NCBI RefSeq assembly: GCF_028583545.1
Contig: NZ_CP087106.1
Coordinates: 3,208,501 to 3,272,500 of the forward strand
From: Methylobacterium sp. NMS14P
GTDB taxonomy: Bacteria > Pseudomonadota > Alphaproteobacteria > Rhizobiales > Beijerinckiaceae
Reading direction: 5' to 3'
Length of the DNA stretch: 64,000 nt
Part shown: positions 1 to 64,000 of the stretch, in pieces
How the letters are laid out: every line of letters begins with the position of its first letter
Position numbering within the stretch: position 1 is the first letter of the stretch
Program-made: the position numbers and the translations under genes
Notes under the pieces: generated by a model
Seen by the model: the letters and a program-made list of their open reading frames with translations, nothing else
Database searches by the model: none
What the model was told of the DNA's origin: nothing

Positions 1-19
1 GCAAGGACGGCGGGCGGCC

Positions 20-3000
20 TCACTCCGCTGCGCGCAACGCCGGCGGCCCGCGAACCTCCTCCACCGGCTCCGGACCATCGAGCGCCGCGTCCACCGCCTG
101 CGGCTTGTCCCGGAACGAGAAGCGGTGCGCCAGCCGGTCGAGGTAGATGTAGATCACCGGCGTGGTGAACAGCGTCAGCACCTGGCTCACCGCGAGGCCG
201 CCCACCATGGCGTAGCCCAGCGGCTGCCGGATCTCCGAGCCGGTTCCGGTGGCGATCATCAGCGGGATGCCGCCGAGCAGGGCCGCCATCGTGGTCATGA
301 GGATCGGCCGGAAGCGCAGCAGCGCGGCTTTCCGGATCGCGACCTCGGGCGAGAGACCCTCCTCGCGCTCGGCCACGATGGCGAAGTCGACCAGCATGAT
401 GCCGTTCTTCTTCACGATGCCGATGAGGAGGATGATGCCGATCAGCGCGATCAGGCTGAAGTCGAACCCCGCCCACATCAGCACCGCCAGGGCGCCGACG
501 CCGGCCGAGGGCAGCGTCGACAGGATCGTGAGCGGGTGGATGAAGCTCTCGTAGAGGATGCCGAGGATCAGGTAGACCACGAACAGGGCCGCCAGGATCA
601 GCAGCGGCACCGTCGAGAGCGATTGCTGGAAGGCCTGGGCGGTGCCCTGGAAGCCGCTCACCACGGTCGGCGGCACCTGCAGCTCCCGCATCGCCCGGCC
701 GATCGCCTCCGTGGCCTGGCCGAGGGCGACGTCGGGGGCGAGGTTGAAGCTGATCGTCACCGCCGGGAACTGGCCCTGGTGGTTCACGGCCAGCGGCGCC
801 ACCGGGTCCGTCGTCCAGTGGGCGAAGGCCGCGAGCGGCACCTGCCCGCCGCCGATCGGCGCCTTGATGTAGATCTTGTCGAGGCTCTCGACGCTGCCCT
901 GCAGCGCCGGCAGCACCTCCAGCACCACGTGGTAGCTGTTCAGCTGCGTGAAGTACTGCGCGATCTGGCGCTGGCCGAACGCGTCGTAGAGCGTGTCGTC
1001 GATGAGCTGCGGCGTGATGCCGTAGCGCGAGGCGGCGTCGCGGTCGATCGACAGCGTCAGCGTCGTGCCCCGGGTCTGCTGGTCGGTGGCGACGTCGCGC
1101 AGCTCCGGCAGCGTCTTCATCTTGTCGAGGATGCGCGGCGCCCAGGTGTTCAGCTCGGCGAGGTCCGGGTCCTGCAGGGTGTACTCGAACTGCGTCCGCG
1201 AGGTGCGGCCACCGGTGCGCACGTCCTGGGTCGCCTGGATGAAGGTCCGGATGCCCGCCACGCGATCGAGCTTCGGGCGCAGCCGGCCGATCACCTGGAA
1301 CGCGTTGACGTCGCGCTCGTCGCGGGGCTTGAGCGTGATGTACATGCGCCCGGAATTGAGAGCCTGGCCGTTGCCGCCGAGCGACATGCCGACCGTGGCC
1401 ACCGCCGGATCGGCCTGGACGATCGCGCCGACCTTCTCCTGCAGCGCCTTCATCGCCGAGAAGGAGATGTCCTGGCCCGCCTCGGTGACGCCGATCATGA
1501 AGCCGGTGTCCTGCTGCGGGAAGAAGCCCTTCGGGATCGCCACGAACAGGTAGCCGGTCAGCGCCAGGGTGGCGAAGAAGACGAGGAGCGTCACGCGGCG
1601 GAAGCGCAGGGCGACGTCGAGGGCGTCGGCGTAGACCGCGAGCAGCCAGTCGAAGGCGGCCTCGCTCATCCGGTAGAGGCGGCCGTGGCGCTCGGCATTG
1701 TGCGGCTTGAGCAGCCGCGAGGCCATCATCGGGGTCAGCGTCAGGGAGACGAAGGCCGAGACCGCGATGGTCATCGACAGAACCACGGCGAACTCGCGGA
1801 ACAGCCGGCCGATGATGCCGCCCATCAGCAGGAGCGGGATCAGCACGGCGATGAGCGACACCGAGATCGACACGATGGTGAAGCCGATCTCGCCGGCGCC
1901 CTTGAACGCGGCCTCCATGGGCCGCATCCCCTCCTCGACGTAGCGGCTGATGTTCTCCAGCACGACGATGGCGTCGTCGACCACGAAGCCCACCGAGATG
2001 GTGAGGGCCATCAGCGAGAGGTTGTCGAGGGTGTAGCCCGCCATCCACATCAGCGCGCAGGCGCCGAGCAGCGCGAGCGGCACGGTCACGCTCGGGATCA
2101 CGGTCGCCCAGAAGCTCCGCAGGAAGACGAAGATCACCCCGACGACCAGCACGATCGTCAGCAGCAGGGTGAACTGCACGTCCTCGACCGAGGCGCGGAT
2201 CGTCTGCGTGCGGTCGCTCAGGATGCCGACCTTGATGGCGGCCGGCAGGGTGGCGGTCAGGCGCGGCAGCTGGGCCTTGATGCTGTCGACCGTGTCGATC
2301 ACGTTGGCGCCGGGCTGCTTGAACACGACCAGGAAGATGCCGCGCTTGCCGTTGGTCCAGCCCGCCTGCTTGGTGTCCTCGGGCCCGGCGACGGCCTGGC
2401 CGATGTCGCGGACGCGCAGCGGCGCGCCGTCGCGGTAGGCGACGATGACGTCGTTCCAGTTCTGCGCCGCGGTGAGCTGGTCGTTGGCGTAGATGGTGTA
2501 GCTGTGGCTGCCGCCGTCGATGCTGCCCTTCGGGTTGTTGACGGTGGTGAGGGTCAGCTGCGCGCGCACGTCCTCCAGAGACAGCCCTTTGGCCACGAGC
2601 TTGGCCGGGTCGATCTGGATCCGCACGGCGGGCTTCTGCTGGCCGCCGATGAAGACCTGGGCGACGCCCGAGATCTGGCTGATCCGCTGGGCGAGCTGCA
2701 CGTCGACCGCGTCGTCGACATCGATCAGCGGCATGCTGTCCGAGGTGGCCGAGAGCAGCAGGATCGGTGAATCGGCCGGGTTGACCTTGCGGTAGGTCGG
2801 CGGGGTCGGAAGGTTCTTCGGGAGCTGGCCGCTGGCGGCGTTGATCGCCGCCTGGATGTCGCTCGCGGCGCCGTCGATGTTGCGGTTGAGGTCGAACTGG
2901 ACCGTGACCGTCGAGATCCCGAGGGAGCTCGTCGAGGTCATCTGCGACACGCCCGGGATCTGCGAGAACTGCCGCTCCAGGGGCTGCGCCACCGACGAGG

Positions 3001-3184
3001 CCATCGTCTCCGGGCTGGCCCCGGGCAGCTGCGCGGTCACCTGGATCGTCGGGAAATCCACCTGCGGCAGCGGCGCGACGCCGAGCAGCGGGTAGGCCAC
3101 CACCCCGAGGAACAGGATGCCGACCATGATCAGCGTGGTCGCCACCGGGAACCGGATGAACGGCGCCGAGATGCCGCCCTTCAT
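20..3184 (-). CDS. RND multidrug efflux transporter, MdtB/MdtC type
   Basis: This 1054-residue protein has the full length of an inner-membrane RND (AcrB/MdtB/MdtC) proton-driven drug pump. Its N-terminus carries the first membrane segment (about residues 12-34), followed by the VDFPTIQV and PGASPE motifs typical of the porter domain. The paired aspartates of the proton relay in TM4 are present as D403-D404 in GFVVDDAIVVLEN, and a lysine-bearing TM10 motif (GIVKKNGIMLVDF) is also visible. It lies 49 bases downstream of the membrane-fusion gene on the same strand, so the two form one operon. The outer-membrane factor, and a possible second RND subunit as in MdtBC, would lie left of the window. 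Substrate cannot be read from sequence. Family assignment is secure; MdtB versus MdtC is not. Confidence 0.93.
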   Translation of the reverse strand: MKGGISAPFIRFPVATTLIMVGILFLGVVAYPLLGVAPLPQVDFPTIQVTAQLPGASPETMASSVAQPLERQFSQIPGVSQMTSTSSLGISTVTVQFDLNRNIDGAASDIQAAINAASGQLPKNLPTPPTYRKVNPADSPILLLSATSDSMPLIDVDDAVDVQLAQRISQISGVAQVFIGGQQKPAVRIQIDPAKLVAKGLSLEDVRAQLTLTTVNNPKGSIDGGSHSYTIYANDQLTAAQNWNDVIVAYRDGAPLRVRDIGQAVAGPEDTKQAGWTNGKRGIFLVVFKQPGANVIDTVDSIKAQLPRLTATLPAAIKVGILSDRTQTIRASVEDVQFTLLLTIVLVVGVIFVFLRSFWATVIPSVTVPLALLGACALMWMAGYTLDNLSLMALTISVGFVVDDAIVVLENISRYVEEGMRPMEAAFKGAGEIGFTIVSISVSLIAVLIPLLLMGGIIGRLFREFAVVLSMTIAVSAFVSLTLTPMMASRLLKPHNAERHGRLYRMSEAAFDWLLAVYADALDVALRFRRVTLLVFFATLALTGYLFVAIPKGFFPQQDTGFMIGVTEAGQDISFSAMKALQEKVGAIVQADPAVATVGMSLGGNGQALNSGRMYITLKPRDERDVNAFQVIGRLRPKLDRVAGIRTFIQATQDVRTGGRTSRTQFEYTLQDPDLAELNTWAPRILDKMKTLPELRDVATDQQTRGTTLTLSIDRDAASRYGITPQLIDDTLYDAFGQRQIAQYFTQLNSYHVVLEVLPALQGSVESLDKIYIKAPIGGGQVPLAAFAHWTTDPVAPLAVNHQGQFPAVTISFNLAPDVALGQATEAIGRAMRELQVPPTVVSGFQGTAQAFQQSLSTVPLLILAALFVVYLILGILYESFIHPLTILSTLPSAGVGALAVLMWAGFDFSLIALIGIILLIGIVKKNGIMLVDFAIVAEREEGLSPEVAIRKAALLRFRPILMTTMAALLGGIPLMIATGTGSEIRQPLGYAMVGGLAVSQVLTLFTTPVIYIYLDRLAHRFSFRDKPQAVDAALDGPEPVEEVRGPPALRAAE

Positions 3185-3233
3185 GGCCGGCCCCCGCGCG
3201 GCGACGCGCCCGCCGTGAGGCGTCCCGCGCGCA

Positions 3234-4490
3234 TCACTGAACCGCCTCCGCCTGCGCGGTGTGGGCGGCGGCGTGCGGGTCGGCCACGTGGCTGCCGTCC
3301 TGCACCTTGTACTGCCCGGCGACGATCACCCGCTCGCCGGGCCGGAGGTCGCCGCTGAGGATCCGCGTCCGCCCCGAATCCGAGCGGCCCGCCTTCAGCG
3401 CGCGCTGATGCGCCCGGTTGGCATCGTCGACCACGAAGGCGAACAGGCCGTCGGGCCCGTGCTGGATCGCGTCGTCCGGCACCGTCGTGGCGACCGCGAC
3501 CGTGCCGACCCGCATCTTGGTTGAGACCGACAGGCCCGGCCACAGGGCGTGGTTCTTGTTCTCGAAGACGGCCTTGAGGCGGATCGTGCCCGTCGCGGTG
3601 TCGACCTGGTTGTTGAACAGGGCGAGCTTGCCGTCCGCGAGCTTGGTCAGCCCGTCCGACGTCCAGGCCTCGACCGGCACATCTCCGGCCTTCAGGGCCG
3701 CGGTGATCGCGGGCAGCTGATCCTCCGGAGCCGTGAACACCACGAAGATCGGCTCGACCTGGGTGATCGTCACGATCGGGGTCTGGCCGGCCGCGTTGAC
3801 GATGTTGCCGATATCGACCTGCCGGAACCCCGTGACGCCGTCGATGGGCGCGCGGATCGTGGCGTAGCCGAGCTGCGTGGTGGCGTTGTCGATGGCGGCC
3901 TGGTCGGACGCCACCTGCGCGGTGAGCTGGGCGACCAGGGCCGTCTGCGTCTCGGTCTGCTGCCGGGACGCGTAGGCGCCGAGCCCGGTGTAGCGGACGA
4001 GGTCCGCCTTCGCGTTGCCGAGATTGGCCGTGTCCTGCTCCTTCTTGGCCTTCGCCTGATCCAGCGCCGCCTGGTAGGGCCGCGGGTCGATCTGCACCAG
4101 CACGTCGCCCTTGTGGACGGTCTGACCCTCGCGGAACGCGACCTGGTGGATCTCGCCGTCGACGCGCGTGCGCACCTGGACGGTGTTGTACGCCTGGACA
4201 GTGCCGAGGCCGTTCGAGACGAGGGCGAACGGTCCCTGCTCGACCGTGCCGAGCGTGACGGGTACCGGCAGCGGGGCGGCCGTCCTGGCCTTCGCCGTGG
4301 GCTCGTTCAGGCGCGTGTAGCCGTAGGCGCCACCGCCCGCGACGGCGAGCAGCAGCAGGATCAGGCCGGCCGCGCCGGAGCGCTTCTTGGCCGGACCGGT
4401 CGCGGCGCGACGCGCCTCGCCGTGGCTCCGGTCCGCGACCGTCTCGTCCGCGCGAGACCCGCCGCGATCGTGCACGTCCTCACTCAGCAT
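3234..4490 (-). CDS. RND periplasmic adaptor (membrane-fusion protein), MdtA type
   Basis: A 418-residue HlyD/AcrA-family adaptor that would link the RND pump to an outer-membrane channel. After a cytoplasmic tail there is one membrane anchor (a leucine/alanine-rich stretch around residues 40-55). Then come the lipoyl half-motif with DGEIHQVAFREGQTVHKGD, an alpha-helical hairpin rich in A, K and Q (YQAALDQAKAKKEQD), the second lipoyl half (TIRAPIDGVTG) and a beta-barrel domain. The ATG at 4490 is preferred because residues after it look like a normal MdtA N-terminus; an in-frame TTG at 4559 would add 23 residues that do not resemble the family. It is the first gene of the efflux operon. A palindrome lies about 50-70 bases upstream. 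Confidence 0.9.
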   Translation of the reverse strand: MLSEDVHDRGGSRADETVADRSHGEARRAATGPAKKRSGAAGLILLLLAVAGGGAYGYTRLNEPTAKARTAAPLPVPVTLGTVEQGPFALVSNGLGTVQAYNTVQVRTRVDGEIHQVAFREGQTVHKGDVLVQIDPRPYQAALDQAKAKKEQDTANLGNAKADLVRYTGLGAYASRQQTETQTALVAQLTAQVASDQAAIDNATTQLGYATIRAPIDGVTGFRQVDIGNIVNAAGQTPIVTITQVEPIFVVFTAPEDQLPAITAALKAGDVPVEAWTSDGLTKLADGKLALFNNQVDTATGTIRLKAVFENKNHALWPGLSVSTKMRVGTVAVATTVPDDAIQHGPDGLFAFVVDDANRAHQRALKAGRSDSGRTRILSGDLRPGERVIVAGQYKVQDGSHVADPHAAAHTAQAEAVQ

Positions 4491-4541
4491 GCGCCGCTTT
4501 CCGCCCGTTGATCCGACCGCTTCGTGCACGGGGATAATTTT

Positions 4542-4563
4542 GCATTCAATAGCATACAATGCT
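4542..4563. promoter_or_regulatory. Palindromic element upstream of the efflux operon
   Basis: Two overlapping inverted repeats sit in an AT-rich stretch upstream of the mdtA-like start: GCATT at 4542-4546 with AATGC at 4558-4562, and AGCAT-ACA-ATGCT at 4551-4563, which is perfect. Efflux operons are often controlled by TetR-family repressors binding such palindromes, but no regulator gene is adjacent, so its role as an operator is inferred. Confidence 0.4.
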
Positions 4564-4745
4564 GGCGCCGGACATCGCGGCGCTCCGCGGAGTGCGGCAA
4601 TGTTCCGTGAGCGGAAAGCGTGCTACCGCCGCGGATGAAGGGCGGCGTCGCTCCGTTGGACGCCCTGTCCGGACGGCCCGGGCCCCGTTCGCGCGCGCGG
4701 GATGTCCGCCGAGGCCGCGCCGAGGATGTGAGACCGGGACGCCGC

Positions 4746-4973
4746 ATGGCCTCGACTCTGGAACTGGATGGCCTGACCGAACTGCGCGACGCGCTGGTAG
4801 AGGAGCGGCAGATCATCGTCGCGTCGGTGCGCAAGCTGCGCGACACGCGGCGGCAGAAAGGCACCTTCGTGCTCGGCGACGGCGCGGAAGCCGGGCCGCG
4901 GCTGGTCGCCGTGCAGGAGCAGATCGAGGTGGTCGAATCCATCATCGCCGCGCTGACGCAATCCCGGGCCTGA
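4746..4973 (+). CDS. Small coiled-coil hypothetical protein (75 aa)
   Basis: I do not recognise this 75-residue protein. It is predicted helical: charged heptad-like runs (LTELRDALVEERQIIVASVRKLRD) flank a short glycine-containing segment (GTFVLGDGAEAG), followed by a second helix (LVAVQEQIEVVESIIAAL). This suggests a helical-hairpin or short coiled-coil protein without membrane segment or signal peptide. The ATG at 4746 is chosen because upstream in-frame residues are arginine/proline-rich and look untranslated. No strong ribosome binding site is visible, so the start is uncertain. It is divergent from the efflux operon and has no obvious partner. Confidence 0.6.
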   Translation: MASTLELDGLTELRDALVEERQIIVASVRKLRDTRRQKGTFVLGDGAEAGPRLVAVQEQIEVVESIIAALTQSRA

Positions 4974-5424
4974 CGCATCCGCTGTCGGATCTCGGAAGAG
5001 CCGACCCGGCACCCGCGCGCGGGCCGCTCCCGATCGGGATTGGCACAGTTCGGTGTCCGGGATGTTTCTGAGGCTTTCGCCGAGCTGGCGACGGGAAGGA
5101 CACTTTCCAGACGGCTGGATGCCGAGCCAGAACGCGTTTCTACTGCCCGGTTGGCCCAAGTTTAGTGTTCTCAAGCGCTATCGATCGAATAAGGATCTGC
5201 TCGGACATGCGGTCCCGGGTATTTGATGTGCCGCCGCTGCGACGTGGGCACGGTCACCGGGACGCGCTGCGCCTTGCCCCGGTCCTGGGATCAGTTTGCC
5301 GGCATTGCATTGCGCCCGGCGTGACGATCTCGCCGGCTTGTACAAGATCTGCCCATCTTTCGGGCTGGACGATCGCGCGGATGTCCTGTTAGCGCACCGC
5401 AACTCAAGGCGCGGGACTTTGAAC
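4974..5424. other. Intergenic stretch, no gene recognised
   Basis: About 450 bases between two small genes. Open frames here give arginine-, serine- and proline-rich translations without any motif, on both strands, and I regard them as chance frames in GC-rich DNA. A stretch around 5155-5200 is richer in A and T and could hold a promoter for the downstream small gene, but I see no convincing -35/-10 pair, repeat or RNA gene. Confidence 0.5.
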
Positions 5425-5604
5425 ATGGACGCCTTCGATCACGCCGAGATGGCGCGCGACGCCGACGAGACCATCGACACGCCCCACGAGAGCGACCGCC
5501 TCGCCCTCTGGCGTGCCCTCGACGCCGACCGGGGCGCGCGCGACGAGCGGACCGCGCGCCTGCGCGCCATGCGCCTCATCGCCGGCGAGGACGCTGCCGA
5601 CTGA
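5425..5604 (+). CDS. Small acidic hypothetical protein (59 aa)
   Basis: A 59-residue protein, acidic in its first half (MDAFDHAEMARDADETIDTP) and rich in arginine and alanine in its second, predicted to be mostly helical. I do not recognise a family. The ATG at 5425 is preferred over upstream in-frame starts because the added residues (cysteine- and arginine-rich) look non-coding. Its stop codon directly abuts the stop of the convergent 71-residue gene on the other strand, a compact arrangement that supports both being real. No signal peptide or membrane segment. Confidence 0.5.
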   Translation: MDAFDHAEMARDADETIDTPHESDRLALWRALDADRGARDERTARLRAMRLIAGEDAAD

Positions 5605-5820
5605 TCACGCGGTCTCCGGCTCACCGTCCGGCAACCGGCTCGCCAGCACGAAGCCGACCGCCATGGCCATGGCTTCGGCCTGCGCGATCAGCGTCGGTTC
5701 TCCGGCGTCCCGCGCCGCCTGCAGCAGCTCGATCGCGTGCCGGCCGAGTCGCAGGTCCACATCCGCGTCGCCGGCTGGGACCCTGTCCGGAATCCCGTGA
5801 TTCTGGCTTCGGTCAGTCAT
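5605..5820 (-). CDS. Hypothetical protein (71 aa), coupled to isochorismatase-like gene
   Basis: An unrecognised 71-residue protein with a polar N-terminus and a long predicted helix rich in alanine and methionine (AIELLQAARDAGEPTLIAQAEAMAMAVGFVLASRL). The hydrophobic end could be a helix-packing face rather than a membrane span. Its start overlaps the end of the upstream isochorismatase-like gene by 8 bases, so it is probably translated by coupling and is the third gene of an acetyltransferase-hydrolase operon. Function unknown. Confidence 0.6.
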   Translation of the reverse strand: MTDRSQNHGIPDRVPAGDADVDLRLGRHAIELLQAARDAGEPTLIAQAEAMAMAVGFVLASRLPDGEPETA

Positions 5821-6427
5821 TGGCGTGCGTGGGTCTCGAAGCTGTGGGCATGGCCTTGAACGGCGCGGAGGCCGCGATCCAGGATCGCGTGTCGGTGACG
5901 TCGCCGAACACCCGCATCACCGCGCTCACCGACCGGTGGATCTCATCGGCGGAGATGCCGTCCAGGTCGTGGCTCGCGGAGGCATCGGACAGGAAGGTCA
6001 CGTCCTGGCCGCGGTGGAAGCCGTCGACCGCCGTCGCGAGGCAGGACGATTCGCCGGCGAAGCCCGCGATGACGAGCGGCGGCGAGCCGCGCTCCATCGC
6101 GTCCGCGAAGGCGGGGCTCGCGTAGCAGGAGGGGCGATCCCGGTCGAAGATCATGTCGCAGCCGTGCGGCTCGAAGCCCTCGATCCAGCGGACGAAGCGG
6201 CTGCCCGCCTGGAACAGGGGCGCGCCGATCCAGCGGACATAGACCACCTGCATGCCGCTCGCGCGGGCGTGCGCGAGCGCGCGGCGGCAGTTCGAGAGCG
6301 CCGGCTCGATCCCCGCCAGGGCGAGCGGGCGGCCCGCGACCTCGTATTCCTGCTGCATGTCCACCAGCACCAGGGCCGGGACGCTGCGCGGCCGGCGATA
6401 CAGCGCCGGGTTGATCGGCCGGTTCAT
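5813..6427 (-). CDS. Isochorismatase-family (cysteine) hydrolase
   Basis: A 204-residue protein of the isochorismatase/nicotinamidase superfamily, cytosolic cysteine hydrolases acting on amides or vinyl ethers. The family fold is visible as ALVLVDMQQEY with catalytic aspartate D23 and as VIAGFAGESSCLATAV with the likely nucleophile C129. The lysine that normally completes the triad lies before the S-A/S-x-F motif; here that place reads FDRDRPSCYASPAF, with arginines R96/R98 instead, so catalysis may be altered. The start codon overlaps the acetyltransferase stop as ATGA, and its own end overlaps the next gene, so the three are translationally coupled. The substrate is unknown. Confidence 0.83.
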   Translation of the reverse strand: MNRPINPALYRRPRSVPALVLVDMQQEYEVAGRPLALAGIEPALSNCRRALAHARASGMQVVYVRWIGAPLFQAGSRFVRWIEGFEPHGCDMIFDRDRPSCYASPAFADAMERGSPPLVIAGFAGESSCLATAVDGFHRGQDVTFLSDASASHDLDGISADEIHRSVSAVMRVFGDVTDTRSWIAASAPFKAMPTASRPTHAND

Positions 6428-7677
6428 CGCGCGGCGACCGTCCGGTCGACGGACGGGCGGGTCACGGCGCGGCCGCGCGAATGGTCGAGGGCGCCCGCCC
6501 GGTGCCAGCGGCCCTCCGGCCGGATGATGACGTAGGGGTCGGCGCCGAGGCCGATCGCCTGCGGGTGCGGCTCCGCCTCCATCAGCATCTCGACGTAGTC
6601 GAAATCCGAGAAGACCAGCTCCTGCGCGCCCTCGAAGATGCGGAAGCCGAAGCGGCTCCAGAAGCCGACGAGGCGCTTCTGGGCGTGGCCGTAGAGCCGC
6701 CGGTAGCCCTTGACCCGGGCCAGCTCGATCCCGGCGCGGACCAGCGCGAAGGACAGGCGCGTGTTGCGGAACTCGGCCCGGACCGCGAGGCGCTCGATCT
6801 TGGCGAAATCCGCGAAGAACCGGATGCGCAGGCAGCCCGCCGGCTCGTCGCCGACATAGCCGATCAGGTGCGTCGCCGAGAGGTCGTTGCCGTCGAACTC
6901 CTCCTCGTACGGGCAGGCCTGCTCCGCCATGTACACGGCGGCGCGCAGGGCGATCACGCGGGACAGGTCCTCCATGTTCCGCGCGACCGCGACGCTGATG
7001 CCGGTCCCGCCCGGCCGGTGGCTGTCGTAGGGGGGCGCCCGCTCCGCCTTCGGTGAGCGGGCGAAATGGTACAGGATCCCGCGGGCGGAGGTCTGTGCCG
7101 CGAAGCCGAGGGCCGTCAGGAGGTCGGCGCCCTCGGGCGTCGCCGCGCGGGCGTAGAAGTCCACGCCCCGATAGGTCGGGCTCGACAGACGATCGAAGAC
7201 GAGGCCGACTCCTCCGGAGAGGCGCCGCCGCGCGTAGACGGCCCAGACGTAGATACCGGCCGGACGTTCGTGCTGGCCGGCCAGCATCGCGGCGGGCGGA
7301 TCGGCCGCGTCGAGCGTTCCGTTCTCGAGCGCGGCCATGCCGTCGGCGTTCAGCATCAGGCAGGCCACGAACCCTTCGCCGCGCGGATCCGCAGCATTGA
7401 ATTTGTGCCGCTGGGCGATCGCCATGACGCTGTCGGGATTGATCGACATCACCCGCTGGACGGTGCGCAGGGGCGCGAGATCGGGCAGGTCCGCGCGCGC
7501 CGCCGCGATCAGCCGCGCCAGATCGTCGGGTGTGGGCGTGAAGACCACGAGGTGACGGGCAATTCGGCCGACCTCGAGCGCATTCAGCGCGTGCCGCGGC
7601 TCGGGAGAGACTAGCGCTGTACCGAGTTGATCGGCGTCCTTCGCGACGAACTGCGCGCGAGCAATGTGCACCGTCAT
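6424..7677 (-). CDS. Two-part GNAT-family N-acyltransferase (417 aa)
   Basis: The C-terminal half is a GNAT acyltransferase: CLRIRFFADFAKIERLAVRAEFRNTRLSFALVRAGIELA gives the beta4 strand, acyl-CoA pyrophosphate-binding loop and helix, followed by GYRRLYGHAQKRLVGFWSRFGF. The N-terminal ~190 residues are less clear; they look like a degenerate second GNAT-like or other alpha/beta domain ending near GADLLTALGFAAQ. Typical GNATs are 150-200 residues, so this is a double-length protein. The ATG at 7677 is preferred: an ACAGGT ribosome binding site lies 7 bases ahead. It heads a coupled operon with the isochorismatase-like hydrolase and is divergent from a LysR regulator, which probably controls it. 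The acyl acceptor is unknown. Confidence 0.8.
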   Translation of the reverse strand: MTVHIARAQFVAKDADQLGTALVSPEPRHALNALEVGRIARHLVVFTPTPDDLARLIAAARADLPDLAPLRTVQRVMSINPDSVMAIAQRHKFNAADPRGEGFVACLMLNADGMAALENGTLDAADPPAAMLAGQHERPAGIYVWAVYARRRLSGGVGLVFDRLSSPTYRGVDFYARAATPEGADLLTALGFAAQTSARGILYHFARSPKAERAPPYDSHRPGGTGISVAVARNMEDLSRVIALRAAVYMAEQACPYEEEFDGNDLSATHLIGYVGDEPAGCLRIRFFADFAKIERLAVRAEFRNTRLSFALVRAGIELARVKGYRRLYGHAQKRLVGFWSRFGFRIFEGAQELVFSDFDYVEMLMEAEPHPQAIGLGADPYVIIRPEGRWHRAGALDHSRGRAVTRPSVDRTVAAR

Positions 7678-7774
7678 CGGATGACCTGTCATTCGGGTAC
7701 GGATTGACGGTCCAGCACTTCGCATCTAGCGCTCTGGCTGTATGTGCAAAATTTGAAACAGGGGTGTTCCGTCG

Positions 7775-8788
7775 ATGGAACAGGCGGAGGCGAGCCGGGA
7801 CCCGATGCCCGACTGGCAGAGCATCCGGGTCTTCCTGGCGCTCCAGCGGTCCGGCAGCTTCCGCTCGGCGGCGACGAAGCTCGGCCTGTCGGTGAACTCG
7901 GTGCGGCGCCGGATCGACGATCTCGAGGCGCTGATCGGCGCGCCGCTGCTGACCCGACACGTGGACGGGATCCGCCTCACCGCCGAGGGCCACGCGATCC
8001 TCGAGGCCGCCGGCCGCATGGAGGCGGCCGCCTTCAGCCTCGTGCGCACCGGCGAGGGCGCGCCCTTCGCCGAGACCGGCGAGGTGCGGATCGCCGTGAC
8101 GGAGGGGCTGGGGGCCTTCTGGCTCGCGCCGCGCCTCGTCGAGTTCCAGCGCGCCAACCCGCGCCTGACCGTCGACCTCCGCTGCGCGATGGAATCCGCC
8201 GACGTCCTGCGGCTCGAGGCCGACGTGGCGATCCAGCTGACGCGGCCGACCAGCCCGGACCTGCGCATCGTCAAGCTCGGCCGGATCCACATGGTGCCGT
8301 ACGCCGCGCGGAGCTACGAGGAGACCTACGGGCTCCCGGCGCGCCCGGAAGACCTCGAGCGCCACCGGATCGTGGTGCAGGACGGCGGCCAGACCGTAGC
8401 CCTCGAGGACTACGTGCGGTCGGTCCCGGGCTTCCCCGCGAAGGTCCCGATCACCCTGAAGGTCAACGTCAGCAGCGCGTATTACTGGGCCATCGCCAAG
8501 GGGGCCGGGATCGGCCTGCTGCCGACCTATGCCAGCGCGATCGGCGCGCAGGTCGTTCCGGTGGACAATCTCGGCCGCTTCAGCGTCGACATCTGGCTGA
8601 CCTATCACCCGGACGCCGAGCGGATCACCCGCGTGCGGCGGACGATCGACTGGCTGCGGGGCTCCTTCGACCCGAAGCGCTATCCCTGGTTCCGGGACGA
8701 GTTCATCCACCCCCGCGACCTGCCGGGTGCCGTGAAGGGTGCCCCCCTGCCCGACCTGTTCGCCGGCTTCATCGCCATGACGCCCTGA
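7775..8788 (+). CDS. LysR-family transcriptional regulator
   Basis: A 337-residue LysR-type regulator. After a short N-terminal extension, the winged HTH is visible as WQSIRVFLALQRSGSFRSAATKLGLSVNSVRRRIDDLEALIGAPLLTRH, followed by the linker helix and a substrate-binding-like effector domain (from about residue 105). Its start lies 97 bases from the divergently transcribed acetyltransferase gene, the usual arrangement of a LysR regulator and its target. It also precedes the urease genes on the same strand with a 138-base gap, but there is no sequence evidence that it is cotranscribed with them or regulates urease. The effector is unknown. Confidence 0.88.
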   Translation: MEQAEASRDPMPDWQSIRVFLALQRSGSFRSAATKLGLSVNSVRRRIDDLEALIGAPLLTRHVDGIRLTAEGHAILEAAGRMEAAAFSLVRTGEGAPFAETGEVRIAVTEGLGAFWLAPRLVEFQRANPRLTVDLRCAMESADVLRLEADVAIQLTRPTSPDLRIVKLGRIHMVPYAARSYEETYGLPARPEDLERHRIVVQDGGQTVALEDYVRSVPGFPAKVPITLKVNVSSAYYWAIAKGAGIGLLPTYASAIGAQVVPVDNLGRFSVDIWLTYHPDAERITRVRRTIDWLRGSFDPKRYPWFRDEFIHPRDLPGAVKGAPLPDLFAGFIAMTP

Positions 8789-8926
8789 CCCCTCCGCGAT
8801 CCCGGCGCGCCTCCGCGCGCGGGGCCGCGACGGCCGCTGGTCCGGGTCCTGCAACGGCCGCCGCCCGCCCTTGACCGCGCCGCGCGCATGATCCTTGCTC
8901 CGGCCGCCGCGACGACGAGGTTGCCC

Positions 8927-9547
8927 GTGCTGCTGACGCCCCGTGAGAAGGACAAGTTGCTCATCGCCATGGCGGCGCAGGTGGCGCGCAATCGCCTCGC
9001 CCGCGGCGTGAAGCTCAACCATCCGGAATCGGTGGCGCTGATCACCGACTTCGTGGTCGAGGGCGCCCGGGACGGCCGCACCGTGGCCGACCTGATGCAG
9101 GCCGGCGCCACCGTGCTGACCGCCGATCAGGTCATGGAGGGCGTGCCCGAGATGATCCACGACATCCAAGTCGAGGCGACCTTCCCGGACGGCACGAAGC
9201 TCGTCACCGTGCACCACCCGATCCGGGGCGCGGCCTCCTCCGAAATCCCCGGCACGGTGACGACCCTGCCGGGCGAGATCGTGTTCAATCCCGGCGCCGA
9301 GCGGACCGTGATCGAGGTGGCCAATGTCGGCGACCGGCCGATCCAGGTCGGATCGCACTATCACTTCTTCGAGGTCAATCCGGGCCTCGTGTTCCCGCGC
9401 GAGCAGGCCCGCGGCAAGCGCCTCGACATCGCGCCGGGCACCGCCGTTCGGTTCGAGCCGGGATCGACGCGGGAAGTCGCGCTGGTGCCGCTCTCCGGCG
9501 GGCGCACCGTCTACGGGTTCCGCGGCGACGTGATGGGCAAGCTCTGA
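8927..9547 (+). CDS. ureAB: Urease gamma-beta fusion subunit (UreA-UreB)
   Basis: A 206-residue fusion of urease gamma (residues 1 to about 100, beginning [17 protein letters not shown]) and beta (from about 103, with [37 protein letters not shown]). Enterobacterial ureases encode these as two proteins; fusion is known in Helicobacter and several alphaproteobacteria. The GTG at 8927 is chosen because GAGG lies 6 bases ahead and the protein then begins exactly as free UreA does; an ATG at 8888 would add 13 unrelated residues without a binding site. It forms the structural part of the cytosolic nickel enzyme with UreC, 2 bases downstream, hydrolysing urea to ammonia and carbamate. Confidence 0.95.
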
Positions 9548-9549
9548 CC

Positions 9550-11277
<1,728 letters not shown>

Positions 11278-11289
11278 GCGCGGCCATCC

Positions 11290-11790
11290 ATGATCCGCGC
11301 CACCCGCATCCTCCGCCGCGACGCCCTGTCGGGCGGCGAGATCGTCGACCGCGTCGTCCTCGATCACGGCGACCGCTACCGCCGCCGCGTCGCCATGCGC
11401 GGCGCCGGGGGCCTGGGCTTCCTGCTGGACCTTCCGGAGCCCGCGGTCCTGGAGGACGGCGACGCGCTCGTCCTCCAGGACGGGCGCCTCGTCTGGGTCG
11501 AGGCCGCGCCGGAGCGCCTGCTCGAGATCCGGGCTCCCAGCGATCACGCCCTCAAGCGCCTGATCTGGCACATCGGCAACCGGCACATCGCCGCCGAGAT
11601 CGGCCCGGACGTGGTCTGGATCGCGCACGACCACGTCCTCGCCGAGATGGTCCGCGGCCTCGGCGGCACCGCCGAGCCGGTGGAGCGCCCGTTCCGGCCG
11701 GAGGGCGGCGCCTATTCCGGGGATCACGGCCACGGCCACGGGCACGACCACCCGCATGGCGGCCACCAGCACCACCATGCCGCGGGCTGA
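11290..11790 (+). CDS. ureE: Urease accessory protein UreE (nickel chaperone)
   Basis: A 166-residue UreE, the metallochaperone that delivers nickel to the urease activation complex. The N-terminal domain ([23 protein letters not shown]) is followed by the metal-binding domain with [12 protein letters not shown], in which the histidine of GNRH binds nickel at the dimer interface. The C-terminal tail is a dense histidine stretch ([18 protein letters not shown]) for storing several nickel ions. The end overlaps the start of ureF, indicating coupled translation. Confidence 0.95.
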
Positions 11791-12466
11791 GCCCCTGGAG
11801 GCGCTGCGCCTGATGGCGTGGCTGTCGCCCGGCTACCCGGTCGGGGCCTACGCCTACTCGCACGGGCTCGAATGGGCGGTCGAGGCGGGCGACGTCGGCG
11901 ACGAGGCGAGCCTGACCGCGTGGCTCCGGGACGTCTGCGAGCGCGGCGCCCTGCGCAACGACCTGATCCTGGCCGCCCACGCCCACGCGGCGGCGCTGTC
12001 CGCGGACGGCGCCGCGCTCGTCGCCGTCAACGACCTCGCCCTGGCCCTGGCGCCGTCGCGCGAGCTGCACCTGGAGACGAGCCAGCAGGGCCGCAGCTTC
12101 CTCGACGCGACGCGCGGCGCGTGGCCCTGCGACGCCCTCGTCGCCCTGGCCGGGCATCTGCCGGGGCCGGTCGCCTACCCGGTCGCGGTCGGCCTCGCGG
12201 CCGGCGCGCACGGCATGGATCCGGGGCCCGTGCTCGCCGCCTACGGCCTCGCCTTCCTCCAGAACCTCGTCTCCGCGGCCCTGCGGGCGGCGCCGGTGGG
12301 GCAGGCCGCCGGCACGCGGGTCGTCGCCGCCCTCGCGCCGAGCCTCGCCGGGCTCGCCGAGGCGGCCGCCGCGGCGGATCTCGACGCCCTCGGTGCCGCC
12401 ACGTTCCGCCTGGATCTCGGCTCCTTCCGCCACGAGACCCAGTATTCCCGCATCTTCCGATCCTGA
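11777..12466 (+). CDS. ureF: Urease accessory protein UreF
   Basis: A 229-residue UreF, the GTPase-gating accessory protein of the UreD-UreF-UreG complex that loads nickel into urease. Recognisable motifs are [46 protein letters not shown] and the C-terminal [14 protein letters not shown]. The ATG at 11777 overlaps ureE by 14 bases; an in-frame ATG at 11756 would add seven residues, and neither has a strong ribosome binding site. UreF normally works with UreD, for which no gene is present here. Confidence 0.94.
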
Positions 12467-12475
12467 GCCCGCAGC

Positions 12476-13093
12476 ATGACCTCCACGAACGGCCCCCTCC
12501 GCGTCGGCATCGGCGGACCTGTCGGTTCCGGCAAGACCGCCCTGATGGAGCAGCTCTGCAAGCGCTTCCGCGACCGCTACGAGATCTGCGCCATCACCAA
12601 CGACATCTACACGAAGGAGGACGCGCGGATCCTCACGGTCGCGGGCGCCCTGCCGGAGGAGCGCATCCTCGGCGTCGAGACCGGGGGGTGCCCGCACACC
12701 GCGATCCGGGAGGATGCCTCGATCAATCTCGCCGCGGTCGCCGAGATGAACCGGCGCTTCCCGAAGCTCGACCTCGTGCTGATCGAGTCCGGCGGCGACA
12801 ACCTCGCGGCGACGTTCTCGCCGGAACTCGCCGACATCACGCTCTACGTGATCGACGTCGCCGGCGGCGAGAAGATCCCCCGCAAGGGCGGTCCGGGCAT
12901 CACCCGGTCCGACCTGCTGATCGTCAACAAGACCGACCTCGCGCCGCTCGTCGGCGCCGACCTGTCGGTGATGGAATCCGACACGCAGCGGATGCGCGGC
13001 ACCCGGCCGTACGTGTTCGCCTCCCTGCGCGAGGGTGCGGGCGCGGACGCGGTGGCGCGTTTCGTCGAGGAGGCGGGCGGCCTGGGCCGCTGA
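12476..13093 (+). CDS. ureG: Urease accessory GTPase UreG
   Basis: A 205-residue SIMIBI-class GTPase that carries nickel to apo-urease. The P-loop GGPVGSGKT occupies residues 13-21, the nickel-binding CPH motif is C72-P73-H74 ([13 protein letters not shown]), and the guanine-specificity motif NKTD is in [14 protein letters not shown]. Length is normal. It is the last gene of the urease operon, 9 bases after ureF and followed by a strong hairpin. Confidence 0.97.
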
Positions 13094-13096
13094 GCC

Positions 13097-13125
13097 GACG
13101 CGCCGGTCCGGGCGACCGGCGCGTC
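13097..13125. terminator. Bidirectional hairpin terminator after ureG
   Basis: A perfect 11-bp stem, GACGCGCCGGT at 13097-13107 and ACCGGCGCGTC at 13115-13125 with a 7-base loop, lies between the convergent ureG stop and the stop of the next gene. There is no U-run, which is common in GC-rich genomes. It can serve transcripts from both sides. Confidence 0.7.
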
Positions 13126-13132
13126 ACGTTCC

Positions 13133-13363
13133 CTAGCGGCCGGCCTCGGCCGAGCGCGCGCGGACCGACGACGTGCTCGGGGCGCCCATGAGCGCGTCCA
13201 GGCGGCTCATCCGCGCGTTGAAGTCGTTCAAGACGGTCTGGCGCGCCTTGATCGCGGCGCTGGGCTGCGCCTTGGCGGGGGTGTGCCGCGGGCGGGCCTC
13301 CGCCTGGACCGCCGGAACGGCGAGGAGCGCGGCCAGCGCCGCGATGGTCAGAGTGCGGGTCAT
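13133..13363 (-). CDS. Small secreted hypothetical protein (76 aa)
   Basis: A 76-residue protein with a clear Sec signal peptide (MTRTLTIAALAALLAVPAVQAEA, likely cleaved after AQA/EA) and a mature part of about 50 residues that is basic and rich in alanine and serine, with a predicted helix (IKARQTVLNDFNARMSRLDALMG). The start at 13363 is supported by GAAGGA ahead at 7-base spacing; long upstream read-through residues are arginine-rich and non-coding. It is convergent with ureG and probably periplasmic. No family recognised. Confidence 0.7.
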   Translation of the reverse strand: MTRTLTIAALAALLAVPAVQAEARPRHTPAKAQPSAAIKARQTVLNDFNARMSRLDALMGAPSTSSVRARSAEAGR

Positions 13364-13560
13364 CGTGAAATCCTTCGGCGCCCGCCATGTCGGACGGCGC
13401 GACGCTGCACGAGGATATGCACGCCCGAAGCGCGGCCGCGTGCGCGAGCGCACAGCACGCAGACGTGATCGCGATCGGCGCCGACGAGCAATCGCGGCGT
13501 TGACAGCGGTTCGTGACTGATTCAACCCGCGATATCGGGGCCTTCTGAACGGTATCGCGC

Positions 13561-13764
13561 ATGCGAAATCTGCGGTGGCTGGCCGCCCTGCCCTTTCTCG
13601 GCATCCTGGTCGGCCCGTTCTTCCTGAACCGGGTCGAGCCCTTCGTGTTCGGCTTGCCGCTGCTCCTGGCCTGGCTGGTGTTCTGCGTGATCGGAACCTC
13701 CGCCGTGATGGCGGTGATCTACCTGACCGACCCGCAGAACCGCGCGCCGGAGGATCCCCGATGA
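13561..13764 (+). CDS. DUF3311-type small membrane protein, partner of the SSS symporter
   Basis: A 67-residue protein with two membrane segments (about residues 5-22 and 30-55) and a short polar C-terminus, matching the DUF3311 small proteins that precede sodium:solute symporters of the MctP kind. Its stop overlaps the symporter start as ATGA, so the two are translationally coupled and the small protein is probably a subunit or assembly factor of the transporter. The family name is from recall of size, topology and context. Confidence 0.75.
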   Translation: MRNLRWLAALPFLGILVGPFFLNRVEPFVFGLPLLLAWLVFCVIGTSAVMAVIYLTDPQNRAPEDPR

Positions 13765-15221
13765 GCGTCGCGCTGGTCATCGTGGCCGCCGGCTTCGCGC
13801 TGGCGATCGGGCTCGGCCTCTACGCGCGGGTCGGCCGCGAGATGGGGCTGGAGCAGTGGACCGTCGGCGGCCGCGGCTTCGGCACCGCCCTGGTCTTCCT
13901 CCTGATGGCCGGGGAGATCTACACGACCTTCACGTTCCTCGGCGGCTCCGGCATCGCCTACGGCAAGGGCGGCCCCGCCTACTACATCCTCTGCTACCTG
14001 ACGCTCGCCTACGTCACCTCGTACTGGCTGCTGCCGCCGGTCTGGCGCTACGCCAAGCAGAACAACCTCTACACGCAGCCCGACTTCTTCGCGCGCAAGT
14101 ACGGCAGCCGGGCGCTCGGCATGCTGGTGGCGCTCGTGGGGATCGTCGCCCTCGTCCCCTACCTCGTGCTGCAGTTCAAGGGCCTCGGGATCATCGTCTC
14201 GACGGCGTCCTACGGCGCGATCTCGTCGACCGCAGCGGTCTGGATCGGCGCGGCCGCGCTCACCGCCTACGTGGTGGTGTCGGGCGTGCACGGCTCCGCC
14301 TGGACGGCGGTGATCAAGGACACCAGCATCCTGTTCGTGGTGGTCTTCCTCGGGATCTACCTGCCGATCCACTACTACGGCGGCTACCAGGGTCTGTTCA
14401 CGGCGATCGAGGCCGCCAAGCCCGGGTTCCTGGCCCTGCCCGACCGCGGCCAGAGCCCGGTGTGGTTCACCACCACGGTCCTGCTCACCGCGCTCGGCGG
14501 CTACATGTGGCCCCACACGTTCGCGTCGCTCTACACGGCGCGGGAGCCGGGCGCCTTCCGGCGCAACGCGGTGATCCTGCCGATCTACCAGCTGATCAAC
14601 CTGTTCGTGTTCGTGATCGGCTTCACCGCCGTGATGCAGGTGCCGGGCCTGACGGGGCCCGACGTCGACCTGTCGCTGTTCAAGCTCTCCCTCGCGACCT
14701 TCCCGCCTTGGGTCATCGGGCTGATCGGCGCCACGGGGGTGCTGACGGCCCTCGTCCCGGGCTCCATGATCCTGATCGCCGGCGTCACCCTGGTGGCGAA
14801 CAACCTCGTCCGGCCGCTGCGCCCCGGCATGGACGACGCAGCGACCGCGCGGCTGTGCAAGATACTCGTGCCGGTGCTGGCGCTGGTCTGCGTCGGCTTC
14901 ACCCTGTCGGGCGGCGACACGATCGTGCAGCTCCTGCTCATGGGCTACAACTTCGTGACGCAGCTCTTCCCCTGCTTCATCACCAGCCTGATGCGCCGCA
15001 ATCCCCTCGACCGTCGCGCCGCGATCGCCGGAATCGTCGCGGGTGTCGCCACCGTGGCGGTGACGGTTCTCTCCGGGTTCAGCCTGGCGAAGCTGCCGGT
15101 CTTGGGACCACTTCAGGACGTGAACGTCGGCATCGTGGCGCTGGTGGTGAACGTCGTCGTGACGCTCGTCGTGGCGCAGACCGTGCGCGCGGGCGCGACC
15201 GCCGCGCAGGCCGCGGAGTGA
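13761..15221 (+). CDS. Sodium:solute symporter (SSS family), probable monocarboxylate uptake
   Basis: A 486-residue polytopic membrane protein of the SSS family, with about 13 hydrophobic segments. Typical features are the N-terminal WTVGGRGFGTALVFLLMAGEIYTTFTFLGGSG and the helix YWLLPPVWRYAKQNNLYTQPDFFARKYGSRALG. The pairing with a DUF3311 gene resembles rhizobial MctP, a transporter of lactate, pyruvate and some amino acids, so a monocarboxylate substrate is a reasonable guess but not shown. The start ATG at 13761 overlaps the upstream stop; it ends 6 bases from a convergent ABC permease. Confidence 0.88.
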   Translation: MSVALVIVAAGFALAIGLGLYARVGREMGLEQWTVGGRGFGTALVFLLMAGEIYTTFTFLGGSGIAYGKGGPAYYILCYLTLAYVTSYWLLPPVWRYAKQNNLYTQPDFFARKYGSRALGMLVALVGIVALVPYLVLQFKGLGIIVSTASYGAISSTAAVWIGAAALTAYVVVSGVHGSAWTAVIKDTSILFVVVFLGIYLPIHYYGGYQGLFTAIEAAKPGFLALPDRGQSPVWFTTTVLLTALGGYMWPHTFASLYTAREPGAFRRNAVILPIYQLINLFVFVIGFTAVMQVPGLTGPDVDLSLFKLSLATFPPWVIGLIGATGVLTALVPGSMILIAGVTLVANNLVRPLRPGMDDAATARLCKILVPVLALVCVGFTLSGGDTIVQLLLMGYNFVTQLFPCFITSLMRRNPLDRRAAIAGIVAGVATVAVTVLSGFSLAKLPVLGPLQDVNVGIVALVVNVVVTLVVAQTVRAGATAAQAAE

Positions 15222-15227
15222 CGCCGC

Positions 15228-16001
15228 TCAGTTCTGTCCGCGGCGGGCGGTGAGCCAGGACGCCAGCAGCACCGCGACGCTCACCAGCCCGACGAGGAGC
15301 GTCGAGGCCGCGTTGATCTCCGGATTCACGCCGAGCCGGACCTGGCTGTAGAGCCGCATCGGCAGGGTGGTGGAGCCCGGGCCGGAGACGAAGCTCGCGA
15401 TCACCAAGTCGTCCAGCGACAGGGTGAAGGCGAGGAGCGCGCCGGCCGCCAGCGCGGGCGCCAGCAGCGGCAGCGTCACGGTCATCAGCACGCGCCCCGG
15501 CGCCGCGCCGAGGTCGGCCGCGGCCTCCTCGAGGGACCGGTCGAGGCCGCGCAGGCGCGCGCCGACGACCACCGCCACGAACCCGGTGCAGAAGGTCGTG
15601 TGCGCGATGACGATCGTCACGAGGCCGCGGTCCAGCCCGATCCCGATGAACATCAGCAGGAGCGACAGCCCGATCATCACCTCCGGCATCACGATCGGCC
15701 CGAACACGAGCCCCGTGAACAGGGCGCGCCCGCGGAAGCGACCCCGCCGCTCCAGGGCGAGGGCCGCCAGCGTGCCGAGGATCGTGGCGAGCAGGCTCGC
15801 GAGGAAAGCGACCTTGAGGGAGACCCAGGCGGCTGAAAGGAGCGGCGCGTCGGCGAGCAGGGCGCCGTACCAGCGGGTCGAGAACCCGCCCCAGACCGTC
15901 ACCATCGGCGAGGCGTTGAACGAGTACACGATCAGCACCACGATCGGCCCGTAGAGGAAGCCGAGGCCGGCCACCAGGGCGGTGCGGGTCACCCAGGTCA
16001 C
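15228..16001 (-). CDS. Polyamine-type ABC transporter permease (PotC-like)
   Basis: A 257-residue inner-membrane permease with about six membrane segments and the EAA loop (LEEAAADLGAAPGRVLMTVTLPLLAPA) that contacts the ATPase. It resembles PotC/PotI/YdcV. Its start overlaps the previous permease stop (ATGA), so the two half-transporters are coupled. Substrate is inferred from family: spermidine or putrescine, though some relatives carry other cations. Confidence 0.88.
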   Translation of the reverse strand: MTWVTRTALVAGLGFLYGPIVVLIVYSFNASPMVTVWGGFSTRWYGALLADAPLLSAAWVSLKVAFLASLLATILGTLAALALERRGRFRGRALFTGLVFGPIVMPEVMIGLSLLLMFIGIGLDRGLVTIVIAHTTFCTGFVAVVVGARLRGLDRSLEEAAADLGAAPGRVLMTVTLPLLAPALAAGALLAFTLSLDDLVIASFVSGPGSTTLPMRLYSQVRLGVNPEINAASTLLVGLVSVAVLLASWLTARRGQN

Positions 16002-16969
16002 GGCGCCTCGCCCTCGCCCGCGCGCAGGCTGTCCCGGAACAGCACCACCGGTCCGATGACGATGGCGAGGATCAGCACGGCGACCGCCGAGGCCAGCGGC
16101 CAGTCGCGGTTCGAGAAGAACTCGGTCCAGAGCACCCGGCCGAGCATCAGCGTCTCAGACCCGCCGAGCAGGTCCGGGATCACGAACTCGCCGACCATCG
16201 GGATGAAGCACAGCCCCGCGCCGGCCGCGATCCCCGGCAGGCTGAGCGGCACGGTCACGGTCCAGAACACCCGGCTCGGCGAGGCGCCGAGATCCGCCGC
16301 GGCCTCGCGCAGGGCCGGATCCAGGCGGTTCATCACCGCGTAGAGCGGCAGCACCATGAAGGGCAGGTAGGCGTAGACGAGCCCGACGATCACCGCCACG
16401 TCGGTGTTGAGGATCGTCAGCGGCGCGTCGATCAGGCCGAGCCGGCGCAGGGCGAGATTGAGCAGCCCCTCGGGCTTCAGGATCGCGATCCAGGCGTAGA
16501 TCCGGATCAGGAAGCTCGTCCAGAACGGCACGATCACCAGCGCCACGAGGAGCGGCTGCCAGCGCGCCGGCGCCCGCGCCAGGGCGTAGGCGAGCGGCGT
16601 CCCGAGGGCGACGAGGATCAGGCTGGCGACGCCCGCGTAGGTGAGGGAGCCGAGGGCGGCGTCGCGGTAGAGGGGGTCGGCGGCGAGCGTCAGGTAATTG
16701 TCGAAGTTGAGGGCTTCGAGGAAGGCCGACCAGCCGTCGAGCCCGCCGCGCCAGTCGAGGAGCGGCAGGTAGGGCGGGATCGCCGTCGCCGGCTCCGACA
16801 GGCTGATCTTGAGGGTGATGGCGAAAGGCAGCAGGAAGAACGCCGCCAGCCACAGGAAGGGCGGCAGGCGCACCAGCCGGTCGAACAGCCGGGAGCGCTT
16901 CCGATCGCGCGCGGGCCCGGTCCCCGGCTTGCCGGCCGCGCGGTCGGCCTCCGACGCGCCGGCCGTCAT
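15998..16969 (-). CDS. Polyamine-type ABC transporter permease (PotB-like)
   Basis: A 323-residue permease of the PotB/PotH class with an N-terminal basic tail, six membrane segments and the EAA loop (LREAAADLGASPSRVFWTVTVPLSLPG). It forms the heterodimeric channel with the downstream PotC-like protein. Start and stop overlap both neighbours by 4 bases, so the ATPase and both permeases are translated as a unit. Confidence 0.88.
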   Translation of the reverse strand: MTAGASEADRAAGKPGTGPARDRKRSRLFDRLVRLPPFLWLAAFFLLPFAITLKISLSEPATAIPPYLPLLDWRGGLDGWSAFLEALNFDNYLTLAADPLYRDAALGSLTYAGVASLILVALGTPLAYALARAPARWQPLLVALVIVPFWTSFLIRIYAWIAILKPEGLLNLALRRLGLIDAPLTILNTDVAVIVGLVYAYLPFMVLPLYAVMNRLDPALREAAADLGASPSRVFWTVTVPLSLPGIAAGAGLCFIPMVGEFVIPDLLGGSETLMLGRVLWTEFFSNRDWPLASAVAVLILAIVIGPVVLFRDSLRAGEGEAP

Positions 16970-18024
16970 GCCGGCAGGATCACGGCGGCGTCGGCCGGGA
17001 AGCTGGCCCGCGCGTCGGAGCCCGGCGCCGCGCCGGCCTCCGCGGGCCGACCGCTCGCCCGCAGGGTCGCGCCGTCGGGCAGGCGCAGCGTCCGGCGCAC
17101 CCGGTCGCCCAGGAACACGGCGTCGGCGACGACCACCGGCAGCCCCTCGGCGCCCAGCACCACGTCCTCGGGCCGCACCGCGATCACGACTGCGGCCCCC
17201 TCCGCGAGCGCGGCCTCCGCGACGCCCCGCACGGGGCCGTGCGCGGTCTCGACCGTGCGGACCGTGTCGGCGCCTCCGGCGCCGATGCGGCCGGGGATGA
17301 GGTTCACGTCGCCGAGCAGGCCGGCCACGAAGCGGCTCGCCGGGCGGCGGTAGAGGTCGGCCGGCGGTCTGACCTGGATGAGGCGGCCCGCCTCCATGAC
17401 GCCGATCCGGTCGGCGAGCATCATCGCCTCCTCGGGATCGTGCGTGACGACGACGAAGGCGGTGCCGAGGCGGCGCTGCACCGCGCGCAGCTCGCCCTGC
17501 GTTTCCTCGCGCAGGCCGCGGTCGAGCGCGCCGAGCGGCTCGTCGAGCAGCAGCAGCTTCGGCTGCCGGGCGAGCGCCCGGGCCAGGGCGACCCGCTGCC
17601 GCTGACCGCCCGAGAGCGTCTCCGGGCGACGGTCGCCGAACCCGTCCAGGCGCACGAGCTTGAGCAGCTCCGACACCCGCTGCGCCGAGGCCGGGCGGCC
17701 GAGGCCCTTCAGCCCGTAGCCGATATTGCCCGCCACGCTCATGTGCGGGAACAGGGCGTAGGACTGGAACATCATGTTGACCGGCCGCCGATGGGGCGGC
17801 AGCGCGGTCAGGTCCTGCTCGCCCAGCAGGATCCGTCCCGAGGTCGGACTCTCGAAGCCCGCGATCATGCGCAGGAGGGTGCTCTTGCCGCAGCCGGACG
17901 GGCCGAGCAGGCAGAAGAACTCCCCCGCCTCGAGGTCGAGGGAGACGGTGTCCACGGCCCGATGCGTGCCGAAGCGCTTGGTCAGCTCCTCGAGCCGCAG
18001 GCGCGGCGCCGGCCTCTCGGACAA
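16966..18024 (-). CDS. Polyamine-type ABC transporter ATPase (PotA/PotG-like)
   Basis: A 352-residue ATP-binding subunit. Walker A is GPSGCGKST (about residues 38-46), the Q-loop reads MMFQSYALFPHMSV, the signature is [16 protein letters not shown], and Walker B LLLLDEPLGALD is followed by the switch histidine in VVTHD. A C-terminal TOBE domain follows. The start is a TTG 4 bases after the Crp-like regulator stop; a GAGGA lies about 11 bases ahead, so the start is only moderately certain. No periplasmic binding protein gene is nearby. Confidence 0.88.
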   Translation of the reverse strand: MSERPAPRLRLEELTKRFGTHRAVDTVSLDLEAGEFFCLLGPSGCGKSTLLRMIAGFESPTSGRILLGEQDLTALPPHRRPVNMMFQSYALFPHMSVAGNIGYGLKGLGRPASAQRVSELLKLVRLDGFGDRRPETLSGGQRQRVALARALARQPKLLLLDEPLGALDRGLREETQGELRAVQRRLGTAFVVVTHDPEEAMMLADRIGVMEAGRLIQVRPPADLYRRPASRFVAGLLGDVNLIPGRIGAGGADTVRTVETAHGPVRGVAEAALAEGAAVVIAVRPEDVVLGAEGLPVVVADAVFLGDRVRRTLRLPDGATLRASGRPAEAGAAPGSDARASFPADAAVILPA

Positions 18025-18028
18025 CGGA

Positions 18029-18715
18029 TCAGGAATCCTCGCGCAGCGCCTCGGCCACGCGCGCTTCCAGGAGGTCCGGTCGGCGCAGGACCAGGGCCCC
18101 GCGGGTGCGGTCGACCAGTCCCTCCGCCGCCATCGCGGTGAATTCCCGGGTCACCTGCTCGCGGCGGCAGCCGATCCGCGCGGCGAGGACGTGGTGATAG
18201 GGAGGGGGCGAGACCACCCGCTCGCCCGCCGTACCGGTGCGGGGCACGGAGAGGCGCAGCAGCTCGGCGTAGAGCCGGTGCTTGAGGTCGAGCAGGGCGT
18301 GCTCCATCAGCCGCGTGTTCAGCTCGCGCACGCGCTTGGCCAGGAGCCGGAACAGCCTGTCGGCGATCGCCTCCGAGGCGAACACGATCTGCCGGAAGAC
18401 CGGCGCCGGCACCACGCAGACCTCGCCGCGCGTCAGTGCCGTGACGTTGGCCGAGCGGCCGATCCCGTCGATGGCGGCGAGCTCGCCGAAGAACGCCCCG
18501 CCCCGCATCTCGCCCAGGATGACTTCCTTGCCGGACTGGGTCCGGTTCAGGATGCGGACCTCGCCCGAGGCGATGAAGTACACGTCGGTTGAGATGTCGT
18601 CGAAGTCGACGAGGACCTCGTTCTCGTCGAAGCGGCGCCAGTGGCAGCGGGGCTCGTAGGGGCTGAGCTCGATGCCGGGATCCTTGAAGAAAGGTATTGT
18701 CCCCAACCGCGCCAT
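18029..18715 (-). CDS. Crp/Fnr-family transcriptional regulator
   Basis: A 228-residue regulator with an N-terminal cyclic-nucleotide-binding-type beta roll (VYFIASGEVRILNRTQSGKEVILGEMRGGAFFGELAAIDGIGRSANVTAL, which keeps the FGEL and RSA phosphate-cassette signature), a dimer helix and a C-terminal winged HTH (YHHVLAARIGCRREQVTREFTAMAAEGLVDR). No cysteine cluster for an Fnr-type iron-sulfur centre is seen. The ATG at 18715 is chosen over an upstream start because the preceding residues are low-complexity; GAGGG lies about 10 bases ahead. It is the first gene of the Pot-type ABC operon, suggesting it controls that operon. Confidence 0.87.
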   Translation of the reverse strand: MARLGTIPFFKDPGIELSPYEPRCHWRRFDENEVLVDFDDISTDVYFIASGEVRILNRTQSGKEVILGEMRGGAFFGELAAIDGIGRSANVTALTRGEVCVVPAPVFRQIVFASEAIADRLFRLLAKRVRELNTRLMEHALLDLKHRLYAELLRLSVPRTGTAGERVVSPPPYHHVLAARIGCRREQVTREFTAMAAEGLVDRTRGALVLRRPDLLEARVAEALREDS

Positions 18716-18960
18716 CGATCGTGTTCCCTCAACTCCGGCACCCGTCCCTGCCCTGACGGGGGCCGGCCAGCAGATCTGGGGACGGGAGCAGCCCGCACAG
18801 TGAAGCCGCGCCCCGCCGGGGCGGTGCTGGATCGATCGGGCGGCGCCAATCGTGACGGTCGCGGGCTGGGCGGTCAAGCCGCGTGCCGATGAACAGGAGT
18901 TTATTAGCGTGGATCAGGTATGAGGGCTAAATTCCTGGCCCGCCGAGGCGGGCAGTATCG

Positions 18961-19863
18961 ATGCACCAAGACGTTCCCTTCCCGCGCGCGACATCCTCCA
19001 CCGGTCCCCGCCAGCAGGCGACCCTCGCGCTCCCCTTCGAGCGGTCGGGGCGCAGCCTCCATTCCGGGCGTCACGCCACGGTCCGCGTCAGCCCCGCCCC
19101 GGCCGGCCACGGCATCGTCTTCCGCCGCCACCTGAGGGACGGTCGGGCCGTCGACGTTCCTGCCCACTGGCACTACCGGGAATCGCAGCCGCTCTCCTCG
19201 GCGCTGCGGCGCGACGGCGTCCTGGTGCGCACGATCGAGCACCTGATGGCCTCGCTCAGCGCGCTGCGGATCGACAACGTGCTGGCCGAGATCGACGCGG
19301 ACGAGCTGCCGATCTTCGACGGGAGCGCGACGCCCTGGTGCGAGGCGATCCGGGCCGCGGGCCGGCGCGAGCAGGGCCTGCCCTGCCGGGTGATCCGCCT
19401 GCTGCGCACGGTGGCGGTCGAGAACGGGCGGCGGCGCCTGCAGATCGAGCCGGGCGCCGGCCTGCACATCACCGGCCACGTCGCGCTGGCGCATTTCGGA
19501 TCGATCGACTGGTCGGGCACGATCACGGCGGACAGCTTCGAGCGGGAGATCGCGCCGGCGCGCAGCTTCGGGCGCTACGTGCGCGCCATGGCGGGTCGCG
19601 CCTACGGCTACATGATGCGGAACGACTTCCTGCAGGGCGTCTCGCCCCGCTCGGCAGCACTGCTGGTGCGCGGGCACGTGCTGGGCGGGATGCGCGTCCC
19701 CGGCGAGCCGGTCCGCCACCGCATCCTCGACCTCGTCGGCGACCTCGCGCTGGCGGGCCACCCGGTCGAAGGTCGGCTCTCGGCGTTCCACACGGGGCAC
19801 GAGTTGAACCACGCCCTCGTCGCCGCCCTGATGCGGGACGGCAAGGCCTGGGAACTCGTCTGA
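18961..19863 (+). CDS. lpxC: LpxC-type UDP-3-O-acyl-GlcNAc deacetylase (possible paralog)
   Basis: A 300-residue LpxC, the zinc deacetylase of the committed step of lipid A synthesis. All catalytic residues can be placed with an offset of 15 from E. coli: E93-H94 (TIEHLMAS), H253 and D257 (HRILDLVGDL) and H280 (FHTGHELNHAL). The substrate-loop motif is ARSF where most have ARTF, and an N-terminal tail of about 15 residues is unusual. LpxC normally sits at the end of the mur-fts cell-division cluster; here it stands alone, divergent from the Crp-like gene and convergent with an HD-GYP gene. It may be a second copy. The start has a weak GGCGGG ahead. Confidence 0.85.
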   Translation: MHQDVPFPRATSSTGPRQQATLALPFERSGRSLHSGRHATVRVSPAPAGHGIVFRRHLRDGRAVDVPAHWHYRESQPLSSALRRDGVLVRTIEHLMASLSALRIDNVLAEIDADELPIFDGSATPWCEAIRAAGRREQGLPCRVIRLLRTVAVENGRRRLQIEPGAGLHITGHVALAHFGSIDWSGTITADSFEREIAPARSFGRYVRAMAGRAYGYMMRNDFLQGVSPRSAALLVRGHVLGGMRVPGEPVRHRILDLVGDLALAGHPVEGRLSAFHTGHELNHALVAALMRDGKAWELV

Positions 19864-19884
19864 GGGGCCGGTCGGGGCTCGGTC

Positions 19885-20973
19885 TCAGGCGGAGGCGCGA
19901 TGGGGCGTCTCGCAGGCGACCGCGACCGCACCGAAGGCGCGGACGAGGTCCGCATCGAGCTTCGCCCGCATCGACTCGAGGATGGCGTAGGCCTCGCGCG
20001 GGGCCTTCGGCGCCTTGTAGGGGCGCGCCTCGATCAGCGCGGCGAAGATGTCGGCGATGGTGATCAGGCGGACGAGGTCTGGAATCTGCTGCCCACGCAG
20101 CCCGTCCGGATAGCCCGACCCGTCGAGATACTCGTGGTGCGAGCGGACCACCGACAGGGTCAGCGCGTCGTAGTCGCCTGTCAGCAGCATCTCGTGTCCG
20201 AGCGCCGGGTGGCGAGCCATCTCGGCGCGCTCCGTCGGTGTCAGCGGCGCGGGCTTGTTCAGGATCGCGAGGGGGATCTTGGCCTTTCCGATGTCGTGGA
20301 GCAGCGCGCCTTTGACGAGGTACCGCGAATCCGCCTCGTTGAGCCCCAGGACGCGCGCGAACTCGGCCGCGATTCCGGCCACGCTCAGGCAGTGGCGGTG
20401 CGTGACGTCGTCGAAGTTCGCCACGACCCTGAGCCATTCGCGCACCTTGGCTTCGCGGATCGCCTGGTTGACCAAGTCGGCTCCGTTCTCGACCAGCGCG
20501 GCCGGGGGGGCCTGATCGGCGCGGAACAGGCTGACGAAGGCCGAGCGGGCCTCGTTCACTTGCTCCCGCCAGCTGCCGGTCTGTGGCGGGGCCTTGGCGG
20601 TGCCGATCAGAGTCGCGACCGCGTTCAGCAGCATGGCGCTGGCCGCGGAGGCCGGCATCGCGCGGGTCGCGCCGAGGGCGGTGGCCTGTATCTCGCCGCG
20701 ACCGAGGTTGCCGTGGATCAGGGCCAGGAACGGGATGCCGGGCCCGCGCGCGGTGGACAGCGCCTGGCGCAGGCGCCGCACCGATTCGGAGGTCAGCGCG
20801 CTGACATCGCTGATGATCAGCGCGGCACCCTGCGGCGGGGTGGCGTCGCCGTAGAGGTCGTGCAGCACCACGGACGTGCCGCCGCCGAGATTGCGCGCGA
20901 GCCGCTCGCCGCGCTCGACATCATCGGTCAGGATCAGGGTCTGGCCCAAGATCTCCCCCTGTGGCTGGCCCAC
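19885..20973 (-). CDS. HD-GYP domain protein, probable c-di-GMP phosphodiesterase
   Basis: A 362-residue protein. The first ~130 residues look like a degenerate receiver or other alpha/beta domain (TLILTDDVERGERLARNLG) without a clear phosphoacceptor. The C-terminal half is an HD-GYP domain: HRHCLSVAG, the metal motif HDIGK (H226-D227, K230), HPALGHEML and the signature HHEYLDGSGYPDGL (residues 279-292). Such domains hydrolyse cyclic di-GMP in the cytosol, linking this gene to the motility/biofilm switch. It starts with GTG and lacks an obvious ribosome binding site; an internal TTG at residue 9 is an alternative. It is convergent with the lpxC-like gene, 21 bases away. Confidence 0.88.
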   Translation of the reverse strand: MGQPQGEILGQTLILTDDVERGERLARNLGGGTSVVLHDLYGDATPPQGAALIISDVSALTSESVRRLRQALSTARGPGIPFLALIHGNLGRGEIQATALGATRAMPASAASAMLLNAVATLIGTAKAPPQTGSWREQVNEARSAFVSLFRADQAPPAALVENGADLVNQAIREAKVREWLRVVANFDDVTHRHCLSVAGIAAEFARVLGLNEADSRYLVKGALLHDIGKAKIPLAILNKPAPLTPTERAEMARHPALGHEMLLTGDYDALTLSVVRSHHEYLDGSGYPDGLRGQQIPDLVRLITIADIFAALIEARPYKAPKAPREAYAILESMRAKLDADLVRAFGAVAVACETPHRASA

Positions 20974-21211
20974 CGCCCGGGCGCTTCATCCACCAGTGTG
21001 CCGAAGCTATAAGACCCGTGAACAAGCTATCGTCGGCTATATGCGCAGCACGCGCGGCAGATTTGACGGCATTCCGTTAAAATTCCGACTTCCGAAATCG
21101 GTGTTCGCGTCTCCTATTAGACGTTGTGCTCGGGAGCCGAATCGCCGCGAGAGGGTGGTCCGCGCGGAGGGGGCGCTTGCCTCGCGGCGTCCGGATCGCC
21201 AGAACGCCGGC

Positions 21212-23077
21212 ATGCTGCGCGTCAACGACCTCACCTATCGCATCGGCGACCGTCTGATCCTCGATTCCGCGAGCTTCACGATCCCGGAGGGCGCCCGCGT
21301 CGGGCTGGTCGGGCGCAACGGGGCCGGCAAGACCACCCTGTTCAAGGCCATTCTCGGCGACCTACCGGTCGACGCGAAGTCGGTGGCGCTGCCCAAGGGC
21401 ATGCGGATCGGCGCCGTGGCCCAGGAGGCGCCGGCCGGACCGGAGACGCTGCACGCCGTCGTGCTGGCGGCCGACACGGAGCGCGCCCGCCTGATGGCGG
21501 AGGCCGAGCACGCGGACGGGCTGCGCCGGGCCGAGATCGAGACGCGGCTCGTGGATATCGGCGCCCACTCGGCGCCGGCCCGGGCCGCCGCGATCCTGCA
21601 CGGCCTGGGCTTCGACGCGGCGGCCCAGGCGCGGCCCTGCTCGGATTTCTCCGGCGGCTGGCGGATGCGCGTGGCGCTCGCAGCCGTGCTGTTCTCGGAG
21701 CCGGACCTGCTGCTCCTCGACGAGCCGACCAACTACCTCGACATCGAGGGCACGCTCTGGCTGTACGATTACCTGGAGCGCTACCCGCGCACCGCGATCA
21801 TCATCAGCCACGACCGCGACCTGCTCGACACGAGCGTCGACCATATCCTCCACCTCGATCGCGGCAAGCTGACGATCTACCGCGGCGGCTACACCAGCTT
21901 CGCCAGGCAGCTCTCGGAGAAGCGCGTTCTCCAGGCCAAGGCGAAGGCCAAGCAGGATGTGGAACGCGCGCACCTGCAGAGCTTCATCGACCGGTTCAAG
22001 GCCAAGGCCACCAAGGCGCGGCAGGCCCAGTCGCGGATGAAGCGGCTCGCCAAGATGGAGCCGATCGCGGCGCTGCTCGAGGACGACGTGCCAGTGATCC
22101 ACCTGCCGAGCCCCGAGAAGCCGCTGTCGCCGCCGATCGTCGCGATGGAGCGGGTCAAGGCCGGCTACGGGGACCGGATCGTCCTGACCGGCCTCGACCT
22201 CAGCCTCGCGCCGGACGACCGGGTCGCGCTGCTGGGCGCCAACGGCAACGGCAAGTCGACCTTCTGCAAGCTGATCGGCGGCCGGCTCGGCCCCGTCGCC
22301 GGCGAGGTGAAGCGGTCCTCCAAGATGGAGGTCGCCTACTTCGCCCAGCACCAGCTCGACGAGCTGCGCCCCGCCGAGAGCGCCTACGCGCATGTCCGGA
22401 CCCTGATGCCGGACGTGCCGGAGGCGAAGGTGCGCAGCGCCACGGCGCGGCTCGGCTTCGGTGCCAACAAGGCCGACACGCCGGTCGAGAAGCTGTCGGG
22501 CGGCGAGAAGGCGCGGCTGCTGATGGGGCTCGCGGCCTTCCACGGCCCGCACCTCCTGATCCTCGACGAGCCGACCAACCACCTCGACATCGAGAGCCGG
22601 CAGGCCCTCGTGGAGGCGATCAACGACTACGAGGGCGCCGTCATCCTCGTCTCGCACGACCGCTTCCTGGTCGAGGCCTGCGCCGACCGGCTCTGGCTGG
22701 TCGCGGACGGCACGGTGAAGACCTTCGACGGCGACATGGACGATTACCGGCGCTTCGTCCTGTCGGGGCCCGAGCGCGAGGCCGAGCGCGAGGCCGAGCC
22801 GTCCGGCGGGCAGAAGGCCGAGGCGCGCCGCGCCGGCGTCGAGCGCCGCGCGGCCCTCGCCCCCCTGCGCAAGCGGCTGGAGGCGATCGAGGCCCGCATG
22901 GCCAAGCTGACCGCGGCGATCCAGAAGATCGACGCGGCCCTGGAGGACGGGTCCGCGTTCCGGGAGAACGCCGCCAAGGCCGGCGAGATCGCCAAGATGC
23001 GGTCGGACGCCGCGACCGCGCTGGCCGCGGCCGAGGAGGAGTGGCTGACGGTCAGCACCGAGATCGAGGCGGCCTGA
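21212..23077 (+). CDS. ABC-F family ATPase (YheS/Uup-like)
   Basis: A 621-residue soluble protein with two ABC ATPase domains and no membrane segments. The first domain has Walker A GRNGAGKTT, signature FSGGWRMR and Walker B LLLDEPTNYLD; the second has GANGNGKST, LSGGEKARLL and LILDEPTNHLD. The domains are joined by the charged ABC-F linker (LQAKAKAKQDVERAHLQSFIDRFKAKATKARQAQ), and a C-terminal coiled coil follows (from about residue 540). ABC-F proteins act on ribosomes during translation. The ATG at 21212 is where family similarity starts; a long upstream in-frame extension is arginine-rich and non-coding. Convergent with dgdA. Confidence 0.92.
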   Translation: MLRVNDLTYRIGDRLILDSASFTIPEGARVGLVGRNGAGKTTLFKAILGDLPVDAKSVALPKGMRIGAVAQEAPAGPETLHAVVLAADTERARLMAEAEHADGLRRAEIETRLVDIGAHSAPARAAAILHGLGFDAAAQARPCSDFSGGWRMRVALAAVLFSEPDLLLLDEPTNYLDIEGTLWLYDYLERYPRTAIIISHDRDLLDTSVDHILHLDRGKLTIYRGGYTSFARQLSEKRVLQAKAKAKQDVERAHLQSFIDRFKAKATKARQAQSRMKRLAKMEPIAALLEDDVPVIHLPSPEKPLSPPIVAMERVKAGYGDRIVLTGLDLSLAPDDRVALLGANGNGKSTFCKLIGGRLGPVAGEVKRSSKMEVAYFAQHQLDELRPAESAYAHVRTLMPDVPEAKVRSATARLGFGANKADTPVEKLSGGEKARLLMGLAAFHGPHLLILDEPTNHLDIESRQALVEAINDYEGAVILVSHDRFLVEACADRLWLVADGTVKTFDGDMDDYRRFVLSGPEREAEREAEPSGGQKAEARRAGVERRAALAPLRKRLEAIEARMAKLTAAIQKIDAALEDGSAFRENAAKAGEIAKMRSDAATALAAAEEEWLTVSTEIEAA

Positions 23078-23117
23078 CGCGCTCGCCCGCGAGGCTCGGT
23101 CGGGCGCGGGCCGGCCA

Positions 23118-23140
23118 GCCGGTCGGCGCGGACGACCGGC
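23118..23140. terminator. Hairpin between convergent ABC-F and dgdA genes
   Basis: GCCGGTCG at 23118-23125 and CGACCGGC at 23133-23140 form a perfect 8-bp stem with a 7-base loop, in the short space between two convergent stops. Likely a shared terminator; no U-run. Confidence 0.5.
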
Positions 23141-23152
23141 GCGTCGGCAACC

Positions 23153-25404
<2,252 letters not shown>

Positions 25405-25471
25405 TCGTGGAGGTGCGCCCCGAGCGCCTTTGTCCGAGCCTGGCAGGCCGCGGCCGGTCCCGAGCGCGGCC

Positions 25472-26137
25472 CTAGCCTTCCCCGTCCGGTTTCCGCCAGA
25501 CGACGACGATCTCGTCGTTGTCGACGTTGATCCAGTTGATGTGCGTCCGCGGATGGGCTTGGCGGATCGTCTCGAAATGCGCGCTGTTGCAGAGGAGGTA
25601 GATGTCGCTCCCGGTGTCGTCCAAGCCCGCCTCGGCGTCGTGCAGGACCGAGCGGAGGCTCGGACCTGGCACTTGCACGGCCCGGAGCTTCCGGCCGGCC
25701 GATTCCGGAAAGGCCGCGCTCCAGGCCGCCGTCACCCGCGGATTGTCGTACACCACGACCGTGTCGGTGCCGACGAGCCGGGACGGGCTGTGATCCAGCC
25801 GGACATCCTCGCTCCAGTTGCGATAGGCGGCGCCGATCGTCTTCGTCGTCTCCGGCGACACGACCGGCGTCGTCGCCGTGGCCGTCGCGATCGCCGCGGC
25901 GGCGACCTGCGTGCCGCGCCGGTCGGTCACGTCGAGCGCGGCGTCGATCACCTGGATCCGGTTCTCGACCAGGGCGAAGACGGCTTCGGCCGCCTCCGGC
26001 GTGAGCGTGTAGATCGACCGCGGATCCGGCGCCGCGACGGGCTTCACGTCGTGCGCCGGCGCGAGCGCGACCGCCTCGGCGGGGAGCGCCTTCTGGGCAC
26101 TCGCCGTGATCGCGGCCATCGGAGGTACGTAATCCAT
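25472..26137 (-). CDS. Hypothetical protein (221 aa)
   Basis: A 221-residue protein I do not recognise. It has an alanine/proline-rich N-terminus, an alpha-beta middle with a TATATTPV low-complexity run, and a C-terminal part with alternating strands and helices (SDIYLLCNSAHFETIRQ, THINWINVDNDEIVVVWR). No signal peptide or membrane segment is evident. The ATG at 26137 is well supported by GGAG 6 bases ahead. It is convergent with dgdR and has no partner; the 718 bases upstream are non-coding. Confidence 0.72.
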   Translation of the reverse strand: MDYVPPMAAITASAQKALPAEAVALAPAHDVKPVAAPDPRSIYTLTPEAAEAVFALVENRIQVIDAALDVTDRRGTQVAAAAIATATATTPVVSPETTKTIGAAYRNWSEDVRLDHSPSRLVGTDTVVVYDNPRVTAAWSAAFPESAGRKLRAVQVPGPSLRSVLHDAEAGLDDTGSDIYLLCNSAHFETIRQAHPRTHINWINVDNDEIVVVWRKPDGEG

Positions 26138-26855
26138 CGCAGTCTCCAGCTTTTCCTCCGACGCGGAACCCGGCCTCCAACCCGCGCAGCACCGTCGCAC
26201 CAGCATCTACCGGCTGCCTACGGCCACGCGGCGTGGGCATTGACGACCGTCAAGGCGATGCGGAGCGTCGCGACCCCGGGCGTGCGGCGGCCGCGCTGCA
26301 CGGACGGCTCGGCCCGAGACCAGCCGTCCAGGCTGGTCGGTCCGGAGCCCACCGCGCCTGCCGGAGCGGCCGTTTAGGCGGGGTGACGGCGAGAGAGGGA
26401 CCACCTCGGTCATCGAGGGCCCGCCGGTCCTCATGACCGCGAGCGCCCCATCCGCGAGCTTCATGCCTCGTTGAATCGGATTTGTAGCCAAGGACTTGAC
26501 TCTGTCAATATTACACAAGTTGAATCACTGTGTCGTTGCGTTCTCTGCTTGCCCGGCGCGGGGTCTAATGCAAGACTGATACTGGCTCGATGGATGTTTT
26601 GCTTGGCTTCATCGCAGAATGACAGGGACGCGTCTCGAGTATTCGAAATCGTCAGATGTGCCATTGTGAGCCTCAGCGATCCACAGGTGGCGGGGGCTGC
26701 CGTCACGTTCGTTGCGCCCCGCGGATCTCGCAGCCCGTCCCGCGGCCGGCTCCTCGAGCAAGCCTGTCGCGGGGGCCGGATCGGCGGTCCGGCCCTGCGA
26801 GATCCGCATGGGTGCGGTGTTTGCCCGCGGCCCGCGGACATGCGAGAGAGACGCG
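26138..26855. other. Long intergenic region with a lower-GC block
   Basis: No gene recognised in 718 bases; all frames translate to motif-free residues. Bases 26461-26640 contain 90 G/C of 180 by my count, far below the GC-rich surroundings, and contain a TTGACT at 26496-26501 with TTGAAT at 26520-26525 (18-base spacing) that could be a sigma-70 promoter for the downstream WcbI-like gene. A large inverted repeat follows at 26721-26807. The low-GC block may be a degenerate remnant of transferred DNA. Confidence 0.5.
26721..26807 (+). promoter_or_regulatory. Large hairpin in the leader of the WcbI-like gene
   Basis: Perfect 13-bp arms, GCGGATCTCGCAG at 26721-26733 and its complement CTGCGAGATCCGC at 26795-26807, enclose 61 GC-rich bases that can themselves pair. 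The structure ends about 49 bases before the start codon at 26856, so it would sit in the 5' leader of that transcript. It could be an attenuator or RNA-stability element, or a remnant of an insertion; there is no match I can name. Confidence 0.45.
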
Positions 26856-27920
26856 ATGTTGACCGTCGATAGCCTCTGGCGCGCGCGGCACCGGCTCGCG
26901 CAGTTCGGGAAGAAGCGGACAGGCTCGCCGCGAATCCTCGTGATCGGCGTCTGTCAGGCCGGATCCATCGCCAAGACGATGCGCTACCTGCTGCCGCACG
27001 CGCAGGTGGATTTCGTCTCGGCGTTCACGGCGTCGCGCCGGTTCCCGCGGCTCGCCGACCTGATGGCGCACGCGGACGGGTACGACCACGTCTTCACCAG
27101 CATCTACCTGCCCAAGTTCAAGGGCGGCGGCACGATCGACACGCTGCGGACGCATCCGAAGGTCCGCCTGATCCCCACCATCGTGTTCAGCGCCTACCAT
27201 CCCGACCTGATCCACGTGGGCGTTCAGGATCACGTCACGCTCAACGGCCTGATCTCGGGGCCGATGGGGCACTCGCACTCCGCGATCACGCTGTTCGCCT
27301 ACCTGTCGGGCTTCTCGCAGGCGCAGGCGCTGCGGCTGTTCTCCGAGCCGGCCTTCGAGCGCCTCGGATACTTCAACCTCTGGGACGAGTCGGTCGCGTA
27401 CCTGCGCGGGCTCGGGGTACAGGCCGGGTACGATCTCGACACGCACCTCACGCGCTGGGCGCGTCGGGGCTGCTTCATGCACTCGATCAACCACACCAAG
27501 CTCTACGTCGTGGCCGACCTCGCCCGCGGCCTGCTGACCCGGGCCGGCGTGCCCTTCGAGGAATGCGACCTCGACGCGTTCCTCCCGGACGATCTCGGCG
27601 GCCAGGGCAGCTGGCCGGTCTATCCGGAGATCGCCCAGCACTACGGCGTGCCCGGCAGCGCGCTCTTCTTCAAGGCGGAGACGCGCCGGTCCGGCCCCGC
27701 GCGGACGATGAGCCGGCCAGAGTTCGTTGCCGCCTCCTACGCGAACTACGACCGGCGCGAGCGGAAGCTCCTGATCTCGCAGCGCGTTCAGGGCTGGCTC
27801 AACGATCCGCCCACGGTGGACTTCCTGCGCGAGTCCGCGGGCCGAGGCGACGCGCCGGCGCGGCCGGCGAGCCGGGCCCCGGCGGTGAATGCCGGCAGTC
27901 TCGCCGGCCACGCCTCGTAG
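26856..27920 (+). CDS. WcbI-like polysaccharide biosynthesis protein
   Basis: A 354-residue protein resembling WcbI, a capsule-cluster protein with an SGNH/acetyltransferase-like fold that binds coenzyme A. The diagnostic N-terminal motif, GNCQ in most members, here reads VIGVCQAGSIAKTMRYLLP, followed by a region on DGYDHVFTSIYLPKF and the conserved INHTKLYVVADLAR. The cysteine of the motif is kept but the preceding residue differs. The ATG at 26856 follows GAGAGAG. The final ~35 residues are alanine/proline-rich. No other polysaccharide gene is adjacent, so the role is uncertain. Confidence 0.6.
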   Translation: MLTVDSLWRARHRLAQFGKKRTGSPRILVIGVCQAGSIAKTMRYLLPHAQVDFVSAFTASRRFPRLADLMAHADGYDHVFTSIYLPKFKGGGTIDTLRTHPKVRLIPTIVFSAYHPDLIHVGVQDHVTLNGLISGPMGHSHSAITLFAYLSGFSQAQALRLFSEPAFERLGYFNLWDESVAYLRGLGVQAGYDLDTHLTRWARRGCFMHSINHTKLYVVADLARGLLTRAGVPFEECDLDAFLPDDLGGQGSWPVYPEIAQHYGVPGSALFFKAETRRSGPARTMSRPEFVAASYANYDRRERKLLISQRVQGWLNDPPTVDFLRESAGRGDAPARPASRAPAVNAGSLAGHAS

Positions 27921-28000
27921 CGACCGTCCGGGCACTTCCCCACGGTCCCGGCGTTGTCGCGCACGGCCCGCCGCCGCGGGATGGACGTCGAGGTGTTCCG

Positions 28001-29029
28001 ATGAGTTCCGTGTCCCGCCATCGCGCCGGTCGCACCGCGACCGCGGCGGCCCTGACGCTCGTCGGCTCGGCGGCGGCCCTGGTCGGCTGGAGCGCGCTCG
28101 CGGTGAACCGGCGCATGACCCTTCCGCCCGCCCTGCCGGGCCGGCACGAGCGGCTCCGGACCCGCCGCGCCGGCGCGCTCTCGCTCTACGGGTCGACCGA
28201 GGCCGAGGGCGTCCCGCTCCTGCTGATCCACTCGATCAACGCCGCGGCCAATGCCTACGAGGTCCGGCCGCTGTACCTGCGATACCGCGGCACGCGGCCG
28301 GTCTACGCCCTGGACTTGCCGGGCTTCGGCTTCTCGGAGCGCTCGCGCCGCCGCTACACGCCGCGCCTGATGGTGGAGGCGATCCACGCGGCGGTCGACG
28401 AAATCCGGAGCCGACACGGCGGCTGGGCGATCGACGCCCTCGCCCTGTCGCTCTCGTGCTCGTTTCTGGCGCGGGCGAGCCTGGAGCGGTCCGACGCCTA
28501 TCGCAGCCTCGCGCTGATCAGCCCGACCGGGTTTGACGCCCGGCTCTCCGGGGAAGGCCCGCCGGACGGTCACCGCGGCCGCGACTGGTTGCGCCGGGTC
28601 CTCGACCGCCCCCCTCTGGGGCGGCCGCTCTTCGACGCCCTGGTGACGCGGCCGAGCATGCGGTTCTTCCTGGAGAAGACCTTCGGCACGTCCGACATCG
28701 ACGAGGGGCTGCTCGCCTACGATTACGCATCGGCCCACCAGGCCGGCGCCGAGCACGCCCCCTTCTGCTTCATCGCCGGCCACCTGTTCCCCACCGACGC
28801 GACGCGCCTGTACGAACGCCTGCGCCTCCCGGTCTGGATGGTGCACGGCGTGCGCGGCGACTTCGTCGACTACCGGCTGGTGCCGCGGGTCGCCGACCGA
28901 GCCAACTGGCGCGTCGACACCTTGCCGACCGGCGCGTTCCCCCATTTCGAGCAGCCGGAGGCGGTCGCGGCCGGCTACGACGCGTTCCTGGCAGGCATCA
29001 TCCGCCTGCCGGCGGCTCGACCGGCGTGA
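28001..29029 (+). CDS. Alpha/beta hydrolase with N-terminal membrane anchor
   Basis: A 342-residue alpha/beta-hydrolase-fold protein. An N-terminal hydrophobic segment (about residues 15-32) may anchor it or act as a signal. The fold begins at about residue 65 (VPLLLIHSINAAANAYEVRPLYL), and DLPGFGFSERS follows. The nucleophile elbow reads ALSLSCS rather than GxSxG, so the usual glycines are replaced. The likely histidine is in TGAFPHFEQPEAV. The ATG at 28001 is preceded by GAGG at 7-base spacing. It overlaps the convergent RibD_C gene by 32 bases at the 3' end. The substrate is unknown. Confidence 0.78.
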   Translation: MSSVSRHRAGRTATAAALTLVGSAAALVGWSALAVNRRMTLPPALPGRHERLRTRRAGALSLYGSTEAEGVPLLLIHSINAAANAYEVRPLYLRYRGTRPVYALDLPGFGFSERSRRRYTPRLMVEAIHAAVDEIRSRHGGWAIDALALSLSCSFLARASLERSDAYRSLALISPTGFDARLSGEGPPDGHRGRDWLRRVLDRPPLGRPLFDALVTRPSMRFFLEKTFGTSDIDEGLLAYDYASAHQAGAEHAPFCFIAGHLFPTDATRLYERLRLPVWMVHGVRGDFVDYRLVPRVADRANWRVDTLPTGAFPHFEQPEAVAAGYDAFLAGIIRLPAARPA

Positions 29030-29732
29030 TCCGGTAGCGCAGCCACACGACACCGTCGGACAGGCGCTCGAGGGTCATCAGGTCGAGCTTGCGGCGGCTG
29101 CCCATGGTGTCCGCCTCCTCGCCGGCGAAGTCGAACACCGCCGGCGTTCCGCTGAGGCCATCGACCGCCGGCACGAGGAGCAGGCTCAGCTCGTCGATGA
29201 GGCCGGCCTTCAGCATCGAGCCGTTGATGTGGCCGCCGCCCTCGACGAGAAGCCGCTCGATCCCAAACAGGGCGCGCAGCTTCGCTGCCGCCAGGGGGAA
29301 GTCGACCGCTCGGTCGCCCGCGAACAGGTAGGATTGGCCGCCGGCCCGCAGAGCGCGCAGGTGCGAATCCGGCACGGATTCGGTGAGCACCACCACGACG
29401 TGGTCGCCCTCGATCGCGTCGCGCGCGCCCCAATCCAGGCGTCCCCGCGCGTCGAGGGCCACGGCGTAGCCGGGCGCGTCGCGGCGGGCGACGTGGTCCT
29501 CCCGCGGCACCGGCACGCCGTCGTCCGCGATCGGCTCCGGCAGCGGATCGGCGCTGTCGGCGTAGCCCTGCATGGTGACGCGCCCGCACATCCAGGCATC
29601 GCCGCTCAGCGCCCCGTGGACGCGCTCGTAGTGGCTGTCGGCGTCCAGCGTCTTCCAGCGCCGGACCTTGATCCGGCCGTCGACCGACGAGGTCATGTGA
29701 CAGATCACGTAGGGGCGTTCGGCCGATGCCAT
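28998..29732 (-). CDS. RibD C-terminal-domain / dihydrofolate-reductase-like protein
   Basis: A 244-residue reductase of the RibD_C family, which shares the dihydrofolate-reductase fold and uses NADPH. It starts with YVICHMTSSVDGRIKVRRW, as in riboflavin-pathway reductases, and has the nucleotide-binding LFGIERLLVEGGGHINGSMLKAGLIDEL with the family's EGG motif. Standalone members are common in soil bacteria and usually have unknown substrates. Its 3' end overlaps the convergent hydrolase gene by 32 bases. Confidence 0.85.
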   Translation of the reverse strand: MASAERPYVICHMTSSVDGRIKVRRWKTLDADSHYERVHGALSGDAWMCGRVTMQGYADSADPLPEPIADDGVPVPREDHVARRDAPGYAVALDARGRLDWGARDAIEGDHVVVVLTESVPDSHLRALRAGGQSYLFAGDRAVDFPLAAAKLRALFGIERLLVEGGGHINGSMLKAGLIDELSLLLVPAVDGLSGTPAVFDFAGEEADTMGSRRKLDLMTLERLSDGVVWLRYRITPVEPPAGG

Positions 29733-29907
29733 GGACGATCCTCGTTCGGCGGGCCGGGGCCTGGCGCGCGGTCCACCGCGAAACTAGGAAGCGCGGTGGC
29801 GGGACCCACCGGATCGAACGCCGCAGCGACGCGCCTCGGTGGACCCGGTGCGCGCCGGTCCGTAAGACTTACGCGGCCGCCCGGAGCGGCGTCCGTGTTG
29901 GAATCCG

Positions 29908-30345
29908 ATGATCGACCTGACCCTCGAGGCCGCCCGCACCGTCGTCGACACCGCCCTGCGGGAGGCGCGGGCGCGCACCCTCAAGCCCCTGGCCGTCGTC
30001 GTCTACGATGCCCGCGGCGCCCTCAAGGCGGTCGCGGTCGAGGACGGCACGTCCCTGCGCCGGGCCGAGATCGCGAGCGGCAAGGCCAACGGCGCCCTGG
30101 CGCTGGGCCTCGGCTCCCGGGCGATCCACGCGCGGGCGGAGCAGCAGCCCTACTTCGTCGCCGCCGTCACCCACCTCGCCGGCCCGGACGCCCTCGTGCC
30201 GGTGCCGGGCGGCGTGCTGATCCGCTCCGGCGAGGGGCGCCTCCTCGGCGCGGTCGGCATCTCCGGCGACACCTCCGACAACGACGAGATCTGCGCGGTG
30301 GCCGGGATCGAGGCTGCCGGCCTGAAGCCGGACACCGGCGCCTGA
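29908..30345 (+). CDS. GlcG/HbpS-family protein (DUF336)
   Basis: A 145-residue protein of the GlcG/HbpS family. Members include heme-binding HbpS and GlcG of glycolate operons; their function is often unknown. The typical pattern is LTLEAARTVVDTALREARA, VVVYDARGALKAVAVEDGT, ASGKANGALALG and VGISGDTSDNDEICAVAGIEA. No signal peptide. It ends two bases before the binding-protein gene of an oligopeptide-type ABC system, so it is probably cotranscribed with it. Confidence 0.85.
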   Translation: MIDLTLEAARTVVDTALREARARTLKPLAVVVYDARGALKAVAVEDGTSLRRAEIASGKANGALALGLGSRAIHARAEQQPYFVAAVTHLAGPDALVPVPGGVLIRSGEGRLLGAVGISGDTSDNDEICAVAGIEAAGLKPDTGA

Positions 30346-30347
30346 CC

Positions 30348-31934
30348 GTGCGCCCGCGGCGGCGCGACTGGCTGGCCGGCGCGATCGCCCTCGCGGCCGT
30401 GCGGCCCGCCCGCGCGGCCGACGCGCTCTACCGGCGCGGCAACGACGCAGATCCCGAGACCCTGGACCCGCACCGCTCGTCCACGGTCGCGGAGGCGCAC
30501 ATCCTGCGCGACCTCTGCGACGGGCTGCTCACCTACGACAACCGGGGCGCGATCATCCCGGGCGCGGCGCGCGCCTGGTCGGTCTCCGAGGACGGTGTGA
30601 GCCTGCATTTCGACCTGCGCCCCGACGGCCGCTGGTCGAACGGCGAGCCGGTCACCGCGGAAGACTTCGTCTACGCGTTCCGCCGGATGCTCGACCCGGC
30701 CACGGCGGCGAAGTACGCCGAGATCCTGTTCCCGATCCGGAGCGCCGCCGCCGTGAACCGCGGCGAGCGGCCGGCCGACGCCCTCGGCGTCGCCGCCGAG
30801 GCGCCGCTCCGGCTCGCGATCACCCTGGAACAGCCCACGCCCTACATCCTGGAACTCCTGACCCACCAGACCGCCCTGCCGGTCCACCGGGCCTCGGTCG
30901 AGCGCTACGGCGACAGCTTCACGCGGCCGGGCAACCTCGTGACCAACGGGCCCTACCGGCTCGCCGACCGGGTGCCGGGCGGCGCCATCACGCTGGAGGC
31001 CAACCCCCACCATCCGGACGCGGCGAGCCTCGCGATCCGGCGCGTCGCCTTCCTGCCGACGCCCGACATCGCCGCGTCGGTGCGCCGCTACGCCGCCGGC
31101 GAGATCGACTCGCTCTCCGATTTGCCCGTCGACCAGATCGCCGACCTGCGCCGCCGCTTCGGGCCGCAGGTGGTGCTCGGCCCGTCGCTGGGGCTCGCGG
31201 CGCTGGTGGTGAACACCCGTAAGGCGCCGTTCTCGGACCGGCGCGTCCGCCAGGCGCTGTCGCTCGTCATCGACCGCGAGTACCTCGCCGACGGCCTCAA
31301 CGGCGGCACCATGAGCCCGGCCTACTCCCTGTGCCCGCCCGGCCTCGACCATTACCGGACGCCCCCCGAGACCGAGGGGCGCCTCGGCCTGCCGATCGAC
31401 CACGAGGCGGAGGCGCGCCGGCTGCTCGCGGAGGCGGGGTTCGGCCCGGACCGGCCGCTCACGGTGGAGTACCGGTTCAACATCAGCGACAACAACCGCA
31501 CCGTCGCGGTGGCGACCGGCGAGATGTGGCGCGACCTCGGGATCGTGACGCGCTTCGTCTACACGGACGCGAAGACGCATTTCGCCTACCTGCGCGACGG
31601 CGGCGACTTCGACGTCGCCCGCTACAGCTGGATCGCCGACTATTCCGATCCGCAGAACTTCCTGTTCCTGCTCCAGAGCGGGAACGACGGCATGAACGCC
31701 GGCCACTGGTCGGACGCCGCCTACGACGCCCTGATGGCGCGGGCCGCCACCGAGCGCGACCTGACCCGCCGGGCCGGCCTGCTCTACGACGCGGAGGCGA
31801 TCGCCCTGCGCGAGCTGCCCTGGATCCCGCTGATGCACTACCGCTCCAAGGCGCTGATCGCGCCGCGGCTGCACGGCTACCACCCGAACCTGCGCAACGC
31901 CGCGCCGACCCGCTTCATGAGGCTCGACGCGTGA
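30348..31934 (+). CDS. Oligopeptide-type ABC transporter substrate-binding protein
   Basis: A 528-residue OppA/DppA-type solute-binding protein (SBP_bac_5). The N-terminus carries a twin-arginine-like signal (RRRDWLAGAIALAAVRPARAA), so it is likely exported folded. The mature protein starts ALYRRGNDADPETLDPHRSSTVAEAHILRDLCDGL, the usual OppA entry, and includes WSVSEDGVSLHFDLRPDGRWSNGEPVTAEDFVYAFRRMLDP. The start is GTG at 30348, two bases after the glcG-like stop. Its stop overlaps the next start as GTGA. It would capture peptides or similar solutes in the periplasm. Confidence 0.92.
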   Translation: MRPRRRDWLAGAIALAAVRPARAADALYRRGNDADPETLDPHRSSTVAEAHILRDLCDGLLTYDNRGAIIPGAARAWSVSEDGVSLHFDLRPDGRWSNGEPVTAEDFVYAFRRMLDPATAAKYAEILFPIRSAAAVNRGERPADALGVAAEAPLRLAITLEQPTPYILELLTHQTALPVHRASVERYGDSFTRPGNLVTNGPYRLADRVPGGAITLEANPHHPDAASLAIRRVAFLPTPDIAASVRRYAAGEIDSLSDLPVDQIADLRRRFGPQVVLGPSLGLAALVVNTRKAPFSDRRVRQALSLVIDREYLADGLNGGTMSPAYSLCPPGLDHYRTPPETEGRLGLPIDHEAEARRLLAEAGFGPDRPLTVEYRFNISDNNRTVAVATGEMWRDLGIVTRFVYTDAKTHFAYLRDGGDFDVARYSWIADYSDPQNFLFLLQSGNDGMNAGHWSDAAYDALMARAATERDLTRRAGLLYDAEAIALRELPWIPLMHYRSKALIAPRLHGYHPNLRNAAPTRFMRLDA

Positions 31935-32854
31935 TCCGCTTCATCCTGCGCCGCCTCCTCCAGGCGGTGCCGACGCTGCTCGCCGTGGTGACCGTCAGCT
32001 TCTTCCTGATGCGGCTCGCCCCGGGCGGCCCGTTCGACCTGGAGCGGCCGCTGGCGCCCGCCGCCATGGAGAACCTGCGCCGGGTCTACGGCCTCGACCG
32101 GCCGCTGATCGCGCAGTTCGGCAGCTACCTCGCGGCGCTGGCACGGGGCGACCTCGGTCCGTCCTTCTCGTTCCGCGACCAGAGCGTCCTCGGCCTGATC
32201 GCCCGGGGCCTGCCAATCTCAGCGACGCTCGGCGCCCTCGCTCTCGCGCTGGCCACCGCGCTCGGCGTCGGCCTCGGGATCGCGGCGGCGCTCCGGCGCG
32301 GCGGGTTCGTCGACCGGCTCCTCGGCGTCGGGGCCGCCCTCACGCTCTCGCTGCCGAGCTTCGTCGTCGCGCCCCTGCTCCAGATCGCCTTCGGCCTGAC
32401 CCTGCGCTGGCTGCCGCTCGGCGGCTGGAACGACGGCGCCCCGAGCCATCTGGTCCTGCCGGTGGTGACGCTGGCCCTGCCGCAGGTCGGCGCCCTGGCC
32501 CGGCTGACCCGGACCTCGCTCGCCGAGTCCCTGCGGACGCAGCCGATCCGCACCATGCGCAGCCTCGGCCTGCCGCCGGCCCGCGTCACCCGGCACGCCC
32601 TGCGGGGGGCGCTGCTGCCGGTGGTCGCCTATCTCGGACCGCTCGCGGCGGCCCTGCTCACCGGCTCGGTGGTGGTCGAGACGATCTTCGGGCTGCCGGG
32701 GATCGGCCGGTACTTCGTGGAGGGTGCCCTCAACCGCGACTACACGCTGGTGATGGGCACGGTCCTGCTCGTCGCCGGGCTGGTGATCCTGCTCAACCTC
32801 GCCGCCGACCTCGCCTGCGCGTGGCTGGACCCGCGCCTCCGGGTGGCGGCGTGA
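31931..32854 (+). CDS. Oligopeptide-type ABC permease (OppB-like)
   Basis: A 307-residue permease with an N-terminal membrane segment (IRFILRRLLQAVPTLLAVVTVSFFLMRLAPGGPF, classic for OppB/DppB), about six segments in all and a C-terminal GSVVVETIFGLPGIGRYFVEGALNRDY. It starts with GTG overlapping the binding-protein stop by 4 bases and ends in the same kind of overlap with the next permease, so translation is coupled through the set. Confidence 0.92.
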   Translation: MIRFILRRLLQAVPTLLAVVTVSFFLMRLAPGGPFDLERPLAPAAMENLRRVYGLDRPLIAQFGSYLAALARGDLGPSFSFRDQSVLGLIARGLPISATLGALALALATALGVGLGIAAALRRGGFVDRLLGVGAALTLSLPSFVVAPLLQIAFGLTLRWLPLGGWNDGAPSHLVLPVVTLALPQVGALARLTRTSLAESLRTQPIRTMRSLGLPPARVTRHALRGALLPVVAYLGPLAAALLTGSVVVETIFGLPGIGRYFVEGALNRDYTLVMGTVLLVAGLVILLNLAADLACAWLDPRLRVAA

Positions 32855-33954
32855 CCGCGACCGCGGCGGCGCCTGGACCGGCCCGGCGCGCTGTCCGCCG
32901 GTTCGCGCGGGAGCGCACCGCCGTGGTGGCACTCGCCGTGCTGATCCTGGTCGCCCTCGCCTGCCTGATCGGCCCGGGCCTCACCGGCCACGACCCCGAG
33001 CGCGCCTATCCGGACCTGCGCCAGCTCCCGGCCGGCCTCACCGCGCAGCCCGACGCCGCGCGTCTCCAGCCGGCGCTCGAGCGTCTGGCCTTCCGCATGC
33101 GCGCGCGGCTCGACGCCGTCGAGCGCGACGGCGACACGTTGCGGCTCACCCTCGGGTCCGACGCGGGCGTTGACCGACGCAGCCTCGTCTACCTGCCGCG
33201 CTCGGCCCTGTTCGGAACGCCTGTCGTCCTGGACGAGCGTGACGGCGGTCGCGGCCTCGTCGTGGCGGTGCCGGTCCGGCACCTCCACTTCCCCCTCGGT
33301 ACTGACATCCAGGGTCGCGACCTGCTGACCCGCTGCCTTGTCGCCGGCCGGATCTCACTGGCGATCGGGCTCGCGGCCAGCCTGGTCGCCCTGCTGATCG
33401 GCGTCGCCTACGGGGCGACGGCGGGCTTCGTCGGGGGCGCCGTCGACGCCGTCATGATGCGCGGCGTCGACGTGCTCTACGCCCTGCCCTTCGTATTCTT
33501 CGTGATCCTTTTGCTGGTGTTCTTTCGCCCGAGCCTTGTGCTCATGCTGGTGGCGATCGCCGCGGTGGAATGGCTCGACATGGCGCGGGTCGTGCGCGCC
33601 GTGACCCTCTCGCTGCGCGAGCGCGACTTCGTCCGCGCCGCGCGGGCGCTCGGTCTCGGGACACCCCGCATCATCCTCCGGCACATCGTGCCGAACACCC
33701 TCGGCCCGGTGGCGGTGACCGCCACGCTGCTGGTGCCGCAGGTGATCCTGCTGGAGAGCTTCCTGTCGTTCCTCGGGCTCGGCGTCCAGGAGCCGCAGAC
33801 CAGCTGGGGTGTCCTGATCGCCGAGGGTGCCCGCTCCATCGAGGCGGCGCCCCACCTGCTCGCGGCCCCGGCCGCCTTCCTGATCGCGACCCTGGTGGCG
33901 CTCAACCTCATCGGCGACGGCCTCGCGGACGCGCTGGATCCCCGCGGGGACTGA
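32851..33954 (+). CDS. Oligopeptide-type ABC permease (OppC-like)
   Basis: A 367-residue second permease. The first membrane segment (about residues 25-45) is followed by an unusually long periplasmic loop of roughly 100 residues before the GTDIQGRDLLTRCLVAGRISLAIG motif that begins the channel domain. The EAA-type loop (VRAARALGLGTPRIILRHIVPNTLGP) is present. It starts with GTG overlapping the previous stop. No OppD/OppF ATPase gene follows; the next gene is on the opposite strand and unrelated. Confidence 0.9.
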   Translation: MTATAAAPGPARRAVRRFARERTAVVALAVLILVALACLIGPGLTGHDPERAYPDLRQLPAGLTAQPDAARLQPALERLAFRMRARLDAVERDGDTLRLTLGSDAGVDRRSLVYLPRSALFGTPVVLDERDGGRGLVVAVPVRHLHFPLGTDIQGRDLLTRCLVAGRISLAIGLAASLVALLIGVAYGATAGFVGGAVDAVMMRGVDVLYALPFVFFVILLLVFFRPSLVLMLVAIAAVEWLDMARVVRAVTLSLRERDFVRAARALGLGTPRIILRHIVPNTLGPVAVTATLLVPQVILLESFLSFLGLGVQEPQTSWGVLIAEGARSIEAAPHLLAAPAAFLIATLVALNLIGDGLADALDPRGD

Positions 33955-33979
33955 CGCCGCGTCCGCGAGGTCCGCGATC

Positions 33980-34936
33980 TCAGCCGAGCTGCCGGATCGG
34001 CGCGCCGGCGAGCCAGGCCTCGATGTCCTCCACCGCCTGGGTGAAGAACGTCCGGTAGTTGCTGCGCGACACGTAGCCGAGATGCGGCAGCGCCAGCACG
34101 TTCGGCAGGCGGCGGAACGGGCTGTCGGCCGGCAGCGGCTCGGTCTCGAACACGTCGAGACCCGCGCCGGCGATCCAGCCCTCCTCCAGCGCCTGGACCA
34201 GCGCGGACTGGTCGACGATCGGCGCGCGCGACGTGTTCACCAGAAAGGCGTCGCGGCGCATGCGGCGCAACTCGGCCGCGCCGAGGAGACCGCGGGTCCG
34301 GTCGCCCAGCACGAGGTGGATCGTGACGACGTCGCTCGCCTCCAGTAGGGCCTCCTTCGAGGCCGCCCGCTCCACCCCGGCGGCGGCGGCGCGGGCGTCG
34401 TCGAGGTTCGGGCTCCAGGCGATCACCCGCATGCCGAAGGCGCGACCGATCTCGGCCACCCGCGTCCCGATCTTCCCGAGGCCGAGAACGCCGAGCGTCG
34501 CGCCCGCGAGGTCGGTGCCGATCGTGCTCTGCCAAGGGCCGCCCGCGCGCAGGGTCAGGCTCTCCGGGGCGACGTGACGGGCCAGCCCTAGGATCAACGC
34601 CCAGGTCAGCTCCGTCGGCGGCGTCGGGCTCGAATCGGTGCCGCAGACGACGACGTCGCGCGCCCGGGCCGCCGCGAGGTCGATGGCGAGGTTGCGCATG
34701 CCGCTTGTGACGAGCAGCTCGAGCCTGGGCAAGCGGTCGAGCAGCGTTGCCGGGAACGGCGTCCGCTCCCGCATGATCACGAGGATCTCGGCCTGCGCGA
34801 TCCGCGCCACGAGGTCGTCGGGGTTCGGGATGTGCTTCGCGATCGCGGAGACGGCGACGTGGTCGGAGAGGCGCGCCCAGTCCGCGAGCGCGAGGGCCGC
34901 CTGCTGGTAATCGTCGAGGATCAGGCAGGTGCGCAT
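33980..34936 (-). CDS. D-isomer-specific 2-hydroxyacid dehydrogenase
   Basis: A 318-residue NAD(P)-dependent dehydrogenase of the D-2-hydroxyacid family. The nucleotide-binding motif GLGKIGTRVAEIGRAFG is in the expected place (about residues 150-166), and the catalytic arginine (NTSRAPIVD), glutamate (DVFETEPL) and histidine (LPHLGYVS) are all visible. The exact substrate (glyoxylate, hydroxypyruvate, phosphoglycerate or other) cannot be told. It lies 69 bases downstream of the dihydroxyacetone kinase on the same strand and may be its last operon member. Confidence 0.9.
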   Translation of the reverse strand: MRTCLILDDYQQAALALADWARLSDHVAVSAIAKHIPNPDDLVARIAQAEILVIMRERTPFPATLLDRLPRLELLVTSGMRNLAIDLAAARARDVVVCGTDSSPTPPTELTWALILGLARHVAPESLTLRAGGPWQSTIGTDLAGATLGVLGLGKIGTRVAEIGRAFGMRVIAWSPNLDDARAAAAGVERAASKEALLEASDVVTIHLVLGDRTRGLLGAAELRRMRRDAFLVNTSRAPIVDQSALVQALEEGWIAGAGLDVFETEPLPADSPFRRLPNVLALPHLGYVSRSNYRTFFTQAVEDIEAWLAGAPIRQLG

Positions 34937-35005
34937 GGGGATGGGGTAGGCCTCGCTGAGCGGAGCGTCAACGGACGCCGCGGGACGACGCGCGGCGTCC
35001 GGCTC

Positions 35006-36634
35006 CTACGCCCCGGCCAGAGCCGTGAAGGCCGCAGCGACGCCGGCGGCGCCGGGATCCTGGACGCCGGCGAGGTCACCGGCCGCCAGGTAGCTGGAGC
35101 GGCCCGCGCCGGCGCGATCCATGCCGGCCGTGGCCTCGGCACCGGTCCGGGCGGCGACCGCGGCGGCGGCGAGGTCGCCGCCCTTCAAGGCGGCGACGGC
35201 GGGGATCAGGGCGTCGAGCAGGGTGCGGTCGCCGGCCCGGGCGCCGCCGTAGCCCTGCACGCGCGCCACGCCCTCCCCGAGGGCCTCGGGCCAGGCGGCG
35301 CCGTCGGCGAGGGCCGAGGCCGTCGCGGCGAAGAAGATCGAGCCGAGCACGCCGCTCGACCCGCCCACCGCGCGCCCGATCCGCTCGGCCAGGGCCCGGC
35401 ACAGGGCCGCGGGTTCCGCCTGCGGCAGCCGGTCGAGATCGGCCTGGACAGCGCGCGCGGCGCCCGCGAAGGTCGTGCCGGCATCGCCGTCCCCGACCTT
35501 GGCATCGAGGCCGTTCAGGGCATCCTCGGCCCCGATGAGGGCCTCGGCGACGGCCCGGATCCGGGCGGCGGTGACGGCGTCGTGCGACGGGGTGAAAGCC
35601 TCGCCCGCGAGCCCATCGGGCATCGGCCGCAGGATCGGCGGCGCGACCCGGACGGCCGCGGGCCAGGCCGGGACCGACACGGGCTCCGACAGGGCGCGCT
35701 CCAGCGCGTCGTCGAGCGGCAGGACCGACAGCGAGGCGCCGTGCATGTCGAGCGCCGTCATCAGCGGCGCGGGACCGAGCAGCAGGCGCACGCGCCGCCC
35801 CAGGTCGGTGGCGAGCACGGCCCTGGTGAGGACCTGCATCTCCAGGGCGGAGGCGGAGCCGAGATTGTTCACGAGCAGCGCCAGCCCGGTCTCGCCCGGG
35901 ACGGCCCGCGCGAGACGCTCGGCCATCATGCGGGCGAGGTCGCTGGCCGTCGGCAGGGTGATGCGCTCCGCGCCGGGCTCGCCGTGGATGCCGAGTCCGA
36001 GCTCGGCCTGTCCCTCCGCCAGCCGCTCGCTGCGCGGCGAGCCGGGGATCGTGCAGGTCGAGACCGCGATGCCGAGCGACTTCGCCGCCTCGGCCGCCCG
36101 GCGGGCGAGCGCCGCCACGGTCTCCAGCGGTTCCCCGGCCTCCGCGGCGTGGCCCGCCACCTTGTGGACGAACAGCGTTCCGGCGACGCCGCGGGGCTGC
36201 TTGGCGTCCGGAAGGGCGATGTCGTCCGAGACGATCACGGTCTCGACCCTGTGGCCCAGTGCCCGGGCGCGCTCGGCGGCGAGACCGAAATTCAACCGGT
36301 CGCCCGCGTAGTTCTTGATGACGAGCAGGCACCCCGCCGGCCCCGTCACCGCCAGGATCCCGGCCAGCACCGCGTCGACGCTCGGCGAGGCGAAGACGTC
36401 GCCGCAGACAGCGGCGCTCAGCAGGCCCGACCCGACGAAGCCGGCATGGGCCGGCTCGTGCCCGGAGCCGCCGCCGGAGACGACCGCGACCTTCGCGGGA
36501 TCCGGAGTCGCGCGGAGGACGACGCGGATGTCCGGGTCGCCGTCGAGCCGCGCCAGACGCCCGCCGCTCGCGGCGACGAGGCCGTCGACGGCGTCGTTGA
36601 CCAGGGTGGAGCGGGCGTCGATGAAGTGGGCCAT
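35006..36634 (-). CDS. Fused dihydroxyacetone kinase (DhaK-DhaL)
   Basis: A 542-residue ATP-dependent dihydroxyacetone kinase joining both catalytic domains. DhaK (residues 1 to about 330) has SGGGSGHEPAHAGF and the histidine that binds substrate covalently, H217 (GLGIHGEPG). DhaL (about 350-542) has the magnesium-ATP aspartates D382 and D384 (VGDGDAGTT) and a GGSSG loop. It would phosphorylate dihydroxyacetone, or a related triose or tetrose, to the phosphate. The ATG at 36634 is preceded by AAGG at 7-base spacing. It follows an ABC importer on the same strand, pointing to uptake and phosphorylation of a polyol-derived substrate. Confidence 0.9.
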   Translation of the reverse strand: MAHFIDARSTLVNDAVDGLVAASGGRLARLDGDPDIRVVLRATPDPAKVAVVSGGGSGHEPAHAGFVGSGLLSAAVCGDVFASPSVDAVLAGILAVTGPAGCLLVIKNYAGDRLNFGLAAERARALGHRVETVIVSDDIALPDAKQPRGVAGTLFVHKVAGHAAEAGEPLETVAALARRAAEAAKSLGIAVSTCTIPGSPRSERLAEGQAELGLGIHGEPGAERITLPTASDLARMMAERLARAVPGETGLALLVNNLGSASALEMQVLTRAVLATDLGRRVRLLLGPAPLMTALDMHGASLSVLPLDDALERALSEPVSVPAWPAAVRVAPPILRPMPDGLAGEAFTPSHDAVTAARIRAVAEALIGAEDALNGLDAKVGDGDAGTTFAGAARAVQADLDRLPQAEPAALCRALAERIGRAVGGSSGVLGSIFFAATASALADGAAWPEALGEGVARVQGYGGARAGDRTLLDALIPAVAALKGGDLAAAAVAARTGAEATAGMDRAGAGRSSYLAAGDLAGVQDPGAAGVAAAFTALAGA

Positions 36635-36767
36635 GGCGTGACCTTCGATGGGGCCAGTCCGCGATTCCGCGCCGGCGGATCCGCGCGCATTCTCCGCGCA
36701 ATCCGGCCGCACACGCAACGGCTCCGCCGCGGCGCCCGCGTTGACGGCCTGAGCGGACCGGCCGCCG

Positions 36768-37706
36768 TCACTCCTTGACGGCGCCGGTGAGCGCGGAGAC
36801 GTAGTACTCGACGAAGAACGAGTACAGGATCACCAGCGGCAGCGAGCCCAGCAGCGCGCCGGCCATCAGCGAGCCCCACTTGTAGACGTCGCCGTCCACG
36901 AACTCGCTCACCACGGCGATGGGCACCGTCTTGTTCTGCGTCGACGACAGGAAGGTCAGCGCGTAGATGAACTCGTTCCAGCACAGCGTCAGCGAGAAGA
37001 TCCCCGCGGAGATCAGCCCCGGGAAGGCGAGCGGCAGGATGATCTTGGTGAGGATCTGCCACCGGCTGGCGCCGTCCATCAGCGCGCATTCCTCCAGCTC
37101 GTAGGGGATGGTCTTGAAGTAGCCCATCAGGAGCCACGTCGAGAACGGGATCAGGATCGTCGGATAGGCGAGGATGAGGGCGATCGGCGAGTCGAACAGG
37201 CCGTAGGCCTGGATGATCGTGGCGAGCGGGATGAACAGGATCGAGGGCGGCACGAGGTAGGCGAGGAAGATCGCCGCCCCGACCCAGCCGGCGCCGCGGT
37301 AGCGCACGCGGACGCAGGCATAGGCGGCGAGCACGCTCGCGAACAGCGACAGCACCGTCGCCGCCACCGACACGTACATCGTGTTCCAGAGCCAGCGCGG
37401 GTACTGCGTCTCGAAGAGCAGTTTGTTGATGTGCTTGAGTGTCGGATCCACGACCCAGAACGGGTTGAACCGCTCCATGTCGATCAACTGCTCGTCCGGT
37501 TTGATGGCCGTGAGCGCCATCCAGTAGAACGGGAACAGCAGCACGGCGAGGATGAGGAGGAGCGGCAGGTAGGTCGTCACGAGCCGCCGGGGCAGGCGCT
37601 CGAGATAGGCCATCCCCTCCGAGTTGTCGGTGAGCCCGGCCGGCTGGGCCGCGATCACCGGGGCAAGGCGCGGGTCGGCGTGTGCCGGCGGTGCGGGCGC
37701 GCTCAT
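36768..37706 (-). CDS. Carbohydrate ABC transporter permease (MalG/UgpE-like)
   Basis: A 312-residue permease of the MalG/UgpE class, with six membrane segments and the EAA loop (ELEECALMDGASRWQILTKIILPLAFPG). The 42-residue N-terminal tail is polar. Its start overlaps the preceding permease stop by 4 bases. It is followed, after 133 bases, by the dihydroxyacetone kinase gene. Confidence 0.9.
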   Translation of the reverse strand: MSAPAPPAHADPRLAPVIAAQPAGLTDNSEGMAYLERLPRRLVTTYLPLLLILAVLLFPFYWMALTAIKPDEQLIDMERFNPFWVVDPTLKHINKLLFETQYPRWLWNTMYVSVAATVLSLFASVLAAYACVRVRYRGAGWVGAAIFLAYLVPPSILFIPLATIIQAYGLFDSPIALILAYPTILIPFSTWLLMGYFKTIPYELEECALMDGASRWQILTKIILPLAFPGLISAGIFSLTLCWNEFIYALTFLSSTQNKTVPIAVVSEFVDGDVYKWGSLMAGALLGSLPLVILYSFFVEYYVSALTGAVKE

Positions 37707-38659
37707 CGGTCGTTCCCCCCGGATTGCCAGGCCCTGCGCTGCAGGCCGAACCACGAGATGCCGATGGCCGCGAGCAGGAACGGCACCATGGCGGTGGCGA
37801 TGGCCGCGCCCTCGCCGAGCGTCCCCGAGAGGATGCCCCGCTGGTACGACAGGGTGGCCATCAGGTGCGTGGCGTTCACCGGGCCGCCGCGCGTCATGGC
37901 CCAGATCAGCTGGAAGTCGGTGAAGGTGAACAGCACGGAGAACGTCATCACCACCGCGATGATCGGGGTCAGAAGCGGCAGGGTGATCCGCGAGAAGATC
38001 TGCCAGTTCGAGGCGCCGTCCAGCGTCGCGGCCTCGTACAGCGAGGGCGAGACCGTCTGGAGCCCGGCGAGCAGCGTGATCGCGATGAACGGCACGCCCC
38101 GCCAGATGTTGGCGAAGATCACGCAGGCCCGGGCCATGGCCGGCTCGCCGAGGAAGTCGATGTTGCCGTTGATCACCCCGAGATGGCGCAGCGACCAGGA
38201 GATGATCGAGAACTGGCTGTCGAAGATCCACCAGAAGGCGATGGCCGACAGCACGGTCGGGACCACGAACGGGATCAGCACGATCGACCGGATGATCGAC
38301 TTGAACGGCATGTTCTTGTTGAGCAGCAACGCGAGGTAGAGACCGACCCCGAACTTCACCACGGACGCCACCGCCGTGTAGAGGCAGGTGTTGAACACCG
38401 AGAGCCAGAAGACGTCGTCGTCCCAGAGCCACTCGTAGTTCTCGAGACCGACGAAGACGCCCTCGCGGCCGATCCGCGCGTTGGTGAAGGACAGCCAGAT
38501 GCCCTTCAGGAGCGGGTAGGCCAGGAACAGGCCGAGGATCAGCGCCGTCGGCAGCATGAACCAGAACCCCGCCCAGCCCCGGCTCGCGCGCACGCGCTGC
38601 CAGGCCGAGCGGGTCGGGATTGCGGCCGGGGCGGGCTGCGTCAGGGCCGTGTGCGCCAT
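37703..38659 (-). CDS. Carbohydrate ABC transporter permease (MalF/UgpA-like)
   Basis: A 318-residue first permease of a CUT1-type sugar importer, with a membrane segment at about residues 33-53 (FWFMLPTALILGLFLAYPLLKGIWLSF) and a typical EAA loop (LYEAATLDGASNWQIFSRITLPLLTP). It lies between the binding protein (23 bases upstream) and the second permease (ATGA overlap), confirming one operon. Confidence 0.9.
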   Translation of the reverse strand: MAHTALTQPAPAAIPTRSAWQRVRASRGWAGFWFMLPTALILGLFLAYPLLKGIWLSFTNARIGREGVFVGLENYEWLWDDDVFWLSVFNTCLYTAVASVVKFGVGLYLALLLNKNMPFKSIIRSIVLIPFVVPTVLSAIAFWWIFDSQFSIISWSLRHLGVINGNIDFLGEPAMARACVIFANIWRGVPFIAITLLAGLQTVSPSLYEAATLDGASNWQIFSRITLPLLTPIIAVVMTFSVLFTFTDFQLIWAMTRGGPVNATHLMATLSYQRGILSGTLGEGAAIATAMVPFLLAAIGISWFGLQRRAWQSGGNDR

Positions 38660-38682
38660 GGTCTCGCCTCCGGCGGGTGCGG

Positions 38683-39993
38683 TCAGGTGTTCCGGAAGAT
38701 GCGGGTCGCGGCGCGCTCGGCGTTCTTGATGGCGCCCTTCACGTCCTCGCGGCCGGTGCAGTGGCTGGCGAACATGTCGACGATCACGAAGTCGGCCAGC
38801 ACGGCGGCGATCCGCTCGCTCACCGGCGCGAGGCCGCCCGCCGCCAGGGAGCGCCGTCCCGCCTCGGCGAAGACCGCGTTCTTCGGGTCGCTCGTCCAGA
38901 TCGGGTTCTTCGGATAGTTCGACAGGGGCTCGCAGAGGTAGCCCTGCGCCGCCTCCAGCCAGGGATTGTAGTTCGCCGCCTCCATCATGAAGGCGATGAA
39001 GGCTTTACAGGCGTTCGGCGCCTTCGAGTACTTGAAGGCCAGGATCGGGAAGGCGAGCTGGAACTCGGTGGGCTTGCCGACCGGGCCGATCGGCCAGACC
39101 GCGTGGTCCATGTCCTCGGCGAGCTTCGGGTTGTCCTTCTTGGCCGCTGCGTAGATCGAGATGCCGTTGTTGGTCAGGTACAGGTCGCCGGCCAGGAACG
39201 CCTTGTTGTTCGACGAGTCGTTCCACGACACCGTGCCGGGCACGAAGGTCTCGTACAGAGACTTGACGTACTCGAGCGCCTTGGCGGTCTCGGGCGAGTT
39301 GATGACGATCTTCTCGTTGGCGTCCACGAGGTTGCCGCCGTGGGACCAGAGCGCCCAGTGGCACCACGTGTTGCCGTCGCCGGTGGCGTGGCCGAGGGCG
39401 AAACCTGCGGGCGTGTTGTTCTTCTTCAGGCCGCGGCAGAGTTCGAGGAAACCCGCGGTGTCGGTCGGGAACTTGTCGAACCCGGCCTTCTTCATCGCCG
39501 AGATGCGGTAGTTCGGATAGCCGCCGTTGAACGCCACGGGGATCGCGATCCACTTGCCCTTGACCTTGCCGTAGGCCTCGGCTGACGGGAACCAGGGGCC
39601 GTACTTCTTGCCGAGGGAGTCCGCCACGTCCTCGAGCGGCAGGCACTTGTCGGGGAAGAGCGCCGGGAACGAGAACAGGCCCCATACCATGTCGGGCCCT
39701 TGGCCCGTATTGGCGGCGACGGACGCCTTGGGCTGGATGTCGTCGAAGGACTCGTTGGTCACCGTGACCTTGACGCCCGTCGCCTTGGTGAAGGCGTCGA
39801 CCAGCCTCATGAAGGCCTCGTCCTCGGCCGGCACGAAGCGCTTCCAGCGCAGGAGCGACAGGCTCGCCCCCGGCTCGGGCTTCCACTCCGCGCTCTGCGC
39901 CCAGGCCTTGGCGAAGCCGAGGAGGTCGCTGCCGGCGGCGAGGCCGGTCGCGGCGGCGCCCGCGAGGAGGGACCGGCGATCGAGAACGGACAT
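38683..39993 (-). CDS. Carbohydrate ABC transporter substrate-binding protein
   Basis: A 436-residue extracellular solute-binding protein (SBP_bac_1). The N-terminus MSVLDRRSLLAGAAATGLAAG is a twin-arginine signal. The mature part has the family pattern (FMRLVDAFTKATGVKVTVTNESFDDIQPKASVAANTGQGPDMVWG). Tryptophan- and tyrosine-rich segments such as TWCHWALWSHGG may line a sugar/polyol site. Adjacency to dihydroxyacetone kinase suggests glycerol, dihydroxyacetone or another polyol, but this is inference. Confidence 0.9.
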   Translation of the reverse strand: MSVLDRRSLLAGAAATGLAAGSDLLGFAKAWAQSAEWKPEPGASLSLLRWKRFVPAEDEAFMRLVDAFTKATGVKVTVTNESFDDIQPKASVAANTGQGPDMVWGLFSFPALFPDKCLPLEDVADSLGKKYGPWFPSAEAYGKVKGKWIAIPVAFNGGYPNYRISAMKKAGFDKFPTDTAGFLELCRGLKKNNTPAGFALGHATGDGNTWCHWALWSHGGNLVDANEKIVINSPETAKALEYVKSLYETFVPGTVSWNDSSNNKAFLAGDLYLTNNGISIYAAAKKDNPKLAEDMDHAVWPIGPVGKPTEFQLAFPILAFKYSKAPNACKAFIAFMMEAANYNPWLEAAQGYLCEPLSNYPKNPIWTSDPKNAVFAEAGRRSLAAGGLAPVSERIAAVLADFVIVDMFASHCTGREDVKGAIKNAERAATRIFRNT

Positions 39994-40065
39994 CGTTTCT
40001 TCTCCCTCGGTGATCCTGATTCTGAGGGCGCCGCGCGCCCCACCCCGCGCCGGATCCGACGCGGG

Positions 40066-41127
<1,062 letters not shown>

Positions 41128-41221
41128 GCTTCCTCCCGATCAAGGCCGCTCTATCGGCGGCTCTAAGTCAGCAGTACAAAGGAGAGGCCGGGGGAAAGCA
41201 AGCGGGGGTCCCGGCAAAGCT

Positions 41222-41241
41222 ACAGATAAACTTGGATCTGT
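41222..41241. promoter_or_regulatory. Inverted repeat in the control region of the polyol operon
   Basis: ACAGAT at 41222-41227 and ATCTGT at 41236-41241, spaced by 8 bases, form a perfect inverted repeat in the 278-base divergent region between the ABC ATPase gene and the xylX-like gene. A regulator site is plausible but no regulator gene is next to it. Confidence 0.35.
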
Positions 41242-41405
41242 CAGGCGGACCCGCCCGGCGCCCGTGACGAGCGGGGCCCTGTGAAACTTTCGGCGGGATG
41301 ACGGACCTCCCGGGATGCTATGGGATCGCGCGCCGGCCGCGGTGCCGGAACCGGGCCCGTCGCGCGCGGACATCTCAGGGGCCGACATCCAGGGGACGTG
41401 AGCAC

Positions 41406-42599
41406 ATGTCGTTATCGGGCCTGACCGCGCGGGAGATCCTGCCCGCCGACGGATGCCGGGGCACCCTCGCGGGCCGGGTGTGGCGGCCGGACGTGGCTGG
41501 TCCCAGCGTCGTGGCGATCCGCGCCGACGCGGGCGGCGCGGCCCGAATCGTCGACGTCACCGCCGCCTTCCCCACGGTGAGCGACCTGTGCGAGGCCCGG
41601 GATCCCGCTGCCGCCCTGCGCGGTGCCGAGGGCGAGGACCTCGGCAGCCTCGACGCGATCCTGGCCAACACCGCGCCCGACGGGCGCGACGTCAACCGGC
41701 CGTGGCTCCTGGCGCCGGTCGACCTGCAGGCCCTGAAGGCCGCGGGCGTGACCTTCGCCACGTCCATGCTGGAGCGGGTGATCGAGGAGCGCGCCCGGGG
41801 CGATCTCGCCGCCGCGGCGGCGATCCGCGCCGAGGTCGAGCGCTTGGTTGGCCGCGACCTGCGCCGGCTCAAGCCCGGCTCGCCCGAGGCCATGGCCCTC
41901 AAGGAGGTGCTGGTCGCGCAGGGCGCCTGGAGCCAGTACCTGGAGGTCGGAATCGGCCCGGACGCCGAGATCTTCACCAAGGCGCAGCCGCTCTCGGCCG
42001 TGGGCTGCGGCGCGGATGCGGGCCTGCACCCGGACTCGCACTGGAACAACCCGGAGCCCGAGGTGGCGCTGGCGGTCACCTCCGATCAACGGATCGTCGG
42101 CGCGACGCTCGCCAACGACGTGAACCTGCGCGACTTCGAGGGCCGGTCGGCGCTGCTCCTCGGGAAGGCCAAGGACAACAACGCCTCCTGCGCCCTCGGG
42201 CCGTTCCTGCGGCTGTTCGACGACTCGTTCGGGCTCGACGACGTGCGCCGCACCACCGTCACCCTGGAGGTCGTCGGCACGGACGGGTTCCGGCTGGAGG
42301 GAACCTCGCCGCTGTCCGAGATCAGTCGCGACCCGGAGGAGCTGGCCGAGGCGCTGATGGGGCGGACGCACAATTACCCGGACGGCGCCCTCCTCCTCCT
42401 CGGCACGATGTTCGCGCCGATCCAGGACCGGCACGGGCCGGGCCTCGGCTTCACCCACGCCGAGGGCGACCGGGTCGCGGTGGCGAGCCCGGAACTCGGC
42501 AGCCTGGTCAACCGCATGCGCCCCTGCGACGCCTGCGAGCCCTGGACGTTCGGCGCCCGCGCGCTGATGCGCAATCTCGCCGCCCGCGGGCTTCTGTGA
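41406..42599 (+). CDS. xylX: Fumarylacetoacetate-hydrolase-family dehydratase (XylX-like)
   Basis: A 397-residue protein of the FAH superfamily. It resembles Caulobacter XylX, the 2-keto-3-deoxy-D-xylonate (pentonate) dehydratase of the oxidative Weimberg pathway, in motifs such as GRVWRPD, WSQYLEVGIGPDAEIFTKAQ, SHWNNPEPEVALAV and LLLGKAKDNNASCALGPF; this comparison is from recall, not alignment. The metal ligands of the FAH fold would be acidic residues in the NPEPE segment and downstream. The ATG at 41406 follows an AGGGGA sequence. The likely product would be an alpha-ketoglutarate semialdehyde. A 2-oxopentenoate-type activity remains possible. Confidence 0.75.
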   Translation: MSLSGLTAREILPADGCRGTLAGRVWRPDVAGPSVVAIRADAGGAARIVDVTAAFPTVSDLCEARDPAAALRGAEGEDLGSLDAILANTAPDGRDVNRPWLLAPVDLQALKAAGVTFATSMLERVIEERARGDLAAAAAIRAEVERLVGRDLRRLKPGSPEAMALKEVLVAQGAWSQYLEVGIGPDAEIFTKAQPLSAVGCGADAGLHPDSHWNNPEPEVALAVTSDQRIVGATLANDVNLRDFEGRSALLLGKAKDNNASCALGPFLRLFDDSFGLDDVRRTTVTLEVVGTDGFRLEGTSPLSEISRDPEELAEALMGRTHNYPDGALLLLGTMFAPIQDRHGPGLGFTHAEGDRVAVASPELGSLVNRMRPCDACEPWTFGARALMRNLAARGLL

Positions 42600-42657
42600 C
42601 AGAGCGTCGGCCGCCGTGCCGCCCCAGACCAAGCCCGAGCCCGCCGAGATGATGCCG

Positions 42658-44025
42658 ATGACCGACGCCCGCCTCCTCGACCGCCTCGCCGCGATCGTCG
42701 GATCGTCCGGCCTCGTCACCGGCGACGAGCTGCGCGGACGCTCGGCCAACTGGACGCGGCCGGCCGAGCCCTGCGCGGCCCTCGCGCTGGTCCGTCCGCG
42801 CGACACCGCCGAGACCAGCGCGGTCCTGGCGGTCTGCCACGCGGCGGGCGTTTCCGTGGTGCCGCGGGGCGGCGCCACCGGACTCGTCGACGGCACGCTC
42901 TGCGCCCCCGACGAGATCACGCTCTCGACCGAGCGCATGACCGGGATCGAGCCGGTTGACCCATTGGGCATGACGGTGGTGGTCGGCACCGGCGCCACCA
43001 TCGAGAGCGTGCAGGATGCCGCCGCGTCGAGCGGCCTGTTCTTCCCCCTCGACCTCGGCGCCCGCGGCTCGGCGACGATCGGCGGCGCGATCTCCACCAA
43101 TGCCGGCGGCCTGCGGGTGCTGCGCTACGGCATGATGCGCGAGATGGTGCTGGGCCTGGAAGCGGTGCTCGCCGACGGCACGGTGGTGTCGTCCATGCGC
43201 CCGCTGATCAAGAACAACACTGGCCTCGACCTGAAGCAGCTCTTCGTCGGCACCGAGGGCACGATGGGCATCGTCACGCGGGCGGTGCTGCGGCTGCGCC
43301 CGGAACCGGCGGGCTACGCGACCGCGCTGATCGCCTGTCCGGGCGTGGACGACGGGGCTCGGGTACTGCGGGCGGCCCAGAGCGCCTTTCAGGGGCGCGT
43401 CTCCTCCTTCGAGGGGCTGTGGCCCGACTTCTACCGGCTGATGACGGCGCCGGGGCGCGCGACGCCGCCGCTTGGCCACGATTACCCGTTCTACGCGATC
43501 ATCGAGGTCGAGTGCGTCTCCGAGGAGTCCGACCGCTTCCTCGGCCTGCTCGAAGGCCTGATGGGCGAGGGCACGATCCTCGACGCGGCGATCGCCTCCT
43601 CGGAGGAGCAGCGCCGGGGCATGTGGCGCATCCGCGACCGCGTGGAGCACCTCAACGCCGACGGGATCGAGCGCGCCTTCGATGTCAGTGTGCCCCTGGC
43701 TAAGATGGACGGCTACGTCCGCGGGGCGCTCGACCGGCTGGCCGCGATCCCGGGCTGCCGGGCCGTGGTCTACGGGCATATCGGCGACAACAACCTGCAC
43801 TGGAACACGACCCGCCTCGACGCCGCTGGCAACGCGGCCATCGATGCGGCGATCTACGAGCCCCTGGCGGCGCTGAACGGATCCGTCTCGGCGGAACACG
43901 GGATCGGCCTCGAGAAGCGGGCCAAGCTGAAGCTGTCGCGCTCTCCCGAGGAGATCGCGGTCATGCGGCTGGTCAAGCGGGCGCTCGACCCGGATAACCG
44001 CCTGAACCCCGGCAAGATCTTCTGA
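42658..44025 (+). CDS. FAD-linked oxidase (D-lactate/D-2-hydroxyglutarate dehydrogenase type)
   Basis: A 455-residue protein with the PCMH FAD-binding domain (VSVVPRGGATGLVDGTLCAPDEITLS and GGAISTNAGGLRVLRYGMMREMVLGLEAVLADG) and a FAD-linked C-terminal domain with YGHIGDNNLHWN and SAEHGIGLEKR. It belongs to the GlcD / D-2-hydroxyglutarate dehydrogenase branch and passes electrons from a D-2-hydroxyacid to FAD. The start is uncertain: GTG at 42616 or ATGs at 42649, 42652 and 42658 are in frame. It follows the xylX-like gene, so it may act on a product of the same sugar-acid route. Confidence 0.87.
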   Translation: MTDARLLDRLAAIVGSSGLVTGDELRGRSANWTRPAEPCAALALVRPRDTAETSAVLAVCHAAGVSVVPRGGATGLVDGTLCAPDEITLSTERMTGIEPVDPLGMTVVVGTGATIESVQDAAASSGLFFPLDLGARGSATIGGAISTNAGGLRVLRYGMMREMVLGLEAVLADGTVVSSMRPLIKNNTGLDLKQLFVGTEGTMGIVTRAVLRLRPEPAGYATALIACPGVDDGARVLRAAQSAFQGRVSSFEGLWPDFYRLMTAPGRATPPLGHDYPFYAIIEVECVSEESDRFLGLLEGLMGEGTILDAAIASSEEQRRGMWRIRDRVEHLNADGIERAFDVSVPLAKMDGYVRGALDRLAAIPGCRAVVYGHIGDNNLHWNTTRLDAAGNAAIDAAIYEPLAALNGSVSAEHGIGLEKRAKLKLSRSPEEIAVMRLVKRALDPDNRLNPGKIF

Positions 44026-44035
44026 GATTCCTGCG

Positions 44036-44317
44036 GTGGCGATCCGGCTGGCGGTGCGCCTCACGCCGCGCGGCGGCCGCGACGCCGCGGAGGGTTGGGC
44101 CCGCGACGCGAAGGGCCAATCCTACCTGAAGGCCCGGGTCACGGCCCCGCCGGTGGACGGGGCCGCGAACGCGGCGCTCGTGGTCGTGATCGCCAAGGCG
44201 CTGAAGGTCAGCCGCGGATCGGTCCGCATCGTCACCGGCGACCAGAGCCGTCTGAAGATCCTGGAGATCGACGGCGTCGCGCAGGCGGATCTGGACCGGG
44301 TGTTCGGACCGCCCTGA
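44036..44317 (+). CDS. DUF167 (YggU-family) protein
   Basis: A 93-residue YggU/DUF167 protein of unknown function. Family landmarks are RLAVRLTPRGGRDAAEG, YLKARVTAPPVDGAANAAL and RIVTGDQSRLKILEIDG. It starts with GTG 10 bases after the oxidase gene. Such genes are widespread, often in unrelated neighbourhoods, so the position probably carries no functional meaning. Confidence 0.87.
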   Translation: MAIRLAVRLTPRGGRDAAEGWARDAKGQSYLKARVTAPPVDGAANAALVVVIAKALKVSRGSVRIVTGDQSRLKILEIDGVAQADLDRVFGPP

Positions 44318-44335
44318 TCAATTCCCGACGTCTTC

Positions 44336-44411
44336 GCGAGCGCAGCGAAGCAATCCAGCCGCGCCACGCTCACCATCGTCCCGCTGCCCTGGATTGCTTC
44401 GCTCCGCTCGC
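44336..44411. repeat. Palindromic REP-like element
   Basis: Two 23-base arms at 44336-44358 and 44389-44411 are inverted copies with one mismatch, separated by 30 bases. The core reads CTGGATTGCTTCGCT / AGCGAAGCAATCCAG, a type of dispersed palindrome I recall as abundant between genes in Methylobacterium and Bradyrhizobium. It sits between two convergent stops, where it may also work as a transcript end. Confidence 0.7.
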
Positions 44412-44438
44412 AGAGACGGAACGGTCACGCGGACGCCC

Positions 44439-45368
44439 TCAGAACGCGACCTTGTCGCCGCCCTTCAGCGCCAGGATCTCGCGCGCCTCATCGGGTGAAG
44501 CGACGGCAAGGCCCAGTCCCTCGATGATCGAGCGGACGCGGCGGACCTGCGCGGCGTTGGTCTCGGCGAGCTTGCCCGGCCCGTCCCAGAGGCTGTCCTC
44601 CAGACCGACCCGGACGTTGCCGCCCATCGCGGCCGCCATGGCGGCGATGTTCATCTGGTTGCGGCCCGCCCCCAGCACCGACCAGCGGTACTGATCACCG
44701 AACAGCCGGTCCGCGGTGCGCTTCATGTGCATCACGTCGTCCGGATGCGCGCCGATGCCGCCCTGGAGACCGAACACCGTCTGGATGAACAGCGGCGCCT
44801 GCACGAGGCCGCGGTCGAAGAAGTATTTGAGATTGTAGAGATGCGCGGTGTCGTAGCACTCGAACTCGAACTTCGTCCCGTTCGGTCCGCAGGTCGTCAG
44901 GATATGCTCGATCTGACCGAACGTGTTGCGAAAGATGATGTCCTTGTTGCCGAGATAGTCCCGCTCCCACTGATGCTTCAGGTCCTTGAAGCGGTCGAGC
45001 ATGCCGAACAGGCCGAAATTCATCGAGCCGAGATTCAGCGAGGCGACTTCAGGCTGGAAGGTCGCGGCCGGACGGACGCGCTCCTCGATCGACATGGTCG
45101 GCGCGCCGCCGGTGGTGATGTTCACCACGCAGTTCGAGCGCTGCTTGATCACCGGCAGGAACTTGGCGAAAGCCTCGGGCGTCTGGTCGGGCTGGCCGTT
45201 CTCCGGGTTGCGGGCGTGCAGGTGCACGATGGCCGCGCCCGCCTCGGCGGCGCCGATGGCGGCGTCGGCGATCTCCTCGGGCGTCACCGGCAGGTGCGGC
45301 GACATGCTGGGCGTATGGATCGCGCCCGTCACCGCGCAGGTAATGATGACTTTCCGCTGTGAGGCCAT
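44439..45368 (-). CDS. Beta-keto acid cleavage enzyme (BKACE, DUF849)
   Basis: A 309-residue BKACE protein. These zinc enzymes condense a beta-keto acid with acetyl-CoA, giving acetoacetate and a new acyl-CoA. The metal-binding histidines are H49 and H51 (IVHLHARNPENGQPD), and other landmarks are SLNLGSMNFGLFG and GAGRNQMNIAAMAAAMGGNVRVGLEDSLW. Substrates vary widely (3-keto-5-aminohexanoate, dehydrocarnitine and others). It lies 2 bases downstream of a hydroxyacid dehydrogenase that would make the beta-keto acid, after an ABC importer on the same strand, so the three likely form one catabolic operon. Confidence 0.88.
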   Translation of the reverse strand: MASQRKVIITCAVTGAIHTPSMSPHLPVTPEEIADAAIGAAEAGAAIVHLHARNPENGQPDQTPEAFAKFLPVIKQRSNCVVNITTGGAPTMSIEERVRPAATFQPEVASLNLGSMNFGLFGMLDRFKDLKHQWERDYLGNKDIIFRNTFGQIEHILTTCGPNGTKFEFECYDTAHLYNLKYFFDRGLVQAPLFIQTVFGLQGGIGAHPDDVMHMKRTADRLFGDQYRWSVLGAGRNQMNIAAMAAAMGGNVRVGLEDSLWDGPGKLAETNAAQVRRVRSIIEGLGLAVASPDEAREILALKGGDKVAF

Positions 45369-45370
45369 GC

Positions 45371-46294
45371 TCAGTCCTTCTGTGAAGCCTTGTGGGCCCG
45401 GAGGGCCGCGAGCCGCGCGTCGCGGCGGTTCATGCGGGCGGGGAGGTCGGCGGGCGCCTGCCAGTTCGCCAGGATCGCCTCGGTGGCCGGCGCCTCGTAA
45501 ACGCTCGGCGGTGCCGGATCGGCGGCGAGGTTCTTGTAGAAGCCGGTATAGCGCGCGCAGTAATCGGCGATACCGCCGGGTGCGTTCAGCTCGATGGTCT
45601 CGAACGGTCCCATGAAGCTCCAGCGCAGGCCCAACCCGTCCGAGACGGTCTTATCGAGATCCTGCGGGGTCACGTAGCCCTCCGAGGCGAGGCGGAACGC
45701 TTCCGCCAGGAGAGCGCCCTGGAGTCGATTGAGGATGAAGCCCTCGATCTCCTTCAGCACGGTGATCGGCACCTGGCCGATCGCTTCGTACGTGATCCGG
45801 GCGCGGTCCAGCACCGCGGCGTCCGTCCACGGCGCACCGGAAATCTCGACCAGCGGGATCAGGTGCGGCGGGTTGACCGGATGGCCGATCAGGCAGCGCG
45901 AACGGCCGGGCAGGCCCTCGGTGAACAGCGAGCAGCGGATCGCCGACGACGAGGAGGCGATCACCGCGTCCGGCGGCGCCAGAGCGTCGAGCTCGGCGAA
46001 CAGGCTCTGCTTCACGTCGAGTCGCTCCGGGCCGTTCTCCTGCACGAACGCGACCCCGTCGAGGGCGTCGGCGAGGTTCCCGGCGGCGCGGATGCGGCGC
46101 GCGGCACCTTCCGGGTCGGGGCAGAGGCCGTTGGCCGCGAGGGTCCGCAGGCCCTCGGCGCAGAGCGGCACCGCGGCCTCGGCGACGCCTGCGGCGGCAT
46201 CGAACAGGCGCACGCCCCACCCGGCGCGGGCGAAGATCATCGCCCAGGCCCGGCCGATCAGGCCGGCGCCGACGATCGCGACGGACTCGGTCAT
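45371..46294 (-). CDS. Lambda-crystallin-type 3-hydroxyacyl dehydrogenase
   Basis: A 307-residue NAD-dependent dehydrogenase of the 3-hydroxyacyl-CoA dehydrogenase superfamily. It begins with the Rossmann motif VAIVGAGLIGRAWAMIFARAGWGVRLFD and has IASSSSAIRCSLF, LIGHPVNPPHLIPLVEI and EGFILNRLQGALLAEAFRL. It resembles lambda-crystallin (L-gulonate 3-dehydrogenase) and carnitine dehydrogenase more than fatty-acid HADs. It would oxidise a 3-hydroxy acid to the keto acid cleaved by the adjacent BKACE. The ATG at 46294 is preceded by GAGG. The substrate is unknown. Confidence 0.87.
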   Translation of the reverse strand: MTESVAIVGAGLIGRAWAMIFARAGWGVRLFDAAAGVAEAAVPLCAEGLRTLAANGLCPDPEGAARRIRAAGNLADALDGVAFVQENGPERLDVKQSLFAELDALAPPDAVIASSSSAIRCSLFTEGLPGRSRCLIGHPVNPPHLIPLVEISGAPWTDAAVLDRARITYEAIGQVPITVLKEIEGFILNRLQGALLAEAFRLASEGYVTPQDLDKTVSDGLGLRWSFMGPFETIELNAPGGIADYCARYTGFYKNLAADPAPPSVYEAPATEAILANWQAPADLPARMNRRDARLAALRAHKASQKD

Positions 46295-46388
46295 GGCTGG
46301 ATCCTCATGTGCTGACCGGACGATCCGATTTTCGTCCTCTTCCTGAGGTGGGCCGGTCGAACGCGCCGGGTGCGACGGGGATACCCGG

Positions 46389-48947
46389 TCACAGCCACAG
46401 CACCTTCCGCCGCAACTCCTGATCCTCGCGCAGCAGGCGCGATTCACCGGTCCACTGCACGCTGCCGCGCTCAAGCGCGACGGTGCGGTCTGAGAGCGCG
46501 AGGGCGAGGTCGAGGTGATGGTCCACCAGGATGATCGCGATCTCGCGGCGCAGGCGGTCGAAGGCCTCGAACAGCTCCTCGGTCACGGCCGGCGACAGGC
46601 CCTCGAAGGGCTCGTCGAGGAGGAGGAGCCGCGTGTCCCCCGAGAGCGCGCGGGCCACAGCCACCATCTGCTGCTCGCCCCCGGACAGGCGCGCGGCGTC
46701 CACGGTCCAGCGCTCCTTCAGCCGGGGGAAGAACTCCAGCACCCTGTCCTCGTCCCAGTGGATCCCGGCGCCGGTGAGCCGCCGAAGCCGACCGAGGCCG
46801 AGATTCTCGGCGACGCTCATCCCGGCGAACAGCGCCCGGCCCTGCGGCACGTAGCCGATGCCGAGCCGGGCGATCCGGTCCGGCGACAGGCCGGCGATGT
46901 CCTTGCCGCCGAGCACGATGCGGCCGGCGGCCGGCGGCGCGGTGCCGATCAGCGTCTTGAGCAGCGTCGACTTGCCGGCGCCGTTTCGGCCGAGCAGGGC
47001 CACGACCTCGCCCCGGCGCACCGCGAGGTTCACGCCGTTGAGGATGTGCGACTTGCCATAGAAGGTGTCGACGCCCTCCATGGCCAGCAGCGTCTCGGCC
47101 TCGGCCGCGCTGGCGCGCGGCTTCGCGGCGATCGCGGCCGTGCCCGAGCCGAGATAGACGGCCTGCACGCGCGCGTCGTCGCGCGCATCCGCCACCGAGC
47201 CGTCGACCAGCACGGCGCCGTCGGCCATCACGGTGACGCGGTCGGCGAGGCGGAACACGCGGTCGATGTCGTGCTCGACCAGCAGCACCGGGATGTCGGC
47301 CGAGAGCGCCTTGATCAGGTCGCCGACCCGCTCGCGCTCGGCCGCCGCGAGCCCGGCGAGCGGCTCGTCGAGGAGCAGGACTCGGGGCCGCGTGGCCAGT
47401 GCCAGACCCATGTCGAGCAGGCGCTGGCCGCCGTAGGACAGGCTGCCGGCCTCCGCCCGCTCGATGCCGGACAGGCCGGTCCAGCGCAGCAGCTCGGCCG
47501 TGTCGTCGGCGATCTCGCGGATCGCCAGCGCGTCCCGCCAGGGGCTGAAATGCGCCTTGTGCCGCGCCTGGACGGCGAGGCGGACGTTCTCCTCTACCGA
47601 AAGGCCGGGGAACAGGTTGGTGATCTGGAACGAGCGGCCGAGACCGGCCCGGGTGATCGCGTGCGGCTCCAGCCCGGCGATCTCGTGGCCGTCGAGGCGG
47701 ATGCTGCCCGCGCTCGGCCTGAACATGCCGGAGAGCAGGTTGAAGGCCGTGGTCTTGCCGGCGCCGTTCGGGCCGATCAGGGCGTGGAGCGTCCGGTCGG
47801 CCACCGCGAACGACACGCCGCGCACCGCCGCGACGGGGCCGAAGTGCTTCTTGATGTCGTCGGCGACCAGCACCGGCCCGTCGGTGCGGCCCTCCGCGAT
47901 GAACCGGGCCGGGACGCGGCCCGAGGCGCCGGCGCGGCGGGCCGACATGGCCGCGCCCTCGGCAGGCACGCGCCGGAACGGCTTCAGGAGCCGCGCCGCG
48001 ATGCCGACGAGCCCGTCCGGCGAGAACACGATGAAGGCGACGAACAGCAGGCCGAAATACAGCAGCCAGTCGGCCGTGTAGATCGACAGGAACTCGCGGA
48101 ACAGGATGTAGAACAGGGCGCCGAGCGCCGGCCCGAGGAACGAGCGCATCCCGCCGATCACCACCATGGCGAGCAGCTCGCCCGAGAAGGCGATGGAGAT
48201 CGGGTCGGCCGAGGTGAAGCGGTGGCTGTAGGCCGAGAGCGCCCCGGCGAGGCCGGTGATCGTTGCCGAGATCACGAAGGCCGCGAGCTTGTAGCGGTTG
48301 GTGGCGTAGCCGAGAAAGCCGGCGCGCTGCTCGTTCTCGCGGATCGCCACCAGGACGGACCCCATCGGCGAGCGGCGGAAGCGCCAGAGCCCGAACAGCA
48401 CCACGAAGGCGATGCCAGAGACGGCAGCGTAGTAGGCGCCGGGCTCCTGCAGCGCCGCCCAGCGGTGCAGGTTGCCGATGCCGTTCTCGCCGCCGGTGAG
48501 GTCCGTCCAGCGGAACGCGATGGCGTAGAGCATCGCCGTGAAGGCGAGCGTCAGGAGCGAGAAGTAGACCCCGCGCCGCCGCAGGATCAGGCCGCCGGCC
48601 ACGAGGGCGGCCAGCCCGGTGATCGCCAGCGCCCCCAGCAGCGGCAGCGCCATGTCGCCGGGGAACAGCCGGGTCTGGAGGATCGCCACCGCGTAGGCGC
48701 CGATCCCGAACCAGGCCCCGTGCCCGAACGAGGTCAGCCCGGTCCAGCCGACCAGGATGTTGAGGCCCAGCACCGCGAGGGCGAAGATCACCACGTCGGT
48801 GGCGGTGATCAGGGTCAGGCCGATCGCGTCGAGGGCGAAGGGCAGGACGATCAAGGCGGCGAGTGCCGCCCAGAGCTGGCGGCTCTCGCGCAGGATCAGG
48901 CCGCGCTGCGGCAGGGCGAGCGGCAGCGGCTCGGCGGTTCCGGACAT
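46389..48947 (-). CDS. Triple-fusion branched-chain-type ABC transporter: LivM permease + LivG + LivF ATPases
   Basis: An 852-residue single polypeptide that contains three normally separate subunits. Residues 1 to about 325 are a LivM-type permease (NILVGWTGLTSFGHGAWFGIGAYAV, FLGYATNRYKLAAFVISATITGLAGA). Residues about 357-605 are LivG: Walker A GPNGAGKTT (392-400), signature LSYGGQ, Walker B VLLLDEP. Residues about 618-852 are LivF: Walker A GRNGAGKST (653-661), signature LSGGEQQM, Walker B LLLLDEP. Short A/R/G-rich linkers join the parts and no stop interrupts them. With LivH and a binding protein upstream it makes a full importer. The ATG at 48947 fits a LivM N-terminus. Confidence 0.93.
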   Translation of the reverse strand: MSGTAEPLPLALPQRGLILRESRQLWAALAALIVLPFALDAIGLTLITATDVVIFALAVLGLNILVGWTGLTSFGHGAWFGIGAYAVAILQTRLFPGDMALPLLGALAITGLAALVAGGLILRRRGVYFSLLTLAFTAMLYAIAFRWTDLTGGENGIGNLHRWAALQEPGAYYAAVSGIAFVVLFGLWRFRRSPMGSVLVAIRENEQRAGFLGYATNRYKLAAFVISATITGLAGALSAYSHRFTSADPISIAFSGELLAMVVIGGMRSFLGPALGALFYILFREFLSIYTADWLLYFGLLFVAFIVFSPDGLVGIAARLLKPFRRVPAEGAAMSARRAGASGRVPARFIAEGRTDGPVLVADDIKKHFGPVAAVRGVSFAVADRTLHALIGPNGAGKTTAFNLLSGMFRPSAGSIRLDGHEIAGLEPHAITRAGLGRSFQITNLFPGLSVEENVRLAVQARHKAHFSPWRDALAIREIADDTAELLRWTGLSGIERAEAGSLSYGGQRLLDMGLALATRPRVLLLDEPLAGLAAAERERVGDLIKALSADIPVLLVEHDIDRVFRLADRVTVMADGAVLVDGSVADARDDARVQAVYLGSGTAAIAAKPRASAAEAETLLAMEGVDTFYGKSHILNGVNLAVRRGEVVALLGRNGAGKSTLLKTLIGTAPPAAGRIVLGGKDIAGLSPDRIARLGIGYVPQGRALFAGMSVAENLGLGRLRRLTGAGIHWDEDRVLEFFPRLKERWTVDAARLSGGEQQMVAVARALSGDTRLLLLDEPFEGLSPAVTEELFEAFDRLRREIAIILVDHHLDLALALSDRTVALERGSVQWTGESRLLREDQELRRKVLWL

Positions 48948-48961
48948 GGGACGCTCTCCGC

Positions 48962-49837
48962 TCACTCGAACCGGGCGATGTGCTCGCCGAACAGGCCGCG
49001 CGGGCGCAGCAGCAGGACCAGCACCATGAGGCCGTAGACGGCGGCCTCGGTGGCCGGCGGGTAGGCGTAGGCGGTGAGGCCCCGGACCACGCCGACGATC
49101 AGGGCGGCGAGCACCACCCCCCAGAACGAGCCGAGGCCGCCGATCACCACCACCACGAAGGCGAAGGTCAGGATCTCGGCGCCCATGGCGGGATGGACGC
49201 CGGTGACCGGGGCCATCATGGTCCCGGCGAGCGCCGCGAGCCCGACCGCGATGGTCACGACCGCGGTCATGTACGGACGGAGCGAGATGCCCAGCGCCGC
49301 GACCATGTCGGGGTTCTGCACGCCCGCCCGGACCACGCGCCCGAAGCTGGTGCGGGTCAGGAGCAGCCACAGGCCGGCGACGCAGGCGAGCGCCACGACG
49401 AGGATCGAGAGCCGGTAGCGCGAGTAGATCAGGTCGCCGATGAAGACCTGCCCGCGCAGCCACAGCGGGATCCCGAACGGCACCGGTGCCGCCCCGAACG
49501 CCATCCGCAGGGCCTGCTCGGCCACCATGGCGAGCCCGAAGGTGAGGAGCAGGCCGAGCGTCGGGTCGCCGCGGTAGAAGCGCCGCAGCAGGAAGCGCTC
49601 GATCAGCAGGCCGAGCACGCCGACGACCAACGGCGACGCGACCAGGGCGCCGCCGAAGCCGATCGTCGGCGTCAGCAGCACGGTCAGGTAGGCGCCGATG
49701 GCGTAGAACGCGCCGTGGGCGAGGTTCACGATCCCGCCGAGGCTGAAGATCAGCGACAGGCCGAGCGCGATCAGCAGGTACTGCACGCCGATCAGCAGGC
49801 CGTTGAGCACCTGCTCCAGGATGAAGACGAGCTGCAT
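48962..49837 (-). CDS. Branched-chain-type ABC permease (LivH-like)
   Basis: A 291-residue LivH permease with about eight membrane segments. The start LEQVLNGLLIGVQYLLIALGLSLIFSLGGIVNLAHGAFYAIGAYL is classic for the family. It is 14 bases upstream of the triple-fusion gene and 7 bases after the binding-protein stop, and provides the second half of the membrane channel. Confidence 0.93.
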   Translation of the reverse strand: MQLVFILEQVLNGLLIGVQYLLIALGLSLIFSLGGIVNLAHGAFYAIGAYLTVLLTPTIGFGGALVASPLVVGVLGLLIERFLLRRFYRGDPTLGLLLTFGLAMVAEQALRMAFGAAPVPFGIPLWLRGQVFIGDLIYSRYRLSILVVALACVAGLWLLLTRTSFGRVVRAGVQNPDMVAALGISLRPYMTAVVTIAVGLAALAGTMMAPVTGVHPAMGAEILTFAFVVVVIGGLGSFWGVVLAALIVGVVRGLTAYAYPPATEAAVYGLMVLVLLLRPRGLFGEHIARFE

Positions 49838-49844
49838 GGACGCC

Positions 49845-51104
49845 TCACGCCGGGAAGGTGCAGGCGTTCTCGTCGCGGGTCGTGGCGAGCACTTCCAGGC
49901 TCTCGCCCGGTCCCGGCAGCGGACCGGTGGAGGTGAAGATGTCGTAGGGGTTCTTGACCTGATCGGCCGGCAGGGCCGTGATCGCGAACATCTCCTGCAT
50001 CAGCTCGTGGTCCCAGGGGCGGAAATAGCCCTCGCGGACCTTGGCGATGTCGAACTTCGCGCCCGATTCGAGATGCTCCACGACCTTGATCGACTCGGTC
50101 GATTTCAGCTCGTTCATCGACTGGGCGACGATCTTCATCGCCGTGTAGTCGCCCCAGCCCTGGTTCTCCGGCGGCTTCTTGTACTTGGCCTTGAAGGCGG
50201 CCACGAATTTCTTGGCCGAGGGCGAGTCGATCTGGTGATGCCAGATCACCGGCCACGTGCCGAGGAAGTTTCCGGGCCCGGCGCCCCAGGCGAGCGCGGT
50301 GTCGAAGCCGAAGCCCGCGACCGGGAACGGCAGGCCGAACTCGCTGAACTGCTTGAGGAAGTTGGTGATCTGCGCGCCCGCGAGGTTGCAGATCACGAGG
50401 TCCGGTTTGGCCTGACGGAGCTTCAGCAGGAACGGCGAGAAGTCGGTGAGTTCGGTGGGGATCAGATCCTCGCCGACGAGGGTGGCGTCGTGGGCCGCGA
50501 AGTACTTCTTCGCCTGCTTCAGGAGGTCGTGGCCGAAGGCGTAGTCAGCGGTGAGCGCGTAGACCTTCCGGCCCTTGATCAGCCCCCGGTCGAGGAGCGC
50601 GCGGCCGCAGGCGCGCACCATCATGGTGTTCTGCGATTCCACGTGGAACATGAAGCGCTTGCAGTCGGAGCCGCGCAGCGCGTCCGAGTTGGCGCCGGTG
50701 TTGATGAACAGGATCTTCTCGCGCTGGGCCACCTGGCTGATCGCCAGCGCCGAAGCGGAGTTGATCTCGCCGACGAGGCAGGCGACGCGGTCACGCTGGA
50801 CCATGCGCTCGGCCTTGGCCGAGGCGGTCTGCGGATTGACGCTGTCCTCCGAGAGCAGTTCGACCTTCCGGCCCGCGATGCCGCCGGCGGCGTTGATCTC
50901 CTCCACCGCGAGCTGGGCCGCCTGCACGGCGAACTCACCGAGCGGTCCCAGGAAGCCGGTGCGCGGCGTCAGGTGGCCGATGCGGATGACGTCGGATTGG
51001 CCCTGAGACAGCGCCGGGCTCGCGAGGGCCGGCGCGAGGAGCGCCGCGCCGCCGGCGCGCAGAAGGCTGCGGCGAGAAAGGGAATCCCCGTACCGGTCCG
51101 TCAT
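49845..51104 (-). CDS. Branched-chain-type ABC substrate-binding protein (LivK-like)
   Basis: A 419-residue periplasmic binding protein (peripla_BP_6) with a twin-arginine signal (SRRSLLRAGGAALLAPALASPALS). The mature start is IRIGHLTPRTGFLGPLGEFAVQAAQLAVEEINAAGGIAGRKVELLSED, and GRKVYALTADYAFGHDLLKQ follows. Such proteins bind branched-chain amino acids, urea, amides or aromatic acids. Because the operon ends with dehydrogenase and BKACE genes, a hydroxyacid or related ligand is plausible (inference). It is the first gene of its operon, divergent from a GntR regulator 119 bases away. Confidence 0.92.
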   Translation of the reverse strand: MTDRYGDSLSRRSLLRAGGAALLAPALASPALSQGQSDVIRIGHLTPRTGFLGPLGEFAVQAAQLAVEEINAAGGIAGRKVELLSEDSVNPQTASAKAERMVQRDRVACLVGEINSASALAISQVAQREKILFINTGANSDALRGSDCKRFMFHVESQNTMMVRACGRALLDRGLIKGRKVYALTADYAFGHDLLKQAKKYFAAHDATLVGEDLIPTELTDFSPFLLKLRQAKPDLVICNLAGAQITNFLKQFSEFGLPFPVAGFGFDTALAWGAGPGNFLGTWPVIWHHQIDSPSAKKFVAAFKAKYKKPPENQGWGDYTAMKIVAQSMNELKSTESIKVVEHLESGAKFDIAKVREGYFRPWDHELMQEMFAITALPADQVKNPYDIFTSTGPLPGPGESLEVLATTRDENACTFPA

Positions 51105-51170
51105 CGTTCCGCTCCCGTGCGTGTCCTCCAGCCGGGTTTTTGCGGCGGGCTCTGGCGGCCCTCACCCGAA

Positions 51171-51187
51171 CTGTGATCACAGATCAC
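51171..51187. promoter_or_regulatory. Palindrome between liv operon and gntR, candidate operator
   Basis: CTGTGATCACAG at 51171-51182 is a perfect 12-base palindrome, and GTGATC-ACA-GATCAC at 51173-51187 is a second overlapping perfect inverted repeat. It lies in the 119-base region between the binding-protein gene and the divergent GntR gene, so it is a candidate GntR operator. Confidence 0.55.
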
Positions 51188-51223
51188 TAGCGCGATAGTG
51201 CCGGATCCGTCTAGTGTCGGCAC

Positions 51224-51937
51224 ATGAATTCCACCCTGGCCCTGGCCGAACTGCCCCAACTCGAGCGTCGGACGCTGTCCGACACCGTCTACGAGGCCCT
51301 GTCGGACCTCCTCGCCTCGGGGCGGCTGGCGCCGGGCGACCGGCTGTCCCTGCGCCAGAGCGCGGCGGCCCTCGGCGTCTCGGTGATGCCGGTGCGCGAG
51401 GCGGTGAGCCGCCTCGCGGCGGACGGCGTGCTGGAAGTGGCGCCGAATCGGGTGATCCGCGTGCCGGTCATGGGCGCGGCCGCCTTCCGGGCCCTGGTCG
51501 AGACCCGCATCGCGGTCGAGGGCATCGCGGTGGCTCGGGCCGCCGAGCGGCGGACGGCCGGCGAGCTCGCTGTGATCCGGCGCGCCGAGGCGGCCTTCCG
51601 GGCGGAGGCCGAGGCGGTGGAGCCCGACAGGGCGCGCGCCGTTCAGCTCAACCGCGACCTGCATTTCGCGATCTACGGCGCCTGCGGGCTCGGGCCGCTT
51701 CAGGAGATCATCGCCCGGCTCTGGCTGAAGGCGGGTCCGGTGATCAACCTGGATCTGCGCGCCCATCCGGAGCGCCTGCTCCAAGGCTTCGCGCTCCGGC
51801 GCCACGCCGAGGCCGTGGCGGCCGTCGAGAATCGGGACGGTGCGGCGGCCGCGACCGCGATCGCGGCCGACATCCGGGAAGCCGCGGAGTTCATCTTGAC
51901 CCGCGGCGGATTGCGGGACGTTCAGAGAGAGGACTGA
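51224..51937 (+). CDS. GntR-family (FCD) transcriptional regulator
   Basis: A 237-residue GntR regulator of the FCD subfamily: N-terminal winged HTH (LSDTVYEALSDLLASGRLAPGDRLSLRQSAAALGVSVMPVREAVSRLAADGVLEVAPNR) and a helical effector domain from about residue 90. FCD proteins usually sense small organic acids. It is divergent from the Liv-type importer and reads into an SDR dehydrogenase gene 2 bases later, so it may control both. The ligand is unknown. Confidence 0.9.
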   Translation: MNSTLALAELPQLERRTLSDTVYEALSDLLASGRLAPGDRLSLRQSAAALGVSVMPVREAVSRLAADGVLEVAPNRVIRVPVMGAAAFRALVETRIAVEGIAVARAAERRTAGELAVIRRAEAAFRAEAEAVEPDRARAVQLNRDLHFAIYGACGLGPLQEIIARLWLKAGPVINLDLRAHPERLLQGFALRRHAEAVAAVENRDGAAAATAIAADIREAAEFILTRGGLRDVQRED

Positions 51938-51939
51938 TC

Positions 51940-52707
51940 ATGGATCTGGGGATTGCCGGCTTGCGCGTCCTGGTGACGGCGGGCGGTGCCGGAATCGGTC
52001 GTGAGATCGTCGACGCCTTCTTGGACGAAGGCGCGCGCGTCTTCGCCTGCGATATCGACACGGAGGCCCTGGCCGCGCTGCCGGACACAGTCGGGCGCAG
52101 CCGCACCGACGTCGCCGACCGCGCCGCGGTCGCCGCGATGATGGACCAGGCGGTCGAGTTCCTCGGCGGCCTCGACGTTCTGGTCAACAATGCCGGGATC
52201 GCCGGCCCGACCGGCCGTGTCGAGGAGATCGCCCCCGAGGAGTGGGACCGCTGCCTGACGGTCTGCCTGACCAGCCAGTTCAACTGCGCGCGGCTGGCGG
52301 TGCCGCACCTGCGCCAGAGCGCCAATGCCTCGATCGTCAACCTCTCCTCGGCCGCCGGCAAGTTCGGCTTCGCCCTGCGCAGTCCCTACGCCGCCGCCAA
52401 GTGGGGCGTGATCGGCTTCACCAAGTCGCTGGCGATCGAGCTCGGCGGCGCGGGGATCCGGGTGAACGCGATCCTGCCGGGTCTGGTCGCCGGGGATCGC
52501 CAGCGCCGGGTTCTCGAATCGAAGGCCCAGCAGCAGGGCACGAGCTTCGCCGACATGGAGGCGCGGGCGTTCTCGTTCGTGTCGGTGAAGGAATACGTCA
52601 CGGCGCGGCAGCTCGCCGACCAGATCCTGCTGCTCTGCTCGCCGCGCGGCCGGACGATCTCGGGTCAGGCCATTTCCATCGACGGTGACACGCGGATGCT
52701 GTCCTGA
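51940..52707 (+). CDS. Short-chain dehydrogenase/reductase (SDR)
   Basis: A 255-residue classical SDR. The cofactor motif is TAGGAGIG (residues 13-20), NNAG is at 83-86 and the catalytic residues are S136/S137, Y150 and K154 (SPYAAAKWG). D38, D40 in FACDIDTE favour NAD. The ATG at 51940 has AGAGAGGA ahead. It sits between a GntR regulator and a sugar-acid dehydratase, so it is probably the sugar or hydroxyacid dehydrogenase of that small pathway. The substrate is not readable. Confidence 0.88.
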   Translation: MDLGIAGLRVLVTAGGAGIGREIVDAFLDEGARVFACDIDTEALAALPDTVGRSRTDVADRAAVAAMMDQAVEFLGGLDVLVNNAGIAGPTGRVEEIAPEEWDRCLTVCLTSQFNCARLAVPHLRQSANASIVNLSSAAGKFGFALRSPYAAAKWGVIGFTKSLAIELGGAGIRVNAILPGLVAGDRQRRVLESKAQQQGTSFADMEARAFSFVSVKEYVTARQLADQILLLCSPRGRTISGQAISIDGDTRMLS

Positions 52708-52776
52708 AATCAATCCAGAGCCGGAGATGCTGCGGCTGATTACCCGCCGGAGTATTGCAAGATCGAGCCCATGGCG

Positions 52777-52794
52777 CCGCGACCGAGGTCGCGG
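52777..52794 (+). promoter_or_regulatory. Tight hairpin between the SDR and dehydratase genes
   Basis: CCGCGACC at 52777-52784 and GGTCGCGG at 52787-52794 are perfect 8-bp arms with a 2-base centre, in the 156-base gap before the dehydratase start. It could be an operator palindrome or a transcript-processing hairpin that sets different levels for the two genes. Confidence 0.4.
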
Positions 52795-52863
52795 TGCCCG
52801 CGGCGGCAGCGGAAGACAGGAGCCGGACCGCCAGCGCCGGCCACAGGATGCGAGGAAGCGACC

Positions 52864-54669
52864 ATGAGCGACAAACGCCGGATCACGCCCGCCGACCTGC
52901 GCTCGAAGGCCTGGTTCGACAACCCGCACAACCCGGGCATGACCGCCCTCTACCTGGAGCGCTACCTCAATTACGGGCTGACGCCGGAGGAGCTGCGCTC
53001 GGGCAAGCCCCTGATCGGCATCGCCCAGACAGGGTCCGACCTGTCGCCCTGTAACCGCCACCACGTCGAGCTCGCCAAGCGGGTGCGGGAGGGGATCACG
53101 GCGGCCGGCGGCGTCGCCTTCGAGTTCCCGTGCCACCCGATCCAGGAGACGGGGAAGCGGCCGACCGCGTCGCTCGACCGGAACCTCGCCTACCTGTCCC
53201 TGGTGGAGGTGCTGTACGGCTACCCGCTCGACGGCGTCGTGCTGCTGACCGGTTGCGACAAGACCATGCCGGCCTGCCTGATGGCGGCGGCCACGGTCAA
53301 CATCCCGGCGATCTCGCTGAACGTCGGGCCGATGCTCAACGGTTACTTCCACAAGGAGCTGACCGGCTCGGGCACGATCGTCTGGAAGGCGCGCGAGCGG
53401 CACGCGGCGGGCGACATCGATTTCCAGCAATTCATGGACATCGTCGGGTCGTCGGCGCCGTCGACGGGCCATTGCAACACGATGGGCACGGCCTCGACGA
53501 TGAACGCCCTCGCCGAGGCGCTGGGATTCGCCCTCCCCGGCTCGGCCGCGATCCCGGCGCCCTACCGCGAGCGCGGCCAGGCCGCCTACGCCACCGGGCA
53601 GCGGATCGTCGAGATGGTCTGGGAAGACCTGAAGCCTTCCGACATCCTCACCCGCGAGGCCTTCGAGAACGCCATCGTGGCCAATGCCGCCATCGGCGGG
53701 TCGACCAACGCGCCGATCCACATCAACGCCATCGCCAAGCATATCGGCGTGCCGCTGAGCTGCGATGACTGGGAGCGGGTCGGGTTCGAGATCCCTCTGT
53801 TGGTGGACATGCAGCCCGCCGGCCGCTGGCTCGGCGAGGAGTATTTTCGCGCGGGGGGCCTCCCGGCGGTCTTCGCCGAGCTCATCGAGGCCGGGAAGGT
53901 CCACGAGGGCGCGCTGACCTGCAACGGCCGCACCGTGGGCGAGAACTACCGCGGGCGGCACAGCTGGAACCGCGACGTGATCCGCGCCTACGGCGAGCCG
54001 CTGATGGAGCGCGCGGGCTTCCTGAACCTCAAGGGAAGCCTGTTCGACTCGGCGATCATGAAGACCTGCGTGATCTCCGAGGAGTTCGCCGCGCGCTACC
54101 TGCGCAATCCGAACGACCCGATGGCGTTCGAGGGCCGCGTGATCGTGTTCGACGGGCCGGAGGACTACCACGTGCGGATCGACGACCCGACGCTCGACAT
54201 CGACGAGAACACCATCCTGATCATGCGTGGGGCCGGTCCGATCGGCTATCCTGGCGCCGCCGAGGTGGTGAACATGCAGCCGCCCGGCGCCCTGATCCGG
54301 CGCGGCGTGACCTCCCTGCCCTGCATCGGAGACGGCCGGCAATCCGGCACCTCCGGCACGCCCGCGATCTTGAACGCCTCACCCGAGGCGGCGGCGGGCG
54401 GCGGACTGGCCCTGCTGCAGTCCGGTGACCGCATCCGCGTCGACCTCAACCGCCGGAGCGCCGACATCCTGCTCCCGGCCGAGGAACTCGCCCGCCGGCG
54501 CGCGGATCTGGCGGCGCGCGGCGGTTATCCCTACCCGGCGACGCAGACGCCCTGGCAGGAGATCTACCGCGATCAGGTCGAGCAACTCGACCAGGGTATG
54601 GTGCTGAAGGGCGCGGTGAAGTTCCAGAAGGTCGCGCAGACCTCCGGAGTGCCGCGGGACAACCACTGA
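52864..54669 (+). CDS. xylD: IlvD/Edd-family sugar-acid dehydratase (XylD-like)
   Basis: A 601-residue dehydratase of the pentonate branch of the IlvD/Edd family, resembling xylonate dehydratase XylD and arabonate dehydratase. The [2Fe-2S] cysteines are C63 (SPCNRHH), C131 (GCDKTMPAC) and C204 ([10 protein letters not shown]). The motif [38 protein letters not shown] is close to that of XylD from recall. It would convert a sugar acid to the 2-keto-3-deoxy acid. The ATG at 52864 has AGGA 7 bases ahead. Which pentonate or hexonate it uses is unknown; the xylX-like gene 11 kb away could act on the product. Confidence 0.88.
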
Positions 54670-54699
54670 GGCCATTACCGGGTCCCGAGTGGATGGGCG

Positions 54700-54725
54700 G
54701 ACGCGGCGCCAGTATGCGCCGCGTC
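54700..54725 (+). terminator. Hairpin terminator after the dehydratase
   Basis: GACGCGGCGC at 54700-54709 and GCGCCGCGTC at 54716-54725 give a perfect 10-bp stem with the loop CAGTAT, 31 bases after the dehydratase stop. There is no U-run. Confidence 0.6.
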
Positions 54726-54902
54726 GCCGCAGGGTTGAAACGCGCCGCGCGGGGCAAGGATCGGGGCGGTCTTCGAGGCATGCCGATGCACGCGGCGCCG
54801 ACATCCCGTCCCCGGCGTGACGCCGCGGCCAGTTTGCTCCGCCGTGAATTTTGAATACATTTCCCGGCGGGTGGGCGCGTCCCACCCCGGGAGGGATCGA
54901 TC

Positions 54903-57890
54903 GTGACGGAAGCGAGGGCGGATGCCCCGGCGCCGCGTGCCGCGGCGCGCCTGGACGCCGGATTGCCGCGCAGGCTGGCGGAGCAGCTCCAGGGCGAGGC
55001 GCGTTTCGACGCGTTCACGCGCGGACGCTACAGCACGGACGCGTCGATCTACCAGATCATGCCGGCCGGCGTGGTGCTGCCGCGCTCCGCCTCCGACATC
55101 GCCGCGACCCTGCGCATCGCCGCCGAGCACGGCGCGCCGGTGATCCTGCGCGGTGGCGGCACTTCGCAGAACGGCCAGCCGATCGGGTCGGGCCTCGTGG
55201 TCGACTGCTCCCGGTACTTCAACGGCGTCTTGGCCTACGACGCGGAGGCCGGCACGATCACGGTCGAGCCCGGCATGGTTCTGGAGCGCCTGAACACCCG
55301 GGTGAAGGCCGACGGCTGGTTCTTCCCGGTCGAGCCCTCGACGGCGACCCGCTGCACCATCGGCGGCATGGCGGGCAACAATTCCTGCGGGGCCCGCTCC
55401 CTGCGCTACGGCAAGATGAGCGACAACGTCCTGTCGATCGAGGCGCTGCTCCACGACGGCGAGGCCTTCGGCTTCGGCCTGACCGGGAACGCGCATTCGG
55501 GCGTGCACGGGTCTGATCGGGCCGCGGCGCTGGCCGCCCGGATGCGCGGCCTCGCCGAGAACCACCGCGCCGAGATCGAGGCGCGCTACCCGAAGGTTCA
55601 GCGTCGCGTCGGCGGCTACAACCTCGACGCGCTGATCGAGGCGCAGCCGAACCTCGCGCACCTGCTCGTCGGGTCCGAGGGCACGCTGGCCGCGACCACC
55701 GCGGTGACGCTGAAGCTCTCGCGGCTGCCGGCGCACCGGGTGATGGGCGTGTGCCACTTCCCGTCCTTCCGGGCCGCCATGGAGACGACGCGGCACATCG
55801 TCGGCCTGGATCCGGTGGCGGTCGAACTCGTCGACAACAACGTCCTCGTGCTCGGCGCCGACATCCCGCTCTTCCGCACGACGCTCGCCGACATCACGAA
55901 GGGCAAGCCGAACTGCCTGCTGCTCACCGAGTTCGCCGGCGACGACCTCGCGTCGCTCAGGCGCGACCTGAAGCGCCTCGACGCCTGCATGGCCGATCAC
56001 GGTTTCCCGGACGCCGTCGTGGAGGTGGTCGAGCCCGCCCGCCAGAAGTCGGTCTGGGAGGTTCGCGAGGCCTGCCTCAACATCATGATGTCGATGAAGG
56101 GCGACGCCAAGCCGGTCTCCTTCATCGAGGACTGCGCCGTCCCGCTGGAGCACCTCGCCGACTACACGGACGCGGTCACCGAGGTCTTCACCAGGAACGG
56201 CACACGCGGCACGTGGTACGCCCACGCCTCCGTCGGCTGCCTGCATGTCCGCCCGATCCTCGACATGAAGGAGGCCGGCGATGTCCGCCGGATGCGGGCG
56301 ATCGCGGAGGAGACCTCCGAGCTGGTGCGCCGCTACAAGGGCTCGTATTCCGGCGAGCACGGGGACGGCATCTCCCGCTCGGAATTCGTGGAGCCGCTCT
56401 TCGGAGCGACCCTCACCCGCGCCTTCGAGACCGTGAAGGACGCGTTCGATCCGGACGACCGCCTCAACCCCGGCAAGATCGTGCGGGCCCCGAAATTCGA
56501 CGATCGCAGCCTGTTCCGGTTTAAGCCGGACTACGCGGTCACGGCCCCGATGAAGACTGCCCTCGACTGGTCGGACTGGGGCGGCTTCGGCTCCGCCGTC
56601 GAGATGTGCAACAACAACGGCACCTGCCGGAAGCTCGTCGGCGGCGCCATGTGCCCCTCCTACCGGGCGACCAAGGAGGAGCAGCACCTGACCCGGGGTC
56701 GGGCGAATTCCCTGCGGCTCGCCATCTCCGGCCAGCTCGGCAAGGACGCCTTCACCAGCCCGGAGATGAAGCGCACCCTCGATCTCTGCGTCTCCTGCAA
56801 GGCCTGCCGCCGCGAGTGCCCGACCGGCGTCGACATGGCCAAGATGAAGATCGAGTTCCTGCATCACTATCACGCCCGCCACGGGCTGCCCCTGCGGGAG
56901 CGCCTCATCGCGACGATGCCGCTCTATGCCGGGACCGCGGCGAGACTGGCGCCGCTCCTCAACCTGCGGGATCGGTATCCCGCGCTCGCAGCCCTCTCGG
57001 AGCGCCTCGCCGGGCTCTCGGCCAAGCGCTCGCTGCCGCGCTGGCGCCGGCCCTGGAGCGAGCAGGGCGAGCCCGCCCACGCGCAGGACGTGGCGGGCGA
57101 CTTCCGCGACGTGATTCTCTTCGGCGATACCTTCAACCGGGCGTTCGAGCGGGAGAATCTGGAGGCGGCCGAGCGCGTCCTGCAGGCCGCCGGGTACCGG
57201 CTGCACCGGGTCTACCCGTCCCGCGGCCGGCGCCCGCTCTGCTGCGGCCGGACCTGGCTCTCCGCCGGCCAGACCGACCGTGCGCGTCAGGAGGCGCGCC
57301 GCACCCTCGACGCGCTGCTGCCGTTCCTGCGCGCGGGCGCCCGGGTGGTCGGCCTGGAGCCGTCCTGCCTGCTCACCTTCCGGGATGAGTTCGCGGCCCT
57401 CCTGCCCGGCGAAGAGTCCGCGCTGCTGGCCAAGCAGTCGTTCCTGTTCGAGGAGTTGCTGGCCTCCGACCTGACGGCCGGCCGGATCGCGCTGCCCTTC
57501 GCCGACCAGGGCGGCCGGGTCGCGCACCTGCACGGCCACTGCCACCAGAAATCCTTCGGCGTCATGGGCTCGGTCGAGACGGTGCTCCGGTCGGTACCGG
57601 GGCTCGACCTGCGGGTCATCGAGTCGAGTTGCTGCGGGATGGCGGGCGCCTTCGGCTACCGGCCGGACACCATCGAGACGTCCTTCGCCATGGCGGAGCT
57701 GTCGCTGTTCCCGGCGCTTCGCGCCGCCGGACCCGACGATCTCGTGGTGGCCGACGGCACAAGTTGCCGCCACCAGATCCACGACGGGCTGGGCCTCCGG
57801 GCGGAACATGTGGCTCGCGTGCTGGATCGGGCCCTCGTACCTCGACACTCCATTGCCGGGCACCTACACATAGACCACAGGTCGCACTGA
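54903..57890 (+). CDS. Fused FAD/iron-sulfur D-2-hydroxyacid dehydrogenase (YdiJ/GlcD-GlcF-like)
   Basis: A 995-residue fusion. The N-terminal half is a FAD-binding PCMH and FAD-oxidase domain (VILRGGGTSQNGQPIG, GGMAGNNSCGARSLRYGKMSDNV, SGEHGDGISRSEF). The C-terminal half is an iron-sulfur domain with LCVSCKACRRECPTGVDMAKMK as a 4Fe-4S motif, then CCG repeats (LCCGRTWLSAGQ, SSCCGMAGAFG) found in GlcF-type heterodisulfide-like domains. YdiJ of E. coli, about 1018 residues, has this layout and oxidises D-2-hydroxyglutarate. The start is GTG with GGAGGG ahead. It is followed by a GntR regulator that may control it. The exact substrate is unknown. Confidence 0.9.
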   Translation: MTEARADAPAPRAAARLDAGLPRRLAEQLQGEARFDAFTRGRYSTDASIYQIMPAGVVLPRSASDIAATLRIAAEHGAPVILRGGGTSQNGQPIGSGLVVDCSRYFNGVLAYDAEAGTITVEPGMVLERLNTRVKADGWFFPVEPSTATRCTIGGMAGNNSCGARSLRYGKMSDNVLSIEALLHDGEAFGFGLTGNAHSGVHGSDRAAALAARMRGLAENHRAEIEARYPKVQRRVGGYNLDALIEAQPNLAHLLVGSEGTLAATTAVTLKLSRLPAHRVMGVCHFPSFRAAMETTRHIVGLDPVAVELVDNNVLVLGADIPLFRTTLADITKGKPNCLLLTEFAGDDLASLRRDLKRLDACMADHGFPDAVVEVVEPARQKSVWEVREACLNIMMSMKGDAKPVSFIEDCAVPLEHLADYTDAVTEVFTRNGTRGTWYAHASVGCLHVRPILDMKEAGDVRRMRAIAEETSELVRRYKGSYSGEHGDGISRSEFVEPLFGATLTRAFETVKDAFDPDDRLNPGKIVRAPKFDDRSLFRFKPDYAVTAPMKTALDWSDWGGFGSAVEMCNNNGTCRKLVGGAMCPSYRATKEEQHLTRGRANSLRLAISGQLGKDAFTSPEMKRTLDLCVSCKACRRECPTGVDMAKMKIEFLHHYHARHGLPLRERLIATMPLYAGTAARLAPLLNLRDRYPALAALSERLAGLSAKRSLPRWRRPWSEQGEPAHAQDVAGDFRDVILFGDTFNRAFERENLEAAERVLQAAGYRLHRVYPSRGRRPLCCGRTWLSAGQTDRARQEARRTLDALLPFLRAGARVVGLEPSCLLTFRDEFAALLPGEESALLAKQSFLFEELLASDLTAGRIALPFADQGGRVAHLHGHCHQKSFGVMGSVETVLRSVPGLDLRVIESSCCGMAGAFGYRPDTIETSFAMAELSLFPALRAAGPDDLVVADGTSCRHQIHDGLGLRAEHVARVLDRALVPRHSIAGHLHIDHRSH

Positions 57891-57894
57891 CCTG
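57878..57894. promoter_or_regulatory. Inverted repeat ahead of the GntR gene
   Basis: CAGGTC (57878-57883) and GACCTG (57889-57894) with spacer GCACT form a perfect 6-bp inverted repeat overlapping the end of the previous gene and ending 17 bases before the GntR start. It could be an autoregulatory site. Confidence 0.35.
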
Positions 57895-57911
57895 GCGTGT
57901 GTCGGGGGACC

Positions 57912-58592
57912 ATGAACAAAATCGAGCCCGGGATCGGCATCAGCCGCCGCTACCTCCACGACGAGGTCGCCGAGCGCATGCGCGAACTGATCCGGTCCGG
58001 CGAGATGGAGCCGAAGGCGCGGATCAACGAGAGCGAGCTGACCGAGCGCTTCGGGATCTCGCGGACTCCGCTCCGCGAGGCGATCAAGATCCTGGCGACG
58101 GAGGGGCTGCTCGAACTGCTCCCGAACCGCGGGGCGCGCGTCGCCAGCATCTCGGACGGCGAACTCGAGGAGATGATGGAGGTGATCGCCGGCCTCGAGG
58201 CGACCGCCGGTGACCTCGCCTGCCGGACGATCACCGACGCCGACATCGACGCCCTGGTGGTCGATCACGACGCGATGGTCGAGGCCTGGAAATCGGGCGA
58301 CGAGGCCGGCTATTTCAGCCACAACCGCCGGATTCACGAGGGGATCATGGCGGCGAGCCGCAACACGATCCTCGCCAACATCTACGAGAGCCTGTCCGGC
58401 CGGATCCAGCGCTCGCGCTACTCCGCCCACCAGACCCCGGAGCAGTGGGCCCGCGCCGTCTCCGAGCACGAGCGGATGATCGCGCTGCTGCGCGCCCGGG
58501 ACGGCGCGGCGCTGGCCGTGCTGATGCGCGAGCACATCCGCGGGAAGAAGTCGGTGATCGCCGCGAATTACGGTGCGGCCGAGATCGCCTGA
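57912..58592 (+). CDS. GntR-family (FCD) transcriptional regulator
   Basis: A 226-residue GntR regulator with the winged HTH (LHDEVAERMRELIRSGEMEPKARINESELTERFGISRTPLREAIKILATEGLLELLPNRGARV) and an FCD effector domain with metal-type histidines (HNRRIHEGIMAAS and SEHERMIALL). It lies 21 bases after the FAD/Fe-S dehydrogenase on the same strand and probably senses that enzyme's substrate. The ATG at 57912 has GGGGG close by. Convergent with the methyltransferase gene. Confidence 0.9.
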   Translation: MNKIEPGIGISRRYLHDEVAERMRELIRSGEMEPKARINESELTERFGISRTPLREAIKILATEGLLELLPNRGARVASISDGELEEMMEVIAGLEATAGDLACRTITDADIDALVVDHDAMVEAWKSGDEAGYFSHNRRIHEGIMAASRNTILANIYESLSGRIQRSRYSAHQTPEQWARAVSEHERMIALLRARDGAALAVLMREHIRGKKSVIAANYGAAEIA

Positions 58593-58623
58593 GCGCCTCG
58601 GTCGCCTCAAACTGCACGCGCGA

Positions 58624-59553
58624 TCAGCCGGGCATCCCGGTCATCTCGAACCAGAACGACGCGCCCGGCGTGCGGGAATCGTTCGCGTAGAGGAACGGGA
58701 TATCGGGGCCGGCGCCGCGGGCGGCGAAGACCGTCCTGACCCGGGCGCTCATCTCCGGGTCCTGGCAGATGTACATCACCGGCACTGTCACCCGGAACGG
58801 CGGCGCGCCGCACAGCAGCATCGCCGCGAGAAGGTACTGCTCGTTGTACAGCCTGCAGTTCCACGCGGACGGGTAGTCGTCCGGGATGAAGATGTCGTGG
58901 ATCTGCACGATCACGCCGGGCGCGAGGCGCGGCATCACCTCGAAGAAGAACACGGTCACGTCCGAGTTCGCGAAGGTGCGGTGCGACCCGTCGAAGAACA
59001 GGACGTCGCCCGCCTTCAGCTCCTCGAAGATCTTCAGGTCGCAGGATTCGAGCGGGCTGCGCACGGTCCAGTCGCAGAGGGCGTCGATCTCGCGACGCGG
59101 CATCGGATCGATGGAGGTGATGCGCGTCGGCAGCTTCAGGGCGTCGATCGTGTGCCGCGCGAAGCAGGTCGAGCAGCCCGAGCCGATCTCGAAGAATCGC
59201 TCGGGGCGCTTCCAGGCCAGCATCGTCATCAGCGCGGCGCCGTCGAGGGCGGTGAACCACGTGTTGTTCCAGTAGGGCGTCGCCGCCCCGGCCACCGGCG
59301 CATCGTGCGGGACGCTGTGGAGCAGGTCCGCCCGCGCCTCGAGTTCGGTGAGGAACCGGTCGTAGGCCGCGTGCGACCGGCCGAGCACCGCCCTGAGCTG
59401 GCCGTGCGGCGCCCGGCCCGGCGTCCAGCGCGACGACGGCACGACCGGGTAGTAATCGTGGACCGTGTGGCTCCAGCGGAACGCTTCCCGGCTCGCCCGG
59501 AAGATGTCCACTCCCGCCCGGCGGCCCGCGCTCCTGACGACGTCCTTCAGCAT
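58624..59553 (-). CDS. SAM-dependent methyltransferase (class I, Methyltransf_24 type)
   Basis: A 309-residue protein with a class I methyltransferase core. The SAM-binding GxGxS loop appears as FFEIGSGCSTCFARHTIDAL, then the acidic loop ITSIDPMPR and the FFDGSHRTFANSDV segment. Tyrosine-rich N-terminal residues (HDYYPVVPSSRW) precede the core. Similar proteins are found beside glycosyltransferases, but none is near. The ATG at 59553 is preferred over a TTG at 59580. The substrate is unknown. Confidence 0.78.
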   Translation of the reverse strand: MLKDVVRSAGRRAGVDIFRASREAFRWSHTVHDYYPVVPSSRWTPGRAPHGQLRAVLGRSHAAYDRFLTELEARADLLHSVPHDAPVAGAATPYWNNTWFTALDGAALMTMLAWKRPERFFEIGSGCSTCFARHTIDALKLPTRITSIDPMPRREIDALCDWTVRSPLESCDLKIFEELKAGDVLFFDGSHRTFANSDVTVFFFEVMPRLAPGVIVQIHDIFIPDDYPSAWNCRLYNEQYLLAAMLLCGAPPFRVTVPVMYICQDPEMSARVRTVFAARGAGPDIPFLYANDSRTPGASFWFEMTGMPG

Positions 59554-59673
59554 GATCTGTCCCCGGCTGCGGACCGACAATGCCGGGACTACAACTTACG
59601 GTCGAGTCGGGCGGAACACCTACGCAGTCCAACCTGCGCGCAGGGTTAGGGCGCGGTGAAACGACGGCCCTCG

Positions 59674-59698
59674 GGCCCGGTCCGGATTCGGACGGGCC
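59674..59698 (-). terminator. Hairpin after the gntR of the TRAP locus
   Basis: A stem of 10 pairs with one bulged G (left arm 59674-59684, right arm 59689-59698) and the loop GATT lies about 30 bases beyond the stop of the minus-strand gntR, fitting an intrinsic terminator of that gene. Confidence 0.5.
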
Positions 59699-59729
59699 GT
59701 CCGCACGGGCATCGCGGCGGCTGCCCCGC

Positions 59730-60383
59730 TCAGGCGGCGCTCGGCGCCCGCAAGCCCGCCACGAGATCGGTGAAGCGGTCGCCCTGGACGATCACGTGGC
59801 TCCGCAGGGCGTCGGCGGCGCCGGCCTCGTCGCCCGCGATGATCGCGGCGACGATCGCCTCGTGCTCGGCCAGCGATTGCGGCAGGCGCTGGCGCACGCG
59901 CAGCTGCAGCCGGCGATACGGGGCCAGCCGGCGATGGAGTGACAGCGCCTGCTCCGCCAGGAAGGCGTTCCGGCTCGCCCGGTACACCACCGTGTGGAAC
60001 ACGTAGTTCTCGGCGTAGTAGGCCTCGGTGTCGTCGGTCGCCAGGGCGGCGCGGCAGCCCTCCAGCGCGGCGCGCAGCGCGGCGGCGTCCTCGGGGACGA
60101 GGCGGCGCGCCGCGAGGCGGCCGCACGCCGCCTCGATCTCCGCCATCGTCTCGAACATGGCCAGCAGAAGATGCGGCTCGGGGGCGCTGACGATCGCGCC
60201 GCGCCGGGGCTTCGTCTGCACCAGGCCGGTGACGGCGAGCTGCAGCAGCGCCTCGCGGATCGGCGTGCGCGAGACCCCGAAGCGGGCCGCGAGCTGGTTC
60301 TCGTCGAGCCGCGATCCCAGTGCGAGTTCGCCGGAGACGATCTCATCCTCGATTCGCTGCCGCAGCCGCTGCGCGTGGCTCAT
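59730..60383 (-). CDS. GntR-family (FCD) regulator, divergent from TRAP operon
   Basis: A 217-residue GntR regulator: HTH LRQRIEDEIVSGELALGSRLDENQLAARFGVSRTPIREALLQLAVTGLVQTKPRRGAIV, then an FCD effector domain with HTVVYRASRN and SLAEHEAIVAAI metal-histidine positions. The ATG at 60383 has GGAGGAAA ahead. It is divergent from a TRAP transporter operon with 194 bases between starts, a common arrangement for regulation by the transported organic acid. Confidence 0.9.
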   Translation of the reverse strand: MSHAQRLRQRIEDEIVSGELALGSRLDENQLAARFGVSRTPIREALLQLAVTGLVQTKPRRGAIVSAPEPHLLLAMFETMAEIEAACGRLAARRLVPEDAAALRAALEGCRAALATDDTEAYYAENYVFHTVVYRASRNAFLAEQALSLHRRLAPYRRLQLRVRQRLPQSLAEHEAIVAAIIAGDEAGAADALRSHVIVQGDRFTDLVAGLRAPSAA

Positions 60384-60476
60384 GCGCCCGTTTCCTCCCC
60401 CGACGATCGGGCCGCGCGCCGCCCCGCCCGTTGAGGCCGGCGGATGTTCGACGCACGCGAACATTATGCTGGAGCA

Positions 60477-60512
60477 TTGACAAAATATACAAGCCGGTTT
60501 TCCATGCATACA
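60477..60512. promoter_or_regulatory. Promoter-like TTGACA and ATACAA half-sites in the TRAP control region
   Basis: In the AT-richer gntR-TRAP intergenic region, a perfect -35-like TTGACA occurs at 60477-60482, but a -10 box at proper spacing (TTCCAT near 60500) is weak. Two ATACAA motifs in the same region (ending about 60492 and 60513) match the half-site of the TTGTATACAA type bound by many FCD GntR regulators. Their spacing of about 21 bases (two helical turns) suggests co-binding on one DNA face. Confidence 0.45.
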
Positions 60513-60577
60513 ACGAGGCGCCGCACTATTGCGGCGCACAAAATTACGCCGCGTTGTTTGCGGTGCGGGAGAGCTTC

Positions 60578-61600
60578 ATGACGCCCACTCGTCGCTCGCT
60601 GATCGCGGCCACGCTCGCGGCACCGGCAATCCTGCGCTTCGGTGTCAACGGTGCCCAGGCGGCCACGACGCTGAAGCTGTCCCACCAGTTTCCCGGCGGC
60701 ACCATCGACGAGGGCGATTTCCGCGATCGCATGTGCCGGAAGTTCGCCAAGATGGTCGGCGAGCGCTCGAAGGGCGCCCTGGATGTCCAGGTCTACCCGG
60801 GCTCCTCGCTGATGAAGACGAACGCCCAGTTCGGCGCCATGCGCAAGGGCGCCCTCGACATGTCGCTCTACCCGAGCCCCTACGCGGGCGGCGAGATCCC
60901 GGAGCTCAATATCGGCCTGATGCCCGCCCTGGTGACGTCCTACGCCCAGGCCGTGGCGTGGAAGGCGGCTCCGGTCGGCCGCAAGCTCACCGAGATCCTG
61001 GACGCGAAGGGCATCATCCTGGTCTCCTGGGTCTGGCAGGCCGGCGGCGTCGCGAGCCGGGAGCGCGCCCTCGTGTCGCCGGCCGACGCCAAGGGCATGA
61101 AGGTCCGCGGCGGGTCGCGCGAGATGGACATGATGATGAAGGAGGCCGGCGCGGCCACCCTCTCGATCCCGTCGAACGAATCCTACGCGGCGATGCAGAC
61201 CGGCGCCTGCGACGCGGTGATCACCTCCTCCACCAGCCTGATCTCCTTCCGCCTGGAGGAGCTGTCCAAGGCGCTGACCTCGGGGCGCGAGCGCTCCTAC
61301 TGGTTCATGCTCGAGCCGATCATGATGTCGAAGATCGTGTTCTCGGGCCTGCCGAAGGAGCAGCAGGACCTGATCATGGCGGTCGGTACGGAGCTCGAAG
61401 CCTTCGGCCAGTCCGGCGCGAAGGAGGATGACACCCGGGTCGAGGAGATCTTCGCCAAGGCCGGCGCCAAGGTCGTCCAGGTCGACGAGAAGTCCCTCGG
61501 CCAGTGGCGGGATCTCGCCCGCAACACGGCCTGGAAGGATTACGCCGCCAAGAACGCGAACTGCGCGGAACTGCTGAAGCTCGCGGAGCAGGTCGCGTGA
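60578..61600 (+). CDS. TRAP transporter substrate-binding protein (DctP type)
   Basis: A 340-residue periplasmic TRAP binding protein. MTPTRRSLIAATLAAPAILRFGVNGAQA is a twin-arginine-like signal. The mature protein begins TLKLSHQFPGGTIDEGDFRDRM and includes GMKVRGGSREMDMMMKEAGAA, whose arginine normally pairs with the ligand carboxylate. The ATG at 60578 has GGGAG ahead. Ligands of the family are organic acids; here the ligand is unknown. The stop overlaps the next start (GTGA). Confidence 0.92.
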   Translation: MTPTRRSLIAATLAAPAILRFGVNGAQAATTLKLSHQFPGGTIDEGDFRDRMCRKFAKMVGERSKGALDVQVYPGSSLMKTNAQFGAMRKGALDMSLYPSPYAGGEIPELNIGLMPALVTSYAQAVAWKAAPVGRKLTEILDAKGIILVSWVWQAGGVASRERALVSPADAKGMKVRGGSREMDMMMKEAGAATLSIPSNESYAAMQTGACDAVITSSTSLISFRLEELSKALTSGRERSYWFMLEPIMMSKIVFSGLPKEQQDLIMAVGTELEAFGQSGAKEDDTRVEEIFAKAGAKVVQVDEKSLGQWRDLARNTAWKDYAAKNANCAELLKLAEQVA

Positions 61601-62289
61601 GCCACGGCTTCGACGCGGCCACGGCCGCTCCGGACGCGCGCGGGGCTGAGGAGCCGCGCCTTCCGGGCCTCCTCGGCGCCTTCGACCGGGGCATGCGCCT
61701 CCTGAACAAGGTGATCCTGGCCGTCGGCGGCCTCTGCCTCGTGGCGGCCTGCCTGGTGCTCACCCACAGCGTCGTCGTCCGCTACCTCCTGAAGGAGCCG
61801 ACGGAGTGGCAGGACGAGATGGCGGTGTACCTCATCATCGGGGCCACCTTCCTGTCGGCGGCCGGCGTGCAGGCCAAGCGCGGGCACGTGGCGATCGAGG
61901 CCCTGACCGGTCTCCTCCCGCCGGCCGCGAACCGGGTCCGGCTCCTGCTGGCCGACATCGTCAGCCTCGCCTTCTGCCTGTTCTTCGCGTGGAAGAGCTG
62001 GTCGCTCGATCACGAGGCCTGGGTCGACGGTCAGGTGTCGCAGTCGACCTGGGGGCCGCCGCTCTGGATCCCCTACACGCTCATGTCGGTCGGCATGAGC
62101 CTGCTGTGCCTCCAGTTCGTCCTGCAGATCGCCGAGGCCCTCGCCTACGGGCCGCGGGCCGCCGGCTGGGCGCAGCCCAAGATCGGGCTCGGAGCCGACG
62201 TCAATCGCGACATGCACGGGGCGGCCGAGGTCGCGCCTCGGGGACCGGATCCGATGGGTCAGACCGTTTCCGCGAAGGTTGAACGATGA
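61597..62289 (+). CDS. TRAP transporter small permease (DctQ type)
   Basis: A 230-residue small membrane subunit with four membrane segments (first near residues 35-60), including LLKEPTEWQDEMAVYLIIGATFLSAAGVQAKRGHVAIEAL, the DctQ signature. N- and C-terminal tails of about 30-40 residues are longer than usual. It starts with GTG overlapping the binding-protein stop and ends in an ATGA overlap with the large permease. Confidence 0.9.
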   Translation: MSHGFDAATAAPDARGAEEPRLPGLLGAFDRGMRLLNKVILAVGGLCLVAACLVLTHSVVVRYLLKEPTEWQDEMAVYLIIGATFLSAAGVQAKRGHVAIEALTGLLPPAANRVRLLLADIVSLAFCLFFAWKSWSLDHEAWVDGQVSQSTWGPPLWIPYTLMSVGMSLLCLQFVLQIAEALAYGPRAAGWAQPKIGLGADVNRDMHGAAEVAPRGPDPMGQTVSAKVER

Positions 62290-63638
62290 GCACGGCCGCG
62301 ATCGGCTTCCTGTACGCGGGCGCGACCCTCGGGGCGATGCTCTCGGGCATCCCCATCGCCTTCGCGCTGGGCTTCGTGGCGCTCGCCTTCATGGTGGCGT
62401 TCATGCCCGGCGCCTCCCTCGATACGGTGGCGCAGAACGTCTACGAGGAGATGGCCTCGATCACCCTGCTGTCGATCCCGCTCTTCATCCTGAAGGGCGC
62501 GGCCATCGGGCGGTCCAAGGCCGGCCAGGATCTCTACACCGCCATGCACGCCTGGATGCACCGCATCCCGGGCGGGTTGGGCATCGCCAACGTCTTCGCC
62601 TGCGCGCTGTTCGCCGCCATGGCGGGCTCCAGCCCGGCCACCTGCTCGGCGATCGGCTCCGCCGGCATCCCGGAGATGCGCAAGCGCGGCTACTCGCCGG
62701 GCTTCGCCGCCGGGATCATCGCGGCGGGCGGCACGCTCGGCATCCTGCTGCCGCCCTCGATCACCATGATCCTGTACGCGGTCGCGGCCGAGCAGTCGCT
62801 CGGGCGGCTGTTCCTCGCGGGCATCGGGCCGGGGCTCCTGCTCGTGGGCCTGTTCGCCGCGTGGTCGATGGTGCGCTTCCGCTCGGAATACGCCGCCGCC
62901 AAGGAGGCACTGGAGCGCGGCGGGCCGGCCTCGCCGATCCTGGCCGACGAGCAGTACAGCATGTCGCAGCGCTTCTCGACGCTGCCGCGGGTCCTGCCCT
63001 TCGTGGTCCTGCTCACCGGCGTGATGGTGGCGCTCTACGGCGGCTACGCCACGCCCTCGGAGACCGCGGGCCTCGGCGGGCTGATGGCCCTGGCGCTGAT
63101 CGCCGCGATCTACGGTGTCTGGCGGTTCCGCGACGTCACGCCGATCCTGACGGCGACGCTGCGGGAATCGACCATGCTGATGCTGATCATCGGCATGTCG
63201 CTCCTCTACGCCTACGTGATGAGCTACCTGCACATCTCGCAATCGGCCGCCGCCGCGATCGTCGCGATGCAGCTCTCGCCGTGGCTGCTGCTGGTGACCA
63301 TCCTGGCGCTGGTGATCGCGCTGGGCTTCTTCCTGCCGCCGGTCTCGATCATCCTGATGACGGCGCCGATCATCCTGCCGCCGCTCAAGGCCGCCGGATT
63401 TGACCTCGTCTGGTTCGGCGTCGTGATGACCATCACCATGGAGATGGGCCTGATCCACCCGCCGGTGGGCCTGAACATCTTCGTCATCAAGAACATCGCC
63501 CCGGACATCCCGCTCTCGGACATCATCTGGGGCACCCTGCCCTTCGTGATCCTGATGGCGGTGGCGATCCTGATCCTGTGCCTCGTGCCCGGCATCGCGA
63601 TGTGGCTGCCGGACCTGCTGCTGACGACGACGCGGTAG
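62286..63638 (+). CDS. TRAP transporter large permease (DctM type)
   Basis: A 450-residue large membrane subunit with about 12 hydrophobic segments. DctM features include AGSSPATCSAIGSAGIPEMRKRGYSPGFAAGIIAAGGTLGILLPPSI and MEMGLIHPPVGLNIFVIKNIAPD. It forms the sodium-coupled channel with the DctQ-type subunit. It is the last gene of the operon and is followed by a hairpin. Confidence 0.94.
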   Translation: MSTAAIGFLYAGATLGAMLSGIPIAFALGFVALAFMVAFMPGASLDTVAQNVYEEMASITLLSIPLFILKGAAIGRSKAGQDLYTAMHAWMHRIPGGLGIANVFACALFAAMAGSSPATCSAIGSAGIPEMRKRGYSPGFAAGIIAAGGTLGILLPPSITMILYAVAAEQSLGRLFLAGIGPGLLLVGLFAAWSMVRFRSEYAAAKEALERGGPASPILADEQYSMSQRFSTLPRVLPFVVLLTGVMVALYGGYATPSETAGLGGLMALALIAAIYGVWRFRDVTPILTATLRESTMLMLIIGMSLLYAYVMSYLHISQSAAAAIVAMQLSPWLLLVTILALVIALGFFLPPVSIILMTAPIILPPLKAAGFDLVWFGVVMTITMEMGLIHPPVGLNIFVIKNIAPDIPLSDIIWGTLPFVILMAVAILILCLVPGIAMWLPDLLLTTTR

Positions 63639-63665
63639 GTCGACCCGAGCAGAAGCGCCGCGAGG

Positions 63666-63695
63666 CAGGCCCCTCTCCGCCCGGAGGGGGGCCTG
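63666..63695 (+). terminator. Hairpin terminator after the TRAP operon
   Basis: CAGGCCCCTCTCC at 63666-63678 and GGAGGGGGGCCTG at 63683-63695 pair over 13 positions with one G-U pair and a 4-base loop, 27 bases after the last TRAP gene. No U-run follows. Confidence 0.65.
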
Positions 63696-63834
63696 TCGCG
63701 TGGAGGGACGCGGTCACGCGGGCTCCGCGTCCCGCGCAGCGGCGCCCCGCGTCGGCGCGCTGGCCGCCGCGCCCGGAGCCGCCTATGGCAGCGCGCGCGC
63801 CGCGCCGCCCCGATCTCGAGCTTCGGACCGAACC

Positions 63835-64000
63835 ATGAGCCTCGCCTCCGTGCGCGCCTTCTTCGCCGAGAAGGCGCCCGACATCGCGGTCATCGTGCTG
63901 GGGACCAGCACCGCGACCGTCGCCGAGGCGGCCGAGGGCCACGGCGTCGTCCCGGCGCAGATCGCCAAGACGCTCTCGATCCGAGTCGGCGAGCAGGTCG
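63835..64000 (+). CDS. YbaK/EbsC-family protein, truncated by the window end
   Basis: Only the first ~55 residues are in the window. They read MSLASVRAFFAEKAPDIAVIV and continue with GTSTATVAEAAEGHGVVPAQIAKTLSIRV, matching the start of YbaK/EbsC aminoacyl-tRNA deacylase-like proteins. Those proteins hydrolyse mischarged tRNA. The gene runs off the right edge, so the catalytic lysine and full length cannot be checked. Confidence 0.75.
   Translation, partial: MSLASVRAFFAEKAPDIAVIVLGTSTATVAEAAEGHGVVPAQIAKTLSIRVGEQV

What the first reader, a model, noticed from the sequence alone, without database searches (positions are those of the whole stretch)
46389..48947. LivM-LivG-LivF fused into one 852-residue polypeptide
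Branched-chain-type importers use separate LivM, LivG and LivF chains; LivM-LivG fusions are known, but a single chain with the permease and both ATPases is unusual. Both ATP-binding cores keep intact Walker A, signature and Walker B, so this is a working design rather than decay. It fixes stoichiometry to one permease and two ATPase domains per chain, with LivH separate.
Basis: partly seen in the sequence, partly recalled or inferred. Interest (0 to 1): 0.72.

Follow-up and report, generated by a model that had tools for sequence, protein, structure and literature searches.

The report
Three-in-one ABC importer subunit
One long bacterial protein really does contain the membrane part and both engine parts of a nutrient importer, but the same design is conserved in many related bacteria and already has a database name, so it is mostly ordinary; the less expected point is that its second engine has two residues that ordinary versions of that part usually lack.

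Summary
In detail: 46389-48947, minus strand, is one 852-residue frame LivM-LivG-LivF, with LivH 14 bp upstream. It is neither an error nor decay. The 120 best database relatives shown (of 7952, own protein included) are all near full length; the best 80 of 319 genome loci all hold one frame; both linkers are conserved and under purifying selection. "Unusual" is overstated: NCBI already names the type "ATP-binding protein/permease", the same genome has a second, 40%-identical triple fusion, and the tree is explained most simply by two separate fusions.

Beyond the finding: (1) the LivF half of this family has H-switch His and Q-loop Gln in 22 of 22 rows; the switch is Gln or Lys in 35 of 35 systems examined that are not triple fusions. 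[quoted passage not shown] The likely cargo is a short hydroxy/keto acid, not a branched-chain amino acid. Cargo, stoichiometry and ATPase symmetry are inferred.

The parts
46389..48947 (-). LivM-LivG-LivF triple fusion, 852 aa (P0001)
48003..48827 (-). LivM permease domain, residues about 41-315
   Evidence: BPD_transp_2 at residues 47-307; helices in the model
47877..48002 (-). linker 1, residues 316-357, with invariant Met334 (AAMSxR-like motif)
   Evidence: 41-43 residues in 81 of 81 rows, Met334 in 81 of 81 (whose printed figure counts one more); dN/dS 0.21
47148..47876 (-). LivG ATPase domain, residues 358-600
47088..47147 (-). linker 2, residues 601-620
   Evidence: 20 residues in 81 of 81 rows (whose printed figure counts one more); dN/dS 0.19
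46392..47087 (-). LivF ATPase domain, residues 621-852, with H-switch His and Q-loop Gln
48962..49837 (-). LivH permease, separate gene
   Evidence: PF02653 124.4 bits
49845..51104 (-). periplasmic binding protein
   Evidence: PF13458 258.5 bits
45371..46294 (-). 3-hydroxyacid dehydrogenase (3HCDH / lambda-crystallin type)
   Evidence: NF004783 387.5 bits against cut-off 347 (longer frame given); nearest solved chain lambda-crystallin 3ado
44439..45368 (-). [quoted passage not shown]
   Evidence: NF053538 549.7 bits against cut-off 430; nearest solved chain 8rio
51224..51937 (+). divergent GntR/FCD regulator
51934..52707 (+). short-chain dehydrogenase (SDR), conserved with the locus

Best explanation
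A genuine fused subunit of a Liv-type (HAAT) binding-protein-dependent ABC importer. One chain carries the LivM half of the pore and both ATPase halves. With LivH and the periplasmic binding protein it would form an importer of one LivH plus one fusion chain, the LivG and LivF domains pairing head to tail within the chain. Shown: the open frame, the domains, conserved linkers, intact motifs, and conservation of the whole locus. Inferred: that the chain stays whole, the 1:1 assembly, and the cargo, which is probably a short hydroxy- or keto-carboxylate. In that reading the cargo is oxidised by the SDR or the 3-hydroxyacid dehydrogenase to a beta-keto acid and cleaved with acetyl-CoA by the BKACE. 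The triple fusion is most simply one of two independent events in this transporter class.
For: One frame of 852 codons; domains and motifs; the 120 relatives shown of 7952 are 801-865 aa and cover at least 94% of the query (the window's own protein is among them); the best 80 of 319 loci all fused; linkers of nearly constant length and under purifying selection. AlphaFold model mean pLDDT 84.5, pTM 0.75; its best Foldseek matches are the tandem-ATPase chains of the M. tuberculosis Dpp and Opp importers (8wdb_D, TM 0.70 on the target, 0.45 on the query, over 542 columns, rmsd 6.8). Neighbours in 80 loci: binding protein 77, LivH 77, 3HAD 74, GntR 73, BKACE 72, SDR 70. BKACE over its NCBIfam cut-off and closest to P. 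[quoted passage not shown] All triple fusions as one clade is rejected, p-AU 5e-6.
Against: No transcript or protein data. Met334 in linker 1 is invariant (81 of 81) and carries an SD-like stretch in part of the rows, so an internal start is not excluded. Some LivF-only relatives on contigs of 10-189 kb begin at the LivG-LivF junction (P0301, P0317, P0352) and could be split copies; not resolved. Four loci with downstream sequence (L024, L034, L035, L036) lack the 3HAD and BKACE, so the fusion does not strictly need them. No PF04199 cyclase match lies in the window; both matches of the genome are more than 1 Mb away, so a complete phloroglucinol pathway is not shown here.
Confidence: 0.82

Rival explanations
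1. Sequencing or assembly error, or a stop-loss, that joins separate genes by chance.
For: Such cases exist: in L129 the LivG-LivF joint reads out of frame, with the LivG switch His missing.
Against: The best 80 of 319 loci all fused; linker lengths within 41-43 and 20 residues in 81 of 81 rows; dN/dS about 0.2 in the linkers.
Confidence: 0.01
2. Dual product: besides the full chain, ribosomes start at Met334 and make a LivG-LivF tandem of about 519 residues, so the fusion keeps its own free ATPase pair.
For: Met334 is Met in 81 of 81 rows inside a variable linker; 48 of 81 rows have some ATG in the linker region (not necessarily Met334) with an SD-like 4-mer, that is 49 of 127 such ATGs, against 45 of 1133 other in-frame ATGs. 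A LivG-LivF double fusion exists elsewhere in this genome (L106).
Against: By mean anti-SD energy Met334 ranks 36th of 810 columns (47th by the fraction at or below -4.5, which is 0.64). Of 12 distinct rows with Gly in place of Glu, 9 lie at -1.9 to -2.9 and 3 at -5.3 to -6.6, and several Glu rows with a GAA codon are weak too, so a protein-level motif explains the signal better. Other invariant Met columns show the same: Met267 0.49, Met761 1.00, the latter from the LSGGEQQM signature alone (all). The rows are related, so the 48 are not independent.
Confidence: 0.08
3. A urea importer (UrtDE-like), as whole-protein NCBIfam scores suggest.
For: Whole chain scores UrtE 328.0 against cut-off 285.8 and UrtD 322.9 against 304.1. 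UrtB is also the best NCBIfam model of LivH, 187.5 against cut-off 250.3.
Against: The pass is an artefact of two ATPase domains adding up: alone, the LivG domain scores 212.5 (UrtD) and the LivF domain 209.6 (UrtE), under the cut-offs. LivH is below its urea cut-off, and the binding protein far below (115.1 against 494.8 at best).
Confidence: 0.02
4. An ordinary branched-chain amino acid importer whose catabolic neighbours are incidental.
For: NCBI names relatives as branched-chain amino acid transporters.
Against: I take those names to rest on family membership (inference). The binding protein scores 95.5 against cut-off 477 for the amino acid model, and the catabolic genes travel with the locus in 70-74 of 80 loci.
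Confidence: 0.1

Closest known systems
NCBI 'branched-chain amino acid ABC transporter ATP-binding protein/permease' (listed relatives 801-865 aa)
   Same: Same domains and length; relatives at 94-98% identity named Methylobacterium, others named Roseomonas, Muricoccus, Teichococcus, Phreatobacter.
   Different: Nothing found that sets the window protein apart from its own clade; it is a member.
Separate LivHMGF (HAA/HAAT) importers and LivM-LivG double fusions
   Same: Same PF02653 and ABC_tran parts, with LivH and mostly a binding protein nearby.
   Different: Separate or double chains; LivF switch residue Gln or Lys in 35 of 35 examined. Solved LivF-like 1ji0 has VPEG and VEQN at these places.
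Second triple fusion of the same genome (family B, G000:C1:3703722-3706079)
   Same: Same domain order in one frame.
   Different: About 40% identity, on a separate branch, LivF switch Gln and Q-loop Glu, LivG signature LPHVD.
M. tuberculosis DppD/OppD tandem-ATPase importer subunits (8wdb, 8j5q)
   Same: Two importer ATPases in one chain, placed similarly in the model.
   Different: By the alignment, matched over the two ATPases; peptide importers by title; 22-23% identity. That the chain has no permease domain is recalled.
Phloroglucinol cluster of Clostridium scatologenes (PMC10470551, passages)
   Same: SDR, 3HAD-type dehydrogenase and BKACE-type enzyme next to a transporter and a regulator.
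   Different: No PF04199 cyclohydrolase in the window; the transporter there is described as a 'major family transporter'.

Membership tests
HAAT / Liv-type ABC importer | PF02653 permease pair, two ABC ATPases and a Peripla_BP_6 binding protein in one same-strand gene run | tested here: met
HAAT / Liv-type ABC importer | Transport of hydrophobic or branched-chain amino acids | not testable with these tools
   no assay; neighbours suggest another cargo
LivM-LivG-LivF triple fusion ('ATP-binding protein/permease') | One open frame with permease and both ATPases, intact motifs, conserved in relatives | tested here: met
LivM-LivG-LivF triple fusion ('ATP-binding protein/permease') | Made and used as one chain in the cell | not testable with these tools
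   selection on the linkers is consistent
Urea importer UrtDE (TIGR03410, TIGR03411) | Each ATPase domain over its curated cut-off on its own | tested here: not met
   212.5 against 304.1 and 209.6 against 285.8
LivF equivalog of E. coli (NF008626) | Score over 441 bits | tested here: not met
   172.7 bits for the LivF part of the window fusion; 259.1 for the whole chain
NF053538 3,5-dioxohexanoate BKACE (neighbour gene) | Score over 430 bits, full length | tested here: met
   549.7 bits, residues 1-309 to profile 1-310/310
Phloroglucinol degradation cluster (PGR, DPGC, TfD, TAL) | Cyclohydrolase (PF04199) at the locus | tested here: not met
   two PF04199 hits in the genome, both more than 1 Mb from the window

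The most novel reading that the evidence does not exclude
The window's family is a Liv importer whose ATPase has become symmetric again. The LivF half of ordinary systems lacks the switch histidine (35 of 35 examined) and mostly the Q-loop glutamine (28 of 35). The histidine was regained in the ancestor of families A and A', and family A has the glutamine too. Two competent ATP sites would then sit in one chain, and the importer would hydrolyse at both sites where ordinary LivFG hydrolyses mainly at one.
Probability: 0.25. Interest if true: 0.5.

Novelty: new member of a known kind. Interest (0 to 1): 0.32.

Why it matters
A natural single chain with one pore half and both ATPases is a handy object for Liv-type importers: subunit mixing and stoichiometry are fixed, and mutations can be placed in one ATP site at a time. 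By sequence I found no solved relative of its LivM part (one single-sequence search, E up to 10). The contrast between this family (His and Gln in LivF) and the other systems examined (switch Gln 28, Lys 7; Q-loop Glu 25, Gln 7, Asp 3) makes it testable whether Liv importers hydrolyse ATP at one site or two. The conserved locus also predicts an uptake and breakdown route for short hydroxy/keto acids in Methylobacterium, Bosea and Roseomonas relatives.

Tried and rejected
Error or decay: rejected. Urea importer: rejected, because the ATPase cut-offs are passed only by adding two domains. All triple fusions as one clade: rejected (p-AU 5e-6; first run with L129 included, p 7e-23). L129 was dropped from the second tree because its LivG-LivF joint reads out of frame, so the three changes became two. 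Two changes are most simply two fusions; an old fusion with a later split is not strictly excluded. Internal start at Met334: looked striking at first but weakened under the column-wise control. Carnitine as cargo: considered; the carnitine dehydrogenase models score far below cut-off (165.3 against 592 and 149.8 against 414). Deoxyribonate as cargo: SDR plus BKACE also serve that pathway (PMC6365646, passages); not excluded. Sigma-70 promoters: 0 found at 43900-51400, 0.5 expected. Closest LivF-sized proteins: the 120 best belong to the same family by identity (66-99%), and 119 of 120 show the switch His, so they are no independent control. Many sit on contigs of 1-3 kb, but not all: P0344 is on 6.7 Mb, P0273 on 335 kb, P0354 on 275 kb. 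Of the 11 that I printed, several start inside LivG and P0301, P0317 and P0352 start at the LivG-LivF junction; frameshifted or truly split copies were not told apart. The fold comparison tests the two ATPase domains only; the permease fold was not searched alone, and LivH was not modelled.

Literature: ten searches ran (two searches showed 25 of 34 and 15 of 20 papers). No listed title or abstract start describes a LivM-LivG-LivF fusion. Passages of six papers were seen: PMC2821768 (the Brucella HAA rows shown list IM and ABC as separate proteins), PMC10470551, PMC8963497, PMC12393044, PMC6365646, PMC11961710. Print elsewhere is not excluded.

Limits of counts: my rule for a triple fusion in the genome searches was one match from query residue 60 or less to 840 or more without an inside stop. 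Searches scored only the two best candidates per genome at E <= 1e-100, so 13 of 385 (class) and 24 of 398 (phylum; G727/L129 set aside) are lower bounds, and the two samples share genomes. Neighbours count only if the best hit covers over half of the query at 35% identity or more within the held flank. Nine of 22 family A rows were left out of the trees to balance them. The LivM stretch of L135 was set by hand from the same frame. The 35 systems that are not triple fusions are 14 of the own genome, 20 and L123, all found through the window protein, so they are a sample. In one search the row names all read MGF because a plus sign was stripped; architecture cannot be read from those names. Family B counts: Q-loop 104 Glu, 16 not scored, of 120; switch 118 Gln, one His, one none, the last two being shorter proteins (P0186, P0188).

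Full report
Observation. The reverse complement of 46389-48947 is an ATG-started frame of 852 residues with one stop. Pfam finds BPD_transp_2 at 47-307 and two ABC_tran stretches. A script finds two Walker A, two signature, two Walker B and two switch-His motifs. LivH lies 14 bp upstream and the binding protein ends 7 bp before LivH.

It is not an error. A protein search scored 7952 relatives and listed 120, the window's own protein among them; all 120 are 801-865 aa and cover 94% or more of the query, and NCBI calls many of them 'branched-chain amino acid ABC transporter ATP-binding protein/permease'. In named genome records (isolates and MAGs), 319 of 358 pattern matches encode a relative; of the best 80 that were kept, all 80 hold the fusion in one frame. 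They come from Methylobacterium, Roseomonas and kin, Bosea, Tardiphaga, Afipia, Chelatococcus, Microvirga, Hyphomicrobium and two Burkholderiales or Lautropia MAGs, among others. Linker 1 has 41-43 residues and linker 2 has 20 in all 81 rows (one search prints one more for each, since it counts from the last domain residue). Among 12 close relatives of equal length dN/dS is 0.13, 0.11 and 0.09 in LivM, LivG and LivF, and 0.21 and 0.19 in the linkers. The linkers are therefore translated and constrained.

It is not rare. With my rule (see Tried and rejected), 20 of 25 genomes of the genus (own included) and 1 of 16 others carry a triple fusion; 13 of 385 in the class and 24 of 398 in the phylum, as lower bounds from overlapping samples. 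The own genome has a second triple fusion at about 40% identity. Of 16 Liv systems looked at there (15 fetched regions plus the window), 2 are MGF, 1 M+GF, 4 MG+F and 9 M+G+F. The regions were picked from the hits, so this is not a full census.

Origins. A tree of concatenated LivM, LivG and LivF domains (63 rows, careful search) places the window's family A with a smaller family A' (98/95) and puts family B elsewhere (100/100); triple fusion needs two changes, and one clade is rejected with p-AU 5e-6. The simplest reading is two separate fusions. A seeming third case, L129, was dropped because its LivG-LivF joint reads out of frame.

ATP sites. On the alignment, the LivF H-switch is His in 22 of 22 family A and 4 of 4 family A' rows, Gln in 11 of 11 family B rows and in L129, and Gln (28) or Lys (7) in 35 of 35 systems that are not triple fusions. 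The LivF Q-loop residue is Gln in 22 of 22 A, Glu in 4 of 4 A', 11 of 11 B and L129, and Glu 25, Gln 7, Asp 3 in the 35 others. So the His is special to A and A' in this sample; the Gln is not special to A. In the protein lists, family A shows His and Gln in 120 of 120. LivG has its switch His in 72 of 73 rows, the exception being L129. A LivF tree rooted on LivG domains places the His clade inside the Gln/Lys rows, which points to regain, though support is modest: the clade itself 73, the fork with the nearest unfused rows 86. That sites with these changes are weaker ATP sites is recalled general knowledge of ABC proteins, not a result here. Since family B is fused and keeps Gln and Glu, the regain is not a consequence of fusion as such.

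Locus and cargo. In the 80 loci the neighbours are binding protein 77, LivH 77, 3HAD 74, GntR 73, BKACE 72, SDR 70; IlvD, FAD oxidase and FAA hydrolase occur in 8, 9 and 8. Of the 6 loci without the 3HAD, L016 and L067 end soon after the fusion, but L024, L034, L035 and L036 have downstream sequence and lack both 3HAD and BKACE. [quoted passage not shown] The dehydrogenase is nearest to lambda-crystallin among solved chains. The same three enzyme types serve phloroglucinol breakdown in C. scatologenes (PMC10470551, passages), and SDR plus BKACE serve deoxyribonate (PMC6365646, passages). I therefore infer a short hydroxy/keto-carboxylate as cargo, without fixing which.

Internal start. Met334 in linker 1 is Met in 81 of 81 rows, and 48 of 81 rows have some linker-region ATG with an SD-like 4-mer (49 of 127 such ATGs, against 45 of 1133 other in-frame ATGs). 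Against all columns the mean anti-SD energy at Met334 ranks 36th of 810, it mostly weakens where Glu is replaced by Gly (9 of 12 distinct rows), and other invariant Met columns score alike (Met267, Met761). A protein motif is the better reading; a second product keeps a small probability.

Verdict. Real, conserved, already recognised by database names, not decay. The ATP-site contrast and the predicted catabolic route are the parts worth a test.

Noticed in passing
G000:C1:3703722-3706079 (L105): Second triple fusion in the same genome, about 40% identical, with LivF switch Gln and Q-loop Glu and LivG signature LPHVD.
   Followed up: yes
G000:C1:2064883-2066301 (L106): A LivG-LivF double fusion with LivM in a separate frame: the fourth architecture in one genome.
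   Followed up: partly
window 46389-48947, whole protein: Annotation trap: the fusion passes the NCBIfam urea UrtD and UrtE cut-offs only because two ATPase domains add up.
   Followed up: yes
window 44439-46294 and 51224-52707: Conserved catabolic set (3HAD, BKACE, GntR, SDR) found with the importer in 70-74 of 80 loci.
   Followed up: partly
window 47946-47948 (Met334 codon): Met invariant in 81 of 81 rows inside a variable linker (AAMSxR-like motif); reason unknown.
   Followed up: partly
L129 (G727): Apparent triple fusion whose LivG end reads out of frame before LivF: an error or a recent frameshift.
   Followed up: partly
P0301, P0317, P0352: LivF-only relatives that begin at the LivG-LivF junction on contigs of 10-189 kb; possible split copies of the same family, not resolved.
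   Followed up: no
window 40066-41127, minus strand: UgpC/MalK-like sugar-importer ATPase; I did not look for its permease or binding-protein genes.
   Followed up: no
window 41400-44025 and 52771-54669: FAA-hydrolase-like protein (weak Pfam match), FAD-linked oxidase and IlvD/Edd-type dehydratase flank the locus; seen in only 8-9 of 80 loci within the held flanks, so probably another sugar-acid pathway.
   Followed up: no
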